64,000 nt of DNA. It comes from Sycon ciliatum (taxonomy: Eukaryota > Porifera > Calcarea > Leucosolenida > Sycettidae). Position 1 is the stretch's first letter; every line of letters starts with the position of its first letter. The notes below the pieces were generated by a model that was given only the letters and a program-made list of their open reading frames with translations, made no database searches and was not told where the DNA came from. The DNA lies in contig NC_088645.1 in assembly GCF_964019385.1 (NCBI RefSeq), positions 30,052,088 to 30,116,087 on the forward strand, in the 5' to 3' direction. Below, one piece after another: positions 1 through 64,000 of the stretch. Made by a program: the position numbers and the translations under genes.

Positions 1-189
1 CGGCCTGTACGAGTTTCGATCTAATAAGATCGAAAGTCTGCAGGCGGTAAAATCTTCGTAACTCCATCGTTTCTTGAGCAAATTCCACAATCGAAGGGTC
101 TACGTGGTAGCGGAAACTCCAAGCTGTCCAATGCAACAATCGCCAAAGAGTTACGATGTCGGACGCCAGAGATATCGCACGCCGTATTC
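1..189. other. Unassigned left edge
   Basis: No convincing coding signal or repeat border is visible. It may be the decayed downstream part of the minus-strand LINE that follows, since that ORF2 should continue leftward into its reverse transcriptase, but no RT motif is readable here. Confidence 0.3.
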
Positions 190-934
190 TTACCTCGGCA
201 AATTCAAATTTTTGATCGCCATTTTGGGGGGAAACCCCTTTTCGTGTGCTCTTTGAGCGACTGAGCACATGATAATGACATAGCCGGCTGAAGTTTGAAT
301 CGTCTCAAACAGATTTGAGCGTTCTGCGATGAAGGAGAGTGGAATGGCGTTGATGGGACGAATTTGCTTGCATATCAGGCTTGGAGACGACTTTGCTGTG
401 TTACCGCGCCTGATTTGTGGCGGCTGGATAATGGAGATTGGTACCCTGGCGTTGCTCTCGTCAAGAGCTTTCCAATGAGCCCTTGATTGTGAAAATGAAG
501 TGAAGGACACCAAAGTTTTGACATGGTAAAGTTGAAAATTGTACTGACATTTTGTAATTCTGGTGCGTACTGTGCTAGTAATCCGTCCATAAAGGGTTAA
601 TTATTGAACTTGTGATATCAGGAGTCAACCAGGTTTCAGTTATGCCCAAGATATCTAGTTGAGATTTGCAGAATAAGTTTTTAATCTCATCAGCCCGCTT
701 CAGCCAGCTACATGCGTTAACTGTGCAGATCCTGATACTCGACGGAGACTTCATATCAGGAATACAAGGTGAAAAGTTGAAAGTCAAAAGGGGCGGTTGG
801 AATGGTGGAGCAAGAGGGTTCAGTGCGGTCACTTGCGATTGTCGGCCGGGAGAGAACGGGGCTGCATTTGGGTTAAGAGTAAAAGCGTGTGGTGATGTGG
901 GAAAAAAGATGGGTGCGTGTGGATTCAACATCAC
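190..934 (-). pseudogene. LINE ORF2 fragment, endonuclease domain only
   Basis: This is the remnant of a non-LTR retrotransposon ORF2, read on the minus strand. The first readable block (about 934 to 575) has a proline-rich leader and then a typical start of an AP-endonuclease-like (EEP) domain, with a stretch like ICTVNACSWL followed by LDILGITETWL. The ITETWL motif holds the conserved Glu of the metal site. Continuing leftward, frame changes are needed near 575 and 510 to keep reading weak EEP-like sequence, for example the FETIQ and VIIMCS segments at 190-330. The domain normally nicks target DNA to prime reverse transcription. No RT domain follows inside the window, so this copy is truncated or continues outside. 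It lies directly downstream of the ORF1 remnant of the same element. Assignment to a LINE is secure; the clade is not. Confidence 0.7.
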
Positions 935-1107
935 AGTTTATGATTTCTTGGGGAGGGGTGGGTTCTTGAACTTCCATTCTCGTGCTGTTACATGCTCGGG
1001 CCAGAACTCGTTTTCCAGAACATTTCTTTCGTCTTGCTCAGCAACTGTCAGATGTGCGTACAACGTGCCGTACACTGTTCTGGAGGGGATCAGTCTACAG
1101 CCAGTAA

Positions 1108-1538
1108 GGCTGTGTTTACATGAGGCGTTTCAACCCGGGTTGAGTTCGACCCGGGTCAGATTTCAACCCGCCATGTGCACAAAGTGAATGGCGCGTTTAC
1201 ATGACGCATTGCGCTTGACCCGGGTTGAAATTTCGCCCCGGGTTGATTTCAACCCTCCCCCCAAGGGGAGGGTTGAAACCAACCCGGGTCAAGAAAATCG
1301 TACAAACGTACTTCTGTGCGTATCTCGCGCCAGGTTTGAACAGGACTGCACATGCAAATTTCGCGCGAACGGATTCACGTGACCATACAGGACTCTAGAA
1401 GTGGACTTTTGGCGGCATATCAGTATTTGACCCGGGTCAACTGTCTTCATGTAAACGCTCACCTCTTTTGTCTATCGTACAGACTTTCAACCCGGGCTGA
1501 ACTCGACCCGGGTTGAAATTTCTCATGTAAACACAGCC
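1108..1538. mobile_element. Harbinger-type MITE, copy 1
   Basis: The ends are perfect inverted repeats GGCTGTGTTTACATGA, flanked by TAA on both sides (1105-1107 and 1539-1541). A 3-bp TWA target duplication and a GG(C/G)xxTGTTT-like terminus are the hallmarks of PIF/Harbinger MITEs. The interior has many palindromic blocks built on CCCGGG, in forms AACCCGGGTT and GACCCGGGTC. It has no coding capacity. It is inserted in the RRM part of the LINE ORF1. Confidence 0.85.
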
Positions 1539-1641
1539 TAATACTTCCACATTCTTCTTTCTACAGTACGCAACAAGATCATCAGCACTGCAGTTGATAT
1601 TGATGCCCCCAACGAATACAACTCTGCGTGCTATTTTCTTA

Positions 1642-2076
1642 GGCTGTGTTTACATGAGAAATTTCAACCCGGGTCGAGTTCAGCCCGGGTTGAAAGTCTG
1701 TACGATAGACAAAAGAGGTGAGCGTTTACATGAAGACAGTTGACCCGGGTCAAATACTGATATGCCGCCAAAAAGTCCACTTCTACAGTCCTGTATGGTC
1801 ACGTGAATCCGTTCGCGCGAAATTTGCATCTGCAGTGCTGTTCAAACCTGGCGCGAGATACGCACAGAGGTACATTTGTACGATTTTCTTGACCCGGGTT
1901 GATTTCAACCCTTCCCTTGGGGGGAGGGTTGAAATCAACCCGGGGCGAAATTTCAACCCGGGTGAAGCGCAATGCGTCATGTTAAAAACGCGCCATTCAC
2001 TTTGTGCACATGGCGGGTTGAAATCTGACCCGGGTCGAACTCAACCCGGGTTGAAACGCTTCATGTAAACACAGCC
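1642..2076. mobile_element. Harbinger-type MITE, copy 2 (inverted)
   Basis: Same family as the element at 1108-1538, in opposite orientation and about 100 bp away, flanked by TTA at 1639-1641 and 2077-2079. The two copies match along nearly the whole length with scattered substitutions and small indels. The CCCGGG-centred motifs are conserved in place. Confidence 0.85.
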
Positions 2077-2728
2077 TTACCTCCACGCAGATCTGCGGGC
2101 TTCCTGTGGCGGTTGGCGGCTTCACGTACGATCTACCAGTCGTACTTGGTACTGACAGGCTTGTCAGTAGTACGACTGGCGTTGCTTGTTCGTGGTGCAG
2201 AGAGGGTACGACTAGCGTACGTCTCGCCCGGAGCTGCGGATTCAAGCCCTGTTGGTGCAGATGCGGGTACTGGTACACCCGTGGCGGGAATGTTTGTAGC
2301 TGCTCGGTACGAGTACTCATCCTGGAGGCTGTCGAGGGCGCGATTAGAGACATCGATGGGCTGGTGGTGTTATGTTGTGTCAGGGCGCGAAGCTCCTCCC
2401 TGAGTTCTGCAATGGCGGCATCTTTTCCTTTCTCCTTTTCTAGAGAGATTTTTCGTAGGTCGGAAACTTCTGCTACCAGGTTTCGGACCGTCTCCATCAG
2501 GTCAACCATCATCTTCGTTAGCGCAGTAGCATCAGTACTGGTACATTCACATCCTCCTGCCTGCTTTGTGACCCTGTGTGTGTCGATCTGATCGTCCAGT
2601 GGTTGCAACTTTCACCTCAGGGCGCCTACCAATTGCACTCGGCTCAGGCCGGCCCATTTGACGTTATTGGCCTTTGCCAGTGACTCCAAGCCTTCACTAT
2701 CCAAAATTCCGAAGTCAATGGACGCCAT

Positions 2729-3239
2729 GCTCCCGGTTGGGGGAGCAAGACGTCAGACGTAAAAAACTCGCAACCACACTCGTCAACGAGTACTCTACTA
2801 CGTAAAGACTACACGCACCTCCTTCCTGAACGACCTGACAACTTGACGCACCTTCTTTGCGAGTCGGTCGTTTATGAACGGTACCTTGATAATTGATCTG
2901 TATTCTCTTCTCTTCTTCTTCTGGCGCGGTGTCTGTGTTTCGTCGTCGTTGGCTCGTTGGATGGCTCGTTGGGTGGCTGTGTGGAGGATGTCTTGTGGAT
3001 AACTGTTCTGTCGCAGGAGCTTGGCGATTTTCTGGATGCTTCGTTTATGTCGCAGACATCACCACGCAACATGACAATTTGTTCAAGGTTTGACTGGATT
3101 GTGTGTTTCCAGAATCGATTTTCAAGCTCCGATCATCATTGGAAATACGGAACTAAAGTGATCAAGGGAAGGGTCTGCGGCATTCATACTTTTCATAGCT
3201 ATTAATGGAATGTTCCGGAGGAGGAAGGAGGAAACTGTA
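2729..3239. other. No recognisable gene
   Basis: The first part is probably the 5' UTR of the minus-strand LINE. The rest has open frames on both strands (for example 2872-3072 minus) that show no family motif and look like chance. A TTA microsatellite at about 3238-3256 borders the Penelope-like element. Confidence 0.4.
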
Positions 3240-5050
3240 GTTATTATTATTATTTAAAAATTCGACGAGGAGACAATAATTTTAATATGGCAATAAGTAG
3301 GACGAGCTGAAGCGACATGTGGACTACTTTATTAACAATGTAAGCGATGGAGACGATGCAAGAAACAACCTAAAGGGTAAGGAAAAATACATGTAAGAAG
3401 AAAAAGGGCAATGGAAAAAAAAAGATGATACGAACAAGTTTTCGTACAACACTCTTCAGGAATCACCGTTGTACTAAAGAACAAAATGAAAACATAGGAA
3501 ATAATATAGCAATCAAGGTAGGGTGACACGATACAATGACAGCACTGGAATATCGAGGTGCGATTTCTCACAAAAGTGTGCAGAAAACAAGGGTATACAA
3601 GTAAGAACTAAGCGTGACAAGTGTGTATCAGCAACAAAAACAAAAAAGTGAGAACGAATGATAATAATAACAATGATAAACAAGAAGGTGACAAAACACA
3701 TTAAGGCACAAGTGGCAACAACGTTGCCACACTACACAACAGAAATTTTATTTGAACAATTTTAGGGTAATAACACTATCTTTCTGGACACACAAATTCG
3801 GCTTATGAATGCGCTGACAAACAGATTCCAAAACTTGTAACTGCAAAAGATAACCATGACGAGCACGGCACAAAACAGAAAAACAGGAATCAGAAAAAGT
3901 ACGACAACAGTCAGTGATTGTATACTGAAGACTTGTTATTACGAGACGGACGCACACAATCCCGACTCACGCGCACACCCTCACACTCACTCTCACCCTC
4001 ACTCAGCTCACCTTCTCCCTCACTGTCCGAATCAGAACCTGCTCCGTCATCCACCGCGGTTTGACTCTCCTCCTCACTTGCATCGTCCTGCGTCTCACCT
4101 TCACCACCCACGCCAACCCTGAATGCCGTTGCCTTCACGTCAGTCGTCGTCCTTTCCGATTGTTTCCTTTGTATTTTTACCGTGAATTCATAGGTCCGGT
4201 TGTAATCTGCTGTAGATCTCCGTGGTCTGTCATTTGCTGCTTTGTTTTGTGGATTAGTTGTCGTTGTTGTTGGATGTGAACTTGGTGTTGTTGTTGGATG
4301 TGAAGCTGGTGTTGTTGTTGCAGCCATGGTTGTTGGTCTTTCTTTTGAATCCAGCTCTGGTTCCGGTGGGACAAATCGACCGCCGCGGGTGCTCCCCACC
4401 AACACAGACCTCGAAGGAGGAGGGTCAGGGGGAGGCAGAGGTGCTGTCACCACTCGAGGCACAGCCCCATGCAAAGCACCCAGAGGCACAGACTTAGGCA
4501 CACCCGAGGGCTGCACCAATGGCGGTTCCGCACGCACCTCCAAAGAGCTGCCAAGCTCCAGCCCGTCCAACACAGATGTCAGAGGGGGAGCGGCAGACAG
4601 CGGCAGGGAACTATCCTGCCGTCTAGGTGATGGGTTTTTCCTAGGCCTCCCGGGTTTGGGCCTCTCAGATTGCGCACTGGGTGGAAGGATGTGAAGTGGA
4701 GTGTGTTGTTTGATACGTGCGTTCATGTGCTGAACAGTCCTACCACCATACCGACTAGCACAATGTCGGCATTCGAAGTTGTAGATAACATGACTGAGGT
4801 GGAGGGTTGGTAGGACGTCCTTCCGCACCGTGAACGCACGCATTGTTGTGAAGACTGGCACAAATAAGTACGACGGACGATAGACTTGACTGCGTGACAC
4901 ACTTTGATCGAGTCCTGCCCCTTCCATGGCAAACATAGATAGACGGGACAGCGAGGTGGACCAAACAGCATCGATTTCGGTTTCTGCTCCATGGACAGAA
5001 ACGTACGCAACAAGAATTCCGGATAGCCATTCTTCAAGAAAACAGATCAA
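3240..5050 (-). mobile_element. Penelope-like element, 5'-truncated copy A
   Basis: Contains the 3' coding part (GIY-YIG domain and acidic tail) and about 650 bp of AT-rich 3' UTR. The 3' terminus lies against a TTA tract. The same 3' end recurs at 7703-8550 (plus), 22330-22950 (minus) and 22951-23700 (plus). The reverse transcriptase that should precede the endonuclease is absent, so the copy is 5'-truncated near 5050. Confidence 0.75.
3911..5050 (-). pseudogene. Penelope-like GIY-YIG endonuclease end of RT protein
   Basis: Open frame of 379 codons. The key block is DVLPTLHLSHVIYNFEC followed by RHCASRYGGRT and ARIKQH, which is the usual layout of the GIY-YIG nuclease at the C-terminus of Penelope RTs: VIY for GIY, a CxxC pair, YGG for YIG, and RIKQH. 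Upstream, the linker between RT and nuclease is better read in another frame (PVYLCLPWKGQDSIKV, about 4880-4990), so a frameshift lies near 4860. Downstream, a Pro/Ser-rich region of about 130 residues and a Thr/His-rich stretch lead to a very acidic segment (DSDSEGEGELSEGESECEG) and a basic tail. The nuclease nicks DNA for target-primed synthesis. The Ile to Gly change in YIG, the frameshift and the missing RT indicate an inactive copy. Confidence 0.72.
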
Positions 5051-5993
<943 letters not shown>

Positions 5994-6292
5994 CACACAC
6001 ACAGTGACACACACACCACACGCACACACCATCACATTACGACAAAATCAAGGCAATGCCGGCGAAGCTCTATAATTTTCTTGTGCCGCGTGCTAGGAGC
6101 ATAATGGCATTGCCCGATAATAGCACTTGGTGTAAATGGGTTCCCATATTTGTGAAGTACATGTATTATTCGGTTGCTGGCTATCAATTGTGCTGTGAGC
6201 ATGGCAGAGTGAGGTCTTCCAGCTTTGTTGGTGTTTGCTCTATCTTGTGTTTACGCTCTGCAGAAAGGATCATATGTAGTGCCTTCTCAGCA

Positions 6293-7099
6293 TTACATTA
6301 CATCCATTGCGTAGCAGCAATGTGCCATCCTTCCGCGACTTAGTGGAATGACGTGCAAGTGGTGCTCCAGGGTCAACTTCAATTTGCCGAGCACGTATGC
6401 CGCTGGCTTGGGGTCAGCAGCTGGGTGCAAAGTCTCTGTATACAAATCGTGCACTGTCGTCAACAATATGGCATCCTTGTCCAGCAATTCCCGTCCTGTA
6501 GCGGCAATGACTATAATATTGGGGAAATCACTCTCGGCACCTTCCGTGCTGTACTGAGAGATGATGCTTCGCAATTGGTGGTCTGTGCTTGGTGCATTGT
6601 CGGCAGGGAGCATGTCGATTTGCTTTTGGTAGCAGCGTCTACAAAATCGACTCTCGTCTGAAATCCTGACATGGTGCATGCTACGCAACACATGCTCTGC
6701 AAGCTGGAAGTTTGGTGACTTCCACCTGTGTTCTGGTGTGAGTCTCGACTTACACCAAGCACATGTTGCATGGCCCACACACTGCTGGTAATGGGTTGGG
6801 CACAGAAGCGGTTCGCACTGTTCTTTCAGACTGTGCACGCGCAGTTTGTCTGCAGGACAGTGTACGGATGCCGCTCCGCTGCAATCATGTACACTGCATG
6901 TGCTTTGGCTGACTGGTGGCTTATTTTCTTTCGCTGCTGTGCATACTTGGCGTCGTAGTGCTTTGACGCACTTGCAATAAATGCATTGGCCTGACGTGAT
7001 GGATGTGCATGTGTGTAGCTTTTGCCAATTTTGCCAATCTGACAGCATTGAGTCATGTGTAAATCGCTTGTCAGATGGCACTTTGGAGCAAATGCTTCA
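6293..7099 (-). CDS. Unknown Cys/His-rich protein fragment
   Basis: Open for about 268 codons between an upstream TGA near 7099 and the stop at 6293. There is no clear ATG at the start; the first in-frame candidate is GTG at 7081, so this may be an internal exon or a degraded copy. Visible features are a CIYCKC motif near residue 33, CSVHDC near 62, a CPTHYQQC...CAWCKSRL block near 93-112, and a FCRRCYQKQIDML segment near 145. Together they look like a treble-clef or zinc-ribbon arrangement binding two or more zinc ions. The C-terminal half contains hydrophobic IIVIAATG and a helical end. The pattern recalls uncharacterised Cys-rich proteins that are numerous in sponges and cnidarians; that is from memory and not checked. 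Function unknown. It could belong to an unrecognised mobile element. Confidence 0.45.
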
Positions 7100-7702
7100 T
7101 TCTGGGCCACATGGTCGTCAAGTATGTATGCTTGTGCCAGTTGTGGCATTGCTGGGTCTTCCTGCCGCTGACATCTGTGCATACATGCATGGAAAATATA
7201 CGTAAAAACACTAGTTAGAAATCACGTCACCAGAGGCATGCCCTTTTTTCGGCCAGAACATAACTTCCGCTCCAATGTCACAAAGACTTACTCTTTCGAT
7301 ACGTCCAGCATAGAAGCAGCGAAATGCCTGGTTAATTCGGTGGCACGAAATTATAGGTCGGGCGACGAAATTTCGACGAAAAAAGGAAAAGAGACAAACC
7401 GACGTGTAGCGACACCAAACTACAGAATTCCGTCGTTCTTGAAGAACTCATAACAGAAAAAGGTGAAAGGCGACTACTGAATCCTCGAGTGTGACGAATA
7501 ACTCCGAGAAAGCGTGAGACTGGCCAGCACGTACATACATGAAAACGATCGTATGTTGAGAATGCCTTGAGAAAAGTGCCCAAAAAGGGTGCCTCTGAAA
7601 AATAGAACTCTGTGTTCCGACGTGATTTTTCAAATCTGGCGCATCGACTGGCAGCTTACTGGGGGAACAAATACGTTTCGCACGGTCCACGAGGTTACGA
7701 AC
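7100..7702. other. No recognisable gene
   Basis: Apart from the short repeat at 7328-7360, shared with 5475-5515, nothing identifiable is seen. It ends at the 5' truncation point of the Penelope copy. Confidence 0.4.
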
Positions 7703-8550
7703 ACAGGGTTGGCGTGGGTGGTGAAGGTGAGACGCAGGACGATGCAAGTGAGGAGGAGAGTCAAACCGCGGTGGATGACGGAGCAGGTTCTGATTCGGAC
7801 AGTGAGGGAGAAGGTGAGCTGAGTGAGGGTGAGAGTGAGTGTGAGGGTGTGCGCGTGAGTCGAGATTGTGTGCGTCCGTCTCGTAATAACAAGTCTTCAG
7901 TATACAATCATTTGGTTTCTCGTACTGACTGTTGTCGTACTTATTCTGATTCCTGTTTTTCTGTTTTGTGCCGTGCTCGTCATTGTTATCTTTTGCAGTT
8001 ACAAGTTTTGGAAGCTGTTTGTCAGCGCATTCATAAGCCGAATTTGTGTGTCCAGAAAGATAGTGTTATTACCCTAAAATTGTTCAAATAATGTTCTGTT
8101 GTGTAGTGTGGCAACGTTGTTGCCACTTGTGCCTAAATGTGTTTTGTCACCTTCTTGTTTATTATTGTTATTATTATCATTCGTTCTCACTTTTTTGTTT
8201 TTGTTGCTGATACACACTTGTCACGCTTAGTTCTTACTTGTATACCCTTGTTTTCTGCACACTTTTGTGAGAAATCGCACCTCGATATTCCAGTGCTGTC
8301 ATTGTATCGTGTCACCCTACCTTGATTGCTATATTATTTCCTTTGTTCTCATTTTGTTCTTTAGTACAACGGTGATTCCTGAAGAGTGTTGTACGAAAAC
8401 TTGTTCGAATCATCTTTTTTTTCCATTGCCCTTTTTCTTCTTACATGTATTTTTCCTTACCCTTTAGGTTGTTTCTTGCATCGTCTCCATCGCTTACATT
8501 GTTAATAAAGTAGTCCACATGTCGCTTCAGCTCGTCCTACTTATTGCCAT
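7703..8550 (+). mobile_element. Penelope-like element, 3' end copy B
   Basis: Plus-strand copy, 5'-truncated just upstream of the acidic tail region: GVGGEGETQDDASEEESQ is shared with copy A. The reading frame here runs to 8091, ending SVITLKLFK, and is about 55 residues longer than in copy A. Copy A lacks about 14 bp after the VYNH codons and meets a stop there. The 3' UTR is nearly identical to copy A. The end at about 8540 runs straight into a TTA tract shared with the next LINE. Copies A and B are inverted relative to each other, 2.65 kb apart. Confidence 0.75.
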
Positions 8551-8576
8551 ATTATTATTATTATTATTTTTTCTTA
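8551..8576. repeat. (TTA)n tract joining two retroelement 3' ends
   Basis: Short ATT/TTA repeat. The plus-strand Penelope copy ends on its left side and the minus-strand LINE ends on its right side, so two independent retroelements share one microsatellite as terminus. Confidence 0.7.
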
Positions 8577-8626
8577 TTTTGTTACGGATTTCCCAGCAGG
8601 CAATGTTGCCTTTTTACTGGGAACCC

Positions 8627-11424
8627 TTAATGAGACTTTATGTGAGCGCGAAACAAAGCAGGCGACTCGGCCAGGCGACAAGATGGAGGCAGCGCATTCC
8701 ACCTGTCGGCACCAAGATACGCAATGGAATGGAAACCATACCGGGAGTGGTAGGCAGGCAAGACAAGAGCAGCTGTACCTTGGCCCCGGGTTGTGGCAGC
8801 AGAATGTGGGCCAGTGCAGCGAGGAGTGAATAGGAGGCTGAGAAGTGGGCTAGATAAACCATGCAGACAGCGAAAGACAAAGACGTATTGCTTGAAATTT
8901 AAGCGTTGCTCTAGTGTGTAGATCTTGGTGTAAGCGTACAGTGTCTCAGTGGGAGTTCTGCGGTCAAGGGCAAATACTCTTTTAAGACTAGTACGCCTGG
9001 CTGTGATCAGCTGGTTGTATGAACGGTGAGATAGACAGTTAATGTAGGCAGAGCTAGCATACTCAAGCGTGGATTGAATAAAAGATAGATAGAAAAGACG
9101 ACGCGCTCTGTGGTTCAGGTTCTGCCTGGCATGCTTGTAGGCTCCGACCTTCTGCTTGACGGCAATGCAAACTCGCTCTACTTGAGCATCGAATGCCAAG
9201 TGCTCATCCTCAATGAGGCCCAGGTATTTGGCTGTGTGCGCAGGATAGAGAGTGGAGTTGCGGCGTGATATGGACACAGTGGTGGGTAAGGGACTAGTTG
9301 GGCGACGTAGTAGCAGAAATTGTGTCTTATCAGGGTTAAGAACCAGTCCCTTCCCTGTAAGGTAGCTGTCCAGAGCAGCAAGGTCCGCAGTGAGACGGTC
9401 CAACACAGTATCACAGTCACTATGCCGGACATATAATGCAATATCATCGGCATATTCCTGGTCTTGGCTAAACCTAAAACAGGGTGTTATGTCGCGAATG
9501 CAGATACAAAACAAGACTGGGCCCAGAACGGAGCCTTCGGGCACTCCTCGGGAGCATGGGCGTGACTGTCCAAGTTCCTGACCAACTCTAACTGTTTGTA
9601 TTCTGTCAGACAGGTAGCTACAAAACCAATTCAAGGCAACATCTCTGATGCCTGTGTCATGTAGACTCCGGATGAGGGCGGAGTGTGCCACTCTGTCAAA
9701 AGCTTTGCTCATGTCAGCGAAGATGACACCACAGTATTCGTTGCTATCCAATGCAGAAAGCCATCTGTTCAAAGCTAGAGCCAAGCAGTCTTCGCAAGAG
9801 TGGTTGCGACGGTATGCAAATTGAGAGTCTGGTACGTATTCAATGCCATTATCTGCGAAGAATTTTATTATCTGGTCCAGTACTATTCTTTCTAATATCT
9901 TGGCACATATAGGCAGCAGCGAAACTGGGTGGTAGTTTGCCGCCAGATCAGGGTCTCCAGATTTCCTAAGTGGACTTATGATAGCTTGCTTAAAGACGGT
10001 GGGGACATTACCAGTTTGGAGGGACTCGTTCACTATGTCCGTGAGGTACTCAGCAATAGCATCTCCACCATTCTTCAGTATGGATGGTAGCATGTTGTCT
10101 GGACCTGGTGATTTGCACAAATTAAGAGACTTCAGAATATCGGACACGTGTTGTACTGTCACTGGTTGGAAATTCGTGAGATGAGGTAGCTGCTCATTGT
10201 CTTCAGGTAGAATTTGTAGAACCCCAGACCTGTTGGTGTCTTGAACAATGGCCGCAAATGTATCAGTCAGCGACGAAATTGATGCAGTGGGCTGGTTCCG
10301 GTCGGGTCTACGACCAGTCATGCCGTTAAGCAGACGCCACTGCCCTCTTGGGTCATTCCTTAGATCCTGGAATTTTTGGATTAAAAACTGTGACTTCAGT
10401 TGTCTGTTCAAGCGCTTTCCTTGACGCCTGGCTGCACGATACCTTTGTTTAAGAGCTGAGTCGTCTGGCCTACGCTGAAGCTGTCGATGTAAGTTCCTCC
10501 TTGTATGGTGCAGCTGCTGCAGTTCAGCAGTTGTCCAAGAATGATGTATAGGTTTAGGACAGATTGGGTATCTGACTAGCTGCACTGGAGCATGAGGGTT
10601 AGTAAGGTCAGCTAGTGATGTCAGGAAAGTTTCGGCTTAAAGATCAATAGTTGCATCGTTGTAATTGACTGCCAGAAGTGCTCGGGCGTCCTCCTTGAAC
10701 TTTCGGAATTCGATTGCGGCAATACCAGGTTTTCTAATACTGCGATAGGCGTGCTTTTGAATGCGGTGCCAGTTGTGGAGATGGAGGTCAAACACTACGA
10801 GGTGATGGTCACTAAGGTCGTCCACGGCAGTGACTGAGGGCTGCTCATGGCAAAGCCCAGCTTCCAGTAGAACCAGGTCCAGGCACGTGTTCGATGGTAG
10901 CCGTGTTGGTACTGTGATGATATTGTGCAGACAGTGCTCTGCACAGAGTTGGCCCGGTTGAGGTACTTGAGTTGAGGAGAGTGAGGCGGGATAGCATTCG
11001 TGTTAAAATCTCCCAGGATAATTCGCTTACTCTTTGGCACTGGCTGACTGTCCAATTGGGCACTCAGATAATCCCAGAAATCCACTCCAGTGCTGGGAGG
11101 CTTATACACGGTGCTGACAATAAACTTCTCAGCTCTTGTGTCCTTTCCCTGACGGACTAAAATGCGGAGAGCTTCAAGCTCAGGGTGGCTACTAGCATGT
11201 ACTGCTGTTGCCTTCAGACTGGATGAAACATGCAGACAGACACCACCACCATGAAGGGAACGGTCCTTCCTGTAAATACTGTATCCAGGGATATGGAGCA
11301 AGTGATCGCTGACACTGCCGTCCAGATGAGTTTCATTGATGGATAATATATGGATCTCAATCTCATGGTCATGCAGTATTTCGTGGATTTGCTGAATTTT
11401 ATGGCGCAGGCTACGAACGTTCAA
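8627..11424 (-). pseudogene. LINE ORF2: endonuclease + reverse transcriptase
   Basis: Endonuclease first. The block 11424-10930 shows SINETHLDG (catalytic Glu), YSIYRKDRSLHGGGVCL, VYKPPSTGVDFW and ILGDFNTNAIPPHS (the GDFN active-site motif). A frameshift near 10925 moves the reading to 10825-10637, where LSDHHLVVFDL supplies the terminal SDH motif. A stop near 10637 separates this from a 652-codon frame (10585-8627). That frame contains the RT: SPGPDNMLPSIL, YHPVSLLPICAKILER, IFADMSKAFDRVAH, the SRGVPEGSVLGPVLF block, and the catalytic EYADDIALY. The C-terminal region with ADRWNALP matches CR1/L2-like LINEs. The RT core itself is uninterrupted. The protein would nick DNA and copy its RNA at the nick. 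Inactive because of the frameshift and stop. Confidence 0.85.
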
Positions 11425-11460
11425 ATGGGCAATTGTTAAGCTAGGGTTCCCAGGTATGTC

Positions 11461-12331
11461 CTATGGCTGAGAGCTCGATGCAGGAACAGGTAGATTGTTG
11501 AGTGCTAGTGGGACACCCTTCTCATCAAGAATGACATCATACGGGAGTTGGCATTTGACATCCTTACTTCTCAGATATTTGTACTGTGGTAGTACTGTCT
11601 TCCTTTTTTGCAGCTGTTTTCGGGTAAGATCGTTGGAGAAGTACACAGGTGAGCCATCATCGAGTTTCAGGTCAAATCTCCTGCGATAAATTGCGCCTTT
11701 GATGGCATTATTCTGGAACTTGATCCGTATTGGACGCGATTGTGTGCCCGTAGTACGCGCTGTGCCAAGCCTTTCCGGTCAATTCCGTGGAAGATAAGGC
11801 GGTTTGGTCGACCTTCAGGGCTCTCGAGCAGATTTCCTCTAGTTTTTCCCCATCCATATCGGGGATTCCACGTACGATAGCGTACTGCTTCCGGTTTAGT
11901 CGCTCAGCTTCCTCTTGAATCAGAGCGGAAATATCAGGTGGAGCTAGTACTGTCGCTGTGGGTACGGGTGCGGGTACGGGACTGCCTTCAAGTGCACCAA
12001 GTCGTTGTTCGAAAGATGACTGAGTCTTCTTCATCACGTCATACTCCTCCATGACCTTCTCCATCCTTGTCAGCACATCATCCATGAAACGATTGAGGGT
12101 CTCCTTACTTGCCGTCCGCTCGTTACGAATTTCCTTCAGCATATGAGAAATTCTACGCAGCTCGTCATCATTGCCCTGTCCTAACTGGGTCGCTAATCGT
12201 GGTGCCTGCGAGCGGAGTGTATCAGGCGGACTAACAGCTTTGGACTTGGCTCCACTGAGCCGAGCATGCAAAGATAAAGTCCCAACACTTGGACTATGGG
12301 ATGAGGAGGTTGGCATGGTCTTCCAAAGCAC
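11461..12331 (-). pseudogene. LINE ORF1 with coiled coil and L1-ORF1-like domains
   Basis: The first frame (12331-11708) has a Ser-rich start and then a long coiled coil (about residues 55-115, DELRRISHMLKEIRNER and following). Next comes RKQYAIVRGIPDMDGEKLE, which opens an RRM of the kind found in L1 ORF1p (Transposase_22 family). A frameshift near 11760 shifts the reading; the C-terminal domain resumes at 11646-11461 with VYFSNDLTRKQLQKRKT and LRSKDVKCQLPYDVIL. Such proteins trimerise through the coiled coil and bind element RNA. It lies just 5' of ORF2 with a gap of about 40 bp. Confidence 0.75.
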
Positions 12332-12400
12332 TACGCAATCTACTTCAGTACTGATCCGCTAAATAAAGTATAAGGGCTAGAGGCTACCCTTAAAGATATC

Positions 12401-12496
12401 TGAAAAACGGCGGAGCACCAAAATTTGCATCCGCACACAACGAGATCTCTTCACGTAGTCACCAACTCTCACCGCACCCAGCCCACGCCGCTACGG
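12401..12496. repeat. Short fragment of the gypsy LTR-derived repeat
   Basis: About 12455-12496 (TCACCGCACCCAGCC and CACGCCGCTACGG) matches the region across the deletion junction of the gypsy units at 45037 and 53616. It is cut by the following MITE. Confidence 0.6.
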
Positions 12497-12949
12497 TAGG
12501 CCCAGACAGATCCTGCCGGCAATTCTTTGGGCAAAATATTGAATAATTGAAAGAGCGGAAATTGCCGGCAAAATCGGAGCAAAATATCCAGATGTTGGGT
12601 AAAATCGATGCCTGATACTTGGATTTCCTTGTTTCTTACCCGTTCAGCAGGATATACTGCCCAGGACGAGATCATGTCACCGAAATATCACTGGGGTTCA
12701 CTGTGGCTCGACATGAATTTATAAGAACTCAGGGACACGTGCGTGGAAGCCCGTGTTGAGAAACCAACCCTGCGATTTTTATGAACCGTTATGCGGGATT
12801 GTACGGGAAGTGGATAAAATACACGTTTTTCCGGCGCAAAATGGAGCAAAATATCGAGTTGTGCCAGGCTCGGCAAAATATCGAAGATTTTGCAGCTACA
12901 TTTTGCGGCAACATATCGAGGCGAGCGGAGCAGAATCTGTCTGGGCCTA
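12497..12949. mobile_element. TIR element, TAGGCCCAGACAGAT ends
   Basis: Inverted terminal repeats TAGGCCCAGACAGAT...ATCTGTCTGGGCCTA bound a 453-bp noncoding element. The interior repeats GCAAAATAT-type motifs several times on both strands. The ends resemble the hAT-type MITE family at 19232 and 44553 (TAGGCCTTGG), but a clear 8-bp target duplication is not visible. TA duplication is the alternative. Confidence 0.65.
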
Positions 12950-13507
12950 CTAGTCCGGGATCCTGATCTCGAAATCGAAAATTTGGGTACCACTTCGTAG
13001 GGAGCACAACAACTCTTCGCCAACCCTTCAAGTACCTAACAGTGAGTATGTCTGAAGTTGTCGGACATCTCAAAGCTGTGTCATAGCCTCAGGAGAAGGG
13101 AATATATCCGACGACGAATCGACAATTTCAGGCAGGAGATATCGTAATATTTTTGGCTCACTGGGCGAAAAATCATGAATGCAACCATTGAGAGAAAAGA
13201 AAAGAGAGCGCGCGCAAAAATGTGAAACACCTCTGACTAGGAAAGGAAGAAGAAAACGACGCCACAATTCAAGAACTTTTCAAAAGGCGATGCTCGGCGT
13301 GGATTTCTTTGAAGGAATTACTTGCTTCTATGCAACGTCCTGGTTTTTCGTTCGTCGCTGTCCTTTCCGAAAGTAGTTCAGGTCATTCAGCTCCAGATAA
13401 GTCTCTGCCGTGTGCCTTCCTCTTTCCATTTCCCCTGATGGTAGAGCCATAAAACATCGCCTGATGATACTACCTGGTAGTAGTACTGGCTCTGTCCACT
13501 GATTGGA
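12950..13507. other. No recognisable gene
   Basis: Nothing beyond chance ORFs. A short imperfect palindrome TACTACCTGGTAGTAGTA is at about 13468-13485. Confidence 0.4.
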
Positions 13508-13557
13508 CCTTCCAGCTTGGAAGGTTCAAGGTTCTGGAACCTTCCAAGCTGGAAGGC
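13508..13557. repeat. Perfect 20-bp stem hairpin
   Basis: CCTTCCAGCTTGGAAGGTTC and its exact reverse complement are separated by about 9 bp. The sequence would form a strong cruciform or RNA hairpin directly upstream of the CXC gene exon. Part of it (GGAAGGCTGTTGG) recurs near 14985. Confidence 0.8.
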
Positions 13558-14372
13558 TGTTGGCTTACGCACTGGAGATGTGTTAGAGCTACATAATGTC
13601 CACACAGCACGCGCTAATTACCAGGCTACTGTGTGGCGACTGGCTGCAACCGAAGCCCGATGTGCCTACACCCATCGGCAGAGGATGGATTCAAGACAGC
13701 GACGGTAAGTTGTTCCGATAAATAATTAGCACGGGTAATGTACCCAACTTTGGATCAAGTTATGCATGAAGAAATTTACACTTGTGTAATTGTTATGGTA
13801 TGGTACGGTACGCGTCTACAAAGGCTACAGTGGAGTCTGCGGATATTGAGAAACATACTGCAAGGTTGAAAGAATTGTAATTAGCAGATAAAAGGATAAA
13901 GGATACAGTGCTGCCCTTCCCATTTAACCAGATATCTATGACTGTCTACTGCACAAATATACGCGAGGAATAAATTAACTGTCTGTGACAATGTTTGTTT
14001 CTTCCTTCAGGCAGAGTTGCTGTGAATTGGACAGAACAGCAGGCAGTGCCAAAAGAACTTCAGAGCCTCATCAGCTGCGGGTGCCGAGGAGTGTGTGACA
14101 CTCAACGCTGCTCATGCAAGAAGTCATCTCTTGCGTGCACTGACATCTGCCGCTGCGAAGCTGCATGCGCAAATCCGCTCAACAGTAGGCCAGAGCAACC
14201 ACCACAGCAAAGTACGTCCGTTGACGTATCGCAACTGGAAACTGAGTCCAATCATGCCCAGCCAAACTCAGATTGCGACGACTCATGTGTGTCCGATAGT
14301 GATGGATCAGTTGCGTGTACGAGTGATGATCTCAGCAATGATAACGTTGATAGCGACAGTGCGTCAGTTTGA
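13558..14372 (+). pseudogene. Two-exon fragment with CXC-type Cys-rich domain
   Basis: Upstream exon about 13558-13707: the frame through HTARANYQATVWR continues, after a 1-nt shift near 13632, as QPKPDVPTPIGRGWIQDSD and ends at a strong donor (GACG then GTAAGT at 13708). The acceptor is TTCCTTCAG ending at 14010. Exon 2 continues in phase as GRVAVNWTEQQAVPKELQ, then LISCGCRGVCDTQRCSCKK and CTDICRCEAACANP, ending at 14372 after a Ser/Asp-rich acidic tail. The order YQATVW, P-D-VP-P-GRGW, W, and a CxCxxxCxxxxCxCxxxxxxCxxxCxC cluster is a recurrent C-terminal module of uncharacterised, often transposon-associated proteins in invertebrates. The Cys cluster is similar in spacing to tesmin/TSO1 CXC domains and should bind zinc. 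The 5' part is missing and the frameshift suggests a relic, although the splice sites are intact. Confidence 0.6.
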
Positions 14373-14516
14373 ATTCCCTGCGCAGCTGCCATATTGTAAA
14401 GGGAGAAATTAGACATACAAGAATGAATCAAGTTAGAAAACTAACAGTGACAGCAAGGCCCTACAACTAACATACATGCCATGTGGCAATATTCCTAGAT
14501 ATTCCTAGATTTTGTA
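14373..14516. other. Downstream flank
   Basis: Short AT-rich flank between the CXC fragment and the pogo-like element. No feature beyond a doubled ATTCCTAGAT. Confidence 0.5.
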
Positions 14517-15506
14517 CAGTCGTCCCTGCCTAATCCGGCACCTTTTGCTACGGCGCTTTCTGCTGGATTAACGAGGGTGCTGGATTAAGAAATCCTGCCC
14601 TCTGACCCGGCCCTACCCAATTGCATGCATGTGTCATACGTCAAAACGCAGGGTTTTTCCGTGTCGATCCAAGTATTTGGTGCACAACTTTATATTCTCA
14701 ACTGTTCTCCAAGAATATACACAGTGATAAAGTAAAACAGAGAACATGTTCACATGTACTCTTGCACACACACGCACACACACACACAGACCTGAAAATT
14801 GGCAGGACACTACTCCTTGCTAAAATAAGAAAGTATGGTTGACTGCTTAGCAGTTGTCTCCTGGACAACATTGACCCTCTTGAGAAGGCCACGCAAGCAG
14901 TCGACATCATGCAGGTCGAACGACGGATGTCCTTCGAAGCAAACAATTGCATCAGCAAGTGCACGGGATGCTTGTGCCAGAGTTGGAAGGCTGTTGGAGT
15001 GTGCATCCAAGATGTGCTAGAGCTGTTAGCCAGTTAGTTGTAGAACGTCAGTACCGTCGGTCAGTGTCGTGCATCGTGGCTGATTGTTTAGTAACTGGTG
15101 GTGTTAGTGGACAGTATAGCGTAACTCGTAGTTCCTTGGTCTTTCTCTTTGTATAAATTGAGTTCGGGTTCGGAAAAGTCCTAACAACCAACCGAACTGA
15201 ACTCTCCCGCGCGAGGTCGAGTACAGTTGTCAACTGAATTCGATCGATAACTGAACTCTGAAGTGGCCCCGCGCGCGCGGCACTGACCAGACTGGCCTGG
15301 CAAGGAGTGCACCTGTACGGTACGCGATTTACGACTGCCGGATTATGAAATCAAACTACGTGCAGTTTTAGCGATTCGTTTCAAAAAGTCACTGCCGGAG
15401 GCGGAATTCAAGTGCCGGATTACGATGTAGGAATTGAACGAAAAAAATCGGTTTCATCAGAAAGTGCGCCGGTTGGCAAGGGTTCCGGATTAGAGAGGGA
15501 CGACTG
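14517..15506 (-). mobile_element. pogo/Tigger-like DNA transposon derivative
   Basis: Ends are CAGTCGTCCCTGCCTAATCC on the left and its near inverse (GGATTAGAGAGGGACGACTG) on the right, each next to TA (14515-14516, 15507-15508). CAGT(C/A)G...TAATCCGG ends with TA duplication are typical of pogo/Tigger elements of the Tc1/mariner superfamily. At 990 bp it is much shorter than an autonomous copy. Extra TAATCCGGCA/TGCCGGATTA motifs recur internally near both ends. Confidence 0.8.
14810..15010 (-). pseudogene. C-terminal tail of a Tigger-like transposase
   Basis: The last 66 codons include ALADAIVCFEGHPSFDLHD, CLRGLLKRVNVVQETTAKQ and a final STILSYFSKE. Tigger/pogo transposases end in the same way: a helical region followed by a QTTLxxFF-like PCNA-binding-type tail. 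The DDE catalytic core and the N-terminal HTH domains are absent, so this is the last piece of a deleted transposase, in the orientation expected inside its element. Confidence 0.6.
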
Positions 15507-16299
15507 TATATGGATAAACATTGTGTGTACTATTGTACTACAGTAGAACCTGGTGTAAGCGACCTCTCGTTTTACCGACCACCTACGACCGTTTTTCCAT
15601 GCACGGACAGTGCTACACAGACACTGTGGGCTGGATGTGCGCACGTGCACGGCATCATTGCAGCATATCATCATAATTGAGAAACAGTTAGTGTAATATA
15701 CAGTGTAGAATTGTACTACTTTTTAACTATTTTACCAGGATGTGCAAATCATTGCAGCATATTCCTTTTGTATATTGATAAACATTGTGTGTGTGTGAGA
15801 TACTATTGTATTACTTTTTTGAAATATTCTTTCGGTTCATCACTAGAATAATTGTCAGTAGATTAATTATCAGTACATGATGATCTATTTTAATACATTT
15901 TACCTGGATGTGCGCATCATTGCAACATATCATCATGTACTGATAATAATTATCTACTGACAATTATTCTAGTGATGAACTGAACGAATGAACGAATATT
16001 TCTTGAGAGAGATGCAGCGAGGACACATACTGACAAGTTATTTTGTTCTTTTCATTAGATACCAGAATCAGTGTACCAACACAGAAGTGCATTGTTATTG
16101 AACATTGAATATTGATATCAAACGAAATATATTTTTCAAGTTCGTGATTCAAGACAAAATACTGGCTCACCTTGTGCCGGGGAGTTGGTAGTATTCCATA
16201 GGATGGGGCTTCAGCAACTACAGCATTGGCTCGGGCTTCAGACTCGACACCACTAAGAAGTAATCATTCACTCGAGTCGAGACGAGTCGAGTGCTATTA
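15507..16299. repeat. Degenerate repeats and a small foldback
   Basis: At 15541 the sequence CAGTAGAACCTGGTGTAAG looks like another pogo-type terminus without a partner. Three degenerate copies of GGATGTGCxxATCATTGCAxCATAT lie at about 15631, 15738 and 15906. Arms of about 60 bp at 15823-15884 and 15930-16002 (TCACTAGAATAATTGTCAGT and inverse) form a foldback. The rest has no coding signal. Confidence 0.55.
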
Positions 16300-16690
16300 G
16301 GGAGGTTTAGTTCCCACGTAACGGAAACGCGTACGTGGGTGATCTACGTAAAGTGGATGAAGGGCACCCACGTTGCAATGTTGTGTTTAGTCACACGGAA
16401 CAAACAAAAGCATAAAGCGAAAGGCCCAAACCTGGTCAAAGACGAAGCTACCCGGGCCTAAGAAGCTCATCGAATATTTTGATTTCGTGCTTCGGAAACT
16501 TCTTCAGCTGAGCACCCTCACAGCTTGCACAATGCGCTCCATTCTGATTTTCACCCACGTTCTGGCGGAACGTGGGTGAGCCTCCATACACGGCATGTCG
16601 TGAATCAGAAAACGTCTGTACGTGGGTCACTGAGTATCATGTGGTACACCCACGTAAAGTACCCACGGATTACGTGGGACTAAACCTCCC
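16300..16690. mobile_element. GGGAGGTTTAGT MITE, copy 1
   Basis: Inverted ends GGGAGGTTTAGTTCCCACGT / ACGTGGGACTAAACCTCCC, flanked by TA (TATTA on both sides). The interior is dense in CACGT/ACGTGG motifs on both strands. Related ends occur at 30488-30906, 54372-54712 and 55204-55642. TA duplication suggests a Tc1/mariner-type nonautonomous element. Confidence 0.78.
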
Positions 16691-16692
16691 TA

Positions 16693-17005
16693 TTACGAGT
16701 GTTGACAACTTTTTGAAATAATTCAAAATACTGTACTGTACTGATGCATTTCCCTCACTGCGCGTAAAATGCTTCATGTGAGCGTGCCCAATCAATGCTC
16801 AGGTGCACGAAGATCTTGAAATCGGCGAGGAGAAATTGCCATGAAAACCCCCTCGTAGCAAGCTTATGGCACAGCTTTCAGGAGTCCGACAAGTGAATCC
16901 ATGCTACCAAACCCCTTCCCTATCTAACTGGACCATGCCCAAATCCTCCTTCCAAAGTGGCACACCAACTGCGAAAAATTGATTTCTCACAATCCGGATC
17001 CCGGA
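16693..17005. other. No recognisable gene
   Basis: Nothing identifiable between the MITE and the gypsy-derived fragment. Confidence 0.4.
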
Positions 17006-17218
17006 CTATACGCTACGGCGTGCGACCTGAGCTGGCCGCCCTGCCGTGCAGTATGGAACTGTCCTCAAGCCAGTCACGTATTTGGCAGCCCAGTGAGCTG
17101 TCTACCGGTATACCGGATCGCAGCGTTTACTTGTAGAAGCACGTAGAAGCGCCAAATGCGGCAGGGCCAGTCTCGGGCTGGTCGCGTAGGCGGCAGGCTG
17201 GCGGGCGACCGGCAAGGC
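17006..17218 (-). mobile_element. Gypsy unit fragment, part 1
   Basis: Matches the gypsy-derived unit at 53616-54317 from the deletion-junction side (GCTACGGCGTGCGACCTGAG) through the pol N-terminal leader, ending GGCAAGGCT. The unit continues at 20036, so about 2.8 kb interrupts it. Confidence 0.7.
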
Positions 17219-17222
17219 TTCA

Positions 17223-17691
17223 TTTAGAAAAGCGATCCTGTCAGCTTTTCTATTATTGTGTTCACATGGCAGAAAAACGACATCGCTATGCTACGTAAAT
17301 TTCTACGTAAGGTGCTCGGTATTTCACTTAGGCTACGTAAGATTCTACGTAAGGTGCTCGGTATTAGATCTACCAACGCGTGGTCGCCGCGTGCTGTGCA
17401 CGTGCACGGCAGACATTGTGTTGCAGTGCAGTCCGTTTTCGGATGTGCATGCGCGAGGCCCTACCTTCTTTGGAACTGTTTCTTGCATGTTTCGGATATT
17501 TCGTGTCCTGGCTTATTTCGCTTCGGCTCCGCTGAGACCTCCTTTCACGGAATATTACTCAACGACAGGTGAGTTCACCAGTTCCCTTTGATTCATTTGC
17601 TTGTTTTGACTCTTTCATTTACGAAAAGTGTGCTGATTTTAGGTGGAATACAATAAATAATGGAAGAGCTGACAGGATCTCTTTTCTAAAT
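17223..17691. mobile_element. TIR element with AGAAAAGxGATCCTGTCAGC ends
   Basis: Inverted ends TTTAGAAAAGCGATCCTGTC and GACAGGATCTCTTTTCTAAA lie about 470 bp apart. Inside, a 36-bp unit (CTACGTAAG..TTCTACGTAAGGTGCTCGGT) is tandemly repeated at about 17294-17366. Target duplication unclear. Its left end coincides with the break in the gypsy fragment. Confidence 0.55.
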
Positions 17692-17832
17692 TTAGCTTTT
17701 CTGCTGTCGAGGTCTCCTTTTACGGAATACTCAATGACAGGTGATCTCTGAGTTGTCCAGTTTCCTTCGATTCATTTGCTTATGCTCACCCTTTCATTTA
17801 CGGAAACGTGTGCTGATTTTATTCGGATTTAG
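17530..17832. repeat. Diverged direct repeat of about 120 bp
   Basis: 17530-17640 and 17700-17825 share a core with GAC/GTCTCCTTT(C/T)ACGGAATA, CTCAA(C/T)GACAGGTGA, and GATTCATTTGCTT...CTTTCATTTACG and GTGTGCTGATTTTA. The left copy lies in the TIR element and the right copy outside it. Confidence 0.6.
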
Positions 17833-19223
17833 ATCCATTCGTATCTCTTTGCCCTTTCCAACAGTGCGAAGAACGCGAATTCACCTTCTTGACGGTAAGG
17901 CTTATGTTGCTGCTGAGGCTTAATTAGATGTGTTGTCGAAATACTCATGTTCATTGTACATTGGTGCGTTACAAGTAAGGCACTGGTCATGACTGCTTCC
18001 GGCATTCCGTGCTCCGATCATAGGGTAGAATCTGAATTTTGCAGTGGCATAGAAACGTTGGCAGTTCCCAATCTGGAGGGAATGGTTCAAGGATGCATTG
18101 GCCGAGTATGCAAAATAAAATTCGCATATCAGGGAAAATCTCCATTATGGAGAGGTTCATGCATTCAGTGACTTGTTTGCTTCATACGAAACAAGCCAAT
18201 GGCTGCAGTCTCGTCTCGTGAAAATCTCGTACGATTGGATTTGTTTACTCGAGTCTGGGCTGTTTGATTTGTGAGTAGCGGCGAGATTGCACTGCCCCAA
18301 ATAAAGTTGCGTGCCGGCAGAGCAAGAATTACGATCTACAATCTGTTTGTAGTACCTGCAAGAATGGACTGTACATGTATCGTATTTTCTCTGTTGTTGT
18401 TTCAGTTGCCGTCATGTTGCTAAAGAAAGGTTCAGTGACTCATTTGTTTCATACAAGACGAGTCAATGGTTTGGTCTGGCTTAGAATCTTTCGCTGCAGA
18501 AGAAATCTATTCGTGTCTCTATTGGAGAAATAATTGTACTCACTCGTTATAAAATAGAGCTAATTAAGACAAACTCACAGAAAAAATACCATCGGTCCCT
18601 TGATGTTCGTCCTAAAGAGGTTTGACTGGATATCATTCATACTCCCCCGAAGTCGTGTAACATTTTATTATTATGGAGTGCCTTGTTTATCTCTCAGTAC
18701 CTCCAACCATTATATCCTTGCACCTTACATGTATATACTCAGGATCAGTGTAGTTGTTGGAACGAGGTGTCGGGCTCAACAATGTATTTGTATACATTTT
18801 AATACATGTATATTGTTCCTACTTTGCTGTGTTGTTTTAGACAATCGTGGACTTGTAACACTTTGAAGTCATTGAACTACTTCCAAAAGTTGTATCAACA
18901 TCAACAGGATTACGATTTCAGTTCAATATGATGCTGGATGACCTTATCACGACAACCCATGACTACAATTATAAACACAGAATCAACAAAAACATCTGCG
19001 ACACGCACCTGGTTACAATTCTCAAGTAAATGTGATTTAGGGTGTGGACATCTGAATTTTCTGAAAGACCAAGACAATTTTATGACATGAAATTCTGCAA
19101 CAGCAACATCCACAGAATGACCTGCGTATAAAAAAAGTATCACCGCCACTGCACTACCCATATGATTCCCCTGCAGAAGAACATGAATATGCGGGACTAG
19201 TGCCATTTTCTGCAAGAAAAGGC
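17833..19223. other. No recognisable gene
   Basis: AT-rich sequence. The longest frame (18910-19215, minus, 101 codons) has no family signature. No repeat borders are seen. Confidence 0.4.
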
Positions 19224-19231
19224 TTGCACAT

Positions 19232-19434
19232 TAGGCCTTGGCGGATAATGCTCGAAAAGGTGGCAGATTCTGCTCGAAAAGCAGTGAAATTGGCAGAACC
19301 ATACAAACCTTATGGCGGGCAATTCATCGAATTCTGCTCCATTTCTTTATCCACATACCAAACATGCATGAAACTTACCCGAAAAAGTACCGAATTCTGC
19401 CAATTCTTCTACAGGCATTATCCGCCAAGGCCTA
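19232..19434. mobile_element. hAT-type MITE, copy 1
   Basis: 203-bp element with inverted ends TAGGCCTTGGCGGATAATGC. Exact 8-bp target duplications TTGCACAT lie at 19224-19231 and 19435-19442. An 8-bp duplication and TAGG ends identify a hAT-superfamily nonautonomous element. A second copy is at 44553-44750. Confidence 0.9.
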
Positions 19435-19575
19435 TTGCACATCAATGCGTATAATACGGTATTGAATTTGATATGATGCACGTGTAGAGGCGCTACATGT
19501 AGGCCATCGTTTAGGGCATTCTATTGGTGACACAATTATTATATAATAATATCCTTAGCTATAAAAAACAAAAGA

Positions 19576-20038
19576 AATTATAGCAATAAAAACTGCTTTA
19601 TGGCAGTTTTCTAAAAAAAGTTATTGTGTTCTAGTCCATGGACCCCGTCTAAAAAGTAGTAAATTAACGAAATGGGATAGCCGAAAATTAAAATTTCACA
19701 CAAAACCTCACAATAATCACAACACTTGAGGATCTTAGTTAAAAAAAATACTGCTTTCAACACTTGTTTAGTCTGACCTGAGTCCATCTTGGTCTGACAC
19801 TTCAAGGGTGACTTGTAGGAGTACTGCGCCAACATGCATGAATAGGAAAGAGGACCACGAGGGGAAAAGGTCTTCTCGCTTTTCATCCTGTGTGTGATTA
19901 TTGTGAGGTTTTGTGTGAAATTTTAATTTTCGGCTATCCCATTTCGTTAATTTCTTACTTTTTAGACGGGGTCCATGGACTAGAACACAATAACTTTTTT
20001 TAGAAAACTGCCATAAAGCAGTTTTTATTGCTATAATT
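19576..20038. mobile_element. Foldback MITE with subterminal hairpins
   Basis: Arms of about 145 bp (19576-19720 and 19893-20038) are near-perfect inverse copies, beginning AATTATAGCAATAAAAACTG. Just inside each end is a small hairpin AAACTGCTTTATGGCAGTTT. The central 170 bp is unrelated. The right end joins the second part of the gypsy unit. Confidence 0.75.
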
Positions 20039-20290
20039 CGCATTTGGATCACCCAAGTGATACAGGTGCTTCGACTGCACCCCGTGGCGCATCAAGGAGG
20101 CATCTGGGGGCTGGGGCCCAGGTAGCCCGCTCGTAAGTGCACCACCGTATCAGGTATGCGCAGGTGGAGCAGCAGAGCAAGATGTGTGCCGGACACTCAC
20201 CATCATCCGGTCGACTTCATGGTTGTGCGACATTACACAGCCGGCACTCATCACTTGCTATTGCTTGTAGAAGGCTAGAATTTTTTTCTC
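20036..20290 (-). mobile_element. Gypsy unit fragment, part 2
   Basis: Resumes at ATTCGCATTTGGATCAC, within 2-3 bp of where part 1 stopped at 17218, and runs through GGTGGAGCAGCAGAGCAAG to the leader near TTGCTATTGCTTG. It then loses similarity. Confidence 0.7.
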
Positions 20291-21170
20291 TCGTTTGCTC
20301 TAAAGCTAGTTGGTTTACATGGTTTATAGTAACTTTATACCCGTACCTGAGCATGGATCCTTCCCAGCAGCAGATCGCTGGTATTCCTCGTTTGAGACCG
20401 CGGCGACGGCAGCGTCGGCCCTGACCAACAAGCCTCGGGCGATGAGCATGCCGGCCGAAAATGCAGGCATGGACACTGTCGTGCATGACCAGTTGAGTTT
20501 CTTGGAGGCGCTATGATGCCGGCCGGGGCGACGCATTTGTTGGCGCAAGGGAGACGATTAGGACAATACGGCGTGCAGAATACTTCGAGCTGGCCACAAT
20601 GCTTCCTTCATGTCCTGCCCACACGCAGCCAGCAGCCAAACGTGTTAGAATCAATCAATCTGATGGCAGTCACTGAGTGAAATAGTCATTGGCAAGAGAA
20701 AAAACTGAATCTCTAATCTACTGGGTCGAGGCCTGGCAGACTTTCAGCACCATCGCACCTTGCAACACGAGCTTACGCCCTCTGGGGCCCTGATTAGTCC
20801 GACAAGAAATTCATACTGCACGGCGACAAAAAGGCAGTTTGAGCAGTCTGGAATCCGGGACTTGCCGAAATCCAACCGTGACGGAACTAGCCCACTTCAG
20901 CCCCCGCATGGTAGCAGAACACAAGCCTTCATCTCGCTGACTACCCATATTACGGACATGGACAACTCCCCTCCGGGCTCTCTTTCACGTGGACGATTAG
21001 TCCATTTCCTCTCATCCGCTCCTTAACAAGCTGCTGGACTCGGCTTAGTCCTGAACTCATGCTATGTGGGAGCAACTAACCATGGCAGCAAACTGGCTGA
21101 ACATCTTCTCAACCAATGCGTGCCTCCTTTTTCGTGCGCTGTGTAGTCTATCTCTCTCAGCACACATGGG
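20291..21170. other. No recognisable gene
   Basis: A short frame starting ATG at 20353 reads MDPSQQQIAGIPRLRPRRRQ before a stop. It is basic and could be a relic of a gag-like start, but nothing follows to support that. Confidence 0.35.
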
Positions 21171-21178
21171 TAAGCACG

Positions 21179-21285
21179 GACACACACACACACGCACACG
21201 CACACGCATACATACATACATACATACATACATTCACACATACATACACACACACACACACATACTCTCTCTCTCTTTTTCTCTC
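21179..21285. repeat. Mixed CA / CG-CA / CATA microsatellite
   Basis: Runs of CACA, CACG and CATA followed by CTCTCT. Confidence 0.9.
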
Positions 21286-21861
21286 TTTATCCTCCTCTTC
21301 TACATCCCTAACCCTGCTTCGCCTCTATTTGCTGTCACTCCCCTCCCCTTCCTACTCTCGTACTAGGCGGCATTACACCAAGTCTCAGCATGTGGGGTCT
21401 ACTTTGCTGTGTTGGGGCTTTGTTTGGACATGGCGAGCTGTTATCATATTTCCTTGCGGCTGTTGTCGCTGTTGCCATTGTTGTTTAGATACCACGGCGA
21501 GCCGGCAGTAAGTGCCGGTTTTCGCGGGCTGGCGACCTTGTCTTACTTTCAGTAATTAACACTTTACCCGAGGTGCGACGGATTAATCCGTCACGACCGC
21601 GCAGGGCAGATTGCAGAAACACTTATGTGCGTTACACACACACACACACTCACACATTATGCGCACCCGGCGGGCAGGGCGAGTGGCCCATGCTGCTTAT
21701 TCAGTTGTACTAGCGGAGGCAGGGGCAATTCCCCTTCGTAATCGCCCGTGCGGCGGAATACCCGGCGTCCTGATACGGCGGTTGTGCGAGCAAATGCAGC
21801 GGTGGTTCCCTTTTGAGCTCTGTTTGCGGCAGAGGCAGGGGCAGCGCCCCTAGCCCATGCG

Positions 21862-22022
21862 GCGGTTGACCCGGCAGCCCGACATGGCAGTTGACCCGGC
21901 GACCCGATATGGCAACTGACCCGGCGGTCTGATATGGCGGCTGACCCAGCGGTCTGATATGGCGGCGGCGGCTAACCCAGCGGTTTGATATGACGGGTGA
22001 CCCAGCGGTCTGATATGGCGGC
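21862..22022. repeat. Tandem repeat, about 25-bp unit (GACCCGGCGGTCTGATATGG)
   Basis: Six to seven imperfect units with core CCCGGC/AGCGGTCTGATATGGCGG. It lies immediately before the 53-bp minisatellite. Confidence 0.8.
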
Positions 22023-22262
22023 TATGCGAGCAAATTCAGGGGCGGCGCCCCTTTGCACGTGTTGTGCGCGGCGGCATTGGTCAAGGCAGGGGCAGCGCGC
22101 CTCGCCTGGGTGGCGTTATGCCCGGCGCTGCGGCTATGTTTGCAAAACACAGGGCCGCTCCCCTTTGAGCTTTGTATGTTCACAGCTATGTTTGCAAAAT
22201 TCAGGGGCAGCTCCTCTTGGGGCCTGGTACAGCTATGTTTGCAAAAAGCAGGGGCAACTCCC
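22023..22262. repeat. 53-bp minisatellite, left part
   Basis: About four degenerate units with core GCTATGTTTGCAAAA and CAGGGGCAGCTCCCC. The array resumes at 23745 after the Penelope insertion. Confidence 0.8.
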
Positions 22263-22329
22263 CATATTATTATTATTATTATTATTATTACTTTTCCCGT
22301 TTGTCTCTTTCCCTCAAACCAATTAATAT

Positions 22330-22950
22330 TATTATTATTATTTTAATATGGCAATAAGTAGGACGAGCTGAAGCGACATGTGGACTACTTTATTAACAAT
22401 GTAAGCGATGGAGACGATGCAAGAAACAACCTAAAGGGTAAGGAAAAATACATGTAAGAAGAAAAAGGGCAATGGAAAAAAAAAAAAGATGATTCGAACA
22501 AGTTTTCGTACAACACTCTTCAGGAATCACCGTTGTACTAAAGAACAAAATGAGAACAAAGGAAATAATATAGCAATCAAGGTAGGGTGACACGATACAA
22601 TGACAGCACTAGAATATCGAGGTGCGATTTCTCACAAAAGTGTGCAGAAAACAAGGGTATACAAGTAAGAACTAAGCGTGACAAGTGTGTATCAGCAACA
22701 AAAAACAAAAAAGTGAGAACGAATGATAATAATAACAATAATAAACAAGAAGGTGACAAAACACATTTAGGCACAAGTGGCAACAACGTTGCCACACTAC
22801 ACAACAGAACATTATTTGAACAATTTTAAGGTAATAACACTATCTTTCTGGACACACAAATTCGGCTTATGAATGCGCTGACAAACAGCTTCCAAAACTT
22901 GTAACTGCAAAAGATAACCATGACGAGCACGGCACAAAACAGAAAAACAG
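22330..22950 (-). mobile_element. Penelope-like 3' end, copy C
   Basis: 3' UTR and the last codons of the Penelope-like element on the minus strand, 5'-truncated at about 22950. It is nearly identical to 3280-3890. It forms an inverted repeat with copy D, with only a short central segment between them. Confidence 0.75.
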
Positions 22951-23744
22951 TCGAGAGTCGAGATTGTGTGCGTCCGTCTCGTAATAACAAGTCTTCAGTA
23001 TACAATCATTTGGTTTCTAGTACTGACTGTTGTCGTACTTATTCTGATTCCTGTTTTTCTGTTTTGTGCCGTGCTCGTCATGGTTATCTTTTGCAGTTAC
23101 AAGTTTTGGAAGCTGTTTGTCAGCGCATTCATAAGCCGAATTTGTGTGTCCAGAAAGATAGTGTTATTACCTTAAAATTGTTCAAATAATGTTCTGTTGT
23201 GTAGTGTGGCAACGTTGTTGCCACTTGTGCCTAAATGTGTTTTGTCACCTTCTTGTTTATTATTGTTATTATTATCATTCGTTCTCACTTTTTTGTTTTT
23301 TGTTGCTGATACACACTTGTCACGCTTAGTTCTTACTTGTATACCCTTGTTTTCTGCACACTTTTGTGAGAAATCGCACCTCGATATTCTAGTGCTGTCA
23401 TTGTATCGTGTCACCCTACCTTGATTGCTATATTATTTCCTTTGTTCTCATTTTGTTCTTTAGTACAACGGTGATTCCTGAAGAGTGTTGTACGAAAACT
23501 TGTTCGAATCATCTTTTTTTTTTTTCCATTGCCCTTTTTCTTCTTACATGTATTTTTCCTTACCCTTTAGGTTGTTTCTTGCATCGTCTCCATCGCTTAC
23601 ATTGTTAATAAAGTAGTCCACATGTCGCTTCAGCTCGTCCTACTTATTGCCATATTAAAATTATTGTCTCCTCGTCGAATTTTTAAATTATTATTATTAT
23701 TTATTAAATTTTTAATAGCCCTTCGAGCCTTGTATGTAATCGTT
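22951..23744 (+). mobile_element. Penelope-like 3' end, copy D
   Basis: Plus-strand copy beginning near the codons SRDCVRPSRNNKSSVYNH and running through the 3' UTR to about 23690, with a terminal TTA-rich tract. It is head-to-head with copy C; both are inserted inside the 53-bp minisatellite. It retains the longer C-terminus (to KLFK) seen in copy B. Confidence 0.75.
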
Positions 23745-24910
23745 TACAGTGATGCTTGCAGAAAGCAGAGGCAGCTCCCCTTAGTGCGTGGTATGTTTAC
23801 AGCTATGTTTGCGAAGAAGAAGAAAAGAAAGAATTAAAGGTCTCTTGGAGCTGGGTATGTTTACGGCCACGTTTGCAAAATGCAGGGGTAGCTCCCCTTG
23901 GATCTTTAGCTAGTTTACAGCTGTGCGGACAAAATGCAGGGGCAGCACTCCTTGAAACTTTGGATACTTACCACTATGTTGGCTAAATGCAGGGGCAGTT
24001 CCCCTTGGGGCTTTGGATGCTTACAGCCAGGTTTGCAAAATGCAGGGCAGCTCCCCTCTGAGCTTCCTAGGTTTCCTGCTAGGTATGCAAAACGCAGGGG
24101 TAGCTCCCCTTTGGAGCTTTGGATGTTTACAGCTATGCTTGCAAACTGCAGGGGCAGCTCCCCTTGGAGCTTTGGAAGTAATTAGTTGGATGTTTACAGG
24201 TATGGTCGCAAAACGCAGGGGCAGCTCGTCTGGGAGCTTTGGATGTTTGCAGCTATGCTTGCAAACTGCAGGGGCAGCTCCCCTTGGAGCTTTGGAAGTT
24301 GGATGTTTACAGGTATGGTCGCAAAATGCATTGGCAGCTCCCCTGGGAGCTTTGGATGTTTACAGCTATGTTTGCAAATGCAGGGTCAGCCCCCCCCCCC
24401 CCCCCCTTGGAGCCTTGGATGCTTACAACTATATTTGCAAAATGCAGGGACGGCTTCCCTTTGAGATTTTGTTGGTTTACAGCTAGGTTTTCAAAACGCA
24501 GGGGTAGCTCCCCTGGGAGCTTTGGATGTTTATTAGTTTGCTTGCAAAATGCAGGTGCAGCTCCCCTTGGAGCCTTGGAAGTTTACAGCTATGTTTGCAA
24601 AATGCAGGGGCAGCTCCTCTTGGAGCATTGGATGTTTACAGCTATGTTTGCAAAATGCAGGGGCATTTCCCCTTGGAGCTTTGTATATTTACAGCTAGGC
24701 TTGCAAAATGCAGGGACATTTCCCCTTGGAGCTTTGTATATTTACAGCTAGGCTTGCAAAATACAGGGGCAGCTCCCCTTGGAGCTTTGTATATTTACAG
24801 CTAGGCTTGCAAAATGCAGGGACATTTCCCCTTGGAGCTTTGTATATTTACAGCTAGGCTTGCAAAACGCAGGGGCAGCTCTCCCTCGGAGCGTGGTTTG
24901 TTTGCAGCTG
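23745..24910. repeat. 53-bp minisatellite, right part
   Basis: About 21 units. Typical unit: GGATGTTTACAGCTATGTTT, GCAAAATGCAGGGGCAGCTC, CCCTTGGAGCTTT. Each unit holds an inverted repeat AGGGG-CAGCT-CCCCT. Because 53 is not a multiple of three, the long open frames rotate frame between units and are not genes. A poly-C stretch lies at about 24390. Confidence 0.9.
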
Positions 24911-25145
24911 AGATGGGGAGTGCAACCGGAGATCTCCTTTCGAGCTTGCTTGTTCGCATTTGCTTATTAGCACCGAAGCTCGGGCACCCAGCCGGTCCTG
25001 ACTGGCCTCTAGCGCATACTCCCGGCCCCGGCCACACTTATTGCCTGTTGCAGGATAGGGGCCTCACCACATATTTTTTGGACGATCGGCGGGCGAGAAG
25101 CCGTCATCGACCTAAGAGGCAAAATACAGGAATAACTGAGAAACT
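24911..25145. other. No recognisable gene
   Basis: Short transition between two tandem arrays. Confidence 0.4.
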
Positions 25146-26345
25146 AATAATTGTATACAACGCGACAACCCTTTCGCTCTGTTGTCTGCTCGGCTGGGGG
25201 CACCCAGGTATCCCCCTCGTGCGAACACCACCCGAGGAAGCGGACAAGTTGACGGCGTATTCAGTAGTGCCCAGCACCAGCAGGACCTACCAATCAGGGG
25301 AAAGCCTAGCAGTCCTTCATGGTAATTCCCTTGGTAGACTCCCTCAAGCTGACACAGGATCTGGCCGCCAGGAAGGGGCCTGGACCGCAGCTCCAGGCCG
25401 CCGGGAGGTGGTCAGGGTTGACCTGCAAGAGATGCATGTGCGGTGGAGCCTGTGACTAAACGGCCACCCCTTGGGGCCAGAGAAAGCGGTCTTGAGGGGC
25501 AGGTGGTCCTTAGTTAGAGACTTGCACCACAAGATATGAATGTGAGACCGCTTGTGTCCGGCGAAGGGGTAGGTAGTACCAGGCGGGTAGCTAGTCACAC
25601 TTGTATCTAACACGACAGCCCTTCGGCTGTTGTCTGCCCGGCTTGGGGCGCCCAGATACCCCCCTGTGCGAACACTACCCACGGAAGCTGACAAGTCGAC
25701 AGCGTACTCAGTAGTGCCCAGCACCAGCAGGAGCTACCAACCAGGGGAAAGCCTAGCAGTCCTTCATTGGTAGACCTCCTCAAGCTGACACAGGATCTGG
25801 TTACCACGAAGGTGCCCGAACGGCAGCTCCAGGCCGCCGGAAGGTGGTCAGGGTTGACCCGCAAGAGATACATGTGCGGTTGAGCCTGTGGCTAACGACC
25901 ACCCTGCTAAGCGCCTATCGCACGCTGTAGCCATTATGAGGAATAGATTGCTACCAGCAGCTAAATGTTCAAATAGGTATTTGGATTTTAAATCTCAAGC
26001 CTTGCAGTATATTATCAGCGACATAGGTTTTCCAATGCTCACTGGATTGATATCTGTTCATTGAAACCAACTTTCCGTTTTTTCTTTCCTTTCGTCTCCT
26101 TTTCTACAATATCCTATAACATGTTATTCACAGTGGGTCCAATGTTATTAGGCATTTTGCCTGTTTTAATTTCCACTATAAATAAAGTATACACAACAAC
26201 AACAACCCCTTGAGGCCAGAGAAAGTGGTCCTTAGTGGCAGGTGGTCCTTGGCTACAGGCTTGCACCGCACAACCATTATAAATGTGAGACCGTCCGTGC
26301 CTGGCAATGTGGTCGGTAGTACCAGACTGGTCGCCGGTCACGGTG
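25146..26345. repeat. Tandem duplication of a unit of about 455 bp
   Basis: Unit 1 is 25146-25605 and unit 2 is 25606-26345. They share GCGAACAC(C/T)ACCC, GTAGTGCCCAGCACCAGCAG, AGCCTAGCAGTCCTTCAT and GGTGGTCAGGGTTGAC, with about 85 percent identity by eye. Unit 2 is lengthened by an insertion at about 25907-26205. No coding function is seen. Confidence 0.75.
25907..26205 (+). mobile_element. (CAA)n-tailed retroposon inserted in duplicated unit
   Basis: Absent from the first unit of the duplication, so its limits are defined by comparison. The 3' end reads ATTAGGCATTTTGCCTGTTT, then ATAAATAAAG, then (CAA)n. A similar end is found at 30508-30590. Probably a SINE or a 5'-truncated LINE; no polymerase III box is seen. 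Confidence 0.55.
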
Positions 26346-26597
26346 GTCTTTAGCTACTGGTTTCACTGCCAGATAGGCGTTAGCCTTTGGGTAATCCTGA
26401 AATAAAGATTATTGGAAAGGCTTTCTGTCTAAAGCCTTTCCATACTGGTGCTCGATGTTTTTAGTTTGGGGACACCAAAATTAGTGTACCGCTAAAGACA
26501 CGTGGTCGACACGTTGTTGGCACGTTGTTGACACTTTGTTGACACGTGACCCAATTACCGGCCTACCAAGTGCCTTTGGCGACCGCTAACAGCAACT
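26346..26597. other. No recognisable gene
   Basis: Upstream flank of the candidate gene. A triple GACACGTTGTTGG-like direct repeat is at about 26507-26545. Confidence 0.4.
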
Positions 26598-27723
26598 GTG
26601 GAACAGTGCAGTGCCCTTTTTTGGAGCAACGTACGAGTAGTGCCCGTGGATTATGACCCCGCGACCCCAATCTACGTGGCGGTCCGCAATTCGCTACTTC
26701 ACACTGACTGGCGTCCGGCATCGTCCCGAATTTGGCCGCAATCTGCTCTCGGGACCCCTATAGGGCTCCCTGACCTGCTCCATCTCCGCCATCGTCAATG
26801 TACTGCGCATCCACCCAGGCCAGGACTGCACTTACTTACGGGAAGGAGTATTTGCAAGATGGAATCTGGGAACTGGAAGACGACGAAGAAGAAGCGTGGG
26901 AATCCGGCGGCAATGGCTGGGATGTAAGTCCAACATTGCTGGTGCTAGAGTTGCCACTGCTTGCTTTAATATAAGGGAATCATGTGTGTTGCCTTTTGCC
27001 TTTTCCGACGTCCTCCTCCGACTGTACTCCCGATCCCAGGACTGAACTTACGGGAAGGAGTGCTTCCAAGATGGAAGACCAAGAAGAAGAAGCCGCTGAA
27101 TCTGGCGGCAATGGCTGGGGTGTAAGTCCAACATTTCTGGTGCTAGAGTTGCCACTGCTTGTTTATAAGGGATTCATGTGTGTTGCCCTTTTTGCCTTCT
27201 CCCATGTTCTCCTCCGACTGTACTGGTGAACGCTGTGACATATGTTGCCCTTTCCAGGCAGTAGAAGGGAGGGGCGGGGGGCAGTACATCCTGGCATCCA
27301 GGAATGCTAGGTGGAACTAGGCAATCTGACCTTTCCTCTTACTCCAATAATGGTATGGATGGGGAGTTCTTGAACATCCTCAGTCTTGTTAGAGTGAACT
27401 GTGCAACTCGGCAATCGGTGATAGCAGAGGACCAATGCCGATGGCGATGCTCCTTCCTTTTTCTCTGTCACAGGCTGCGGTCTCGAGAAGAAGCGTTATT
27501 TCTGCATTCCAAGAAGGACGGCACAATGGTGAGTGGAACTTCGTGGGTGTGCAGCCTTGCTAGTTGAATTGTAAATCAACCATTCTTCCTGTCTCTGACT
27601 TCTTCAATGTCCTCCTCAGTGTCGGACTGTCCGCGTCGCATTGAACTGGTCCGATGAGGCTGCTATTGCACACACAGTGAGGGAACTCCCATACGGGAAC
27701 TCGGAAGTACTGCTACAGTACAG
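26598..27723 (+). CDS. Candidate multi-exon gene with duplicated acidic exon
   Basis: A run of possible exons with good splice signals. (1) A frame ending at 26926 as TYGKEYLQDGIWELEDDEEE and ESGGNGWD before GTAAGT. (2) After TCCGATCCCAG at 27040, a near-duplicate reading MEDQEEEAAESGGNGWG before GTAAGT at 27121; its first part is in another frame because of indels. (3) After CTTTCCAG at 27257, VEGRGGGQYILASRNA to a possible donor near 27310. (4) After TGTCACAG at 27474, LRSREEALFLHSKKDGTM to GTGAGT at 27531. (5) After CTCCTCAG at 27620, CRTVRVALNWSDEAAIAHTV and RELPYGNSEVLLQYR to GTAAGG at 27724. Introns 1 and 2 begin with the same 40 bp, so exon and intron start were duplicated together. 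No known domain is recognised. The start and the true exon combination are uncertain. Confidence 0.4.
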
Positions 27724-28299
27724 GTAAGGTGGTCATTGCTTATGTGGGTGCGCCGTTGTTGTCAACTTTTAAGCCAGATGTACTCCGACCTACATGGAGT
27801 CTGAAAGTAGTCAGCTGGCGAACTACAATTGAAGATTAGACGTTATATGCCGCGGCTTGGTCAGCTTTTTCAGTTTCACAATGAATTGCACTCAGCACCG
27901 CTTCTCGGAATATCTTGTCAGGATAGCTGTGGAACGCATCCTCCCCAGTGGCGGAACGGCAAATGTGCTGTTCATTTTTAGGCTTGCTTTTATGGTACGT
28001 ACAAATCCCCATTGAAAAGACATAGTGGAGACCAGAAACTGCAAATAGATGTTGGGAACCGCGAAGACCACCCTTCCTCGTCAAGTTCCCTGAGGATGTG
28101 GAGGGGGGGGGGGGGGAGCGGAGGAGGGACATTCCTGCACTGCTTAAAGTAGGATTCACAGGAGCATTTTCAGAAATTGCTTGTACATTTGTACCAGTTG
28201 TAACCGACAAACGCATTCTCATTGAGCTTTGACTTGAGGCACGTCAGCAAGGCACTGTTGCATCGCTGACGTCTTGTCGTGATTCTGTGAATGGTATTT
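27724..28299. other. No recognisable gene; poly-G run
   Basis: A run of about 15 G is at 28103-28117. Otherwise nothing identifiable. Confidence 0.4.
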
Positions 28300-28636
28300 T
28301 GTGCGAGTTTGCATCGCACGCAGAATCGCAGGTCGTGTCGCATTGCGCAGCACACTGCCAAATTGCTTCTGTGAATCCCACGTGAATGGGAATTCCAATG
28401 GGAATGTAATCCATTGCCAACAGGTGTATTCCCGAGCTGCGCATCATACTGCAAAATTGCTCCTGTGCATGCGAGTTTGCATCGCACGCAGAATCGCAGG
28501 TCGTGTTGCATTGCGCAGCACACTGTCAAATTGCTTCTGTGAATCCCACGTGAATGGGAATTCCAATGGGAATGTAATCCATTGCCACCAGGTGTATTCC
28601 CGAGCTGCGCATCATACTGCAAATTGCTCCTGTGCA
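28300..28636. repeat. Two-copy tandem repeat, about 168 bp
   Basis: Copies at about 28302-28468 and 28469-28636 are over 95 percent alike, both with GCGAGTTTGCATCGCACGCA, CACGTGAATGGGAATTCC and TATTCCCGAGCTGCGCATCA. The duplication is recent. Confidence 0.9.
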
Positions 28637-29359
28637 TGCAAATGGATTTCATTGCTCTTCTGTAGTTTGGGAAATTCTCGATTATGATAATTCTGCGTGT
28701 GTGTGTACACCAGCCCTGAACATACATGTAGGTGACCCATTTGTGGTGTCTCATAGCCTACCTCACGACCTTATGCTTTCTTTCTGTATCACTTGTATCT
28801 TGCAGGTATATCACCCCGTGACGACCACATCGAAGTCTGAAATTGAAGTGTGAAGATGCTTCAGCAACCCCTTCATATTTTTCCATTGCTTTTATTGTGC
28901 TTCTACTGTGCATGTGATGGCAATGTATGCCGGTGACACGGTCAGATTTTGTCCATGCGTGTAACGTACACCTGCATGCTATCGTTGAAAAGGATCTGCC
29001 ACTTACGATCTTCGGACGAGTACCAGGTCAGCTTGGTTTTGTGTGGGCTGTACCAGATGCTGTTCACTTCTCTATCTGTTGGATATGTGACTTTCTGCAA
29101 GTTTCTGGTGTATGGTGGCCACTTCTTTGCTTGTCTTTGTATGACATTACAATAATTCTGTATTCACTGCTTCCATGGTGTGGTCTGCAAACTGCAATCC
29201 TTAGGCAAATATCATCACGCTGCAATGTTGTGCTTTGGCCGCCAGCTTACCTACACATTGTAGTTGAATTATTTTTGTTTCACAACTGACTTCCTGAAGT
29301 ATGGTGGCTACTGCTTTGCATGGCATTATACAATGTTCATCAAGAATTTCCTGTTTGGG

Positions 29360-29360
<1 letters not shown>
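28637..29360. other. No recognisable gene
   Basis: Chance ORFs only. Confidence 0.4.
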
Positions 29361-29393
<33 letters not shown>

Positions 29394-29560
29394 ATGGCTT
29401 CGCCAGTTGTGTGGATTAGACAGTTATCTGGCGCTTGTCTTGATCTGTTTCAATCAGAATCAGATCCGCTATCGTTGCTATAAAGAGAAAATCTGTGGGT
29501 GCACATCCAGTGAATTTGCAGATTTGCGTGCTTCTCTTGCGACGGGCGTATACATGGTAC

Positions 29561-29614
<54 letters not shown>
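29361..29614. repeat. Two (GT)n microsatellites
   Basis: GT runs at about 29361-29390 and 29562-29613. Cys/Val open frames through them are artefacts. Confidence 0.95.
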
Positions 29615-29618
<4 letters not shown>

Positions 29619-29800
29619 CGTGCCCGTGTGTGCCATGTGCATGTGCGTGTTTGTCACAATGTGTCTGTGTGCAGGGAGGGCTGGAATGTATCAGTGTGCT
29701 ACTGCAGTCGCATGGCTACATACAGTGGATCGCGCGCGTGCTCACCATGTTTATCTTCGGAGCAGGGCCGGTATGGGGGAGGGAACAGAAAAAGAACTGA

Positions 29801-30275
29801 AATTACCCATATAAAAACCGCTCTGTGAGCGGTTCTGAAAAACCTCTACTGGTGCAGCCCCGTCGCAAAAGTAAGAAATTAGAACTGGCGCATTGTCCTC
29901 CCAAATGTGAACTGATCCACCTAAATCGCGATTGACGGGACCCGAACGCACCAGTAGCACGAGGTCGGGAGGGCACAGGATCACAGCCGGCGTCGGCGCT
30001 GATCAAGTTACCATACAACACTTACAGTACGTAGACCTACCCCGAAGCCCACCTTTGCCGCTTTGGCTTTGGCTATGGACCAGCGTTCCCAGCTGCATCC
30101 ACAGGTAGGAACCTCGTGCTACTGGTGCGTTCGGGTCCCGTCAATCGCGATTTAGGTGGATCAGTTCACATTTGGGAGGACAATGCGCCAGTTCTAATTT
30201 CTTACTTTTACGACGGGGCTGCACCAGTAGAGGTTTTTCAGAACCGCTCACAGAGCGGTTTTTATATGGGTAATT
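29801..30275. mobile_element. Foldback MITE, TTACCCATATAAAAACCGCT ends
   Basis: Arms of about 175 bp (29801-29975 and 30103-30275) are near-perfect inverse copies around a 125-bp centre. Just inside each end is a hairpin AACCGCTCTGTGAGCGGTT, the same architecture as the element at 19576-20038 but without sequence identity. Target duplication cannot be separated from the palindrome (AATT at both ends). Confidence 0.75.
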
Positions 30276-30487
30276 ATTATATGACTGTATACCGAATCAG
30301 GCATGCCATCACAGGTCTACAGCGAACAGCACAGAGACCGACGGGACCAAGAATAGGGGATAGCGTGCGGCGAGGCCACCCCCATTATTTTGGGAGGCAC
30401 GGCTTCATGTTAGAGCAGTAAATAGCAGTTAGGGACTCAGCTGAGTCAAGCTGGACTCAGCGCGTCAAGTTTGGCATAATACAAGAA

Positions 30488-30906
30488 ACGCTGCTATACA
30501 TGTACGTGAAACCAGTGGGACCATTGTCATTAGGTTTAGGCCTGTTTAGGAACTCGACTTTAAATAAAGCCAAACAACAACAAAAAACGTAGAGAAATCA
30601 TGTAGAGAGCAGGTGCCTGGGTTAGAGTCTACGGCTTCGCGTGTTTTGGCTCCAGATTTCTACGCGGAGATGGGGTTCTCTACGTTGTTGCACACGCAGA
30701 GAAAATGCGTACGGATTTGCTGGGTATCGATCAACTGCATGCAGAAAACTGCCAAATATGGAAGGGGAAATTCCCAGTACACATTCCATGTGACTTCTCT
30801 AGGTGAAACGTAGAGCAGAACAGCATTTCTTTACGTTACGAGAACGCGAAGAAAGTTCGCGTGATTCTTTGCGTCGCGTTCCCAAAACGTAGAGCAGAAC
30901 CTCCCT
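30488..30906. mobile_element. GGGAGGTT MITE, copy 2, with retroposon insert
   Basis: Nearly identical to 54372-54712 in the part from ACGTAGAGAAATCA to AGCAGAACCTCCC. The left end lacks the first bases of the terminal repeat. A segment 30508-30590 with a CAACAACAAAAA tail is inserted after ACGTGAAAC. TA follows the right end at 30907. Confidence 0.75.
30508..30590 (+). mobile_element. (CAA)n-tailed retroposon 3' end
   Basis: ATTAGGTTTAGGCCTGTTT, then TTTAAATAAAG, then a CAA-rich tail, as at the end of 25907-26205. Absent from the sister MITE at 54372. Confidence 0.6.
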
Positions 30907-30948
30907 AATACAAGAAGCGCGCTTTCCCCAGACAGTTGTGTGGTTATG

Positions 30949-33290
30949 GGGCTGTTAAGTGATGACGTCACAGTTCCTTCGATACGCATAGCAACGATCC
31001 CACTGAGGACAAACAAAAGTAGCGCCGTCTCCACCGAACCAGTTGTCAGTGGCAACATATAGGAATCGTGTACATTTCTTCGTTTCTTCTTTGCTGTTTT
31101 CAGTGAGTGTTTTGTTTTCTCTTTGTCCTTGATCTCGACGGTGTTGTCGTGCTCATTACCTTACTGAGACGTCTCTTGTGACTGTAGCCAGTGTCACGGA
31201 GGATTTTATTGGCGTGACGAGGTAGATCGCCGAGATCGAGCGTGAAAAACGCTCTGCATTAGTAGCTCCTGTAGAATGTCTTCTGGGATGGCGTGTCCAT
31301 GGTCAACAAAGCCAAGGTGCAAGACAGCATAAGAGATCGTGTAAACGATGTGAACTCCAATAGGTAAGCTCCTGAACAAGTGGAAAGATAATTATGTGTA
31401 TTTACAAACTCTCTCTTCATCCATCGATTGCAGCTATGCATTGCGTTTTGTCTTCACAGATAATCTGGACAAATAAATTATATTGTAACTGGAGAGTGCA
31501 ATCGTGCTTGGGACCCATCCCAATGTCATCACATGGCTGTGGTGACTAGTGTATACTTGGGAGAGTTTTTCCTCAACTGAGACGGAGTGTAGGTGGATGG
31601 ATTATGAGAAATGCGAAGATGTGGAGTAAGTTGTGTCGAAGAAATGTGTAATAAAATAAAATTTACTTTACACTCAAACATACACTGTACATGTACATGT
31701 AACATCATGATAATGATTCCATCTTCATATCTCCGCAACAGGTACGCCATACGCACCGAATACTTGGTGTGTGTGTGTGCACGCGCGCGCTGCGTGCACG
31801 CGTACATGCACACACTCCCATGCGTGGCCGAGTTGGCCGGATGAACAGACCACGCATTTGCACGAGGTGTCCGTCATGTCATTGGAATGCTGTACTTTAT
31901 CACTTTATTCCAAAATAGTATGTCTTGCCCCTGTGAAATGGAGTTTGTGTCTATGCTCAGCGGGTATCGTGCCATGACGCCACACTGCAGTCCGCGCTGG
32001 AAATAAAATAGCACTTCATGGATTATTTTAACTAATTTCCTTTGTGTTTACTTTGTTGAGCCCGTGGTTTCATTTCTGTGTTCTGTTATGATTGGCCTCT
32101 GGAAATAATCGGAGTGGATGTCATTTTTGTCATATGTGTGTATCTTGTGCAACAGGTTCAAGGCTAGATGCACTTCACATTCGGCGTGCGATCTCGGCGT
32201 CTGGGACCTGATAACGTCTTAGTTGGATGGATAATCATAATCAAGGCTGATACTACTCGGCACACCAATGTACATGTCAATGTAATTTTTACTTTTTCAG
32301 AGCTGCACTATTTACGTCTTGCCTGCTTTCCTTGGTACTAGCGTGTTTCCCCCGGATTATTTCATTTCTGTGTTCTGACATGATTGGTCTCTGGAAATCA
32401 TCAGAGTGGATGTCATTTTGCCATATATGTGTGCCTTGTGCGACAGGTTCAAGACTAGATGCACTTCACATTCGGCGTGCGATCTCAGCGTCTGGGACCT
32501 GATGAAGTCTTGGTTGGATGATTATTCAAGCCTGATACCACTCGACACACCAATGTTCATGTCAATGTAATTTTTTCAGAGCTGCACAATTTACGTGTTG
32601 ATGCTTACTTCGGTGTTAGCGTGTTTCCCCCGGATTGTTTCTATCATCATGATCGTGTGTTCTTGGGCCGAGCGAGCACATGCACAAGTGTGCAGCTATA
32701 ACCCTGTGTATCTTTGGTTACACTTTGTTCTGCAATGCATGTACCTTGTAACATTATGTGCTTGCACTGCTTTGTCTGGCCTGCGTATTTCAGGACTATT
32801 CAGTGCATTAGACCCAGGTTGGTTTGGTTGCCGGATGATCTCTTGTTGCGTCGCTCTGTGTTTTGTATTCATCAATTTTTGGGCTTGAGAATTGAGCTGT
32901 TGTGTGGTTCCCAATATGAAAACATCATGCTGGTGCTCTGTGATTCGATTATCGACAGTCGGAGCAGTCATGCATTTATTAGCAGAACGGTCAATACTGT
33001 AGTCTTTTCACGTGTTAGTCTTTTTTTGTGTTTTCGCCGGGGTATTAGCGGTAACGTTGCACACAGAACGGCAGTGTTGCATCACTGGACGACCCTGCCT
33101 CTGCATCTGACTTAATTTCCCCAGGATCTGGTGCAGTTACACCAGACAGCCACTTCCTGTAAACACGCAAACAGCAAAAGAAGAGATCCCGCAAATCAGG
33201 AAAAACACATTATAGAAAATATAGAATAGATCATACAACATTCAATAATCTGGAGTAATTACAGTGAGACAAACACTTCAAACAGTGCTC

Positions 33291-33360
<70 letters not shown>

Positions 33361-33777
33361 CATCCTTCCAAAAATACCCTATGACAATTCCCTAGAATTA
33401 TTTTATTTTATATTCTTAGGACATCATTCTGAACATAATAAATTCTTCCATGGGTCTTCAATCACCACGGAGGGCGAAAATATATCTAAGTCATGCAGTT
33501 TACGGGAGGTGCGAGCTGTCATGGATATAGAGGCTGATATTGTGCCAGCGTGAGGGCAGAGACAGAAAGAAGACACTGATTTCTTGAACAACTCACCTAT
33601 ATATAATCGAATCCACAAGGAGCGCTCATACTTTGATCCATCAGGACGCGAAACATCTTCAAAGCACTCTCAAACACGGAGTTTTACTGTGGGTAGCCAA
33701 TTTCACAGCCATCATGAAGGCACTCGCCGACTACAGGAGTTTTGTAGAGAAAAGAACAAGGAGTAAAGAGCGACAAC
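30949..33777 (+). repeat. Left arm of the palindrome
   Basis: Noncoding to the eye. Contains a (TC)n tract at 33290-33357 and an internal direct duplication (32085-32340 and 32360-32600) where the right arm has only one copy. Near the inner end a short frame (33584-33766) is conserved in the right arm too (YNRIHKERSYFDPSGRE), but with substitutions in both. Confidence 0.75.
32085..32600. repeat. Internal direct duplication of about 270 bp in left arm
   Basis: Both copies contain TTTCATTTCTGTGTTCTG, GAGTGGATGTCATTTT, CACTTCACATTCGGCGTGCG and GTGTTTCCCCCGGATT. The right arm carries one copy (39730-40010) plus about 400 bp of different sequence (39320-39730). Confidence 0.7.
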
Positions 33778-33788
33778 GATAAGTAAAC

Positions 33789-34907
33789 ATGTCGAGTGCA
33801 GTTAAGAGTTTTCTGAAGCGAGTAACCTCACCACCCCATGCTGGTCGTGGGAGGGTAGGATCTTCTAAAAGTCCGTGTAGTCCAGACGTCATACCAGGAA
33901 CACCCCTGCAGGACATGGGACGAGCAGCTGGTCGTAAAGCCAAAGCAGCGAGCCCGACCGAAAGTTTATTAATGGAGGACCAGCTTTCGAGCGACACGGT
34001 CACAGTACGGCCAATTGCCGTGACGAAAACTGCTCGCCTGCCGGACAAATCTGCCATACCTACACCTTCAGCCGGCACAGTCCCTTTGGACAAAGTGATG
34101 CATTTTCTAACAACGTTTGCCAAGGAGTTTCGGGAGGACATGGCGACCACCACGAAGCAACTACTGACAGCGTTTGACAAGCGCCTGTCCAGTGTCGAGG
34201 ATCGTCTTGCCAATGCTGAGCGAGAATTAAAAGAGCTCCGCACCTCAAACAAGAAACTAGCAAGTGAAGTTTCCCGGTGTGTTTCAGGGACCTCATTGAC
34301 TGGTGGAATGTCGTCTGGCGGGGAATCCGCCATTTCCGGCATCAAGAAGGATGTTGCCAAGCTGTCTGCTAGACTTGGGGACGTCATTGCACAGTCGACA
34401 CCAAATTTGGCACATTCTTGCATTCAGGAGCAGGCTGAGCATGTGGCTCGCGCGGATAACGTCATTCTGCGATGCGTGCCAGAAAATGTTGCGGAAACAT
34501 CTTCCCAGCTGGTGCAGACAGTACACGGACTGATCCCAAATGGGCTCAACCCCCAGGATGTGCTCAGCGCCGAGAGACTGGGCAAACCGAGAGATCGTAG
34601 ATCTATGGCCAATGGCAATGAGTCATCACGACCGAACAAACCCCGCCTGGTTCGCGTCCGGCTGTCAAGAGCAGGCAAAGATCACCTGATGCGCAATAAA
34701 CATCAGGCAGCGCTTGGCGACACACAGGTTTACGTTGCACATGATCTTACCCGTGATGAGCAGAGTAAACGCAACGATGTGTGGCCTACGTTCCGTAAGC
34801 TCAGGGAGCACAACATTCGCTGTACGCTTCCTAGGTATACTATCATGCTGAAGGGGAAAGCAATGACTGATGAGGAGATCGCTCAGGTCTTATCCCGATC
34901 TGCGTAG
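33789..34907 (+). CDS. LINE ORF1 protein, intact, L1-ORF1 type
   Basis: 372 codons without interruption, starting MSSAVKSFLKRVTSPPHAGR. Residues 1-95 are basic and Ser/Pro-rich. Residues about 96-165 form a coiled coil (MHFLTTFAKEFREDM, RLSSVEDRLANAERELKELR). A second short heptad region follows near 180-205 (IKKDVAKLSARLGDVI). The RRM-like domain begins at ADNVILRCVPENVAE (about 224) and includes VLSAERLGK and PRLVRVRLSRAGKDHLM. The C-terminal domain has VYVAHDLTRDEQSKRNDVWP and a final TIMLKGKAMTDEEIAQVL. This is the arrangement of Transposase_22/L1 ORF1p RNA chaperones, though ORF2 resembles CR1/L2-like LINEs. ORF2 begins 16 bp after the stop. It is the best preserved coding sequence in the window. 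Confidence 0.82.
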   Translation: MSSAVKSFLKRVTSPPHAGRGRVGSSKSPCSPDVIPGTPLQDMGRAAGRKAKAASPTESLLMEDQLSSDTVTVRPIAVTKTARLPDKSAIPTPSAGTVPLDKVMHFLTTFAKEFREDMATTTKQLLTAFDKRLSSVEDRLANAERELKELRTSNKKLASEVSRCVSGTSLTGGMSSGGESAISGIKKDVAKLSARLGDVIAQSTPNLAHSCIQEQAEHVARADNVILRCVPENVAETSSQLVQTVHGLIPNGLNPQDVLSAERLGKPRDRRSMANGNESSRPNKPRLVRVRLSRAGKDHLMRNKHQAALGDTQVYVAHDLTRDEQSKRNDVWPTFRKLREHNIRCTLPRYTIMLKGKAMTDEEIAQVLSRSA

Positions 34908-34922
34908 GGGTGCGACGGTGGT

Positions 34923-37900
34923 TTGGCAGCGGACATGGTGGGCCCGGACACAGTGAACAGCTGTCGCGTGCGCGCTTTGCCCAATTCAAGGTGTACATCA
35001 GCCCTGAATGACGATGACGATGCATCCGTAGTTCCGGTACGTACATGTAGATCTACGTGCATGTCTCTCAATATCTGCCACATTAATATATGCAGCATTA
35101 GGAACAAGCTTTTATATATACATGACTTAATCGTTACACATACATTGGACATTTTATGCATTACTGAAACTTGGCTGGATGCGTGGATCGCGGACTCGAC
35201 GATTTCACGGCCTGGTTTTGAACTCATTCGACGGGACAGATGTGGAGGAAAGGGAGGAGGTGGTGTACTGCTGTATGTTCGAAGAACAATACGGATGGGT
35301 TTCGTTCACTTAAGCCCACATGATAGCGAGCTTGAGGCAGCGAGTGTGGTACTAGAGTTCCGCAGACCCGGACGCATCACGTGGTGCCTGCCTATAGTTT
35401 GTGTGTACCGACCCCCGTCGTCAAGAGTAGGATTCTGGGAACAGTTTACTAGCTATATTGATGCTATGCATTCTAGGAGATCTAAATGTAGACTGTTTAT
35501 CCGATCCACTTCCTTCCCACTTCAGAGATATGTGTGCTGCCCACAATTTTCGTAATGTAGTGGCTGAGCCAACCAGATTCCGTTCCACGTCTTGTTTGGA
35601 TGTAATCTGCATTACTAGCGATATCACTGCTGTTAATGTGAATGTCATCCCAGATCCCATTAGTGATCACTTTGCTGTAAAGGCTTGTCTTGAAATAGGA
35701 AGCCAGGTGGACAGACCACAACGTATCCGTGTCAGAACTCGAAAGAAGCCTCTCTCCACACTTGACTTTGAAGAGATGTCAGAAAGAATTGGTTCAGCCC
35801 TCACGGAGACTGGAAACAAAATCACCGCTGACACTACTGTTGATGACCTTGCAGACAAATGGCATGGCAGCATTAATGATGTCCTGGACGAGCTAGATCC
35901 ACATGTAGTGAAAAACATTCAACTGATTAAACGATCGCCAAAGCCATGGATTACTCGACAACTTAGGTCTCTCCTTGCACGGCGACAGTACCTCCACCGT
36001 CGAGTCAGAAAGAAAGGATCAAACGATCCTGCCCTTTTAGAAGAATACCGTCGGGTGCGGCGGGAAGGAACGCTATTTAACAGACGTCTCCGCTCCAGGT
36101 ATTACCAGAATGAATTTATGTCGGTGAAGAAACAGCCCCGGAACCAATGGGTCCTGATGAATGCATTGCTCCGCAGAAAGGCTAAGGACAGTGGTGAAGG
36201 AATCGACCACAAAGGAGTCTCACAGGTTTTCCAACAAATTGTCACTGATCCTGATAGGTTGCCACTTCTCTGTCTATTCGGTCCACATCGCCAGCCGTCA
36301 ATGTTATCCATACCGCAGCCTACAGTCACCAACATCTTGAAGATTCTTCGCACTCTGAACGTGCACAAGGCTCCGGGGCCGGACAGAATACCCTCGATCC
36401 TGTTTAAGAATTGCCATGAAGTTCTAGCAGGCTCACTGTGTGCAATATTCAAGGCATCCATTGAGGAGAGCAAGTTTCCAGCTTTGTTCAAACACGCATC
36501 CGTCAGAGCCCTTTTCAAAGGCGGAGACTGCTCAGAGCCGACAAACTTCCGACCCGTCTTTCTCTTGCCCATTGCTAGTAAGGTCCTCGAGAAGCATGTA
36601 TATCGCCAGCTTACTCACCTCCTACTGGAGAACCCCACCATCATCCCGCCACAACAATTTGCGTACAGACGGCATCATTCATCGACAGCTGGCAAAGGGA
36701 TCTCGATTCGAAGAAGGTCGTTGGCGTCGTTCTCGCAGATGTGAGGAAGGCGTTCGACAGCGTCAACCATCAGCTGCTACTGAACGAACTTTTTAATTGT
36801 GGAGTTGGTGATGCGGCTTTGGCATGGTTCAAAGATTACCTGAGTGACAGGACACAGCAGCTCATAGCGCCGGACAATCTGATTCGTGCATCGTGCAGCC
36901 AAGGAGTGCCGCAGGGGTCTGTGTTGGGCCCAGTGCTATTCAGCATTTACGTAAGAGGCCTTCCTGGATGTGTGAGTGCCTCATCTGTACTTCAGTTCGC
37001 TGACGACGTTAACATGTATGCGGCTGGTGACACTACTGAAGAAGTCGTGGACAAATTGAACGGCGATCTTATTAAGTTATCGGATTATCTGAAAGGAAAG
37101 CGAATGAAATTAAATCCGGCTAAAACGAAGTTCATACTGCTCCACCGCAAGACCACCGATGTCCCGATGTCTGCCTATGTCACCATTGATGGTGTCGTTT
37201 TCCCCGCACGCAGTCTGCTCGTTACTTGGGTATTGTACTTGACGAAAACTTGACTTTTGGCCCACAAATAGACAACCTTGTAGGCTCTGTCAACAGGAAA
37301 CTTGGTGCATACCGCTTATCCCGCCATCTTCTGCCATACCATGCTCGGCGTACCTTCTATTTAAGTGTCATTCAGTCAACCTTGGAGTTTTTTTTTTTTT
37401 TTTTTTTTTTTTCTACAAAATCCACATATCTCCAGACACTGGGGTGAATGATGGAGTGTGGTGGTGGGGCCCATTAAGCTCCGCCGACCAGAGGTCTCGG
37501 CTTCATAGCTCCATGGACGCACCAAGCAAGCAGCGCTTATATCCATTCCCTAAGTTCTACGAACTATGATAAGTATGTCCGTTTGTTCAATAGATCCCTC
37601 AGAATAGTATTTGGTTTTGATAAGTTTACCAGTGCTTCACACATTCTTAGCCTTTACAGCTTTTATCATATTTCGGTGCGCGTCAATTTGAAATTGTTCA
37701 TTCTGTTGTTCCGGTGCATCCATAGCGGAACATGCAGCTCTTTGCTTCAAGAAATCTTTACCAGCCGCTGCTGTAGCTCTCACACCACTGCCACTACGAG
37801 ATCCCAGGTGTCTTTTTCTTTGGCATTACCCCCAGCACAGAGTACGGCTGGCTTTTCTCGGATTGGCTATCTCGCTGCTGACCGGTGGAATATGCTGCCT

Positions 37901-37984
37901 TCCACTGTTCGTACTTGTACCGATTACCGCTCATTTATTCGCTCATGCATAACCTTCTTAGGGGCTCCCGTAAGAAGACCATAG
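34923..37984 (+). pseudogene. LINE ORF2: endonuclease + RT, three breaks
   Basis: The EEP domain opens with MSLNICHINICSIRNKLLYI, then ILCITETWLDAWI (catalytic Glu), GGGGVLLYVRR and VCVYRPPSSRVGFW. A frameshift near 35460-35480 leads to CILGDLNVDCLSD (GDLN active site), DVICITSD and PDPISDHFAVKA (SDH). RT motifs follow: KAPGPDRIPSILFKN, TNFRPVFLLPIASKVLE, and, after a second frameshift near 36690-36740, MRKAFDSVNHQLL, SQGVPQGSVLGPVLF and catalytic QFADDVNMY. A third frameshift near 37230 leads to GIVLDENLTFGPQID and LSVIQSTLEF. There a poly-T-headed insertion (37388-37565) interrupts it; the C-terminal part resumes about 37583 and ends near 37984 with AADRWNMLPSTVRTC. Inactive. Confidence 0.85.
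37388..37565 (-). mobile_element. Poly-A retroposon (LINE4-type 3' end) in ORF2
   Basis: Starts on the plus strand with about 25 T, and contains GCCGACCAGAGGTCTCGGCT, the stem also found at 48750 and 51490. It interrupts ORF2 after the codons for STLE. Read on the minus strand it is a short retroposon with a poly-A tail, probably a 5'-truncated copy related to the LINE at 48597-52430. Confidence 0.7.
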
Positions 37985-38034
37985 GTCTGTGGGAAACACC
38001 CTAGTAAAATAAAATTTAATAATAATAATAATAA

Positions 38035-38268
38035 TCGCTTGAAGAAAAAGCAAAGAAAAACAACTGTCTCTCCAGTCATTTAGATGCTGTTGCCCTTGAC
38101 ATCTGGTTCCATCCAGAGGACGCGACTTTTGTTTGTCCCCAGTGCTCTCCGTTGCTCCGTTGACAAACAAAAGTCGCGTCCTCTGGATGGAACCAGTTGT
38201 GAAGGGCAACAGCATCTAAATGACTGTGGAGAGAGAGCAGTTTTTCTTTGCTTTTTCTTCAAGCGATT
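38035..38268. repeat. Centre of the palindrome
   Basis: Two arms of about 105 bp (GCTTGAAGAAAAAGCAAAGA ... GGACGCGACTTTTGTTTGTC) in inverse orientation around a short spacer CCCAGTGCTCTCCGTTGCTC. The arm end is a diverged copy of the outer end of the large arms. Confidence 0.85.
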
Positions 38269-41188
38269 GTTGTCGCTCTGTACTCCTTGTTCTTTCCTCT
38301 ACAAATCTCCTGTAGTCGTCGAGGGCCTTCATAATGGCTGTGAAATTGGCTGCCCACTGTAAAACTGCGTTTTTGAGAGTGCTTTGAAGATTCTTCGCCT
38401 CCTAATGGATCAAAGTACGAGCGCTCCCTGTGGATTCGATTATATGTAGGTGAGTTGTTCAAGAAATCAGTGTCTTCTTTCTGTCTCTGCCCTCACGCTG
38501 GCACAATATCAGCCTCTATATCCATAACAGCCCGCACCTCCCCCCGTAGACTGCATGACTTAGCTGTATTCTCGCCCTCCGTGGTGATTGAAGACCCGTG
38601 GAAGAAGTTGTTCAGAATGATGTCCTGAGAATATAAAATAAATAATTCCAGGGAATTGTTACAGGGTATTTTGGAAGGATGGAGAGAGAGAAAGAGAGCA
38701 CTGTTTGAAGTGTTTGTCTCACTGAAATTACTCCAGATTATTGAATGGTGTATGACCTACTCGATATTTTCCGCAATGGTTTTTCCTGATTTGCGGGATC
38801 TCTTCTTTTGCTGTTTGCGTGTTTACAGGAAGTGACTGTCTGGTGTATCTGCACCAGATCCTGGGGAAATGAAGTCAGATGCAGAGGCAGGGTCGTCCAG
38901 TGATGCAACACTGCCGTTCTATGTGCAACGTCACCGCTAATGATCCCCCGGCGAAAACACAAACACGTGAAGAGACTACAGTATTGACCGTTCTGGTAAT
39001 GAATCGTGACTGCTCGGACAGTCGATAATCGAAACACAGAGCACCAGCATGATGTTTTCATATTGGGAACCACACACCAGCTCAATTCTCAAGCCGAAAA
39101 AATTGATGAATACAAAACACAGAGCGACGCAACAAGATATCATCCGGCAACCAAACCAACCTGGGTCTGATGCACTGAATAGTCTGTCTGCTGCACAGAC
39201 TGTTACAAGGTACATGCATTGCAGAACAAAGTGTAACCAAAGATACACAGGGTTATAGCTGCACACTCGTGCATGTGCTCGCTCAGCCCAAGAACACGCA
39301 GGATGATAGAAATAATCCGGGGGAAACAGGCTAATGTCATGACCGGGGAGTGGGCCAGACATACTCTCAGGATTCTGCAATTCCAGGTTATTTACGGAAA
39401 TATACCGGGAGTCCAGATACCCATTCCTCACCCTCACCACACAAGAAGATCAAAGCTTCACTCTAGGACCAAGCTCAAACAACAGAGATAAAGAAGCAAG
39501 AAGAACAACAACAACCAGCGATCGATGCAAAGCATCGAGCTATATACTACAAGACCTAGTAGCGTGCACTGCGCGGAGCGAGCGAGTAGCCAGCAAAGCA
39601 TGAATAGTGATAGGTTTCACAACACTATTGATCGACAAGACACATCGCCGCCACGGCAAACACTTCATAAAGACACATGTATAAGCAGACTGAATACAAT
39701 ACAGATAATGACATTGTAGCAACACACGGACACGACACTAGCACCGCAGTAAGCATCAAGACGTAAATAGTGCAGCTCTGAAAAAGTAAAAACTACATTG
39801 ACATGTACATTGGTGTGCCGAGTAGTATCATCCTTGATTACCCATCCAACCAAGACGTTATCAGGTCCCAGACGCCGAGATCCTACGCCGAATTTGAAGT
39901 GCATCTAGCCTTGAACCTGTTGCACAAGGCACACACATATGACAAAAAAATGACATCCACTCCGATTATTTCCAGAGGCCATTCATAACAGAACACAGAA
40001 ATGAAACCACGGGCTCAACAAAGTAAACGCAAAGGAAATTAGTTAAAATAATCCATGAAGTGCTATTTTAATTCCAGCGCTGACTGCAGTGTGGCGTCAT
40101 GGCCCGATACCCGCTGAGCATAGACACAAACTCCATTTGACAGGGGCACGACATACTATTAGAATAAAGTCTGAGTCATAAAGTACAGCACTCCAATGAC
40201 ATGACGGACACCTCGTGCAAATGCGTGGTCTGTTCATCCGGCCAACTCGGCCACGCATGAGAGTGTGTGCATGTACGCTCGCACGCAAGCGCGCGCGTGC
40301 ACACACACCTTGTACTCAGTGCGTATGGCGTACCTGTTGCGCAGATAATGAAGATGGAATCATTATCATGATGTTACATGTACATGTACAGTGTATGTTT
40401 GAGTGTAAAGTAAATTTTATTTTATTCCCGTAGCTATGCAGAAGACGTTACTTCAGTAACGTCTGGCACTAGCCAGGGTCCACACAGCTTTTTATTTCTT
40501 CGACACAACTTACTCCACATCTTCGCATTTCTCATAATCCATCCACTTACGCTCCGTCTCAGTTGAGGAAAAACTCACCCAGGTATACACTAGTCACCAC
40601 AGCCATGTGATGACATTGGGATGGGTCCCAAGCACGATTGCACTCTCCAGTTACAATATAATTTTATTTGTCCAGATTATCTGTGAAGACAAAATGCAAT
40701 GCATAGCGGCAATCGATGGATGAAGAGAGAGTTTGTAAATACTTATATCTTTCCACTTGTTCAGGAGCTTACCTTTTGGAGTTCACATCGTTTACACGAT
40801 CTCTTATGCTGTCTTGCACCTTGGCTTTGTTGGCCATGGATACGCCATCCCAGAAGACATTCTACAGGAGCTACTAATGCATAGCGTTTTTCACGCTCGA
40901 TCTCGGCGATCTACCTCGTCACGCCAATAAAATCCTCCGTGACACTGGCTACAGTCACAAGAGACGTCTCAGTAAGGTTATGAGCACGACAACGCCGTCG
41001 AGATCAAGGACAAAGAGAAAACAAAACACTCACTGAAAACAGCAAAGAAGAAACGAAGAAATGTACACGATTCCTATATGTTGCCACTGACAACTGGTTC
41101 GGTGGAGACGACGCTACTTTTGTTTGTCCCCAGTGGGATCGTTGCTATGCGTATCGAAGGAACTGTGACGTCATCACTTAACAGCCCC
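38269..41188 (-). repeat. Right arm of the palindrome
   Basis: Inverse copy of the left arm with several differences: a 400-bp segment at 39320-39730 replacing one of the left arm's tandem copies, and a 55-65-bp insertion at 40436-40491. No transposase-like ORF. Confidence 0.75.
40430..40491. mobile_element. Short hairpin repeat, Helitron-end-like
   Basis: TTCCCGTAGCTATGCAGAAG, then the palindrome AGACGTTACTTCAGTAACGT(CT), then GGCACTAGCCAGGGTCCACA and CAGCTTT. The left arm lacks it. The same sequence is at 63919-63986. A hairpin followed a few bases later by CTAG resembles a Helitron 3' terminus, but the sequence continues beyond CTAG in both copies. Confidence 0.5.
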
Positions 41189-41190
41189 AT

Positions 41191-41552
41191 TGTGTGAGTG
41201 TATATGCAGGAGTCCGCGGTCACGTGAGGGGGGAGTGATAAATGGAAGTTTCCGGAGGAAGATGGAGGAAACTGTAGTTATCACCAACCCTCACCGCACC
41301 CAGCTCACGCCATGCCATGTTGTGTCCTGCTCAAGGCAGACCAACTCTTCGAAAGATGAGAATGAATCATCAGTAAAACGCAATGGCTTTTAAAGGGAAG
41401 CTGGCTGCAAAGGCGGCTTGAAAGGTGACATGTGAATGTGTTATGTGCAAGGCGCCAGAGGTACCGCAGTGCAGGGCCTAGGGTGCGAACAGCAGCACTA
41501 GCAGCCTGAGTACCAAGACCCATGCAGGGAAAGGTGCTACAATATCACCACA
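41191..41552 (-). mobile_element. 3' LTR of the gypsy element
   Basis: On the minus strand it starts TGTGGTGATATTGTAGCACC and ends CATATACACTCACACA, a TG...CA LTR of 362 bp. The TGTGGTGATATTGTAG start is common in metazoan Ty3/gypsy LTRs. The palindrome is inserted 2 bp beyond its outer end. The outer 122 bp (41191-41312) recur at 45037, 53616 and 54318. Confidence 0.8.
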
Positions 41553-41566
41553 TGCCCCCTCGGCTT
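41553..41566 (-). other. Polypurine tract
   Basis: AAGCCGAGGGGGCA on the minus strand directly before the LTR start; the usual primer for plus-strand synthesis. Confidence 0.7.
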
Positions 41567-41677
41567 GAGTGCGACTTGGGAGCACTAACACAAAGAAAAT
41601 CCTGAAACTGAAATTCGAAAATCACAGCGTAGCGCACAAGCAACAAGGAAAAAGCAAGAGAAGCATGCCCACTCAAT

Positions 41678-44425
41678 CTATGCACGTGGCCGGAGGAACC
41701 GTCTGTTCCGCCAGAAGCTGGACCCCGTCACTGTCTGCACTGTGTAGCTCCGTCTTCTTCTCGTGCATTTTGTGACCGTTCCTTCCATATCCCAGCGTTT
41801 TGAAGACTGGTTCTGGATCCATACCTTATCGCCTACGTGCAGAGGGGGCAGAGGTTTGCCAAGCTGGGATGAGACCTGCTGGGGAGCACTGCGGCTGTGG
41901 GCAGCGTACTGCTGCAGATTTGCAGGAAGTGTGGGAACCTTGGTCCTCGTTGGCCTTCCAAACAGCAGCTGGGCCGGGCTTGCTCCTCCTGGCCCGGGCG
42001 TGTTACGCCACTCCAGCAACCCTTCTCTGAAGGCACTGCTGTTATAGGCGTCACCTTTGCAAATTTTCATTAATAAGTGCTTCATGGCCTTGACCGCCGC
42101 CTCAGCCGCGCCATTTGACTGAGGATTGTACGGGCTGCTGGGGTCGTGGCAAATGTTCCACTCTGAGCAGAACGAAGCGAACGCTAAAGATCTGAATTGC
42201 GGCCCACCATCCGTCGTGAGGCGCGTAGGAACGCCAACGTCCGACATCCACTGAACGAGATGTTTGGTGACGTCAGACGTGGTAGCCGACCTCCCACAAC
42301 GCCCAACAAATGGCCAGCCGGAAAACTTGTCGGTGAGAACCCGGTACTCGAAGCCGCCTAGGGAGAAGAGGTCCGCAGCTGCATCTTCGAACGGTCTGGA
42401 CGGACGACTGTCAGAGAGGAGCGGCTCAGAAGGTTGGGAGGGGAGCAGCGTGATGCAGGATCTGCAAGTCTGGACGACGTTCTTAACGTCATTGGAGATC
42501 TGGGGCCAGTACACTGCTTGCCTGGCCCTGCGGAGTGTGCGGGTCTGTCCCTGATGAGAAGCGTGAAGTTGCTCCAGCGTGGTCTGGCGTAACCTTCTGG
42601 GAACGACAATACGGTGACCCAACAACACTATGCCGTCCTCGACCGACAGGTCATGCCGAACCTGCCAGTACGGGTGCAGATCGAGGTCCAGAGCAGCCTT
42701 GTCCACCGGAAAGCCGTTCTTTACGGCGTTCAGCAGCTTGAGGTATTCCGGGTCCGTCGAGCCCTCCGCCCGCACCTTCGTAATGCCAAGGTCGGGGAGG
42801 ACTGTATGGCCTGTTTCCTCGTCCTCTTGCGACAGCTGACGGAGAACACAGTAGCAGTGCTCGATTTCTTCCTCACCAGCTTCATCGTCAGGGTCTGGTG
42901 CACGTACTGGATGTCTCGACAGGCAATCTGCGACCTTGTGATCGGCACCCGGTCTCCACTGAGCCACGAACCGAAAAGGCGTCAGCTTCTCTCGTAGTCG
43001 CACGATTCGTGGAGACGTCAACTCATCCAGCGTCTTAGCATTCAGGATAGGAATGAGCGGCTTGTGATCGACTAGCAGCTCGAAATCAGCACCGGCCAGG
43101 AACAGTCTAGCCTTGTGGACTGCCCAGACTACCGCCAGCAGTTCAATCTCCGTTGCAGAGTACCTGGCCTCGGTCTCAGTGACGTGCCGTGAAGCACATT
43201 GCACTAGACGCCACCGCCCGTCCACTTGCTGCTGCCACAGTGCCATGCCGAGACCGTTTGACTGCGAGGCGTCTGTCTCGAGACGAAGCGGCTGTGCAGG
43301 GTCGAAGGTAGCCAACACTCGAGGGCTTACCAGCTCCTCTAGTATAGCTGTAAATGCCTGCTGCTGCGGATCCTCCCAGATAAACTCATTCTTTGGAGAG
43401 AGCAGAGAGCGGATCGGGGATAGAAGCTCCGCTAGTCGCGGCGTGAACGCGTCGAACTGCTGCACGAGTCCACAGAAGGATCGGATATCAGTGCGGTTGG
43501 TAGGGATTGGAAAGTTGTGTAGATCCTCCACCAAGCTTCGATCAGGACTGTAGCCGTCCGGCGTCACCACGAATCCGCAGTACGATGCTCTGGGTGCCGC
43601 AAAGACGAATTTGCGGCGGTTCAGTGTGATTTGGTTTTCCGAGCAAAGCTTGAGCACATTGCGAACCCTCTGGGTGTGCGCCTCAAGCTCAGTGTCGTAC
43701 ACGATCACATCCTCTACCACTTTCTGAAGATTCGAAAACCCGGCGAACACTTCGTCTCCTCTCCGGTTGTGTTCGTCACCTGCCGACACCAAGCCCATGA
43801 CGTTCCGCTTGAAACGGTAGGCACCCCATGGCGTCATGAACGTTGTGAGCCTGGTGCTATCGTCGTCGAGGGGTACCTGCCAGTAGCCATGGCGAGAATC
43901 TAGGGTGGTGAAGTACTGCATCCCCATTGGGATCGACGCGACGACTTCCCGAGGTACTCGGGTTGGGTATGCCGGCCTCTTGACCCATTTATTTAGACCT
44001 GTCAGGTCCACCGTGATGCGCGGCTCACTGGAATTCTTCTTAGGGACCACCACCAGTGGGTGGCACCAAGTGTACGCTTCGCCGACAGGCACCTTCTCAA
44101 TGACGCCCTTGCCGACCATGTCGGACAGCTGGTTCTGCACCGCGTCCCGCCACCTGGATGGGATGGAGCGAGCGCGATACAGGCGGCATGGCGACGCGCC
44201 ACTGATGAGCTCGATGCGCATCGGCTCACCGCTCATGGGCTTGAGCGGGGTATCACAGAACACTTCTGGAAACTCTTCAAGCCAGTCACATATTTGGCGG
44301 CCCAGTGAGCTGTCTACCAGATTCCAGCGTTTAGAAGCGCCAAATGCGGCAGGGCCAGTCTCAGGCTGGTCCCGTAGGCGGCAGGCCGGCGGGCGACGGC
44401 AACTCTGCATTCGCATTTGGATCAA
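41678..44425 (-). CDS. pol: Ty3/gypsy Pol: RT, RNase H, integrase
   Basis: 915 codons, uninterrupted. The first 55 residues come from the leader. RT spans about 55-320: PCRLYRARSIPSRWRDAV, WCHPLVVVPKK, TVDLTGLNKWVKRP, YFTTLDSRHGYWQVPL (first catalytic Asp), and MGLVSAGDEHNRRGDEVF, which resembles the RT motif of Mag-like gypsy elements. The normal YxDD box reads VVEDVIVYD, so its first Asp is Glu. RNase H follows: LRLETDASQSNGLGMALWQQ, SATEIELLAVVWAVHKARLF and PGADHKVADCLSRHP. The integrase has a zinc finger (LHASHQGQ...CRSC), the catalytic triad in AAADLFSLGG, LTTDGGPQFRSLAF and NPQSNGAAEAAVKAM, and a basic C-terminal GDKVWIQNQSSKRWD segment. No gag or protease precedes it, so the element lacks its 5' genes. 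The open frame with a changed catalytic residue suggests a young but incompetent copy. Confidence 0.88.
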   Translation of the reverse strand: MIQMRMQSCRRPPACRLRDQPETGPAAFGASKRWNLVDSSLGRQICDWLEEFPEVFCDTPLKPMSGEPMRIELISGASPCRLYRARSIPSRWRDAVQNQLSDMVGKGVIEKVPVGEAYTWCHPLVVVPKKNSSEPRITVDLTGLNKWVKRPAYPTRVPREVVASIPMGMQYFTTLDSRHGYWQVPLDDDSTRLTTFMTPWGAYRFKRNVMGLVSAGDEHNRRGDEVFAGFSNLQKVVEDVIVYDTELEAHTQRVRNVLKLCSENQITLNRRKFVFAAPRASYCGFVVTPDGYSPDRSLVEDLHNFPIPTNRTDIRSFCGLVQQFDAFTPRLAELLSPIRSLLSPKNEFIWEDPQQQAFTAILEELVSPRVLATFDPAQPLRLETDASQSNGLGMALWQQQVDGRWRLVQCASRHVTETEARYSATEIELLAVVWAVHKARLFLAGADFELLVDHKPLIPILNAKTLDELTSPRIVRLREKLTPFRFVAQWRPGADHKVADCLSRHPVRAPDPDDEAGEEEIEHCYCVLRQLSQEDEETGHTVLPDLGITKVRAEGSTDPEYLKLLNAVKNGFPVDKAALDLDLHPYWQVRHDLSVEDGIVLLGHRIVVPRRLRQTTLEQLHASHQGQTRTLRRARQAVYWPQISNDVKNVVQTCRSCITLLPSQPSEPLLSDSRPSRPFEDAAADLFSLGGFEYRVLTDKFSGWPFVGRCGRSATTSDVTKHLVQWMSDVGVPTRLTTDGGPQFRSLAFASFCSEWNICHDPSSPYNPQSNGAAEAAVKAMKHLLMKICKGDAYNSSAFREGLLEWRNTPGPGGASPAQLLFGRPTRTKVPTLPANLQQYAAHSRSAPQQVSSQLGKPLPPLHVGDKVWIQNQSSKRWDMEGTVTKCTRRRRSYTVQTVTGSSFWRNRRFLRPRA

Positions 44426-45036
44426 CGAAGTGATACAGGTGCTTCCACTGCACCCTGTGGCGCATCAGGGAGGCATCTGGGGCCCAGGCAGCCCGCCCAT
44501 AAGCGCACCACCGTATCAGGTATGCGCACATTGCGCAGGTGGAGCAGCAGAGTAGGGCTTGGCGGATAATGCCGGCAGATTGGCAGAATTCGGTACTTTT
44601 TCTGGTAAGTTTCATGCATGTTTGGTATGAGGATAAAGAAATGGAGCGGAATTCGAGGAATTGCCTGCCATAAGGTTTGTATGGTTCTGCCAATTTCGGT
44701 GCAAAAAAGCAGAATCTGCCACCTTTTCGAGCATTATCCGCCAAGGCCTACAGCAGAGCAAGATGTGTGCCGGACACCCGGCGGTACCCACCATCATCCG
44801 GTCGACTTCATGGTTGTGCGACTTTACACAGCCAGCACTCATTACTTGCTATTGCTTGCAGAAGGCCAGATTTTTTTCTTTTTTCGCTCTTTCCCTTCAT
44901 ACGTGCCTTTGTAGGCACGGCTTCATGTTGGAGCAGTAAATAGCAGTTAGGAACTCTTCTGAGTCAAGCTGGACTCAGCATGTCAAGTTTGGCATAATAC
45001 AAGAAACGCGCTATCCCCAAACAGTTGCGTGGTTAT
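44275..45036 (-). mobile_element. Gypsy 5' leader region
   Basis: Noncoding internal region between the 5' LTR remnant and pol, shared with units at 20036, 30390, 45170, 48384 and 53780. It includes GGTGGAGCAGCAGAGCAAG, TCATGGTTGTGCGAC and CAAGCTGGACTCAGC. Adjacent to the LTR it reads ATAACCACGCAACTG on the minus strand; a tRNA primer site starting TGG is not evident. A hAT MITE interrupts it at 44553-44750. Confidence 0.75.
44553..44750. mobile_element. hAT-type MITE, copy 2
   Basis: Inverted relative to the copy at 19232. Ends TAGGGCTTGGCGGATAATGC and GCATTATCCGCCAAGGCCTA; exact 8-bp duplications CAGCAGAG at 44545-44552 and 44751-44758. The empty site (GGAGCAGCAGAGCAAG) is present in the sister gypsy units. 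Confidence 0.93.
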
Positions 45037-45525
45037 TGTGTGAGTGTATATGCAGGAGTCCGCGGTCATGTGAGGGGGAGTGATAAATGGAAGTTTTCGG
45101 AGGAGGAAGGAGGAAAATGTAGTTATCACCAACCCTCACCGCACCCAGCTCACCCCGCAACGGCGTGCGACCTGAGCTGGGCGCCCTGCCGTGCAGTATG
45201 GAACTATCCTCAAGCCAGTCACGTATTTGGCAGCCTAGTGAGCTGTCTACCGGATCCCAGCGTTTAAAAGCGCAAAATGCGGCAGGGCCAGTCTCAGGCT
45301 GGTCGCGCAGGCGGCAGGCCGGCGGGCGACTCTGCATTCGCATTTGGATCACCGAAGTGATACAGGTGCTTCCACTGCACCCTGTGGCGCATCAGGGAGG
45401 CACCTGGGGCCCAGGCAGCCCGCCCGTAAGCGCACCACCGTATCAGGTATGCGCAGGTGGAGCAGCAGAGCATGATGTGTGCCAGACACCCGGCGGTACC
45501 CAACATCATCCGGTCGACTTATTAT

Positions 45526-48383
45526 TATTATTATTATTTAAATTTTGAATAGGGCAATCCCCACAGGCCTAAGGCCTTTTTACAGGGTACCCTATGTGGT
45601 CACGTATAGATTTGCGGAATAGTGAAAGCGAGGAGCAAGAGCGAATGTCAGCTGGAAGAGAATTCCAGCGGTCAGAAGCCAGAAAGCTCAAAGCGAATAA
45701 GCCATAACGAGTGCGTGCTTTAGGCAGAGCAAGTGAATCTATGGACTGGGAACGTGTATGGGCAGCTGTGCGTGTTGTGGCAGAACGAAGGCAGAAGCAA
45801 TCAGAGAGCAGAGTGCTACACATGCCACGTATGGCCCGAAAGACAAGAATATACAGTCTAAGCTGATAGCGCAGTGCAATAGGAGCAAGGCCATATCTGG
45901 TGTGTAAGACTGAAACATCATAGTGCCAAGGGAAACCAAAAACAATCCTAACAGCGCGGTTAGCAATACGAGTTAGTCTATCATGTTGTGTGGTGTGAAG
46001 GCAGTGTACAAACGCATTAGAACCATATTCGAGGTGTGCTTGAATAAATGAGCAGTAGAAGGTCTTTCTCGCAGCCGGTGTCAGATTGTCCCTGATCTTC
46101 CGGAACATGGCAAGTTTTGTTTCGACCTTTTTCTCAACTTCAGTGACATATGAGGAGAATGATAGATGTTCGTCAATGGTGAGGCCAAGATACTTCACCG
46201 TTGGTGTTGGGGATATGAGGACATCGCCGAGCCGAAGGCAGATGTTAGGAGGAACACATTTTGTTTTTTGTCTTATGATGATAAATTGAGTCTTGGAGTT
46301 ATTAAGATTGAGACCTTGGTCACGTAGGTACTCTCTGATGACGGATATGTCAGCAGAGAGATCATCAGTGAGTTTCTGCAAGTTCGTGCCTGCCTTATAC
46401 ATAGACACGTCGTCTGCAAATTGCCGAACCTTGCTCGTGATGGTACATGATGGCAGAGCTCGGACAGATAGGTTAAAGAGGGCAGGACCCAATGTTGACC
46501 CTTGAGGTACACCTCTTGTAGGTGTGTACTGTTCACCTTCCTGATGCTTCGTGACTACTCGTTGGCGACGGTCACATAGGAAACTAGCTATCCATTGCAG
46601 TGCAGTACCACCGACACCAATAGAGAAGAGTTCTTGAAGAAGGGAGGCGTGATTGACTGTGTCAAATGCTTTGCTGAGATCGAGAAAAGCAGCGACAACA
46701 AATTGGCCCTTGTCTAGACATGCTTGCCAGTCGTTTGTTGTCGTGGCTAAAAGATCTTCGCAGGAATGCTGCTTGCGGTAGGCGAACTGTTCATTCGGCA
46801 ACGCGTTCGGAAATGATTCACCTTGTATGTGCGACATGATCTGCTCATACGCGCACCTCTCCAGCAGCTTGGAAGCGATCGGGAGGAGGGAAATAGGTCG
46901 ATAATTACTGGGATCAGATGAACTCCCGCGCTTGTGAATTGGACGAACGTTGGAAATCTTGTATAAAGAGGGAAAAATACCTGATCTGAAAGAGATGGTG
47001 AAGAGCTGGGCAAGAGAGGGAGCGATTTGTTTCTGGAGGAGTTTGTAGATGGACGGAGGTATTTTATCTGGACCACTTGCTTTGTGGCTGTCAAGGCGTT
47101 TCAAATGGGACACTATGGTTGCTGCTGACACCGGTTCAAACTCAGTGAGGGACGGCTCTGGCATTGGTCCGATCGGTAGTTCGATACCTGTGCCTGATCG
47201 TGAGGGTGCACTCGAAGCGCGCTGTGGAGCGGTCGGTGATACGTTGAGGTGTCCAAAGGTCACGGTGCTAGCTGCACCTGCAGGTGTTGCTGGGGCAGGG
47301 GCTCGAGGTGAGACTATCCTGGCGAACGTTGCTGAAATGTCTTTGACTGAGGCATGGGGCTCATGGTACACAGTTGTTCTCCCAAGCAAAGAGTTGATTG
47401 TTTTCCACTGTAGCCTTGGGTTGCGATTGTTTCGAGTCAGTTCGTTTTGGAAATACGCAGCTTTCTTTCTTCGCATGAGGAGTTTACTTTCGCGCCTTAG
47501 AGCACGGAAAGCCTGAGTTAGACGTTGATCATCCGGTCTCTGTATCATTTTCCTATGTGCTCTTTTCCGGCGATAGAGTAATTGCCTTAGTTCACCGTCC
47601 ACCCAAGGAGAAGGTTTGTATCGTGGTGACGTGGTGATGGTCGTGGTCGGACAATGCTTGTCAAGGGTGTCAGCTATTGAGGTTTGGAATAGGGCAATGT
47701 GCTCGTTTAGAGTGATCTCAGATGGCGAAGGGTTGTTATTATGGAGAGCAGTCAAACTGGAGCTAATGTCGTCTTGGAATTGTTGAATGTTTATCGCTCG
47801 AACTGGAGGCTTACGAATAGTAATGCGTTCTTCTTTGAATGTTCGTAGCATGGTAGATAGCTCGAGAATGACAAGTTGGTGGTCACATACGTCGCATGGT
47901 TGAATGAACGGAGCATGTGATGGAATTGACATTGTTTCCAAGCGGCTGTGAGTTTGGCAACTGAGCAAGCAGGTTAGGTACTAATGGTAGATCAATGGTG
48001 GAGGTGCTCGGCAGCCTCGTGGGGGCGAGTACCACATTTCTTAAACTGGTATCGCTGCAGAAGGTTTGGAGGTGGGTGTAGTGTGGGTGATTGTGGTTCT
48101 GAACATTGACATTGAAATCACCAATGACTATCGTGTGCGATTTTGCTGCTGTGGATCCTAAGATGTTGTCCACTGTATCAGTCAGTTTCTGCCAGAATAT
48201 GACAGGCGTGGACGGCGATCTGTATGCAGCAATAATGTTTAGTGTGATTTCTTGAAGACGTACATGTATCGACACTGCTTCTATATCGTTCGTGATCCCT
48301 ATTCGATTGTGCTGCAGTCCATCACGGACATAGATGCATACTCCTCCCCCAGTCTTGTCTTGTCGGTCTCGCCGATAAAATCA
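45526..48383 (-). mobile_element. 5'-truncated LINE in gypsy unit
   Basis: ORF2 only, truncated in the endonuclease domain. The 3' end reads AAGGCCTTAGGCCTGTGGGG, ATTGCCCTATTC, AAAATTT and TAA repeats at the insertion site. A clear target duplication longer than 1 bp is not seen. Confidence 0.85.
45569..48382 (-). pseudogene. LINE ORF2, endonuclease part + full RT
   Basis: The frame 48382-47883 holds the middle of the EEP domain: RRDRQDKTGGGVCIYVRDG, AAYRSPSTPVIFWQKL and IVIGDFNVNVQNHNHP. A frameshift near 47940 leads into a continuous 799-codon frame (47968-45569). It begins with CDVCDHQLVILEL (the SDH position reads CDH). The connector has KPSPWVDGELRQLLYRRKRA, then a Pro/Ala-rich linker. 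RT motifs: KASGPDKIPPSIYKLL, SNYRPISLLPIASKLLE, AAFLDLSKAFDTVNHASLL, TRGVPQGSTLGPALF and catalytic QFADDVSMYKAG. The C-terminal part includes HLEYGSNAFVHCL and ASDRWNSLPADIRSC. It is closely similar in layout to the LINE ORF2s at 8627 and 34923. Inactive because 5'-truncated. Confidence 0.87.
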
Positions 48384-50506
48384 TGGTTGTGCGACTCTAC
48401 ACAGCCAGCACTCATTACTTGCTATTGCTTGCAGAAGGCCAGATTTTTCTTTTTTTCTTTTTTCGCTCTTTCCCTTCATACGTGCCTAGGCACGGCTTCA
48501 TGTTGGAGCAGTAAATAGCAGTTAGGAACTCATCTGAGTCAAGCTGGACTCAGCATGTCAAGTTTGGCATAATACAAGAAACGCGCTATCCCCAAACATT
48601 TATTTATTTATTTATTTTTTACTATTATTCACAAACCCAACTCGTAAAATAAATAATATGTGGACAAAACAAACAGCTACTGAGCAGGGGCTGCACTGGG
48701 CAGCAGTGATGGTGAGGAACCAGGGGCTCCACCGACCAAAGGTCTCGGCTTCAATGCCCCAAGCACGCACCAGGAAAAAGAAACAGAAATGTAAAGCAAA
48801 GCTAGATCTAGCTATGGGGAAGTAGAATGGGTAAAAGTACCGGTAGGTGTTTAGAAAAATAAAAACAAGATGAAAAGAGATAGTTTATTATCAGTGTTTG
48901 GACTGACGTACAATGTACATGTCAACTTCATCAACCAAAACTTATGAACTTTTTTAATAGATCTGAAACGAAACTCGCACAAAGAAGTGTAAAGAAAACA
49001 AGCTGAAAAACAGAAAAATAGAAAAATAATAAGGCACCCATTTTGATAATCCAGGGGATGGCCCACGCCTGGTAAAAGAATAAGCGGAGAAAAGAAAAGA
49101 ATCATAACAAGTTTTTCCATGTATGCAAAACACAGCTGAGCACTCTGAGCAAGGCCAGGTACGCGGATTAGCGGGTCCGGCAAGCGACGAGCTCGAAAAT
49201 TTACAGGGAATCTGTTGCCCAGTACCAGTTGCTGTTTCTCGGGTGTCGGTAGACCTTTGTCTTGAATGACTGAAAACGTGTTTTGTGTGGGCGCTGCGAC
49301 AGCAGCCTGTCAGGAAGGGAGTTCCATGCGCCAATACAGCAGTACGGGAACGACCGCTTCACGACGGATGGAGCTGAGACAGGGAGCGTGTCTGACAGTT
49401 GATAGGCGTGGCTGGTGGCATTATTGTGCTGGTTCCTGGTTCTGGGGTTGGCTGGAGAAACGCGATGCGGTGGCAATACAGCAAGTAGCTGAGGAGGACC
49501 AGTAATGAAATGCAATGTGTACATGCACGAGAGAGCAGCAACAGTCCGGCGGACAGCCAGACTGGGGAGAATTGCACCAGGGCCAATGATGCGCAGTGCG
49601 CGGCGTTGAACATTATCCAGACGTTGGATGTGGCTGGCTGGCGCGCCCATCCACACAAGCGGGGCATACTCCATCAGGGGCCTCACGAATGCCTTGTAGA
49701 CAGTCGTTCGGCCAGCTGGCGTTAGAATGTTGGCCGCTCGTCGGAGAAAGCCGAGGCGCTGCTGGGCGCGGATGGTCACGGTCCTGAGGTGACTAGCGAA
49801 GGACAATTTGGAGTCAAATCGAACACCAAGCAGTGATATGCTGGTTTCCTACGGTACAGGGGTACCACCAAACAGGATTTGGGGCAGGTCTAGGTCAGTG
49901 CGTCGGAGGGTAGCAGTCATAGCCTGTGACTTGCTGGGCTCGAAAGACACGTTCCACCGGCAACCCCACTCATGCAGGCGGTTTGTGGATACCTGCAAGG
50001 TGTGTGCAGCGTCCCGAGGGCACTGAGCTGAGGATACTAGACTGTATAGTGTCGTATCGTCCGCGTAGGCCTCACGCTGAGCATTGCCATCAAGAACATC
50101 GGCAGCGTCATTCACGTATATTAGAAACAACGTAGGGCCCAATATACTGCCTTGGGGCACCCCTGCAGAGATTGGGTAGAGAGAAGAAATCTGACCGCCG
50201 ACTAAGCACTGGAGTGAACGGCGGTCAAGATAAGACGATAGCCAGCTATGGAGAGTGCCAGTAATGCCGAGCTGCCGGACCTTGTAGAGGAGGCCCACGT
50301 GGGAGACCCGGTCAAAAGCCCCGGCTATATCGACTGCGAGAATTCGTGCCGCGCCACCTTGGCCAACGATGTCCACCCAGGCGTTATGAAGCGCCTGTAG
50401 TGCGTCTGCCGTGCCGAGACCTCTACGGAACCCAAACTGGTGGGGAGTGAGGAGCTGCTGGCGCTCAAGATGGTTCATCAGTTGGCGATTGACAATAGTT
50501 TCCATT

Positions 50507-50692
50507 ACTTTTTTCTGCTCGTCTTGAGCCTGCCTCCCCTGATTGCTACTTCCATTTTCGTATTTTTATTTTCATTTATTTTTCTCTTCATTTCTGACTC
50601 TTCTTACTGGTTGTCATCGCTTCCATAATAGTGGGCAGAACTGCCCGTTTGCCTTGCGATGTAAAATAAATAAACAACAACAACAACAGCCT
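50507..50692 (+). mobile_element. (CAA)n-tailed retroposon in LINE ORF2
   Basis: Splits the RT between MSKA and METIV. The plus-strand 3' end has the hairpin GGGCAGAACTGCCC, then GTTTGCC, AAAATAAATAAA and (CAA)n. T-rich 5' part, no coding. Confidence 0.7.
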
Positions 50693-51403
50693 TGGACATT
50701 CTGCATAATAACGAGACTGGGCGGTAGTTCTTCAGAACAGAGCGCGAAGACCGTTTGTGGATCGGTACCACGTTAGCTGTCTTCCAAGATTCTGGTTGAA
50801 CTCCGCACCTGAAACAGAGAGCGAATAGCTGGGACAAAGGCTTCGCAAGTTCTTTGGCACATTCTTTCAGGACCCGGGCTGAAATGCCGTCACGACCAGT
50901 CGCCTTTGATATGTCGAGTCGCGCTAGCAGACGGTAGACAGTGGCGGGGCGAAAATGAACGGCTGCGAGTGCCGGTGCTCCGGTTGCAACAAGGTCAGGT
51001 AAGTCGTCAGAAGTAAGATCCTGGCCAGTGACACTGCACTTCCTGGAGAAGAAGGTGGCAAAGGCCTCCGATTTCTCATGGCTAGTTGCCAACTCCCGTC
51101 CGCCCGCATCAACAATGAGAGGAATGTCCGTGTTACGTCCGTCCCCACTAGCATACTTTAACTTGGTCCACCATTCTTTGTCCTTGAGTGAGCCCGTGGA
51201 CAGGCTGTGACGGATACTGACCTCTTTAGCTTCCTGGGATCGCCTTAGGATGTTGACGGCTGTGGTAACGGAGCGGAGGAAAGCTTTTTTGAGTGAAAGA
51301 TCGTTCGGGTGTTTTCTCCAGGAACGCCAACGTTTGTCCTTTGCCCTCATAGCAGCTGTACATTCCGGTGTCCACCATTTCGGATCACTTGGCCTCGTGG
51401 TAA

Positions 51404-51606
51404 GCTCTCTCTTTCTTTCTTCTCTTCTTCTTCCCCCATCTCCCGATAATTATTAGCCCCCGTTTTCTTTCGACGCGTTTGCTGTGCAGTGAAGCCGAGA
51501 CCCTAGGTCGGTGGAGCACATCAGACCCCGTCACCACGTCCACGATTCATGCCTGCGATGCTGCACCGCTGCTTTGCATGTCATGATTGGAAGCTGTGGC
51601 CTTAGT

Positions 51607-51633
<27 letters not shown>
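51404..51633 (+). mobile_element. Poly-A retroposon related to the host LINE's own 3' end
   Basis: Plus-strand element with 27 A at its end (51607-51633) and the stem GCCGAGACCCTAGGTCGGTG at about 51494. The same stem is in the 3' UTR of the LINE it sits in. It interrupts the LINE between AKG and TTRPSDPKWW. Confidence 0.75.
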
Positions 51634-51638
<5 letters not shown>

Positions 51639-52430
51639 TTGGCTATTGCGCCTCTGATAGTGGAGGTTACCCGCACACAGGAGGTGTCCGGGTCATCAGT
51701 TATGATGTCGTGCCATGGAGAGTTGCGAAGGAAAGCTCGGAGGCGATGCCAGTCTGCGCTCTTGTACCGCCAGACAGTTCGCTTTGCTGCAGGCTCGTGG
51801 CAAGGTAATATGCCTACGAAGTCGGATAGAACGATAACGTGGTCAGACCGCCCAAGAGGGGGTGTGGCGGTTGTCAATACTGGGGAGTTGAAGGTAGACA
51901 TCACGAGGTCAAGGGTATTGTCGCCACGAGTAGGAGTCTGAACATGCTGCGTAAGGAGGTGCGCGGCACAAGTGTCCTCAAGTGCTTCGCCCGCCGGTGT
52001 GGTCTTAGAGCTGTTTAGCCAGGCACGGTTGTGAACGTTAAAGTCCCCAGCAAGAATGAGACTAGCGCCGTGTTGACGGGCCAAAGGAAGGGTGTCGTCG
52101 AGATGATGGATAAGTGAGAGGTCACCGGGCCCGCAAGAACCCGGCCGGTAGACACCTCCCAGGACAATCTTGTGCCCGGCGCTGAGCTGGATGGATACCC
52201 ACATGACTTCATGCTGGGGGGCGGCCAGTTCATCGATGATCAAGGCTGGGAGAGTAGATCGCACCCAGATTGCAACTCCACCACCGTGTGCTGTGCGGTC
52301 AAGCCTGAATGGAGGGCTATAGCCCGGGAACATAGTGTCCGACACTTGGACCTTCTCTGTTGTGAACTTTGTTTCGGTTACCACTGCGACGTCAGAGGCG
52401 AAATGGAGCAACCATGGAAGAAACAACAAG

Positions 52431-53184
52431 AAAAAAACGAAAAGCTAAAAAATACCAAAATGTAAACCTAGAGCTAAAGTTCTTAAAAACAAAAAAGTCC
52501 TGAACGTGTTTCTAAGATTTAAAAACGCCAAGTGTTCTGCTTGCTGCCAGCTGGACCCTTTCTCTTTTTCTTTCTTTTGTACTTCCTCGGCGTCATCGAC
52601 ATTGTCGCAGTTTGACTTTTGATATAAAACGGGGTATTTACTCACCAGCACTCGTACCAGAGGCAAGGAATCGGACATAGGCGATAGCCATCAGTATAGG
52701 GTGACGGCAAAGTTCTATTTTCTGTTATTGGAAGCTGGAATTTTTGAACAAGACGCAGTTTCTTCGCTGATGTCGCAGCGATGGTAATTTCGACTCGCTG
52801 AGATCAGTCAGGCGTTGCAGCCTGCACATTTCTCGTGCTTATGGCCATTCACTCAAGCCTCGTCACTGTTTTACCTGAGCTGGGGTGAGAATGACTTCGT
52901 GGAACAAGTGGCAGCTCTTGGAGAAACATCGACGGGTCAGCAAACTAAATGCCTGCAACAGCGATAAAATCTGTCGCTCTGGCCGAGACACTCAGTACAT
53001 GATTGTACCTGCAAGAGCTGTGTAGACTCTACACGTAGTGCTAACGTTAGTGATGCACGCGCAGGTGCCGTACCATGGTATACCAATGATGCTGAAAAAG
53101 AGGGCGCGCTGGACGTGATAGTACACTTACCTGCATGAGCTGTGACCACACAGATAAAATAAATGGGCATGCCACGGCTAAAAA
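52431..53184. other. No recognisable gene
   Basis: Chance frames only. It belongs to the foreign DNA between gypsy units. Confidence 0.4.
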
Positions 53185-53448
53185 AAGTTCATTTCAACAT
53201 CGAGGTGATTCCGCCGACGATAATCAACCGACCTCGCAACGATCGTGTATTCTTACTAGGCTTCGTTGGTGGTGAAGTAGAAATCATCCAGAGCTAGCAG
53301 ACGACAAGCAAGGCAGCTCTTGTCCTGTGGAGAAAGTCAAAGCGTTTGAGATGAGGCGCGACCAACTTTCAACCTTCCTTGAAATATTTCGGAAAGAGAT
53401 TTTTGCGTCCATAGACATCAGCGACGACGAGGACTTCATCTCTGCCTG
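53185..53448 (+). pseudogene. Unknown coding fragment, C-terminal
   Basis: Two adjoining frames read like one protein. VHFNIEVIPPTIINRPRNDR and VFLLGFVGGEVEIIQS run to a stop at about 53299. After a 1-nt shift, LADDKQGSSCPVEKVKAFEM, RRDQLSTFLEIFRKEIF and ASIDISDDEDFISA end at 53448. The second part is helical with an acidic end. An alternative is an AG acceptor at about 53299, making the second block a terminal exon. No family recognised. Confidence 0.35.
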
Positions 53449-53604
53449 AAAACTCTCAGTCCAACTGTCCTGGAACGTTACTCTAGTCTTCAGACTATCA
53501 TATTGTGGAATAAGTTTTGAATGGCTTAGCTTATGGAGTTGTCAGTAACAAGTGACAAGTCACTAGTCAAACTGCGACAATTACGATGACGCGGAGGAAG
53601 TAGG

Positions 53605-54369
53605 TGTGTGGTTATTGTGTGAGTGTATATGCAGGAGTCCGCGGTCACGAGGGGGAGTGATAAATGGAAGTTTCCGGAGGAGGAAGGAGGAAACTGTAGT
53701 TATCACCAACCCTCACCGCACCCAGCTCACGCCGCTACGGCGTGCGACCTGAGCTGGGCGCCCTGCCGTGCAGTATGGAACTGTCCTCAAGCCAGTCACG
53801 TATTTGGCAGCCCAGTGAGCTGTCTACCGGATCCCAGCGTTTAGAAGCGCCAAATGCGGCAGGCCCAGTCTCAGGCTGGTCGCGTAGGCGGCGGGCGACG
53901 GCAAGGCTGCATTCGCATTTGGATCACCGAAGTGATACAGGTGCTTCGACTGCACCCCGTGGCGCATCAGGGAGGCATCTGGGGCCCAGGCAGCCCGCCG
54001 TAAGCGCACCACCGTATAATTAAGGTATGCGCAGGTGGAGCAGCAGAGCAAGATGTGTGCCGGACACCCGGCGGTACCCACCATCATCCGGTCGACTTCA
54101 TGGTTGTGCGACTTTACACAGCCGGCACTCATTACTTGCTATTGCTTGCAGAAGGCCAGAATTTTGTTTTGTTTTCGCTCTTTCGCTTCCTCCAGGCACG
54201 GCTTCATGTTAGAGCAGTAAATAGCAGTCAGGAACTCATCTGAGTCAAGCTGGACTCAGCGTGTCAAGTTTGGCATAATACAAGAAGCGCGCTATCCCTA
54301 AACAGTTGTGTGGTTATTGTGTGAGTGTATATGCAGGAGTCCGCGGTCACGAGGGGGGGGGAGTGATAA
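53605..54369 (-). mobile_element. Third gypsy unit (deleted) and start of a fourth LTR
   Basis: 53605-53615 (TGTGTGGTTAT) is the leader end of the unit broken at 48596. The LTR piece starts at 53616, followed by the deletion junction (CTCACGCCGCTACGGCGTGC), the leader 53780-54317, and then the next LTR piece 54318-54369, cut by a MITE. The full deleted unit is 702 bp and has no coding capacity. Confidence 0.85.
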
Positions 54370-54371
54370 TA

Positions 54372-54712
54372 GGGAGGTTCTGCTATACGTGAAACGTAGA
54401 GAAATCACGTAGAGAGCAGGTGTCTGGGTTAGAGTCTACGGCTTCGCGTGTTTTGGCTCCAGATTTCTACGCAGAGATGGGGTTCTCTACGTTGTGGCAC
54501 ACGCAGAGAAAATGCGTACGGATTTGCTGGGTATCGATCAACTGCATGCAGAAAACTGCCAAATATGGAAGGGGAAATTCCCAGTACACATTCCACGTGA
54601 CTTCTCTAGGTGAAACGTAGAGCAGAACAGCATTTCTTTACGTTACGGAAACGCGAAGAAAGTTCGCGTGATTCTTTGCGTCGCGTTCCCAAAACGTAGA
54701 GCAGAACCTCCC
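54372..54712. mobile_element. GGGAGGTT MITE, copy 3
   Basis: Inverted ends GGGAGGTTCTGCT / AGCAGAACCTCCC, TA on the left; CA (degenerate) on the right. The interior is rich in ACGTAG motifs and nearly identical to 30590-30906. Inserted in the gypsy LTR piece. Confidence 0.82.
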
Positions 54713-55203
54713 CAGTTAAACTTTTATCTCCACGTAGATTATTTCCGTAGTTTTATCGATTTTGTTGGAAGATTTGATATGTGTGCGAACTAAACCCGAA
54801 TCCTGCCAGGCAAAATTCCACGTCACATCGCACGTGTAACTTAACCTCTAAAAATTACACGTTACGTGAGATTTGAACCACGTTTTGAGAAAAAAAGGCA
54901 AAAAACGTGCACTCTCTAGTTACACCAAAAAGCGCGAAACAAGACTCGATTTTTTACGCGGCTCTTTTAGAGCATGGTAATCATCATGTGCGTGTTTTGA
55001 AAATTTGAAATACCCACGGTGAAACATTCAAAAATGCAAACGTGCCTGTCGTCGATTGCAGCTGTGTGAATCCACACAGTCGCTTTTCTCGTATGTCACT
55101 CCCTGTAAAACGTGCAAGTGCCTGTCGTGTGAATGCCCCATTAGGGTTATACGCCATGGTTGGTTATTAAAACCCTGCAATCACCACTCCAAAGTGCTCA
55201 ATA
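54713..55203. other. No gene; ACGT-rich flank
   Basis: Contains scattered CACGT and ACGTG motifs like the MITEs on either side and may be a diverged relative, but no paired ends were found. Confidence 0.4.
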
Positions 55204-55642
55204 GGGAGGTTTCATTCCACGGAATTACGTAAGAAAATAACGTAGAAACTGCACGTAATTTTTAAACGTGAAATTCAGAGCTGTTGGGTTTCGCTCTACG
55301 TGATTTCTCCACGGCTGCTAAACATGCCTTGTTGCTTTGGAGACGTGTTGGCTGCATGCGCCCACCGCATGCACCACGAACCGAAACCGCGTTTTCCATC
55401 GTATTTTGCAAGTGATGTACGGTGTGTGTAGATCTACCTTGTGTTTCGCGCGGCTTGAACTTTGCCACGGACAAGTCCTGAAAATGCGAAAAATATTTCA
55501 AAAAGTCCTACGGAGGCCGTAACGTAGGAAACAGCTTTCCAACGGAAATCCGTAGAGAGTTTTACTTATGAAAGCGGCCCTCGCTCCCCGGCGTGGACGA
55601 CATACGGATTTTCATACGTAATTACGTAGAGCGAAACCTCCC
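55204..55642. mobile_element. GGGAGGTT MITE, copy 4
   Basis: Inverted ends GGGAGGTTTCATTC / GAGCGAAACCTCCC with TA on both sides (55202-55203, 55643-55644). The interior contains many TACGTA/ACGTAG motifs but no obvious similarity to the other copies beyond the ends. Confidence 0.78.
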
Positions 55643-55784
55643 TATTGGCTGCCCCAGCCATGTACGAGTTGAATCCAGCCATGTACGAGTTGAATAAAAC
55701 TAATGATAGGGAAACTCCCTATAAACCACAACACAACCGCTCACATAAATCTCGAAGTACTAGTACCCGATTTTTTTTATAGCA

Positions 55785-56345
55785 AACTACTAGCAACAGA
55801 CTTGGAGGCGAAATGTAATAGTGCATTGAGAATTATACTTATTCACAGATACCAGTGGAATTGAATCTACGATAGGCACCACGTGTTGTAAGAATGCTCA
55901 CTCCAATATGGATGAAAATCAATTATTCTTGCTGAGTGCAACGATATTATTGTATCAACAAAAGTATAGACTCCTAATGACAAACTAACGTACTCGGAGG
56001 CAAAATGTAACAGTGCACAGAGCATATACTTCTTCACAGATTTCAGGGGAATTACATCTACGATAGGCACTATGTGCTGTAAGAATGCTCTCTCCGATCA
56101 ATGGACAACCAACTGCGTTCTAGCTGAGTGCAGCGACATTAATCAACGAAAGTACAGGTTTGCGATTACTGATTAACAGACTTGGAGGCAAAATGCAATA
56201 ATGCACGACGAAAATACTCCTTCACAGATATCAATGGAAATGCATCTACTATAGGCACTATGTGTTGTACGAATGCTGACTCGAATAGTAATAAACCATC
56301 AACTTTGTTGAAGCTGAATGCAGCGACATTGACAATAAATCAAAG
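55785..56345. repeat. Three-copy tandem repeat, about 185-195 bp
   Basis: Units start near 55797, 55990 and 56178, each with CTTGGAGGC(G/A)AAATG or a close variant, then TTCACAGAT, CATCTAC(G/T)ATAGGCAC and GAATGCT. Identity is about 70-75 percent. Old duplication. Confidence 0.75.
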
Positions 56346-56851
56346 GCAACAAACCTGATGGACCACCAGGAGAGGTAAACCGTCATAATAGACAAACCTG
56401 AAATCGTGCATGCTTCAATTCAATCAATGCTAAGTTTCCTTATCAATATTTCCTACCAACATATCCTTAGGCCAAGATTAGCTTCATGCAAGTAGCATCA
56501 AAGTACAGAGAAGTACCAACACGAAATGAAATCAAGGCATCAGGTTACATCGTGTGAAATGCGTACTGATTATTACCTCTTACAGTCATGCATAATAATT
56601 GTGTATAGGTGTGTTGACATATGCATGCATGTGTATGCGTGGTGTAACACTACAGGAATGCTAACAATGGCCGGAACTGGTCGTCAGCTTTTTCCACTTG
56701 CTAAGGCTTGTAGAAAGTCTTCCCACTGTTCCGGCACTGCAAACAAAATGAACACAACACATTGCCCTTGTCTCAATGCAAGTTAGTATTGCTGTATTTT
56801 ATAAGATCCTGATGAACAACTCTTTTCAAGGGCAGCTCCACCAGCAGTACT
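56346..56851. other. No recognisable gene
   Basis: AT-rich, no motif. Confidence 0.4.
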
Positions 56852-56855
56852 TTAA

Positions 56856-58480
56856 CCCTTTCAGCCCTGACCGGAAAATCACCTCCCACTGGGCCAAAAA
56901 TGGCAATTTTTGAAAATGCATATTCTGGTCCAAAATTGATTGGAGATGTTGGGTATGGACATATGCACAGTGAATCCAAAGAAATTTTGCAGGATTTCAT
57001 TGTACGAGACTCGTAACACCATATTTAGATATGCGACTTTTGGCGATTTTTCCTCGAAATTCAATCAATTTAGGCAATTGACGACAAAGATCAGACAAGC
57101 AATGGCAAGCAGTGCTATAAATGGTCAGTGTTGACTTCAGAATGGAGAAATGTCATATAAACATGCTTGATATGATCCTGGTGTTCTACGGCAACCTAGA
57201 CTAGAGTACAGCAACTCGTTTTATACCGTGCTTGCATCATATGCAACTTCGCGATCCAGAATGGGTCTTTCTTTTTCTTGGGCGCCTCGTAAAGCTTGAA
57301 TCCTCCAGCAGCCCTACCTACTTCAAGACAAAACCATATGATGGACAGTGAGGATGCCGAGTAACTGGAGTAGCAACCACAGCAACTGCATCAGCTATAA
57401 TAGCAGCCGGTGCAGTGGCAGCGGTTGGCTCACTGTGCTCGGCGCATCCCAGGGTGATTCATCTCTGGCCACACGCGTACGTACGTACGCGCACGGCACA
57501 GGTAAAGTCATATTGATGGAGAATGCAATACTGCTCATTCTCTGATTTAGACACTCACTGCCAAGACAATCCAGCTATGAAAATAGTCTGAAGCATTCCC
57601 TAAACAGCCGAGTGCATACTGCGTACCGGTGTACGTACGCATGAAAATTCAAGAAACAATCGGCTGCGCAATTTCTGATAGTGGTTCAAAATTGCACAAT
57701 TGTTGACTATTCTGGATTATTCTGGATTCATATTAGATAGCAATCTCCATCCTGTAGGTGCCTGGCTCTGTACTCAACATACAATATTTACATGTATGCA
57801 CATCTCTATTGTGATCTGCATGCATGTCTGACCAGTACACTTGACTTCAAATTCAAATATTTTCAAAAATCTGACCTTCAAATTTGATCGCAGTTTAGTT
57901 GAGGAACTTCAGCAAACGGGCTCACGACAGACAGCTCCTGCTCAGAACACCATGCCTAGGTGTCAGAGACTTCAGCATCGCTTTCCAAATCTCTTTGGTC
58001 TCCAGCATCCCCTGCGTCCGAGTCAGCTGCGATCTTTTGAATAGCAGCAAATTCGTAATCCTCAGAAAACGACTCCGACACAATTTCGCTGTCTCCAGAA
58101 TCATCCTCAGAGTCATTACCGGCCTCACACTGCTTCACAGGACTCCTTCCATCGACACAGAGTAGTTGAGCTACTTACCTTGCCGAGAAACAGCAGGGCA
58201 AGATGACGAAAACGAACTTTGAGCAAAACAATTTATTTGAACGATATGCCAAAATACGCACTTCAAACTCGATGCTCGCGGCTGTTCTGCTGTGCAGACT
58301 GGCCACATACGCCGCGTACACGTCGATCAGGGCCTTCAGCCCACTGAGGAACAGTTCCAGGCCCCACTGATGTTGAGGCATCAGTACAAACGCGACGTAC
58401 ACTGAGGACGTATATATACGTCGTCAGTGGGGCAGGTGCACACGTCATGACGTATATATACGTCGACAGTGGTGAAAGGG
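56856..58480 (-). mobile_element. piggyBac-like element, deleted
   Basis: TTAA duplications lie at 56852-56855 and 58481-58484. Ends are CCCTTTCAGCCCTG and CAGTGGTGAAAGGG. CCCTTT ends at TTAA are diagnostic of the piggyBac superfamily. Near the right end two palindromes GACGTATATATACGTC (58405-58420 and 58449-58464) are each followed by GTCG/AxCAGTGG. No transposase catalytic region is seen. Confidence 0.85.
57956..58138 (-). pseudogene. Acidic N-terminal piece of a piggyBac-type transposase
   Basis: NDSEDDSGDSEIVSESFSED, followed by more Asp/Ser-rich sequence. PGBD/piggyBac transposases commonly start with such an acidic segment, and it lies in a compatible orientation within the element. 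Too short to confirm. Confidence 0.4.
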
Positions 58481-58484
58481 TTAA

Positions 58485-58884
58485 GGGACTGTGCTACTGT
58501 TCCAGTTTGCATGTTATTTTGTTTACTGTACTCCATTATGAATTTATGTTCAGTATCTAATGGCATAAATCCCGTCATAAACTTAAACTTTAGAGATATT
58601 CATATACTAGTAAACTGAAGAGCAGTATTTTCCAGTTATGCCAGGGTCGCCCGTAATTTTCGGGAAAATTCCGTCCTGATGCAAAAACAGCGGGTGGCTG
58701 GTCAGGAACGCGGGCGAAATATTATTTTTTTCGCATTTATTCTAACACCTGGTGCACTATGTTGAGTAGTGTAGGATGGATTGTTGCAAATAGCAGTCTT
58801 TCACTATGACGTAGAACACGCATGGGCAGTAGATCAACTGACCAACTTGTACCCCACACACAGACGTGAGATCTTACTTTTATA
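58485..58884. other. No recognisable gene
   Basis: Nothing identifiable. Confidence 0.4.
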
Positions 58885-60120
58885 TACCGTATTTTTCCGG
58901 TTGTAAGTCGACCTTTTACGACTTAAAATAGACGGAGAAAGGGTGGGGGTAGACTTATAACCGGGAACTATCTGTATCTTACAAAAAATGATCTGCACTG
59001 CATGCACAAGTGCACCATGTGTACACATTGTTGCCAGTTTATTGGCATTTTTTTTTAAAGGATTGGTACGTTATACCCTCCATTACCAACCACACAACAA
59101 GCCGACCTGTTTGGGAGCTATTATGCGTTGTATTACCAGGAGATAGGCAACAATTGCCGCATGCAGTAATGCAATATTCTGGTCCAATGCCAGAGCTAGT
59201 ATTGCAAGCACCGCTGTGCGTTAGTATGGCCAATGCCGACACTAACTGGGGCAACAATCGCCCGGCGAGAATTCAAACGTGTCAATACACGAGCATGAAG
59301 TAGGGATGCACTTGTGGGCGAATGTAGGCGCACTTGGCTCAATGCCGGCCTGACCCACGATCCCTACTGTTGAATTCAGATGTGTCAATACACGAGCATG
59401 CAGTAGGGATGCACTTGTGGGCGAACGTAGGCGCACTTGGCTCAATGCCGGCCTGACCCACGATCCCTACTGTTGAATTCAGATGTGTCAATACACGAGC
59501 ATGCAGTAGGGATGCACTTGTGGGCGAATGTAGGCGCACTTGGCTCAATGCCGGCCTGACCCACGATCCCTACTGTTCTCCCTTACGGGATGGCTTAAAT
59601 GATGCACTTGCGCGCTATTATAGGCGCACTTGGCTCAATGCCGGCCTGACTCACGATCCTTACTGTTCTCCCTTTCGGGATGGTTTCGAATGGAATGCTA
59701 GTGAGAGATGATGGGGTGGGTGGTGGTGATCAGAAACTGGCTGCGATTGTCAAACAATTTTACCGTCAGCACAGCAAAGCGAAGAGCAAGAAACAACAGC
59801 ATGGCGAATTGGAGTAATGCGCATGCTCCGCACAGTCCCGTGCGGAAACGCGGGAATTCGAAGTGCATGCATGTTATGCATGTACAAGTGTTGCTTATGG
59901 CAAGGATGTTGGTGTGTTGCTAACTCCACTGACCGTGCCATGCACGGAAACTTATAATTAAGTAATGTTGACATGTTGACATGATTTTTTGATGTGTTAG
60001 TAGCAGGAGGTGGTTTGTAGTGCTTCGTTGGGTGAACACTTTAAAACGCAGAATCGAGACCTCCGGATACGGGGGTCGACCTATAACCGGGGTCAACTTA
60101 CAACCGGTAAAAATACGGTA
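58885..60120. mobile_element. TIR element with TACCGTATTTTTCCGGTTGT ends
   Basis: Left end TACCGTATTTTTCCGGTTGT; right end is the near inverse (ACAACCGGTAAAAATACGGT then A). A second internal pair (AGTCGACC / GGTCGACC...) supports termini of about 30 bp. Flanks CTTTTATA / CTTAAATG could be a decayed 8-bp duplication, or TA the duplication. Contains a 103-bp repeat array but no transposase. Confidence 0.7.
59270..59690. repeat. 103-bp tandem repeat, about four units
   Basis: Units contain GTAGGGATGCACTTGTGGGC, GTAGGCGCACTTGGCTCAAT and GCCGGCCTGACCCACGATCC. The first three are nearly identical; the last is diverged. Located inside the TIR element. Confidence 0.9.
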
Positions 60121-60349
60121 CTTAAATGGACGCAGTTCTTCAGAAGTTTTTCCAAAAATTTCTAATTGGTACAAGTACGGGGGAAATAGAAACAAGTAAT
60201 GGGAAAGAGAGGAGGGGGGCAGTGGGTCATAAACAAATTTGCATAAGGAAGGATTTTGAAGGTTGCTCAATTGGGTGTCACAAACTGGTCTTCTCAGCAT
60301 CCTTCTGTGCAGATCATGAGTGGAGACATTATTACTTTCTGCGGCTCAT

Positions 60350-60362
60350 GGGTTCGAGCCCC
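60350..60362 (+). promoter_or_regulatory. Possible polymerase III B box
   Basis: GGGTTCGAGCCCC matches the tRNA B-box consensus exactly. A convincing A box 30-60 bp upstream is not evident, so a tRNA-derived SINE is only a possibility. Confidence 0.25.
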
Positions 60363-60754
60363 TCAGGAGCGACTTTTTCTTCTTCTTTTTCCATGTTTTT
60401 TTGGAATGACATACCACATTTCCGAATTGAAAGGAGGTTCTACAGCAGGAATTTGCCCAAATACCCCCTATAGCCTTTTCTCTTTCCTCCTGAGTAAGGG
60501 TGTGACTTGACACGCAATAAGCTGCAAAACAGCGACATTATTGTTATTTCACCATGCTCACAATGACTTTTATGCGAACACAAATTGGGGAAGCTATGGA
60601 AGATTGCAGCAGGTGATAGTTCTGAAATTTGTTGTACAAAGTAGGCCCTATGGACAAAATCACACAACATGTCCTTAAAATCTCATAATCTGATATTTTT
60701 CATAGCGGCATACGGTAAAAAAATTCACGGTTCACGTGAGGCTTGGCTGGACGC

Positions 60755-60952
60755 CTAGTTGTTCACATCCGCAAGAATGCCACCACCCTCAAGGATCAAG
60801 GCAGGAACACCACCACCCTCAAGGATCAAGGCAGGAACACCACCACCCTCTAGGATCAAGGCACAGATGCAGCTCATAAAGCGATAGGAGATAAGTAGAT
60901 CAGAGCGACCCACAATGTGGTCAAAGACAAAAATTCCATTCACTGCATCCAT
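60755..60952 (-). repeat. Three 30-bp in-frame repeats
   Basis: About 60776-60865 repeats CACCACCCTC(A/T)AGGATCAA / GGCAGGAACA. On the minus strand the frame keeps open and reads ALILEGGGVP three times, after MDAVNGIFVFDHIVG. The period is divisible by three, but no other sign of a gene exists. Confidence 0.6.
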
Positions 60953-61158
60953 GTTTCACTCGTGCCAGGCCACGAGTTCCCAATTAACTGTGGGCCGCAG
61001 CACGGGATGAGGCCCACGTAGATTGGCAAAATTTCCTTGTCAGTTTTGTGCGATTTTGTAGCACTCGATGACTATATTTGATTTAATTTATTTTAATCAT
61101 AACTCGTAACATTTTGTCCTTTGTTTTTATCCATGATTACTTTAACTCAACATCCGAG

Positions 61159-62132
61159 TTCAAATCTATTAGCTAGATGCACCTTATTATCTAATTATTT
61201 CACTTTTCTTACTAGTTCCTTCCCATCTTCGTACATTTTCTTTTTCAATTCCTCCATTGTTCGTAATCTTTCTGTTCCATATTCAATGAAAAATCCGTCA
61301 TTTATGAACGACCCGAAGACCACATTCTATGATTCATGATTCAGATGACCTAGACTAAAAAACATCACCGCGTCATTGGTTTTATCAAGAGTACATAACC
61401 CCCAGAGTGTGCAACGCCTGATCCAGCTCTGCATTGGGTCTTGGTCGATCGTAATTGGATCTTCTGATGTCATGCGTGCACTCCATACCAGCGCAAGGCC
61501 GGTCTCGAGGCAAGGCACCATTGTTTTTAATCCGAGAGTACCCGTGACTCCCCGGGTTCCGCTCAGACGCCTAGTGTACGGTATTATGACGCAAAGATCC
61601 GATTACGCTCGACCAAGACCCTATGCAGAGCTGGACCAGGTGTTGTTCAAATCTATTAGCTAGATGCACCTTATTATCTAATTATTTCACTTTTCTTACT
61701 AGTTCCTTCCCATCTTCGTACATTTTCTTTTTCAATTCCTCCATTGTTCGTAATCTTTCTGTTCCATATTCAATGAAAAATCCGTCATTTATGAACGACC
61801 CGAAGACCACATTCTATGATTCATGATTCAGATGACCTAGACTAAAAAACATCACCGCGTCATTGGTTTTATCAAGAGTACATAACCCCCAGAGTGTGCA
61901 ACGCCTGATCCAGCTCTGCATTGGGTCTTGGTCGATCGTAATTGGATCTTCTGATGTCATGCGTGCACTCCATACCAGCGCAAGGCCGGTCTCGAGGCAA
62001 GGCACCATTGTTTTTAATCCGAGAGTACCCGTGACTCCCCGGGTTCCGCTCAGACGCCTAGTGTACGGTATTATGACGCAAAGATCCGATTACGCTCGAC
62101 CAAGACCCTATGCAGAGCTGGACCAGGCGTTG
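61159..62132. repeat. Recent 487-bp tandem duplication
   Basis: 61159-61645 and 61646-62132 appear identical except for a few bases. The breakpoint cuts through a MITE, leaving a truncated copy in unit 1 and a complete one crossing the end of unit 2. Confidence 0.92.
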
Positions 62133-62158
62133 CACACTCTGGGGGTTATGTACTCTTG
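61873..62158. mobile_element. MITE with long TIRs, CAAGAGTACATAACCCCC ends
   Basis: 286-bp element with inverted repeats of about 75 bp (to GGTCGATCGTAATTGGATC and inverse). Flanked by GTTTTAT at 61866-61872 and 62159-62165, a 7-bp (perhaps 8-bp) duplication. A truncated copy is at about 61386-61645. Confidence 0.8.
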
Positions 62159-62484
62159 GTTTTATGCAACATGGATGCACACACACTCTGGTTTATACAC
62201 TCTTGCTGTTGCCTGTTGGGTTGTCAAATCGATACTAGTGCATGCTAACAGCATGACGGTGCATAGGAGTTTTCGTATCATTCTGCAAAGCAGATTATTA
62301 CAAGAGTTATCTGAAATGATAAGGGTACACAGTTCCCTTATCAGTTCAGATAACTTTTGTAATGGCCTCATCATCAACATAGTCCGGGAGCAAAGTTCAA
62401 AAAAGTTCTTCTAAATGGGACTTTGCTCGCACCTCTAAGAGGGGACACTTTGGAAGGTTCTGTGTGCGTGCGTGTGCACTGGCT

Positions 62485-62487
<3 letters not shown>

Positions 62488-62526
<39 letters not shown>

Positions 62527-62642
62527 TGTGCTTGAGTGCTGGCTCATATGTGTGTGGGTGTGTGTATGTGTGTGTGTGTGTGTGTGCATGTGTGTGTGCA
62601 TGTGTGCGTATGTGCATGCGCACCCTGGCTCGCGTGGGCACG

Positions 62643-62716
<74 letters not shown>

Positions 62717-62932
62717 TTCAAATAGCTGTATGGTGTAGACCAGGCTGAATAGTGACGGTCAATTCTTCAGCCTTGCAAGCTGTTGAATGGTGCAATCCCA
62801 GCACAAGTTGCTATGGCTTCTGCCGTAGCATTGCTATCATCGCCTCCGGCGATGGGCGTCAAAGGTCAAAGGTCAAAGGTGTGTGTGTGTGCATGCCCCC
62901 TCGGGAAGCGCTGTACATACTCTTGTGTGTGT

Positions 62933-62980
<48 letters not shown>
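62488..62980. repeat. Three (GT)n microsatellites
   Basis: GT runs at about 62488-62522, 62646-62714 and 62932-62980 with GCAT-containing interruptions. A triple CAAAGGT repeat lies at 62859-62880. Confidence 0.95.
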
Positions 62981-62985
<5 letters not shown>

Positions 62986-63918
62986 TGTGCGTGCCCCCTC
63001 TGGAAGCACTGTACATACGCAGTTTGAAGCCAGAGCTATGTCGACAAAAAAAGCATATCAAGGTGATGTGGCTGTTCAAGTCGCAAGCGGACTGATAACT
63101 TTATCACGTGTTCATTCTGGTACTGCAATCCCTTCATGTGTGGTTTGCCACAATTCTCCACCGCTTCATACGTTCTTGTGGTAGTGTGAACTTGAGCTGG
63201 GTAAGAATGTCCTTGCTGATTCTGCACCCCAAGTGTAAATTCTGGCTTCATTTTCTTTATCCCTCACTTTCTTTTTCTGTTTCTCTTTCTCTCTCTGTCC
63301 GTCCATCTGTTCATCTGTATTTCTGCCTGTATGTCTGTCTCTCTCTCTGTCTCTTTCTCCTTTGTCTGCCGGTATATATGAGCATACCCACTATCTCTAG
63401 ATAAATACCGGTACAATTACAAATAACCGACGTAGAGTGGCAAATGGGGTGCATTATTCCCTGCCCCGACTACTTCTGACGAAGCAGTCTGCAACCTTAT
63501 TACAGTATACATGGGAAACAAATGCTGCATGAACTGATCACATGTACTCTGTCATAAACTCATGGGTTTTCTTACCTCCAGTTGGAGTCATTAAGCATTC
63601 ATCTCTGTCATAGAAATATGTTTCCTACAGAACATATTGATCAAGTACACAGAAAATGACAAAACTGGAACTGAATAAAACTGGAAGAGACATACTCAAC
63701 AATAGCAGCAGAATAATGGCATGCGAGTAACACAATTATCTGAAAACTCCAATACATATATAGCACAATAATAATGACATGGAGTGAGATGGTGGTTAAG
63801 GCACACCTGGCGGTAAACACATTCAAGCCTACACAACGCTCTCTAAGCTGAAAACTTTTAAAAAGGTATGAGAGTATGGCGATATAGATGTGTACCTGCA
63901 GGCACGACAGAGGCTTTA
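62981..63918. other. No recognisable gene
   Basis: CT-rich tract about 63270-63365; otherwise only chance ORFs. Confidence 0.45.
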
Positions 63919-64000
63919 ATTCCCGTAGCTATGCAGAAGACGTTACTTCAGTAACGTCTGGCGCTAGCCAGGGTCCACACAGCTTTAATTCCCGTAGCTA
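63919..64000. mobile_element. Short hairpin repeat, tandem start at window edge
   Basis: TTCCCGTAGCTATGCAGAAG, the palindrome AGACGTTACTTCAGTAACGT, GGCGCTAGCCAGGGTCCACA and CAGCTTT; the next TTCCCGTAGCTA begins again 66 bp later at the window end. Same repeat as 40430-40491. Confidence 0.6.

What the first reader, a model, noticed from the sequence alone, without database searches (positions are those of the whole stretch)
30949..41188. Giant palindrome made of two fused TIR units, inserted at a 2-bp AT duplication
Two arms of about 2.9 kb are inverse copies meeting at a centre near 38150. A motif of about 60 bp found near the outer ends recurs, inverted, at the centre, so each arm has the ends of its own TIR element and the whole looks like a tail-to-tail dimer that transposed as a unit. 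Removing it restores the gypsy leader/LTR junction with one AT. No transposase is recognised. A 2-bp AT duplication with GGGGCTGTTAAG ends does not match a family I can name with confidence.
Basis: partly seen in the sequence, partly recalled or inferred. Interest (0 to 1): 0.78.

Follow-up and report, generated by a model that had tools for sequence, protein, structure and literature searches.

The report
Two transposons landed side by side
What looks like one giant palindromic mobile element is most likely two ordinary 3-kb DNA transposons of different subfamilies sitting back to back at a site this family hits repeatedly, with their touching ends lost and a LINE later dropped into one of them.

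Summary
The palindrome is real: 30948-41188, flanked by AT, with empty paralogous sites at 45035, 53614 and 54316. It is not a palindromic element. A ~4.25-kb LINE (about 33781-38032), not mentioned in the finding, splits the left arm. In the window's own 538-Mb genome, relatives are single elements of mostly 2.6-3.6 kb with ~110-bp TIRs and AT on both sides. Of 20 fetched copies, 18 stand alone and two abut 5'-5'; none has the window's arrangement. The arms are of different subfamilies: the right is A-type at 192 of 193 diagnostic sites; the left's inner half is L024-like at 57 of 74, the right at 0 of 74. The centre junction occurs once in the genome. Best explanation: two elements inserted side by side, 3' to 3', sharing one AT; about 103 bp of the palindromic junction was lost, leaving a 5-nt filler. 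Four intact shared-AT pairs exist in the genome. The target AT is a hotspot: 8 exact filled right junctions against 229 empty sites. Ends and AT resemble non-autonomous ISL2EU elements, but no transposase could be linked, so membership is unproven. Moderate interest, mainly for the hotspot.

The parts
30946..30947 (.). left AT of the 2-bp target duplication
   Evidence: empty paralogues carry one AT
30948..33780 (+). left element, first part (5' TIR outermost); inner half close to the L024 lineage
30948..31057 (+). 5' TIR of the left element (GGGGCTGTTAAG...)
32068..32641 (+). tandem duplication of about 290 bp in the left element, not in the right
33781..38032 (+). LINE inserted in the left element, AAT-repeat tail; boundaries approximate
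   Evidence: point uninterrupted in 20 of 20 fetched copies
33783..34907 (+). LINE ORF1 (374 aa, stop to stop)
   Evidence: only a weak Pfam match below cut-off
34908..35555 (+). LINE endonuclease frame (Exo_endo_phos)
36582..37253 (+). LINE reverse transcriptase frame (RVT_1); ORF2 is split over frames
38033..38156 (+). left element, second part: broken 3' TIR ending ...CTCTCCGTTGCT
   Evidence: 38030-38156 is 99.2% identical to the C4 pair
38157..38161 (.). 5-nt filler CCGTT; with its neighbours makes CTCCGTTG twice (38147-38162)
38162..41188 (-). right element, A subfamily, 3' TIR broken at GACAAAC, 5' TIR outermost at 41188
40420..40491 (+). 72-nt stretch, mostly an insertion in the right element, 97% identical to 63915-63986
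41079..41188 (-). 5' TIR of the right element
41189..41190 (.). right AT of the target duplication
45035..45036 (.). paralogous empty site (one AT)
53614..53615 (.). paralogous empty site (one AT); left similarity short
54316..54317 (.). paralogous empty site (one AT)

Best explanation
Two separate non-autonomous TIR transposons of one ISL2EU-like family, from different subfamilies, inserted at the same favoured AT in a ~700-bp gypsy-associated repeat: the second went into the AT next to the first in the opposite orientation, giving AT-[left, 5' to 3']-AT-[right, 3' to 5']-AT. The two abutting 3' TIRs formed a near-perfect palindrome; about 103 bp there (41 of the left, the AT, 60 of the right) was lost, with a 5-nt filler, as in end-joining repair. 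A LINE then inserted into the left element. Shown: two subfamilies, AT flanks, empty sites, a centre found once in the genome, broken inner TIRs, LINE insertion, intact shared-AT pairs elsewhere. Inferred: the order of events, the intact intermediate here, the repair route, and a PHIS-type transposase supplied in trans.
For: Fetched copies: 20 of the 40 non-window matches, all picked by their 5' 352 bp. 18 of 20 stand alone in the fetched stretch, 2 (L023, L024) abut 5'-5', 0 of 20 has the window's 3'-3' arrangement; 19 of 20 show the 3' TIR, L022 runs into N. Right arm A-like at 192 of 193 A/B sites; left inner half L024-like at 57 of 74 sites, right arm 0 of 74. Right arm 97.9% to the A consensus, left arm 90.9%. 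Centre junction once in the genome, control 0. Four intact pairs joined through one AT, control 0, three direct and one 5'-5'; about 0.002 to 0.02 expected by random insertion for an assumed 200 to 600 insertions. Hotspot: 8 exact right junctions filled against 229 empty sites within 1 mismatch. The pair at C4:9681124 lies at this hotspot; the pair at C3:27811656 probably does too, since an exact hotspot junction lies 2.85 kb downstream (the stretch between was not fetched).
Against: No intact 3'-3' pair was found, so the exact precursor is not seen. Two insertions at separate nearby ATs with a larger deletion would look similar. The outer 700 bp of the arms are more alike (97.7%) than the inner parts (92.5%), so some later exchange between arms is possible. 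The left arm's outer part is not L024-like (4 of 227 sites; L024 aligns poorly there), so the left element may itself be a recombinant.
Confidence: 0.82

Rival explanations
1. A tail-to-tail dimer that arose elsewhere and transposed here as one unit by its two outer 5' ends.
For: Outer ends are intact and flanked by one AT each; two outward TIR ends are in principle a substrate for transposase.
Against: Centre junction found once in 538 Mb with up to 3 mismatches; 0 of 20 fetched relatives has this arrangement; four intact pairs share one AT, as two insertions would leave.
Confidence: 0.09
2. Inverted duplication of one element: fold-back replication or abortive gap repair in which both broken ends copied the same element.
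For: Short 24-nt asymmetric centre and templated-looking filler.
Against: The arms are not copies of each other: right A-type at 192 of 193 sites, left inner half L024-like at 57 of 74; different structure in the middle.
Confidence: 0.03
3. Foldback-type family with very long TIRs.
For: 3-kb inverse arms at this locus; the C4 pair also gives inverse arms.
Against: 18 of 20 fetched relatives are single elements with TIRs of about 110 bp, and the C4 pair is two whole elements with their own ends.
Confidence: 0.01
4. Assembly join or haplotype artefact.
For: The same assembly does hold one suspicious inverted duplication with a run of N (L021 and L022 share the same 5' flank).
Against: Arms differ by about 6% and by subfamily, a LINE lies in one only, flanks match a target used elsewhere, no N in the window.
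Confidence: 0.04

Closest known systems
ISL2EU group of the PHIS (PIF/Harbinger-ISL2EU-Spy) superfamily (PMC4482050, passages seen)
   Same: AT duplication; TIR begins GG; TIR length (about 110 bp, reported range 6-259); the genome holds many DDE_Tnp_4 genes
   Different: no transposase or YqaJ frame recognised in the element; the reported A before and T after the AT only weakly seen (17 sites); no gene-bearing copy with these ends found
Adjacent or multimeric insertions of TIR elements into their own target duplication (recalled; searches gave listings only)
   Same: a second element lands in the duplicated target next to the first, so neighbours share one target copy
   Different: here the inner ends of the pair are deleted and one neighbour carries a LINE
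Foldback / Galileo-type long-TIR transposons (search listing only)
   Same: long inverse arms at this one locus
   Different: fetched family members are single elements with short TIRs

Membership tests
ISL2EU (PHIS) | AT target duplication | tested here: met
   AT on both sides in 19 of 19 copies with both ends readable and three empty sites with one AT; the palindromic AT cannot separate this from a no-TSD insertion between A and T
ISL2EU (PHIS) | TIR begins GG | tested here: met
   GGGGCTGTTAAG at both ends
ISL2EU (PHIS) | TIR length 6-259 bp | tested here: met
   about 110 bp, mostly 84-86% identical
ISL2EU (PHIS) | target A|AT|T | tested here: inconclusive
   17 sites read both ways: A at -1 in 14 of 34, T in 11 of 34; window site is T|AT|T
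ISL2EU (PHIS) | DDE/THAP transposase and YqaJ ORF in the element or in a partner with the same ends | tested here: not met
   no Pfam match above cut-off in 10 frames of the arms and 7 of single copies; 0 of 38 paired intervals (from the first 100 of 419 ends) holds any of the 46 DDE_Tnp_4 matches on C1, C2 and C3 up to 23.5 Mb, of 150 scored from 809 candidates; the YqaJ search did not complete (last try)
Foldback (long-TIR) elements | long inverse arms in family members | tested here: not met
   18 of 20 fetched copies have none; L023 and L024 are two whole elements abutting 5'-5'
Mobile inverted dimer | same centre at more than one site | tested here: not met
   one place in the genome

The most novel reading that the evidence does not exclude
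The transposase of this family recognises one AT in a gypsy-associated ~700-bp repeat as a landing pad, and because half of that site survives beside the first insertion, it lands there again, so direct and inverted pairs build up at the pad and inverted ones collapse into large palindromes.
Probability: 0.45. Interest if true: 0.5.

Novelty: new member of a known kind. Interest (0 to 1): 0.36.

Why it matters
It shows how a striking giant palindrome can arise from ordinary steps: two hits on a hotspot, loss of an unstable centre, and a later LINE. The hotspot (8 exact filled right junctions against 229 empty sites) is a tractable case of a DNA transposon favouring one dinucleotide inside another repeat, and of pairs being built by repeated insertion.

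Tried and rejected
Rejected: fold-back or gap-repair duplication (arms are of different subfamilies); mobile dimer; foldback family. The gradient of arm identity from the ends to the centre was first taken as a sign of conversion; the fetched copies were chosen by their 5' 352 bp, so their own 5' similarity is biased and no conclusion is drawn from it. Nothing found: exact ends in viral contigs and genome contigs, where records of the window's own genome may be left out; Rfam at gathering scores and tRNA genes; protein relatives of the 3' frame of a single element. Terminal motif in papers: eight papers listed, by title none on this element; only the listing seen. Host not identified: the LINE ORF1 search gave two unnamed ENA proteins. 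A transposase gene at C11 close to one pair lies about 0.6 kb outside the element. Weak Pfam matches below the cut-offs in single copies (best E 0.0077) were not pursued. Papers: PMC4482050 and PMC9179366 seen as passages; others only as search listings.

Full report
Observation. The inverse arms are real: 445 nt at 98% at the outer ends and a chain of inverted blocks down to a centre near 38150, 94.3% identical over 2728 aligned positions. The ends are GGGGCTGTTAAG...CTTAACAGCCCC at 30948 and 41188 with AT outside each. Three paralogous empty sites in the window read GGTT-AT-TGTG with a single AT (45035, 53614, 54316), though the left similarity at 53614 is only about 14 bp. Since AT is its own complement, an insertion without duplication between A and T would leave the same letters.

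What the finding does not mention. Between about 33781 and 38032 the left arm is interrupted by a LINE with ORF1, an endonuclease frame (Exo_endo_phos, E 7.2e-08), an RT frame (RVT_1, E 2.7e-21) and an AAT-repeat tail. In 20 of 20 fetched relatives the same point is uninterrupted. Without it each arm is about 3 kb.

The family. The window is C3:30052088-30116087 of a 538-Mb genome in 313 contigs. The terminal 352 bp has 41 listed matches (553 candidates, 40 scored, as the call states), all but one at 99-100%. I fetched 20 of the 40 that are not the window, with 300 bp beyond the 5' end and 10 kb in all. 18 of 20 stand alone in that stretch; L023 and L024 abut each other 5' to 5'; L021 and L022 share the same 5' flank and face a run of N. 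None has the window's arrangement. 19 of 20 show the opposite TIR, and L022 runs into N. TIRs are about 110 bp, mostly at 84-86%. The exact end ATGGGGCTGTTAAGTG occurs 419 times, control 0. Of the first 100 listed, 76 form 38 facing pairs within 25 kb and 24 stay unpaired; 28 of 38 pairs span 2.62-3.6 kb, the other 10 span 4.3-20 kb and were not read, apart from L028.

The two arms are different elements. I grouped copies by the structure seen. An A group (9 copies) and a B group (4 copies) differ at 193 fixed sites: the right arm has the A state at 192, the B state at 1; the left arm has A at 39, B at 61, neither at 93. At sites where L024 differs from A and B, in left-arm positions 1400-2836, the left arm has the L024 state at 57 of 74 and the right arm at 0 of 74; in the outer 1400 positions the left arm has it at only 4 of 227, most of these in a stretch where L024 aligns poorly. 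Four copies with large inserts were left out of the alignment (L010, L012, L015, L028), and L022 and L023 were aligned but not used in this count. Right arm to A consensus 97.9%, left arm 90.9%; left arm to B consensus 92.1%. So the palindrome is not one element copied back on itself.

The centre. Normal 3' ends read GTCCCCAGTGCTCTCCGTTGCTATGCGTATCG...CAGCCCC. The left element is intact to ...CCGTTGCT (38156), then CCGTT, then the right element from GACAAAC (38162). If the two once abutted through one AT, 41 + 2 + 60 bp are missing; CTCCGTTG stands twice in a row. This looks like end-joining with a templated filler (inference). The 30-nt junction, allowing 3 mismatches, occurs once in the genome with control 0. 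A dimer that had spread would be found more often; a dimer that moved only once cannot be excluded.

Precedents for abutting elements. The 30-nt shared-AT junction occurs at 4 places, all exact, control 0: three direct pairs and one 5'-5' pair. Random insertion would give about 0.002-0.02 such pairs for an assumed 200-600 insertions (the AT density of the window was used for the genome). The 5'-5' pair at C4:9681124 sits in the same gypsy-associated junction as the window dimer. The pair at C3:27811656 probably ends at it too: an exact hotspot junction lies 2.85 kb downstream, but the stretch between was not fetched. The outer flanks of the other two pairs were not read on both sides.

Hotspot. 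Element end plus TGTGTGAG is exact at 8 places (11 with up to 2 mismatches); GTGTGGTT plus element end is exact at 4 (5 with up to 2); empty sites within 1 mismatch number 229, control 0, often about 700 bp apart. Expected by chance about 0.001-0.004. Not all 8 need be independent: three lie within 300 kb on C3, and copies of the repeat could carry an insertion along. Of the 4 with both flanks, two have the 5' end and two the 3' end at the left flank; within each class the elements are 96.6% and 94.7% alike over the aligned part of 1200 bp, so at least two, probably four, insertions are independent. The 17 ordinary sites give only a weak consensus around AT (about ACWATWGT); the hotspot matches its right half.

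Transposase. No Pfam match above cut-off was found in 10 frames of the arms or 7 frames of single copies. The genome has many DDE_Tnp_4 genes (150 scored of 809 candidates; of 14 control genomes 1 rang), but none of the 46 that lie on C1, C2 and C3 up to 23.5 Mb falls inside any of the 38 element intervals there; the nearest is 1.5 kb outside. The YqaJ search did not complete. AT duplication, GG start and TIR length agree with ISL2EU as described in PMC4482050 (passages); the A|AT|T preference is not clear. I call the family ISL2EU-like and leave membership open.

Verdict. A real but composite structure: two single elements at a hotspot, damaged junction, later LINE.

Noticed in passing
GTGTGGTT-AT-TGTGTGAG, e.g. 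window 54304-54327: One AT in a gypsy-associated ~700-bp repeat is hit repeatedly by this family: 8 exact filled right junctions against 229 empty sites.
   Followed up: partly
window 1104-2080: Another near-complete palindrome, 92% over 985 bp, with TAAGGCTGTGTTTACATG ends; probably a separate TIR element.
   Followed up: partly
window 22337-23664: Inverse repeat, 96% over 1340 bp, with related copies at 3275-4121 and 7704-8562; the nearby frame 3911-5107 looks Penelope-like from memory, without a Pfam match.
   Followed up: partly
window 61158-62132: Direct tandem duplication of 488 bp at 99.8%.
   Followed up: no
C4:23298507-23316404 (L021, L022): Two copies facing each other with the same 5' flank and runs of N: likely assembly duplication or a large inverted repeat.
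   Followed up: no
genome G000: Many open DDE_Tnp_4 frames in several size classes (about 491, 499, 566, 587, 663 and 816 codons), which suggests recent PHIS activity.
   Followed up: no
L012-L014, L017-L019, L021-L023, L025-L027: These 12 A-type copies carry an extra ~310-360 bp that both window arms lack at the same point, so the right element may branch off before it or have lost it.
   Followed up: partly
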